Shown one piece after another: positions 1-16,206 of a stretch of 16,206 nucleotides of DNA; within the stretch, counting starts at the first letter, position 1; every line of letters starts with the position of its first letter. Position numbers and translations under genes: made by a program. Origin of the DNA: Acidimicrobiales bacterium (GTDB lineage Bacteria > Actinomycetota > Acidimicrobiia > Acidimicrobiales > Iamiaceae). Location: contig JAGQSI010000013.1 in the NCBI GenBank assembly GCA_020439605.1, positions 1 through 16,206 of the forward strand. Reading direction: 5' to 3'. The notes under the pieces are model-generated. The model did no database searches and was not told the origin of the DNA. It saw nothing but the letters and a program-made list of their open reading frames with translations.

Positions 1-547
1 AGAGGATGTACAGATCATCGGGGGACCATTCGACATCCGGGCGTTGCGGGGATGCAGCTGCCAGTAGATCCTCGTAGTCAACGGCATTGGGTAGCAGGTC
101 ATTGCCTGAATCGTCTTGGACCTGAATGAGTAACTCGATGGAGGGAACCTCATCGAGGATCTCAGCGAGGATGGGTGCGAACGCCGAATGAAATACGACA
201 ACCTTTGTCTGGGCGTTGTTGAGCAGGTAACTGAGTTCCTCGGCCACATAGCGGTAGTTCACATTGAACGGTGCGCTTCGGGATTTGAACGAGCCGAGCA
301 TTGCTTCGAGATATTCGTTGCCGTTGTGAAGATATAGAGCGACGTGGTCCTGGCCTGATTCGTGGCCGGCTAGTTCGTTGCGTTCCTCATGGATTCCTAT
401 CCCGCGTTGCAGCAGGGCGTTGGCGAATCTTCTGGAGCGATCTGTCAGCTCTCCGTATGTCCAGCGCCGCTCACCCCAGATGATCGCTGGCCTGTCAGGG
501 TTGGCAGCGGAGATGGCTTCATGGACCTCAGCCAGATTGAACGACAT
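1..547 (-). CDS. Acyl-CoA synthetase (AMP-binding family), N-terminal part, cut by window edge
   Basis: The frame is open from an ATG at 547 down to the window edge, giving about 182 residues with no stop. The start is supported by a GGAG ribosome site at 554-557, six bases upstream. The translation begins MSFNLAEVHEAI and contains the typical N-terminal pattern of fatty-acyl or aryl-CoA ligases: an RRWTYGELTDRSRRFANAL segment near residue 27, then HNGNEYLEAMLGSFK and a VNYRY segment. It ends in DDLYIL, just where the YTGGTTG phosphate loop of this family should begin, so the catalytic core lies outside the window. The family activates carboxylic acids to acyl-AMP and then acyl-CoA in the cytoplasm. 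It is a paralogue of the complete synthetase at 1966-3522. The substrate cannot be told from this fragment. Confidence 0.88.
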   Translation of the reverse strand, partial: MSFNLAEVHEAISAANPDRPAIIWGERRWTYGELTDRSRRFANALLQRGIGIHEERNELAGHESGQDHVALYLHNGNEYLEAMLGSFKSRSAPFNVNYRYVAEELSYLLNNAQTKVVVFHSAFAPILAEILDEVPSIELLIQVQDDSGNDLLPNAVDYEDLLAAASPQRPDVEWSPDDLYIL

Positions 548-714
548 TGACAACTCCAGTCACGGGTACAGGTTGAGTGATGGTAGCTACTCATTCGATC
601 GCTGGTGTTGCGTCCAGATCTGACGAGAGATTTTCCATGACAGCGCAGAGTTCAACATTCGCGGCTGTCCTAGGCACTAACCTGCGCCAGACGGGGCTAC
701 CGAGTTATTCGGGT

Positions 715-720
715 GGAGGG
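715..720 (+). promoter_or_regulatory. Shine-Dalgarno site that fixes the start of the IF2_N membrane protein
   Basis: GGAGGG lies six bases before the ATG at 727. The frame stays open upstream to 577, but only the 727 start has this strong site, and the protein from there begins directly with the IF2_N-like domain. Confidence 0.7.
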
Positions 721-726
721 TTTCGA

Positions 727-1944
727 ATGAAAGTATCTGAAATCGCAGAAGAGTTCGGTGTGCCGGCCTCTGCCGTGCTGGACCAGTGCCAACGCTTCGG
801 CATAGATGCGCAGTGGGCAGGAGCAGCTCTGTCCGAACGAGATCTTGAGATCTTGCGTTCGGAGATGGGGCTAGAAACCTCAAGTCCGCTCAACAGTGGT
901 CCGCCCATGCCAGAGCGCGCACACAGGCCCTCGCCAGGGCAGGCTCCAGCGCCCGGCGGCCCGTCGCCTGCGTGGGTGGGTGCTGGTGGCGCTCCTCCAA
1001 CCTCTGTGCTGTCAATGATCGATGAAGTAGAAGATCTGGCAGAGCCGACCGATGACCATGTTGGGGCACCCCCAACAACTGGAGCCGGGGTTGCGTCCAC
1101 GGGTGGCCCCCTTCAGACCGGGAATTCGCTCGGCTCCTCCAAAGAAACCGTTCCGCCTCGTCCTGGGCGCTCTCCTCTTGAACGCAGATATGAAGGCTCC
1201 TTACGCACTGCGATGGGATCCCTATTGCTTGCTGCTGTGAGCCTGGGCGGCGCCGAAATCATTGAGAGTCCGTGGGCTGTTTGGGGTCTATGGGTCATCG
1301 GCGGCTGGTGTTTGCTCGTTGCTTTGTGGCATGCCAACTCGGCGCGTCGCCACATAGTTACCCACCCTGAAAAACTCAAAGGCCTTGGGCTGACCGTTGC
1401 TTCGATCGTGGTTTCTATCGGCGCCCTGATCATGTTGGGCACGTCGGTGTACGCGGCGGTTGGAGAAACGCCAGCAGCCGATGCTCCCGCCGGCCTCGGT
1501 AATCGTGACTCCGTTGGTTACGCCCGTTGGGGATTTCATCGATTTGTTCTGGTGGCCGACAACGGCTGGACAGCGCCTGCCAAGGCGGTTGGAACCTGCT
1601 GGAAGGACTCCGAGACATCTAGTCGAGATGTGGATCGCGAGGAGTACGGAACCAACAAGGTCGAATGCCGCAGCGCGCACACGGTTGAGTCAATAGCAGT
1701 ATTCAATGTTGGACGCGAGTTTGATGCTCCGTATCCCGGCGCAGACGCCCTCAAAGCTGAAGGCGTGAAACGCTGTGGTCCGTTGGCCGAGACCATCTTG
1801 AATCCAAAGGACCAGCCGCGTGTCGAGGGAATGCTCGGTGTCGAGATTCCTACGGCCGAAGGCTGGGAAGAAGCAGATCGAGATATTTCATGTGTGCTAC
1901 TCACACAGCCACGCAAGGGAAAGATCGTTTCGGACGAGGACTAG
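727..1944 (+). CDS. IF2_N-domain three-helix membrane protein with exported Septum_form-like domain
   Basis: A 405-residue protein. Residues 1-48 (MKVSEIAEEFGVPASAVLDQ onward) resemble the IF2_N winged-helix module at the start of translation factor IF-2 and of some actinobacterial proteins. Residues 50-150 are Pro/Gly/Ser-rich and probably disordered. Three hydrophobic segments follow at about 162-178, 183-201 and 219-245. With a cytoplasmic N-terminus, these would place the C-terminal domain outside. That domain (about 265-405) has an AVGTCWKD...VECRSAHTVESIAVFNV...YPG...C pattern like the Septum_form family. It has four cysteines (C291, C314, C350, C389) that could make two disulfides. I chose ATG 727 over upstream starts because of the GGAGGG site and the domain start. 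It converges with the acyl-CoA synthetase gene, 21 bases away. Its function is unknown; a link to cell envelope or division is only inferred from the C-terminal domain. Confidence 0.82.
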   Translation: MKVSEIAEEFGVPASAVLDQCQRFGIDAQWAGAALSERDLEILRSEMGLETSSPLNSGPPMPERAHRPSPGQAPAPGGPSPAWVGAGGAPPTSVLSMIDEVEDLAEPTDDHVGAPPTTGAGVASTGGPLQTGNSLGSSKETVPPRPGRSPLERRYEGSLRTAMGSLLLAAVSLGGAEIIESPWAVWGLWVIGGWCLLVALWHANSARRHIVTHPEKLKGLGLTVASIVVSIGALIMLGTSVYAAVGETPAADAPAGLGNRDSVGYARWGFHRFVLVADNGWTAPAKAVGTCWKDSETSSRDVDREEYGTNKVECRSAHTVESIAVFNVGREFDAPYPGADALKAEGVKRCGPLAETILNPKDQPRVEGMLGVEIPTAEGWEEADRDISCVLLTQPRKGKIVSDED

Positions 1945-1965
1945 GTCCGCCCCGCAACGCCTGGC

Positions 1966-3522
1966 TCAGGACTCCATGGCGGTCCTGGTCGCCCAAGCCA
2001 GGTCTGTCTTGCCGGATGGACGCCGCACGATCTGATCAACCACAACCACTCGTCTAGGTACCTTGAAAGCTGCGAGGGCTTCTCGGCAGTGAGCATCGAG
2101 CTTGGCGAGATCTATCTCTGATCCGGGACGGGCCGAAACAACTGCGGCGACGCGTTGGCCGAACCTTTCATCGGGGACGGCAACCACCACGGCATCAAAC
2201 ACCTCAGGCAGTTCCTTCAGGGTCAGTTCCACCTCTTCGGCAAACACCTTCTCGCCGCCAGTGTTGATAGACGACGAGCCGCGGCCCAACAGAGTTATGG
2301 AGCCATCAGCCTCCACTCTTGCGAGGTCCCCCGGAATGGCCCAGCGTTGGCCGTCCATCTCCACGAACGTCTGGGCGCTTCGCACAGGATCGTTCAGGTA
2401 TCCGAGAGGGAGTCTTCCCTTCTTGGCGAGACGGCCGATAATGCCACTGCCAGGCGGTGCCGGTCGGCCTGCATCGTCGAGGACCGTTGTGTTCTCATCG
2501 ACATGAAACCTAGGTAGCCCGCTTTGGGGCTGTCCTGCCCATACGGGCATCTGTCCTTGGCTTCCGGTCTCTGAGGTTCCGTAGCCGTCTACCACCACCA
2601 CCCACGGGAGACTCATCAAGAGTTCCTCTCTGACCCCTGGAGACAAGGCTGCTCCGCCCGAGAGGATGACTAGTAGATCATCGAGTGCCCAGCGCTCTGG
2701 CTGATCGCTGAGCGCTGAAGCCAATGGGCGCCCAAACGCGTCGCCAACTATCGCGAGAGTTGTTACGTGTTCGCTATCGGCAAGGTCCAGTAGGCGCGGA
2801 GCGTTGAAAGTGGTGGAGAGATCGATGATCACTGTTCCACCGTTGAGCAATGTGGAAAGAGCCGACCAGTGGGCGGTCCCGTGGGTTAGCGGCGACGCAG
2901 GAAGGCAACGCTTTCTTCCGGCTCTCGCATGGTGCACCACCTCTTCGGGGGTAGATACCGGTTCCCCTCCCGGGTTACCCGCTCCAAGTGCAGCAAAAAG
3001 CAGGTCCTCATGGCGCCAGACAACTCCTCGTGGCATTCCAGTGGTTCCGCCGGTGTAGAGGACATAGAGGTCTTCGCCGGAACGTTCCCTGATGGGCCGT
3101 TGAGCAGAGCTAGAGGCGACAGTCCTTTCGTACTGTTCGCCGCGCTGGAGCCTCTTTATCTCAGGCGTGGCCTGTTGTAGACGGGCCTCGAGTTCTGGGT
3201 CATGGATCACAACTCCGACGCTGGCATCGACAAGGACGTGGCGCATCTCGTCGGTTGTGTACCGGGTGTTGACGTTTACCGGCACAGCCTGAATCTTGAA
3301 CGCAGCGAGCGTTGCTTCTAGGTACTCGTGGCTGTTTCGCATTGCGAGGCCAACGTGGTCGTGTTCACGCACCCCCAATGAAACCAGCGCGTTGGCGAGT
3401 CGGTTCACCCGCTCGTCAAGTTGTTGGAACGAGAGTCGCACATCGCCTGCCACGATGGCTTCTCTGTCTCCCACGGCCTCAGCCACGCCTTCGAAAAGGT
3501 CGCCGAGATTCCATGTGAGCAT
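1966..3522 (-). CDS. Acyl-CoA synthetase (FadD-like, AMP-binding family)
   Basis: A complete 518-residue member of the ANL adenylating superfamily. It activates a carboxylic acid with ATP and loads it onto CoA, in the cytoplasm. Motifs in order: P-loop YTGGTTGMPRGVVWRHED at 156-173, SGGAALSP at 288-295, the A5 motif DGYGTSETG at 312-320, PGD at 397-399, the hinge region GRGSSSINTGGEKVFAEEVE at 413-432, and the C-terminal RRPSGKTDLAW with the probable adenylation lysine K505. The length is normal for the family. The start follows a TAGGTT box by six bases, which suggests a leaderless mRNA. It is divergent from the VIT-family gene and paralogous to the truncated synthetase at the left edge. The exact substrate (medium/long-chain fatty, branched or steroid-derived acid) cannot be read from the sequence. 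Confidence 0.93.
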   Translation of the reverse strand: MLTWNLGDLFEGVAEAVGDREAIVAGDVRLSFQQLDERVNRLANALVSLGVREHDHVGLAMRNSHEYLEATLAAFKIQAVPVNVNTRYTTDEMRHVLVDASVGVVIHDPELEARLQQATPEIKRLQRGEQYERTVASSSAQRPIRERSGEDLYVLYTGGTTGMPRGVVWRHEDLLFAALGAGNPGGEPVSTPEEVVHHARAGRKRCLPASPLTHGTAHWSALSTLLNGGTVIIDLSTTFNAPRLLDLADSEHVTTLAIVGDAFGRPLASALSDQPERWALDDLLVILSGGAALSPGVREELLMSLPWVVVVDGYGTSETGSQGQMPVWAGQPQSGLPRFHVDENTTVLDDAGRPAPPGSGIIGRLAKKGRLPLGYLNDPVRSAQTFVEMDGQRWAIPGDLARVEADGSITLLGRGSSSINTGGEKVFAEEVELTLKELPEVFDAVVVAVPDERFGQRVAAVVSARPGSEIDLAKLDAHCREALAAFKVPRRVVVVDQIVRRPSGKTDLAWATRTAMES

Positions 3523-3528
3523 CTGGCG

Positions 3529-3534
3529 AACCTA
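3529..3534 (-). promoter_or_regulatory. -10 box for the acyl-CoA synthetase gene
   Basis: TAGGTT on the minus strand, with six bases (CGCCAG) between it and the ATG at 3522. This fits TANNNT and a leaderless transcript. I see no convincing -35 box. Confidence 0.5.
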
Positions 3535-3577
3535 CAGAGCGATGGTACTTGCGAAGAAATCTAGGAACTTCTCAACC

Positions 3578-4327
3578 ATGGTGCACACACTGGTGTTTGT
3601 GCGCCACGATGGTGCAATGGCAGGTCCGTCTAGGTCTCGACAGCCTGAGGTCCACTCCTCTGGGCGATCGAACTGGCTTCGCGCTGCTGTGCTCGGAGCA
3701 AATGATGGGCTGCTGTCCACCTCAAGTCTGTTGGTGGGCGTTGCCTCCGCATCTGCGTCTCGCACTGCCTTGTTGACCGCTGGTCTGGCTTCGGTTGTGG
3801 CTGGGGCTGGCTCGATGGCAACCGGTGAGTACAGTTCGGTTTCCTCGCAGCGCGATGCGGAACGCTCAGATCTGGTGGCCGAGGCTGAGGAGCTGGATGA
3901 GGACTGGGAGGCAGAACTCGACGAACTAACTCAGATCTACATTCACCGAGGCCTCGGGCCAGAGCTGGCTCGTGAGGTTGCAACAGAACTAACCCACCAT
4001 GACGCGCTTGGAGCCCATGCCAGAGATGAACTTGGTATAGATCCTCACAAGCTCGCAAACCCTCTGCAGGCAGCGGCGGTGTCTGCAGCGTCTTTCGTGT
4101 TGGGTGCAGCGGTACCGATCATCGTGGTAATGATGGCGTCTCAAACATGGCGAGTGCCTGCTCTGATCATCTCGGCGCTGGTGGGCCTAGGTGGTCTTGG
4201 TGCCATCGGGGCGAAGCTTGGTGGCGCGCCTCAAGGACGCGCAGCAATACGCGTTCTGGTCGGTGGCTGTGCAGCTATGGCGTTGGCCTGGGCCGTTGGC
4301 CAGATCATGGGAGTGACCGTCACCTGA
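3578..4327 (+). CDS. VIT1/CCC1-family iron/manganese transporter
   Basis: A 249-residue membrane protein of the vacuolar iron transporter (VIT1/CCC1) family, which moves Fe2+ or Mn2+ across a membrane. The hallmark SNWLRAAVLGANDGLLSTSS is at 31-50 and the MATGEYSSVSSQRDAERSDL segment, end of helix 2, is at 80-99. Next comes an acidic cytoplasmic helical region (about 100-155, rich in Glu/Asp and His), the likely metal-binding part. Three C-terminal hydrophobic segments lie at about 165-187, 193-213 and 226-245. The start is uncertain. ATG 3578 has an AGGAA ten bases upstream and is used here. ATG 3617 (236 residues) would still keep the whole conserved region, and ATG 3542 is also in frame. 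The gene is divergent from the acyl-CoA synthetase and convergent with maoC. No metal-responsive operator is evident. Confidence 0.9.
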   Translation: MVHTLVFVRHDGAMAGPSRSRQPEVHSSGRSNWLRAAVLGANDGLLSTSSLLVGVASASASRTALLTAGLASVVAGAGSMATGEYSSVSSQRDAERSDLVAEAEELDEDWEAELDELTQIYIHRGLGPELAREVATELTHHDALGAHARDELGIDPHKLANPLQAAAVSAASFVLGAAVPIIVVMMASQTWRVPALIISALVGLGGLGAIGAKLGGAPQGRAAIRVLVGGCAAMALAWAVGQIMGVTVT

Positions 4328-4335
4328 GCCGCCTA

Positions 4336-4409
4336 CAGGGGCCGCTCGGCGAGGTTCCAGGACCTCGTCATCGATGCTTCGAGGTGACGATAACCTGACG
4401 CGGCCCCTG
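4336..4409. repeat. Interrupted palindrome filling a convergent intergenic gap
   Basis: CAGGGGCCGC at 4336-4345 is perfectly complementary to GCGGCCCCTG at 4400-4409. The 54 bases between contain CGAGGT (4350-4355), ACCTCG (4362-4367) and a second CGAGGT (4380-4385), so ACCTCG can pair with either copy. The element fills the space between the VIT stop and the maoC stop. No T-run follows on either strand. A shared terminator for both genes is the simplest reading. Confidence 0.55.
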
Positions 4410-4868
4410 CTACTCGTAGTAGCGGAAGATGATCTCAGACACGCACGAAGGCTTGGAAGCACCCTCAACCTCAAAGGTGAAGGTCATGTACACCTGGGCG
4501 CCGCCGGGAATGTCCTCTACCTCGGTGAGCTGCGCGCCGAGGCGAAGCTTGGACCCAACAGGAACAGGCGAGGGGAAGCGAACCTTGGCGCAGCCGTAGT
4601 TGACACCCATCTTGATGCCTTCGACGCGCATGATCTGCGGAGCGAGTACCGGGCCGAGAGACAGCGTCAAATAGCCGTGGGCGATCGGCCCGCCGAAGGG
4701 GCTTTCAGCCTTGGCGCGCTCTGGGTCCACATGGATCCACTGGTGGTCTCCTGTGGCCTCGGCAAAGGTGTTCACCCGTTCCTGGGTGATCTCCATGTAG
4801 TCCGAGTAACCAAGATGTTGTCCAACGAGTTCTTTGAGTCCGGCGATGCCCTGAATCACTGTGGTCAT
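4410..4868 (-). CDS. MaoC-like (R)-specific enoyl-CoA hydratase
   Basis: A 152-residue single hot-dog-fold hydratase of the MaoC family, which adds water to trans-2-enoyl-CoA thioesters. The hydratase signature is intact: ATGDHQWIHVDPERA (38-52) with the catalytic Asp41 and His46, then SPFGGPIAHGYLTLSL (56-71). The RFPSPVPVGSKLR strand (97-109) and the ending FRYYE are typical of actinobacterial members. I chose ATG 4868 (MTTVIQGIAGLKELVG), where relatives usually begin; a GTG at 4889 would add seven residues. Neither has a clear ribosome site. The gene lies 41 bases downstream of the rhomboid-fold gene on the same strand and may be cotranscribed with it. Together with the nearby acyl-CoA synthetases it suggests acyl-CoA metabolism, but the substrate is unknown. 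Confidence 0.93.
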   Translation of the reverse strand: MTTVIQGIAGLKELVGQHLGYSDYMEITQERVNTFAEATGDHQWIHVDPERAKAESPFGGPIAHGYLTLSLGPVLAPQIMRVEGIKMGVNYGCAKVRFPSPVPVGSKLRLGAQLTEVEDIPGGAQVYMTFTFEVEGASKPSCVSEIIFRYYE

Positions 4869-4909
4869 AGTGAAAGCATGGCCTGACACCGCGTCAGATT
4901 GCTAACTCG

Positions 4910-5845
4910 TCAATTGTCACGAAGGCGCCGGCTGAGCTCCTCGAGGCGTGCGCGCTCTGACTTCGAAAGAGATGCAAGCCCTCCCTCACTTATGCGGTCG
5001 AGAAGCACATCGAGTTCTGCCTGCTCAAGCGGAGTGGGTCCATTGGAGCTTTGCCACGGCCCAGCAACCACGGTTGGGCGGTTGCTTGTCGAGGCTCCTT
5101 TGCGGCCCGGACGCTTTGGCCTCTTGGACTTCTTGGTGCTCGATGCCATGTGCCCATAGGGAGAAGGAGTGGGCCCCGAGAGCCTTGAGATTGTCGGAAC
5201 GAACCCCAAGCTGTCGGAGAGCAATCCACGCTGACGTGCACCGATGCAACCAACAGCAATCGCCAAGAGCAGCATCCACAGCGATCCCCACGCTCGGGCG
5301 CCGAGATCTGACAACACGTTTATACCCACGATCGCCGCCGCTATCACCCAGGCAGGGATGGAGAAGAAGAACGGGGCATTGGGGGTCTCCAGAGCGAAGA
5401 TCACGAGCATCCCGAGAGACAACAGGTGCAGTCCTGCGGTGCTGACCTCCCACTGGTTGAAGCCTTCATTGCGGAGCCCGGCAAGGGTCACCACGACGGC
5501 GGGGAGGATCGTCATGGCGACAATCAGCCATGTGTAGGGCACCCTGCCGAGCTTCTCCTCAACGTTGTGGCCAAAGAACCAGAACACCGCGAGCCCGATG
5601 AGAACAAAGAAGTCCGGTACTCCAACCAGTGGCCAAGTGGCGAGACGCCAGATCTCGCCATCTCTGACCAGTTGAGTGTTGAAGGCTGCCTTGAAAACCA
5701 GATCTGGACTCAACGCATAGAGGAACATGGAAATGAGTCCGACGCCCACGAGCAGCGCTGTGGTGGTGACATCAATGTTGCCGACCTTGAACCAGCCGTC
5801 ACGTTGGCGGGGATCAGGCATGGAGAAGGCGTATCGGCCAGACAT
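4910..5845 (-). CDS. Rhomboid-fold membrane protein, probably without protease activity
   Basis: A 311-residue membrane protein. Hydrophobic helices lie at about 27-45, 79-93, 104-124, 136-151, 162-178 and 186-201, followed by a basic tail with a KKSKRPKRPGRKG stretch (238-250). The C-terminal helical hairpin is AELDVLLDRISEGGLASLSK (276-295) plus SERARLEELSRR. Rhomboid landmarks are GEIWRLATWPL (63-73) after helix 1 and FFGHNVEEKLGR in the helix 2 region. The usual GxSG serine is replaced by WEVSTAGLH (132-140), and the histidines of helices 2 and 6 are missing, so it is likely a pseudoprotease. I chose ATG 5845 because TATCGT lies seven bases upstream; ATG 5821 is an alternative, and the longer frame to 5986 would run into the divergent gene. 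It lies upstream of maoC. Confidence 0.75.
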   Translation of the reverse strand: MSGRYAFSMPDPRQRDGWFKVGNIDVTTTALLVGVGLISMFLYALSPDLVFKAAFNTQLVRDGEIWRLATWPLVGVPDFFVLIGLAVFWFFGHNVEEKLGRVPYTWLIVAMTILPAVVVTLAGLRNEGFNQWEVSTAGLHLLSLGMLVIFALETPNAPFFFSIPAWVIAAAIVGINVLSDLGARAWGSLWMLLLAIAVGCIGARQRGLLSDSLGFVPTISRLSGPTPSPYGHMASSTKKSKRPKRPGRKGASTSNRPTVVAGPWQSSNGPTPLEQAELDVLLDRISEGGLASLSKSERARLEELSRRLRDN

Positions 5846-5852
5846 TCTCTCA

Positions 5853-5858
5853 ACGATA
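5853..5858 (-). promoter_or_regulatory. -10 box for the rhomboid-fold gene
   Basis: TATCGT on the minus strand, seven bases (TGAGAGA) before the ATG at 5845. It fits TANNNT with a leaderless start and supports 5845 as the start codon. Confidence 0.5.
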
Positions 5859-5888
5859 TCGGTGTCGCACACTTCGGGGCCTACGGGG

Positions 5889-5894
5889 TAAGAC
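5889..5894 (+). promoter_or_regulatory. Weak -10-like box for the nucleotidyltransferase gene
   Basis: TAAGAC, followed by T at 5895, lies seven bases before the GTG at 5902. The last base departs from TANNNT. The spacing matches the other leaderless starts in this window. Confidence 0.3.
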
Positions 5895-5901
5895 TCTTGG
5901 T

Positions 5902-6672
5902 GTGAACAGCGGTTTTGCAGGGGTTGTACTAGCGGCGGGGGCAGGAACACGGCTGAGACCCCTGAGCCGCTGGTTGCCCAAGGCAATGTGCCCCGTGGCC
6001 AACCGAGCGTTGGTGGACCATGGGATAGAGCGGATCTCGGCTCTGTGCGATCAGGTAGCTGTGAATCTTCATTATGGGGCCGAAGTGTTGGATCGTCATC
6101 TCGGCAGTGAGATTCATCGTTCCTTCGAACGTCGCGAAGCGCTCGGAACAGCGGGAGCCATCGGGGCGCTGGCGGACTGGATAGATGGACGCCCTGTCCT
6201 TGTGACCAACGCGGATGGATGGTTGGGGCCAGGATCTGAAGAGGCAGTTGTGGCGTTGGTGAATGGATGGGACGGCGAAAGGTACCGGCTCATGTGCGTT
6301 CGAGATGAGACGCGAGAAGATTTCGACGGGTTGCGATACTGCGGGGTGTCGCTCATGTCCTGGGACCATGCGAGGAGGCTGTTACCACAGCCCAGTGGCC
6401 TCTATGAGGTGGCGTGGCGAGACGCTCTTGGGGCGGGGAGGGTTGACCTGTTCGAGGTTGACGTTGACTTCGTGGATTGCGGCACTGCGAGCGACTATCT
6501 GAGCGCCAACATGCGAGCCAACTCCGGGCTTTCGGTGGTGGATCCCAACACCCGAATCGAATCGGGTGCCATCGTGGAAAGGTCTGTTGTGTGGGGTGGC
6601 TCAACAGTGCGAGCCGGTGAGGTTCTAAGAGATGCCATCCGTACACCTCATGGAACCGTGCTCGTCAGGTAG
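5902..6672 (+). CDS. Sugar-1-phosphate nucleotidyltransferase (NTP_transferase family)
   Basis: A 256-residue enzyme of the family that makes NDP-sugars from NTP and sugar-1-phosphate, as in ManC, RmlA and MurU. The nucleotide-binding signature LAAGAGTRLRPLSRWLPKAM is at 10-29 with the catalytic lysine K27. ALGTAGAI is at 80-87, the metal-binding NADGW at 103-107 and DFVDCGTASDYL at 189-200. From about 210 to 242 a short hexapeptide-like stretch (VDPNTRIESGAIVERSVVWG) suggests a truncated left-handed beta-helix. At this length it is closer to MurU-like or short mannose-1-phosphate guanylyltransferases than to full GlmU or ManC. The start is GTG at 5902; the upstream space is shared with the divergent rhomboid gene. 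It ends 11 bases before the convergent rlmN stop. The sugar and nucleotide specificity cannot be assigned. Confidence 0.87.
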   Translation: MNSGFAGVVLAAGAGTRLRPLSRWLPKAMCPVANRALVDHGIERISALCDQVAVNLHYGAEVLDRHLGSEIHRSFERREALGTAGAIGALADWIDGRPVLVTNADGWLGPGSEEAVVALVNGWDGERYRLMCVRDETREDFDGLRYCGVSLMSWDHARRLLPQPSGLYEVAWRDALGAGRVDLFEVDVDFVDCGTASDYLSANMRANSGLSVVDPNTRIESGAIVERSVVWGGSTVRAGEVLRDAIRTPHGTVLVR

Positions 6673-6683
6673 ATCAATCGGAT

Positions 6684-7724
6684 CTAGCCGAGTTGAACCG
6701 GCGTTGAACCTTGGTTGGCACGCAACTGCCCGCACGCCGCGTCAATCTCGGTGCCCCTGGTTCTTCGGATGGTTGCGTTGATGCCCAGACGTTCGAGCGT
6801 GTCGGCGAAGGTTCGCACCCGACCCGGCGGAGTTCCGCGAACCATGTAGCCGGGAGTTGGGTTGAGCGGTATGAGGTTCACATGAGCCCGCAATGGTCGG
6901 GCATAGTCCGCTAGCTCTTGAGCGTGGCGATCGGTGTCGTTGACCCCATCTATTAGGGCCCACTCAAATGAAAGTCTTCTGTGCGTGGCCTCTACATAGG
7001 CATGGCACGCGTCCGCTAGTTCATCTAGCGGGTAGCGACGGTTGATGGGAACCAACTCATCTCGCTCTTGATCGTTGGCCAGATGTAGGGAGACCGCGAG
7101 ATTCACAGGAAGTGCTTCGGTTGTGAGACGTCGTATCCCAGGCACAATGCCCACCGTTGAGATCGTGATGTGACGAGCCCCGATCCCGAGGTCGTCGTGG
7201 ATGCGTTCCACGGATCGCCAGGTGCGTTCGTAGTTGGCGAATGGTTCTCCCATACCCATGAACACGATGTTGGAGAGACGCCGTCCCGACTTTGAGGCGG
7301 TTCTGCTGGCAACCGCCACCTGTTCGACGATCTCGCCGACGCTGAGATGGCGATCGAAGCCGGCTTGGCCCGTTGCGCAGAAACTGCACGCCATTGCACA
7401 ACCAGCTTGTGATGAGACACAAACGGTTGATCGCTCCGGGTAGTGCATGAGGACGGTCTCAACCTGTTTGGCGTCGTGAAGGTTCCACAGCCACTTGATC
7501 GTCTGTCCGTCGTCGCTGATCGACTCTGCCGCTTTGTTGAGAGCCGCTGGAAGTTTGGTGTTGACCATCGAACGCAAGACCTTTGGCACATTCGACCAGT
7601 CATCGGGTTCGGTGCAATGGCTATAGAGACCCTCCCATACCTGTGTGACGCGGTAGGAGGGTTCTCCGGCGAGTACCTCGCCTAGATCTTCTCGATCGAG
7701 GTCGTAGCGAGTTTGGTGGGTCAT
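6684..7724 (-). CDS. rlmN: RlmN: dual-specificity 23S rRNA/tRNA (adenine-2)-methyltransferase
   Basis: A 346-residue radical SAM enzyme that methylates C2 of A2503 in 23S rRNA and of A37 in some tRNAs. The cluster-binding motif CAMACSFC gives C109, C113 and C116. The two catalytic cysteines are C102 (TVCVSSQAGC, equivalent to E. coli C118) and C331 (GTEIDAACGQLR, equivalent to C355). The SAM motif MGMGEPFANY is at 156-165, and ISTVGIVPGI and NLIPLNPTPG are also typical. Length is normal. An A residue (CAMACSFCATGQ) sits where relatives vary, so nothing key is missing. Its ATG overlaps the stop of the MshD-like gene by four bases (ATGA), so translation is probably coupled and both genes share the promoter at 8385-8390. 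Confidence 0.96.
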   Translation of the reverse strand: MTHQTRYDLDREDLGEVLAGEPSYRVTQVWEGLYSHCTEPDDWSNVPKVLRSMVNTKLPAALNKAAESISDDGQTIKWLWNLHDAKQVETVLMHYPERSTVCVSSQAGCAMACSFCATGQAGFDRHLSVGEIVEQVAVASRTASKSGRRLSNIVFMGMGEPFANYERTWRSVERIHDDLGIGARHITISTVGIVPGIRRLTTEALPVNLAVSLHLANDQERDELVPINRRYPLDELADACHAYVEATHRRLSFEWALIDGVNDTDRHAQELADYARPLRAHVNLIPLNPTPGYMVRGTPPGRVRTFADTLERLGINATIRRTRGTEIDAACGQLRANQGSTPVQLG

Positions 7725-8377
7725 CGGTAGATCCTGCGGAGTTTGACGATCTCGAAGCCGAGGGACTCATAGAGGTTAAGTGCCGCTTTGTTGTCCGCCT
7801 CAACCCACAACATCGCGTTCGAGATCTCCATGTCCGACAAATGGTCCAAGCCCGCCAGGACCAAGGCCCGACCGTATCCCTTTGAGTTGTGGGCTGGATC
7901 TACGCCGATGACAAAGATCTCACCTAGTGCAGGGTCGGAATCTGTGGCCTTGTGGATTCGGGTCCAACAAGATCCAAGAATGCGATCTGGAGACTCTGGA
8001 TCGTCCACCACCAAGAACCCGTTGAGATCAACCCAGGGCTCAGCAAGGGTTTCTCCAAGGGTTTCGAGTGTCTGTGAGCCCTGCGATGGATGTGAACTGA
8101 ACGCCAAGTTGTTCTGTCGAACCCATTTGGTTTCATCGGAGCCGAGGCGAAACGATCGCGTGTCAATGGAGCGAAGACCTTGGCGGCAATCATGGTCTTC
8201 GGGAACTGGTAGGGGCCTGCGCATCTGAAAGAGTTCTCGCCAAGGGTGTAACCCCAGCGAATGAGCAACCTTCTTGGGAATGTGGGGGTCCGTTGAACGC
8301 TCGCTGTCCCAGCTCAGCTCGATGCCATTCGGGCCTAGGTCTGTGACCACCATCTCGATTGTTGTGGGGGTGGTCAT
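7721..8377 (-). CDS. mshD: Mycothiol synthase-like GNAT acetyltransferase, short N-terminal half
   Basis: A 218-residue protein resembling MshD, which acetylates Cys-GlcN-Ins with acetyl-CoA in the last step of mycothiol synthesis. The C-terminal GNAT domain is well kept: KWVRQNNLAFSSHPSQG (84-100), PWVDLNGFLVV (114-124), GSCWTRIH (135-142), GEIFVIGVDPAHNSKGYGRA (152-171) with the acetyl-CoA loop, and ADNKAALNLYESLGF (194-208). Before it are only about 84 residues, including LHPWRELFQMRRPLPVP (43-59). Classical MshD has two full GNAT domains in about 300 residues, so the first domain is reduced. ATG 8377 has a TAGCGT box seven bases upstream. It is the first gene of a coupled pair with rlmN. 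A different GNAT substrate cannot be excluded. Confidence 0.78.
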   Translation of the reverse strand: MTTPTTIEMVVTDLGPNGIELSWDSERSTDPHIPKKVAHSLGLHPWRELFQMRRPLPVPEDHDCRQGLRSIDTRSFRLGSDETKWVRQNNLAFSSHPSQGSQTLETLGETLAEPWVDLNGFLVVDDPESPDRILGSCWTRIHKATDSDPALGEIFVIGVDPAHNSKGYGRALVLAGLDHLSDMEISNAMLWVEADNKAALNLYESLGFEIVKLRRIYR

Positions 8378-8384
8378 GGATCCA

Positions 8385-8390
8385 ACGCTA
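8385..8390 (-). promoter_or_regulatory. -10 box for the mshD-rlmN pair
   Basis: TAGCGT on the minus strand, seven bases before the ATG at 8377. It fits TANNNT and a leaderless transcript. No good -35 box is seen. Confidence 0.5.
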
Positions 8391-8485
8391 CCTGCACAAT
8401 CACCTCGTTATGCCTTGAGCGCCGCCGACCGAAAAGCCCTGCTTTTGGCCCGGAGTCTCTGGGAAAGTACGAGCTTTCACACTTA

Positions 8486-8501
8486 TGTGACAAAGGTCAT
8501 A
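8486..8501 (+). promoter_or_regulatory. CRP/FNR-like palindromic site
   Basis: TGTGA-N6-TCATA differs from the CRP/GlxR consensus half-sites (TGTGA-N6-TCACA) at one base. It lies about 80 bases upstream of the predicted start of the small RNA. Binding is inferred only from the pattern. Confidence 0.35.
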
Positions 8502-8526
8502 GCAATTTGGGACGTAAATCCCTTCA

Positions 8527-8546
8527 AATGACACACTTAGGTCATT
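8527..8546. promoter_or_regulatory. Operator-like inverted repeat at the small-RNA promoter
   Basis: AATGAC (8527-8532) and GTCATT (8541-8546) are perfect inverted arms around ACACTTAG. Allowing one extra A, the arms extend to TTCA/TGAA. The repeat covers the -35 region of the TATATT promoter, so a bound regulator could control it. Confidence 0.4.
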
Positions 8547-8555
8547 GAATGTGGC

Positions 8556-8561
8556 TATATT
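8556..8561 (+). promoter_or_regulatory. -10 box of the candidate small RNA
   Basis: TATATT is the best -10 match in this gap. A start about 7 bases downstream (near 8568) would place the first hairpin at the very 5' end of the transcript. There is no clear -35 at 16-18 bases; the inverted repeat occupies that position. Confidence 0.5.
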
Positions 8562-8567
8562 GGTCTC

Positions 8568-8662
8568 AGACCAGGTACCCGCCACCTGGTCCCTCGCGAC
8601 GCCGGGATCCGCCGCCTGGTGTCGCTGCATCGCCGCCCTTCGGGGCGGCGATGCTGTTTTTT
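8568..8662 (+). ncRNA. Candidate small RNA with two C-rich-loop hairpins and a terminator
   Basis: Three hairpins follow each other. Hairpin 1 pairs 8569-8576 with 8584-8591 (8 bp) around the loop ACCCGCC. Hairpin 2 pairs 8596-8606 with 8615-8625 (11 bp, two G-U pairs) around ATCCGCCG. The loop plus 3' arm is duplicated: CCGCCACCTGGT at 8579-8590 and CCGCCGCCTGGT at 8609-8620. Hairpin 3 is a strong terminator. A TATATT box lies just upstream. The layout of two C-rich loops plus a terminator recalls the actinobacterial 6C RNA class, but the loops have fewer than six consecutive C residues, so membership is only suggested. It could act in trans on GGCGG sequences, or in cis as a leader of the 65-aa gene downstream. 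The 5' end is estimated. Confidence 0.6.
8627..8662 (+). terminator. Rho-independent terminator with a perfect 12-bp stem
   Basis: GCATCGCCGCCC (8627-8638) pairs perfectly with GGGCGGCGATGC (8643-8654) around a TTCG tetraloop and is followed by TG and six T (8657-8662). It ends the candidate small RNA and stands upstream of the small gene at 8689. Confidence 0.88.
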
Positions 8663-8688
8663 CCCCGAAGGTGATCCAGACTTTCGCA

Positions 8689-8886
8689 ATGACGATCTCC
8701 TTGGACTCGCAGCTTTCTGCCCTGAACGCATCGATCGAGGAGCTCGCAGCTCGTTCGGCGGTTCTCGCTAATACCCTTGAGGAGGCGCATGAGGCCGAGG
8801 CATGCACCGCTCTGTTTGAGGTTGAGCGTTCGTTACGAATGGCATCGCGATCAGCGGATCGCGCCAGAAGAGCGCTGTCCAAATGA
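8689..8886 (+). CDS. Small helical protein of unknown function
   Basis: A 65-residue protein, MTISLDSQLSALNASIEELA onward, rich in Ala, Glu, Arg and Leu. It has heptad-like spacing that suggests two amphipathic helices or a short coiled coil, and a basic end (ADRARRALSK). Codon use looks like that of the neighbouring genes, so I regard it as real. ATG 8689 is preceded by GAAGG at 15-19 bases, too far for a good ribosome site; GTG 8671 is an in-frame alternative that would add six residues. I see no promoter between the terminator at 8662 and this start, so expression may depend on read-through of the small-RNA terminator. It lies upstream of hisD in the same direction. I do not recognise a family. 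Confidence 0.6.
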   Translation: MTISLDSQLSALNASIEELAARSAVLANTLEEAHEAEACTALFEVERSLRMASRSADRARRALSK

Positions 8887-8911
8887 GCCGATCCCATTTG
8901 GGGTGCTCTGT

Positions 8912-8926
8912 GTGGGAGAAACCCAC
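8912..8926 (+). terminator. Weak hairpin after the small gene
   Basis: GTGGG (8912-8916) and CCCAC (8922-8926) form a perfect 5-bp stem around AGAAA, 25 bases after the stop of the 65-aa gene. There is no T-run, so termination here is doubtful. Confidence 0.25.
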
Positions 8927-8929
8927 TTA

Positions 8930-8948
8930 GGGCAATGCTGTAGTGCCC
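8930..8948 (+). promoter_or_regulatory. Inverted repeat just upstream of the hisD -10 box
   Basis: GGGCA (8930-8934) and TGCCC (8944-8948) are inverted arms with a 9-base gap, ending two bases before the TAGCCT box. The place suits an operator for the his cluster. No his-leader peptide or T-box is seen. Confidence 0.3.
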
Positions 8949-8950
8949 AT

Positions 8951-8956
8951 TAGCCT
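8951..8956 (+). promoter_or_regulatory. -10 box of hisD
   Basis: TAGCCT, seven bases before the GTG at 8964. It fits TANNNT and a leaderless mRNA, and it is the reason for preferring 8964 over the upstream GTG at 8943. Confidence 0.5.
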
Positions 8957-8963
8957 GCGAATC

Positions 8964-10253
8964 GTGCTCAACCGACTTGACCTGCGTGGCGCAGGCAACA
9001 ACCTGAGGGGAAAACTCCCTCGTCCACACCAGGCAGCCGAAGGCCCGATAGAGGCGGTCAAGGAGATCCTCGCAGCAGTTAGCGAACGTGGCGATGATGC
9101 AGTGCGAGAATTCACCGAGCGATTTGATGGGGTCTCGCCACAGTCTCTGAGGGTGAGCGAGGCCGAGTTGGAAGCAGCAGCGGCCAACGTCGATCCACAA
9201 CTGCGTGCGGCGCTTGAGGCAGCGGCAGAAGCAATACGGGACTTTCACCTCCAACAGGTTGTTGGTAGCCACACCTATGAGCGAGACGGAATTGTGATCG
9301 AGGGTCGCAAGATCCCCGTAGATCGCGCTGGTTGCTACGTGCCGGGCGGTCGTGCCATCTATCCAAGTACGGTGCTCATGACCGCCATTCCGGCCAAGGT
9401 TGCCGGGGTGGGTCAGGTTGTGTTGTGCGTGCCACCGGACTCAACGGGCCATGTCCCAGCGCCAACGTTGGCCGCTGCTGCAATAGCGGGAGTGGACGAG
9501 GTATATGCCATCGGCGGGGCACAGGCCATTGGGGCCATGGCCTACGGAACCGAATCGATAGAACCAGTAGATGTGATTGTTGGGCCGGGCAACATCTTTG
9601 TGGCCTTGGCCAAGCGAGAGGTTGCCGGGCTGGTTGGGGTTCCGTCCTCGTTCCCTGGTCCATCTGAGGTGGTGGTGATTGCAGACGCCAGTGCGCCAGC
9701 CGAATTCGCTGCAGTGGATGTGATCCTTCAAGCAGAACATGGCCCCGGTGGACTGGCATGGCTGATCAGTTGGGACGAGGCTGCACTCGATTCGATATGC
9801 GCCGAGATCGAGTCCCAGGTTTCTACGGCGCCGCGTAGAGAAGACATTGAGTCCACCTTTGCCCAAGGTGGATATGGCGTGCTCGTGGATTCCCCCGAGC
9901 AGGCAGTGGCAGTGGCCAACACCATTGCCCCAGAACACCTCGAGATCATTACAGAAGACCCACAGAGCCTCGTGGACCAGGTGCGCCATGCTGGTGCGGT
10001 TTTCTGCGGCCCGTGGGCACCAGCCTCGATTGGGGATTACATGGCGGGACCCAGCCACGTCCTACCAACAGATGGAACCGCTAGGTTCGGATCCGCTCTC
10101 ACGGTTGCGGATTTCCAGAAGGACGTTCACGTCATCACGATCAGTCGAGATGGCCTGGAGAATGCGGCGCCAACAGTCGCTGCTATCGCCGAGGCAGAGG
10201 GGCTATCGGCTCATGCTGACTCCGTGCTCAAGAGAATGAGTGCCCGACCATGA
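8964..10253 (+). CDS. hisD: Histidinol dehydrogenase
   Basis: A 429-residue zinc enzyme that oxidises L-histidinol to L-histidine in two NAD-dependent steps, the end of histidine synthesis. The zinc and catalytic residues are in their expected contexts: Q256 and H259 in LQAEHGPGG, E324 and H325 in APEHLEI, D358 and H365 in GDYMAGPSHVLPT, and H417 in LSAHADSVL. The GCYVPGGRAIYPSTVLMTAI and VDVIVGPGN segments are also diagnostic. The GTG at 8964 starts the protein at VLNRLDLRG, as in relatives, and sits seven bases after TAGCCT; the GTG at 8943 would add seven residues. It is the first gene of the his run and its stop overlaps the hisC start by four bases. Confidence 0.96.
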   Translation: MLNRLDLRGAGNNLRGKLPRPHQAAEGPIEAVKEILAAVSERGDDAVREFTERFDGVSPQSLRVSEAELEAAAANVDPQLRAALEAAAEAIRDFHLQQVVGSHTYERDGIVIEGRKIPVDRAGCYVPGGRAIYPSTVLMTAIPAKVAGVGQVVLCVPPDSTGHVPAPTLAAAAIAGVDEVYAIGGAQAIGAMAYGTESIEPVDVIVGPGNIFVALAKREVAGLVGVPSSFPGPSEVVVIADASAPAEFAAVDVILQAEHGPGGLAWLISWDEAALDSICAEIESQVSTAPRREDIESTFAQGGYGVLVDSPEQAVAVANTIAPEHLEIITEDPQSLVDQVRHAGAVFCGPWAPASIGDYMAGPSHVLPTDGTARFGSALTVADFQKDVHVITISRDGLENAAPTVAAIAEAEGLSAHADSVLKRMSARP

Positions 10254-11326
10254 CCGTTCGTCGCGTTGAGGCGCGAGAAGACATCGCGATCATGTCTGGC
10301 TACCACTCGCCACAAGTTGATGTAGAGGTTCGACTCAACACCAACGAGTCCCCATTGGCGCCCCCCGCCGGATTCGTCGATGCTGTTGCGAGTGCCGCCC
10401 GAGATATCCAATGGCACCGTTACCCGGATCGCCTCGCATCAGAACTTCGTACGCGACTTGCCGATCTTCACGGCGTCGAGCCATCGCAGGTCTTCGTGGC
10501 CAACGGTTCCAACGAGGTGCTTCAGACCCTCACATTGGCCTATGGCGGGCCGGGGCGCTCGGTTGCTGTGTTCGAACCCACCTATGCCATGCACTCGCAG
10601 ATCGCTCGTGTCGCAGGCTCAGAGGTGATCCAGGGAGCTAGAGGCGAAGATCTGTCCTTGGATCTGGGTGAGGTTGGCTCGGTTGTGAGCACAGCGCGCC
10701 CTTCGATCACCTATCTCTGTTCTCCCAACAATCCAACAGGCATGGTCGAAACGCCAGAGACTGTAAAGACGGTCCTGGAGATGGTTGCCGACATTGGTGG
10801 ACTGCTGGTTGTGGACGAGGCATATGGCCAGTTCGCTCCATGGTCAGCGTTGGAACTCATCTCGGAGGACACGCCGTTGGTTGTGACTCGAACCTTCTCC
10901 AAGACCTGGTCCATGGCCGCTGCACGATTGGGGTATCTGATCGGACCGAGTTGGTTGGTGGCCGAGCTGGACAAGGTCGTATTGCCATATCATCTCGACT
11001 CGCTCAAACAGGCCGCTGGACTCGCCGCACTCGACTTTGTTGGTGACATGGAAAATCGGGTTTCGATCCTCAACGAGGAGCGTGGTCGCCTCGACGTAGC
11101 TCTACATGAGTTGCCCTGTGAGCTATGGCCGTCGTCGGCCAACTTCATTTTGTTCAGACCGTTGAACAAGGACGCTGACACCGTCTGGAAAGAACTCGTC
11201 GAGCGTTCAGTGCTGGTAAGAAACTGCTCAGGGTGGCCAGGTTTGGAAGGCTGTTTGAGAGTCACCATCGGAACCACACAAGAAGATGACCGTTTCCTAG
11301 CTGCCCTTCGGGAGATATTGGTATGA
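10250..11326 (+). CDS. hisC: Histidinol-phosphate aminotransferase
   Basis: A 358-residue fold-type I PLP enzyme that transfers the amino group of glutamate to imidazole-acetol phosphate. RLNTNESPLAPP (28-39) begins the domain. SPNNPTG (158-164) contains the cofactor-binding N161, VVDEAYGQF (187-195) contains D189 and Y192, and TRTFSKTWSMAAARLGYLIG (213-232) carries the Schiff-base lysine K218. GCLRVTIGT (334-342) holds the substrate carboxylate-binding arginine R337. The ATG overlaps the hisD stop (ATGA), and the stop overlaps the hisB start, so the genes are translationally coupled. Length is normal. Confidence 0.95.
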   Translation: MTVRRVEAREDIAIMSGYHSPQVDVEVRLNTNESPLAPPAGFVDAVASAARDIQWHRYPDRLASELRTRLADLHGVEPSQVFVANGSNEVLQTLTLAYGGPGRSVAVFEPTYAMHSQIARVAGSEVIQGARGEDLSLDLGEVGSVVSTARPSITYLCSPNNPTGMVETPETVKTVLEMVADIGGLLVVDEAYGQFAPWSALELISEDTPLVVTRTFSKTWSMAAARLGYLIGPSWLVAELDKVVLPYHLDSLKQAAGLAALDFVGDMENRVSILNEERGRLDVALHELPCELWPSSANFILFRPLNKDADTVWKELVERSVLVRNCSGWPGLEGCLRVTIGTTQEDDRFLAALREILV

Positions 11327-11916
11327 CACGCGCTGCTAAAAAACAACGAACCACCAAAGAGACCTCGATCGCCATTTCGTTGGACGTTGATGGGCCAACC
11401 GGAGTGGTGGCGGTGAACACCGGGCTTCCCTTCTTTGATCACATGCTCGATCAGATCGGACGCCATGGCGGTTTTGACCTGAGCATCGAGGCCACCGGTG
11501 ACCTGCACGTCGATGGCCACCACACGGTGGAAGACACAGGCATCTTGCTCGGTGAGGTGTTTCGTGAGGCACTCGGGGACAAGGCAGGAGTCAGACGATT
11601 CGCGTCCGGGCTGTTCCCACTGGATGAGGCGCTGATCGAAGTTGCCCTTGACCTTTCAGGGCGTCCCTATTTCGTCTACGACGTTCCCTTTGGTGAGGTC
11701 CTTCCGTTGGGGGATCCGCCATTCAACCCGGAGATGGCAGAACATTTCTGGCAGTCCTTCGCCACATCCTCGGGAATCACGTTGCACGTTTCCAAGCGAG
11801 CAGGAGTCAATACTCATCACGTGATCGAGGCCAGCTTCAAAGGCGTAGCTAGGTGTCTACGAGATGCAGTGCGAGTCGAGGGAAGTGCAGTCCCGTCGAC
11901 AAAGGGACAACTGTGA
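11323..11916 (+). CDS. hisB: Imidazoleglycerol-phosphate dehydratase
   Basis: A 197-residue manganese enzyme that dehydrates imidazoleglycerol phosphate to imidazole-acetol phosphate. It has the monofunctional form, without a histidinol-phosphatase domain. Metal ligands lie in FFDHML (37-42), DGHHTVEDTG (64-73, H66, H67, E70) and NTHHVIEASFKG (163-174, H165, H166, E169). The N-terminal KETSIAISLDVDGPTG is typical. FASGLFPLDEALIEVALDLS (93-112) fits the usual fold. The start ATG overlaps the hisC stop by four bases. The stop overlaps the GTG start of hisH (GTGA), so hisD, hisC, hisB and hisH form one coupled run. Confidence 0.96.
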   Translation: MTRAAKKQRTTKETSIAISLDVDGPTGVVAVNTGLPFFDHMLDQIGRHGGFDLSIEATGDLHVDGHHTVEDTGILLGEVFREALGDKAGVRRFASGLFPLDEALIEVALDLSGRPYFVYDVPFGEVLPLGDPPFNPEMAEHFWQSFATSSGITLHVSKRAGVNTHHVIEASFKGVARCLRDAVRVEGSAVPSTKGQL

Positions 11917-12542
11917 CCCTCATAGCTGTCCTCGACTACGGCATCGGCAACCTCAGGTCCGCCCAAAAAGCTTTGGAACATGTGGGCGCAGATGCCCGCC
12001 TAACAGCCGACCATGGCTTGATCGCAGACGCAGCGGGAGTTGTTCTACCAGGCGTGGGTGCATTTGGCCCGTGCATGGACGCTCTTGGAGATGCAGGTCT
12101 GAGAGACATTGCATACGAGGCTGCATCAGCGGCCGCCGAGGGAAATGGCCGGCCCTTTCTCGGTGTGTGCGTTGGAATGCAGATGCTCTTCGATGGATCC
12201 GACGAGACACCTGATGCCCAGGGTCTGGGAGTCCTGCCGGGGCGCTCAACCTTGCTGCCAGACAGCGTCAAGCGTCCCCAGATGCAGTGGAACGTCGTGG
12301 ATTGGACCACGGGGTCCCGCCTCGCCGAAGCTCAACCAGACCCATGTTGGATGTACTTCGTGCATTCGTTCGCTGTTGTTGCGTCGCAGGACTCCGATGT
12401 GGCTGCCACCTGCAGTTATGGGCGCCCTGACGTTGCCGCAGCAGTGGAGCGTGGAGTGTTGTGGGCAACACAGTTCCATCCTGAGAAGTCTTCGCGAAAC
12501 GGTCTGGCACTGCTGGACAATTTCCTCAACGCCTGCGCCTGA
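11913..12542 (+). CDS. hisH: Imidazole glycerol phosphate synthase, glutaminase subunit HisH
   Basis: A 209-residue class-I glutamine amidotransferase that supplies ammonia to HisF. The nucleophile C86 is in GRPFLGVCVGMQMLF, and the rest of the triad, H189 and E191, is in QFHPEKS. The oxyanion-strand glycines LPGVGAFG (45-52) and YFVHSF (148-153) are present. The frame is open upstream to 11853, but GTG 11913 gives the canonical N-terminus MTLIAVLDYGIGNLRS and overlaps the hisB stop by four bases. The usual PHMGWN loop reads PQMQWN (122-127), with His and Gly replaced by Gln. The gene ends 19 bases before the ankyrin gene rather than continuing into hisA. Confidence 0.95.
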   Translation: MTLIAVLDYGIGNLRSAQKALEHVGADARLTADHGLIADAAGVVLPGVGAFGPCMDALGDAGLRDIAYEAASAAAEGNGRPFLGVCVGMQMLFDGSDETPDAQGLGVLPGRSTLLPDSVKRPQMQWNVVDWTTGSRLAEAQPDPCWMYFVHSFAVVASQDSDVAATCSYGRPDVAAAVERGVLWATQFHPEKSSRNGLALLDNFLNACA

Positions 12543-12549
12543 ACAGTTG

Positions 12550-12555
12550 TAGGGT
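12550..12555 (+). promoter_or_regulatory. -10 box of the ankyrin gene
   Basis: TAGGGT lies six bases before the ATG at 12562, within the 19-base gap after hisH. It fits TANNNT, and no good ribosome site competes, so the ankyrin gene may have its own leaderless transcript. Confidence 0.45.
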
Positions 12556-12561
12556 TGCGAC

Positions 12562-13797
12562 ATGAAGCCGGTGCGCACAGTACTGGTAGGGATCTTGTCC
12601 CTTGGTGTCATGATCCCTGGCTGCTCATGTGATGTCACCGCGTCCAATTCTGGGTGCCGGGATTCGTCGGAACGGTTGGTAAAGGCTGCTGCTCAAGGCG
12701 ATCTTGACGTTGTGTTGAGCGAATTGGCCAGCGGTACCTCACCAGACGTTGTTGACGACAGCGGCAACCGGGCTCTGACCTGTGCCGGGCCTGCTGGTCG
12801 AGTCGAGATCGTGGAGGAATTGCTGAAAGCGGGAGCGGACCCGAACGTGACATCCAGAGACGGAGACACCGCAACCACCGATGCCATTCGATTCTGTCGA
12901 AGTGAAGTGCTTGGCTTGCTCCTCGATGCTGGCGCAGATCCAGACATTGGCTCACACGGGAACGCTCCAGTGACCCAAGCGGTTGATCGTGGAGCTGTCG
13001 AATCCGTGGACATGCTCATCGCCCACAACGCGGATATGTCGAAGCTGGGCCGCCAGACCCTGAACGACTTGTCGGATCAGGAAAGCACCTCACCGTGTCC
13101 TGTGCCCACCGCTCAAGGTCGTTCTGAGTCATTGCTGAAGTTAGGCGAAGCCGGCGCAGATCCATCAACCGTGCTCTCGCTGGCTGCGTGGTGGGATCTT
13201 CCCAAGCCCCTCAGTGATGCGTTGAAGCGAGGAGCGGACCCAGATGAGGGAGAATTGATTGCTGATCTTGGGAGCTTCTCGTGTGATAGCTCAATCCCAA
13301 TTGAAGACCTACAGTCGAAACCCTCGGGCAGTGCGGCTGGGTCCACAACCGCGGTTGCGGTAACCACCACAATCGCGCGTCCGGTGGCTGGCGTGAACAG
13401 ATGCGCCCCGATCGTTGGGTTGATGCGCTTGGCCTTCGGAGATGAGGCCGCTCTAGCAGGTGGCCTCGTCACCGCCACCGGTAGCACCGAGGCGGGGCAG
13501 GCTACGGAGCCGCCAACCCCGTTGCGCTCTCCGCCACTGATCGATCTTGCATGGTGGGGCGATGTTGAGTCCGTGAGATTGATGCTCGATAACGGAGCAA
13601 ACATGTACGTAGAAGGGGAGCGTGGGCTCACCCCACTTCATGCCGCTGCAGCAGTTGGACAGGTGGAGGTGGTTCAGTTCTTGCTGGATAAGGGCGCCAG
13701 CGGGGTGTCAATGCCAGGGATTCCAAAGCCGTCCGAGTTGGCCCGCCGTGGGGGACATCTGGAACTGGCAGAGACTTTGAATGCCACTGGATCCTAG
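12562..13797 (+). CDS. Ankyrin-repeat putative lipoprotein inserted in the his cluster
   Basis: A 411-residue protein. Residues 1-21 form a short basic start, a hydrophobic stretch and IPGC, close to a lipobox with C21 as the lipid site (Pro at -2 is unusual). Several ankyrin-like repeats follow: around 37-66, 67-97 (ALTCAGPAGRVEIVEELLKA, GADPN), 100-130 (LLDAGADPDI), 132-160, 190-228 (GADPS, GADPDEG) and, clearest, 325-390 (PLIDLAWWGDVESVRLMLDN then GLTPLHAAAAVGQVEVVQFL). A low-complexity Ser/Thr/Pro-rich linker at about 252-280 separates two ankyrin blocks. Ankyrin repeats bind proteins; export or lipid anchoring suggests an extracytoplasmic role. Nothing ties it chemically to histidine synthesis. 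It has a TAGGGT box and sits between hisH and hisA, splitting the run. Confidence 0.82.
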   Translation: MKPVRTVLVGILSLGVMIPGCSCDVTASNSGCRDSSERLVKAAAQGDLDVVLSELASGTSPDVVDDSGNRALTCAGPAGRVEIVEELLKAGADPNVTSRDGDTATTDAIRFCRSEVLGLLLDAGADPDIGSHGNAPVTQAVDRGAVESVDMLIAHNADMSKLGRQTLNDLSDQESTSPCPVPTAQGRSESLLKLGEAGADPSTVLSLAAWWDLPKPLSDALKRGADPDEGELIADLGSFSCDSSIPIEDLQSKPSGSAAGSTTAVAVTTTIARPVAGVNRCAPIVGLMRLAFGDEAALAGGLVTATGSTEAGQATEPPTPLRSPPLIDLAWWGDVESVRLMLDNGANMYVEGERGLTPLHAAAAVGQVEVVQFLLDKGASGVSMPGIPKPSELARRGGHLELAETLNATGS

Positions 13798-13835
13798 GAA
13801 CTCCAACGTTATTGGCTGACCAGATCGAAATGCTT

Positions 13836-13864
13836 TTGGGGTGTGAACCCTCGCCCGCGACAAT
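13836..13864 (+). promoter_or_regulatory. Promoter in front of hisA
   Basis: TTGGGG (13836-13841) and GACAAT (13859-13864) are separated by 17 bases, and ATG 13872 begins seven bases after the -10 box. It lies after the ankyrin stop, so hisA and the genes after it can be transcribed independently. Confidence 0.5.
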
Positions 13865-13871
13865 GCAGGGC

Positions 13872-14606
13872 ATGGATCTATACCCGGCGATTGACCTTCG
13901 AGGCGGCCAGTGTGTGCGCCTATACCAGGGCGACTTCGCCAAGGAGACCGTGTACGGCGACGATCCAGTGGCCCAAGCTCTTCTCTTTGCCGACGCAGGA
14001 GCACCCTGGATCCACGTGGTGGACCTAGACGCAGCGCGCACCGGAGAACCGACCAATCGCCCAGTAATCGAGGCAATTGCTTCGGCGGTAGGCGTACCGA
14101 TCCAGACCGGAGGAGGCGTCCGAGACGACGCCAGCGCAACAGCGTTGCTAGAGGCTGGGGTTGCGAGGGTTGTCATAGGAACCGCAGCACTCGACAACCC
14201 TGACTGGGCGCGTTCTCTAGCCGAGCGATATCCGGGAAAGGTGGCGCTTGGCCTTGACGTGCGAGGCCGTGAGGTTTCGGTACGAGGGTGGACCGAGGGG
14301 TCGGGACGGCTGGTTACAGATGTGGTCTCGGAGATGGAAGACGCTGGCTTCGCTGCGCTCATCGTCACTCAAATAGACGTGGACGGAGTGGGTACCGGGC
14401 CAGATATTGCGCTCTACGACGAATTGCTCGCCAATACCGAGATCCCATTGATTGCTTCAGGCGGTGTTGGAAGCGCCGAGCACCTGCGCAGCCTTTCGAC
14501 TCTCTGGGACGAAACCACTCCGTTGGCGGGAACGATCGTGGGCAAGGCGCTATACGACGGTTCCATCACCATCGATGATGCGTTGGCTGCGGCCAGAACA
14601 AACTGA
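13872..14606 (+). CDS. hisA: ProFAR isomerase (HisA/PriA-type)
   Basis: A 244-residue TIM-barrel enzyme that isomerises ProFAR to PRFAR. The catalytic acids are D8 (YPAIDLRGG) and D129 (ALGLDVRGREVSVRGW). The phosphate-binding QTGGGVRDD (78-86) and IASGGVGSAEHL (194-205) are intact. GQCVRLYQGDF (12-22) is typical. The barrel strand that usually reads like DIxRDGT is TQIDVDGVGTGPD here, with Val for Thr after DG. In actinobacteria lacking trpF this enzyme can also serve tryptophan synthesis as PriA; the sequence alone does not decide that. The start is uncertain among TTG 13812, ATG 13863 and ATG 13872; I chose 13872 because of the promoter spacing and the family N-terminus. Confidence 0.93.
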   Translation: MDLYPAIDLRGGQCVRLYQGDFAKETVYGDDPVAQALLFADAGAPWIHVVDLDAARTGEPTNRPVIEAIASAVGVPIQTGGGVRDDASATALLEAGVARVVIGTAALDNPDWARSLAERYPGKVALGLDVRGREVSVRGWTEGSGRLVTDVVSEMEDAGFAALIVTQIDVDGVGTGPDIALYDELLANTEIPLIASGGVGSAEHLRSLSTLWDETTPLAGTIVGKALYDGSITIDDALAAARTN

Positions 14607-14625
14607 GTAGGGGACCTCGACAGAT

Positions 14626-15399
14626 ATGCAAACCGCCAGAGTTATTCCCTGTCTCGATGTAACAGCCGGACGAGTGGTCAAAGGCGTGAACTTCGTGGAC
14701 CTTCGCGACGCTGGAGATCCCGTTGAGCTTGCCGCTAGATACGACGCCGAAGGCGCAGACGAGCTGGTGTTCTTGGACATCACTGCGAGTTCCGATGCCA
14801 GAAACACAATGGTGGACGTGGTGGCGAGAACAGCCGAAGAGGTCTTTATCCCGCTGACCGTTGGCGGAGGAATCAGAACAGTTGATGACGCACGCACCAT
14901 GCTGCGCGCTGGGGCAGACAAGGTGTCACTGAATACCGCAGCGATAGATCGCCCCGAGGTGATCTCAGAAGTGGCCTCCGAGTTCGGTACACAGTGCGCT
15001 GTTGTGGCGATAGATGCCAGGAGACGAGACGCGTCGGTTCCAAGCCAGGGCTGGGGGGTTTTCACCCATGGAGGAAGAAACCCAACTCAACTCGACGCCA
15101 TCGAATGGGCGGTACAAGCCGTGGCTAGAGGCGCTGGCGAGATCCTTCTCACATCCATGGATCGAGATGGAACCCGCGATGGTTTCGATCTTGAGCTCAC
15201 CAACGCCATCAGCAGTGCGCTCAACGTGCCGGTTATCGCCAGCGGAGGAGTGGGCAAGCTCTCACACCTGGTGGACGGGGTGATCAAAGGTGGTGCAGAC
15301 GCAGTACTGGCAGCCTCCATTTTTCACTTCGGTGAATACAGCGTGGCCGAGGCCAAGCAGGAGATGGCAGCGGCTGGGATCGCGGTGAGGCCGGCATGA
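14626..15399 (+). CDS. hisF: Imidazole glycerol phosphate synthase, cyclase subunit HisF
   Basis: A 257-residue TIM barrel that joins ammonia from HisH to PRFAR, giving imidazoleglycerol phosphate and AICAR. The catalytic acids are D11 ([19 protein letters not shown]) and D130 ([10 protein letters not shown]). Phosphate-binding segments are [12 protein letters not shown] (78-89), ASGGVG (205-210) and [11 protein letters not shown] (229-239); [15 protein letters not shown] (174-188) is also diagnostic. A Shine-Dalgarno-like AGGGGA is at 14609-14614, eleven bases before the ATG. The gene lies 19 bases after hisA and its stop overlaps the GroES-like gene by four bases. Confidence 0.96.
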
Positions 15400-15815
15400 C
15401 CGATACCGTCAAAGACGTGAGCGACGACGCACAAGCAGCCACCGAGGTAGAAATCGAGGACAAGCCCGAAGCCAAGCAGCGGACCTTCGCGGCATCGAGA
15501 CAGGACAAGTTGCCCGTCAAGATGATGTCTGATCGCATCTTGGTGGACCTCGAAGCAGACGGTGAACGGCGCTCCACCGGTGGCATCTTGATTCCCGCGA
15601 CTGCCCAGATCAGTCGCCGCTTGGCGTGGGGCGAAGTGGTTGCGGTCGGGCCCAACGTGCGAGCCATGGAAGTTGGCGATCAGGTCCTTTTCAACCCCGA
15701 GGACCGCTACGAGGTCGAGGTGCGTGGCAGCGACTACCTCATCCTCAGAGAGCGTGACATTCACGCTGTTGCATCCAAACGACTAGAGGAAGGCTCAACA
15801 GGGCTCTACCTCTAA
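15396..15815 (+). CDS. GroES-like (Cpn10) co-chaperonin homologue
   Basis: A 139-residue protein with a Cpn10 fold at about 38-127. The GroES pattern starts at [15 protein letters not shown] (39-53). The mobile loop, [15 protein letters not shown] (57-71), keeps the GGIxxP element that contacts Gro[22 protein letters not shown] (79-98) is the barrel core, and [12 protein letters not shown] (114-125) is the usual C-terminal strand. It differs from housekeeping GroES by an acidic, probably disordered 36-residue N-terminal extension, a longer loop after ATAQ (ISRRLAW) and a short C-terminal tail. No groEL is adjacent. The ATG overlaps the hisF stop (ATGA), so its translation is coupled to hisF. 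It may be a specialised Cpn10 paralogue; a chaperone role is inferred. Confidence 0.85.
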
Positions 15816-15823
15816 GAGGACCC

Positions 15824-15829
15824 TACGAT
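15824..15829 (+). promoter_or_regulatory. -10 box of hisI
   Basis: TACGAT, six bases before the ATG at 15836, fitting TANNNT and a leaderless start. A GAGGA at 15816-15820 is 15 bases away, too far to be the ribosome site. Confidence 0.4.
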
Positions 15830-15835
15830 CTGACT

Positions 15836-16192
15836 ATGCCTGCAGTTACCCCCATCAATATCAACGATGAAGAACTAGCCACCGTGAAATACGACGCGGA
15901 CGGACTCGTTCCAGCAATCGTGCAGGAGCAAGGCACTGGCGAAGTGCTGATGATGGCCTGGATGAATGAGACCACCTTGCGTCGCACCCTCGAAGAAGGC
16001 CGCACCGTTTTTTGGAGCCGTTCTCGTCAAGAAGAGTGGCGCAAGGGCGACACCTCTGGGGATCGTCAATTCATCAGAGAGGCCTTCTACGACTGCGACG
16101 GCGACACATTGCTGTTCATCGTCGAACAAGAAGGCAAAGGCGCTTGCCACACCGGTGAGAAGACCTGCTTCTATCGACGCTTTGGTTCGTGA
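15836..16192 (+). CDS. hisI: Phosphoribosyl-AMP cyclohydrolase
   Basis: A 118-residue zinc enzyme that opens the adenine ring of PR-AMP in histidine synthesis. It is the stand-alone cyclohydrolase, without the HisE pyrophosphatase domain. GEVLMMAWMN (35-44), FWSRSRQEEWRKGDTSG (59-75) and the metal site DCDGD (86-90) with ACHTGEKTCFYR (103-114) are present. C87, C104 and C111 are the likely zinc ligands, and D86, D88 and D90 bind magnesium. The gap of 20 bases after the GroES-like gene holds a TACGAT box. A GTG seven bases after the stop probably opens the next gene. Confidence 0.95.
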   Translation: MPAVTPININDEELATVKYDADGLVPAIVQEQGTGEVLMMAWMNETTLRRTLEEGRTVFWSRSRQEEWRKGDTSGDRQFIREAFYDCDGDTLLFIVEQEGKGACHTGEKTCFYRRFGS

Positions 16193-16199
16193 GGGCGCG

Positions 16200-16206
16200 G
16201 TGACCA
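16200..16206 (+). CDS. Possible start of the next gene, cut by the window edge
   Basis: GTGACC begins at 16200, seven bases after the hisI stop, with GAGGG at 16191-16195 as a close ribosome site. In many actinobacteria trpE follows hisI, but only two codons are visible, so the identity is a guess from gene order. Confidence 0.3.

Follow-up and report, generated by a model that had tools for sequence, protein, structure and literature searches.

6C RNA (Rfam RF01066) is a small actinobacterial RNA with C-rich loops, which we take to be the same as the mycobacterial B11 RNA. Its clear copies (e.g., at loci L149–L151 of our collection) have loops consisting of around six consecutive Cs, the second loop lying in the terminator itself. 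The C-rich loop of B11 is reported to act on guanine tracts adjoining ribosome-binding sites (PMC12395582). In Xanthomonadaceae, sX13 is described as a 115-nt RNA with three stable stems that acts on G-rich targets independently of Hfq and has C-rich loops made up of C4 or C5 runs, unlike those of the RNA reported here (PMC3771888). Small RNAs known to carry C-rich loops target G-rich sequences close to start codons (PMC3771888, PMC12395582). CcsR1 (RF02791) is a CCUCCUCCC-motif RNA, which in its Rfam alignment combines a C-rich motif with a terminator hairpin, as does the RNA considered below. On our best reading, sX13 and 6C/B11 would be the nearest models for its action.

The window analyzed here is the whole 16,206-nucleotide stretch of contig JAGQSI010000013.1 (GenBank assembly GCA_020439605.1), a 16.2-kb contig from an Acidimicrobiales bacterium of the Iamiaceae, whose genome is 70% complete in 556 contigs and yielded a single copy of the RNA. 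An initial annotation, made from the letters of the window, had proposed a new small RNA extending from a first hairpin to a terminator. The comparative sequence evidence upholds this proposal: the loops are conserved, the stems change in a compensating fashion, and at the gathering threshold no Rfam 15 family matches anywhere in the window. It looks like a real, conserved RNA and a new family within the known kind of C-rich-loop regulatory RNAs. No report on small RNAs of Acidimicrobiia is present among the literature matches listed, some of which came from broad queries whose listed papers were unrelated. Likewise, the main text of two ncRNA-discovery papers contains none of the search terms Acidimicrob-, Ilumatobacter, hisD or actinobacter-.

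Predicted structure and promoter of the RNA gene

The segment 8565–8662 folds into exactly three hairpins at −62.5 kcal/mol, as against −37.0 (SD 3.6) kcal/mol for 200 dinucleotide shuffles, none of which folds as low (z −7.0). Direct reading confirms the twin hairpins with a near-identical loop and 3′ arm that had been noted initially, the repeated motif occurring as CCGCCACCTGGT at 8579–8590 and as CCGCCGCCTGGT at 8609–8620 with a spacing of 30 bases. The perfect 12-bp terminator is equally correct: its arms (8627–8638 and 8643–8654) form an uninterrupted inverted repeat around TTCG (8639–8642), with six Ts at 8657–8662. The claim that the TATATT box is placed for an RNA starting at hairpin 1 also stands on sequence grounds; the predicted 5′ end derives from this box and the predicted 3′ end from the T run (Table 1).

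Table 1. Features at the RNA locus, in positions of the window
Feature	Coordinates	Strand	Basis
Putative −10 box TATATT, assigned as the RNA's own promoter	8556..8561	+	Read from sequence
Predicted small RNA gene of about 95 nt	8568..8662	+	Fold, model matches, covariation
Hairpin 1: 8 bp, loop ACCCGCC (8577–8583)	8569..8591	+	Fold, alignment A2, loop conservation
Hairpin 2: 11 bp, loop AUCCGCCG (8607–8614)	8596..8625	+	Fold, alignment A2, loop conservation
Intrinsic terminator: 12-bp stem around TTCG, followed by TG and T6	8627..8662	+	Sequence, fold, alignment A2
mshD-like GNAT acetyltransferase, divergent neighbor	7721..8377	−	Pfam GNAT; NCBIfam TIGR03448
65-aa ORF without a Pfam match	8689..8886	+	Strand relative to the RNA varies among loci
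hisD, which opens the his cluster	8943..10253	+	Pfam

In 61 of the 75 aligned members of the family (alignment A3, see below), hairpin 1 is preceded at a distance of at most 22 nt, and mostly of 10–14 nt, by a TAnnnT box, as compared to two and one of 75 in control windows of the same size. No −35 consensus is apparent in the column table of the aligned members. From the −10 box and the terminator we infer transcription of the RNA, which would start from its own box and end at its own terminator. Accordingly, the RNA has the makings of a stand-alone gene with a putative promoter box and terminator of its own.

Covariation of the stems

We aligned 25 sequences with MAFFT (A2), without fitting them to any structure, and evaluated the structure of the window's own RNA on this alignment. 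Standard pairs occupy 91.0% of the pair cells, against 82.1% (SD 0.7) after shuffling of columns, and both partners have changed in 19 of the 31 pairs, where shuffled columns give 6.7 (SD 1.4); neither value was reached in 500 shuffles. The covariation score is 0.285, compared to 0.139 for shuffled alignments (again 0/500) and 0.04 to 0.15 for structures slid along the alignment. The double-sided changes are spread over hairpin 1 (7 of 8 pairs), hairpin 2 (5 of 11) and the terminator (7 of 12). Compensatory changes in relatives, for which the initial annotation had suggested looking, are therefore present. Its further point that G–U pairs preserve the fold of hairpin 2 proved correct: columns 35 and 58, a G–U pair in the window, switch among paired states across the 25 sequences (G–U 10, A–U 8, G–C 6 and U–G 1).

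A covariance model built from A2 (R1) was used to collect further members, and 75 of the 76 source sequences were realigned as A3, with L183 (from genome G315) dropped for failing E<=0.001 and repeat contigs counted once (L031 with L007, L033 with L015, L122 with L021, and L126 with L017). In A3, which is fitted to the model and hence leans towards it, 95.7% of the cells hold standard pairs and 30 of the 31 pairs are changed on both sides. As judged by comparative analysis, these alignments demonstrate selection at the RNA level on all three predicted hairpins. The alignment of the family could be put forward for inclusion in Rfam.

An ORF spans the window copy, and a coding reading of the region was considered and rejected. 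Lengths of the RNA fall into all three residues modulo 3 and stops occur in varying frames, an argument that is weak by itself as 33 of the 75 members lack a stop in every frame. The deciding evidence is the compensation between paired positions.

Phyletic distribution

A blastn search with a 126-base query finds the stretch in 21 of the 24 genomes of the family, the source genome included, with E values no worse than 3.4e-8. R1 matched 52 of 296 genomes of the class, 50 of which belong to the same order or nearer; the two outside the order are G175, with a good match (E 2.8e-8), and G315, with a far weaker one (E 0.024). Within the order, a second covariance model (R2) had matches in 157 of 298 genomes and in 102 of 171 genera; among the better genomes the count is 125 of 226. 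Within the family R2 again recovers 21 of 24 genomes, including the source, with no match in G003, G021 and G023 (79, 77 and 86% complete). Across the phylum it matched 14 of 396 genomes, every one of them in the order. The 141 order genomes in which R2 found no match include some that are 99% complete (G037, G102). These large scans scored only 10–14 candidates per genome; when 101 candidates per genome were scored in 41 genomes, 11 were still without a match.

Two matches were reported by 7 of the 157 genomes. In three of these, which belong to one genus (G691, G721 and G743), one copy occupies the customary position (L231, L233, L235) and the other a different neighborhood (L232, L234, L236), while in G768 both copies adjoin hisD (L237, L238). 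In G738, G820 and G836 one place each was read; L239 and L240 show an overlapping weak match on the reverse strand, and the second match of G820 may simply be its terminator matched again on the opposite strand, as in L239. We regard an undescribed family that is spread through the Acidimicrobiales and carries trans-acting loop seeds as a probable explanation when taken as a whole.

Loop conservation and proposed mode of action

Few columns of A3 vary as little as those of the loops, and most stem columns vary with compensation. Hairpin 1 keeps CCCGCC in 69 of 75 members and hairpin 2 keeps CCGCC in all 75, figures that somewhat overstate conservation, since the loops were part of the model by which the members were collected. 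The commonest loop of hairpin 1 is GGUUCCCGCCACC (42/75) and that of hairpin 2 usually GGGAUCCGCCGCC. In L169 and L171, hairpin 2 bears the loop most common in hairpin 1, which suggests that the two hairpins are equivalent and seem to serve the same ligand. As in the C-rich-loop trans-acting small RNAs, conserved C-rich apical loops are thus predicted to sit on varying stems.

CCCGCC is absent from hairpin 1 in six members, among them L009, L019, L165, L170 and L180. In L011 a −10-like box directly precedes hairpin 2, and the correspondingly shorter RNA folds with a z of −5.95. Given these departures in hairpin 1, hairpin 2 and the terminator form the most constant part of the RNA. The one-hairpin variants, second copies and losses would amount to a natural experiment on Hfq-free loop-seed small RNAs in high-GC bacteria. 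Hairpin 1 is not intact in two relatives from the same genus, L011:1479-1571 and L019:1503-1577 (−). We also weighed whether the loops pair with the 3′ arm of the terminator, where the window's genus has GGCGG, but set this aside since in other genera the terminator arms vary without constraint.

We think it probable, with moderate confidence, that the locus encodes a stand-alone structured RNA of about 95 nt, the loops of which pair in trans with G-rich mRNA without Hfq. Its CCCGCC and UCCGCC loops would be interchangeable seeds for G-rich (GGCGG-type) stretches in mRNAs made elsewhere, engaged via kissing or loop-to-linear contacts, and such pairing might block the translation or stability of those mRNAs independently of Hfq, a mode of action reported for sX13 and 6C/B11. 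Hfq was found in none of 25 genomes by a search that was positive in 5 of 14 control genomes. The conserved loops fit the predicted pairing with GGCGG targets.

A scan of predicted gene starts in two relatives revealed no GGCGG peak at the ribosome-binding position over 290 (G002) and 312 (G013) crude predicted starts. The highest G013 bin, with 34 occurrences at −24 to −17 as against 11–26 elsewhere, was not reproduced when a further 400 kb with 294 starts were sampled, in which it held 17. Hence, there is no reproducible GGCGG enrichment over the 896 crude predicted starts, a scan in which a small regulon would be invisible. The first gene caller gave poor starts and the second favored GTG, which accounts for most starts. 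A Shine–Dalgarno peak recurs in G013 (24 and 22 instances of GGAGG at −16 to −9) but is absent from the predicted starts of G002, attesting to the crudeness of the calls.

In the main rival to pairing in trans, which we consider rather unlikely, the two CCGCC hairpins would bind or sequester a nucleic-acid-binding protein instead of pairing with mRNA. CsrB sequesters CsrA in such a manner, and a pair of equivalent hairpins, each with the fixed loop closed by GG..CC, would suit a dimeric protein. Furthermore, fixed loops are equally suited to a protein ligand, and the start scans gave no target signal. Against this, we know of no protein that binds a CCGCC-loop motif, and CsrA is absent from 24 of 25 genomes, the sole carrier (G676) having no match to the RNA model, which makes a CsrA sponge very unlikely. 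CsrA was likewise not found in the source genome, at its 70% completeness. The lone CsrA gene, from a genome of the same order, lies at G676:C11:52276-52428.

The presence of the RNA across so many of the sampled genera, with fixed loops on drifting stems, makes it a good candidate for a central regulator. More tentatively, and with slightly less than even credence, we propose that it is a core post-transcriptional regulator of the Acidimicrobiales with two interchangeable YCCGCC seeds composed of G+C only, acting free of Hfq on a GGCGG-type regulon that is not marked by the Shine–Dalgarno sequence. Such a regulator would be ancient in the order, duplicated in one genus and reduced to one hairpin in some lineages.

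Relationship to 6C, sX13 and CcsR1

The initial annotation had offered a 6C-like identity as one option for the RNA. It shares with 6C/B11 an actinobacterial provenance, small size, GC-rich stems and C-rich apical loops. A strongly diverged true homologue of 6C—from the same phylum, with two C-rich loops, GC-rich stems and a terminator—would account for this likeness, and we judge it very improbable. The RF01066 model does not list the region 8350–8950 of the window even at E<=10, nor does it list L041 or L135, two diverged members of the family, at E<=5; the assignment to 6C is thus not borne out. The architectures also differ: clear 6C copies carry an oligo-C loop in the terminator, whereas the loops of the window RNA, CCCGCC and UCCGCC, both precede a separate terminator with a UUCG loop.

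Searches in both directions point the same way. RF01066 gave weak matches in 18 of 119 class genomes, none over its cut-off (47 bits), and R1 has no match at eight of these weak places (L111–L118). Across the phylum, RF01066 matched 12 of 149 genomes at E<=0.01, six of them over the cut-off. On 13 RF01066 match loci from these 12 genomes, six of which are over the cut-off, R1 produced four weak matches when E values of up to 10 were admitted; not one coincides with the RF01066 position, so that all 13 are missed there. Moreover, R2 found nothing outside the order among the 396 phylum genomes, though R1 had matched G175.

The best weak Rfam match of the window at E<=10 is sX13 (RF02232), at 27.4 bits against a cut-off of 50. 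As RF02232 is not listed in L041 or L135, we view this resemblance as one of form. CcsR1 scores 15.1 bits in the window against a cut-off of 65.3. CCUCC-type motifs resemble the anti-Shine–Dalgarno sequence; in contrast, the CCGCC of the window RNA does not match GGAGG.

Genomic neighborhood

The RNA usually lies in a stable setting. The mshD-like gene of the window scores 163.8 bits against TIGR03448 (cut-off 163.1), and mshD is upstream on the minus strand in 51 of the 53 loci that extend 1.3 kb or more in that direction. In 42 of these 53, nth lies on the plus strand between mshD and the RNA (with a TIGR01083 match in L031); it was not found at the window locus (8378–8555) or in nine others. 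Of the 51 loci that extend 1.4 kb or more downstream, 46 carry hisD or hisC there in the orientation of the RNA. A small ORF near the RNA was detected in 33 of 75 loci, on the plus strand in 18 and on the minus strand, opposite the RNA, in 15.

This linkage, together with the terminator at the end of the RNA, would suit control of the his operon in cis by a leader or attenuator, a reading that we nonetheless consider highly improbable. Five of the 51 loci, L142 included, have neither hisD nor hisC downstream; in L144 we take the downstream ORF to be hisA-like. The small ORF, where present, is opposite the RNA strand in 15 of the 33 loci, and inspection of A3 by eye reveals no conserved alternative partner for the terminator arms. 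In G012 (L021) the RNA is inverted, with the his genes running away on the other strand and mshD lying downstream. Further, the second copies in the three genomes of one genus lie away from his: none of mshD, nth, hisD, hisC and rlmN was found around L232, L234 and L236, and in L232 and L236, where the genes were read, the copy comes after a P-type ATPase gene. These second copies retain CCCGCC and AUCCGCCG on partly different stems, and L232 folds with a z of −7.25. Inversion and second copies together favor a predicted action in trans and render a his leader unlikely; the RNA is independent of its neighboring genes.

Finally, although hairpins form easily in GC-rich DNA, chance or a plain strong terminator accompanied by repeats has a negligible probability given the folding z-score of −7.0, the covariation, the conserved promoter position and the order-wide occurrence.

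An ankyrin-repeat protein gene (Pfam Ank_2) is situated inside the his gene cluster of the window at 12562–13797, and a GroES-like (Cpn10) gene at 15396–15815 lies between hisF and a phosphoribosyl-AMP cyclohydrolase gene.
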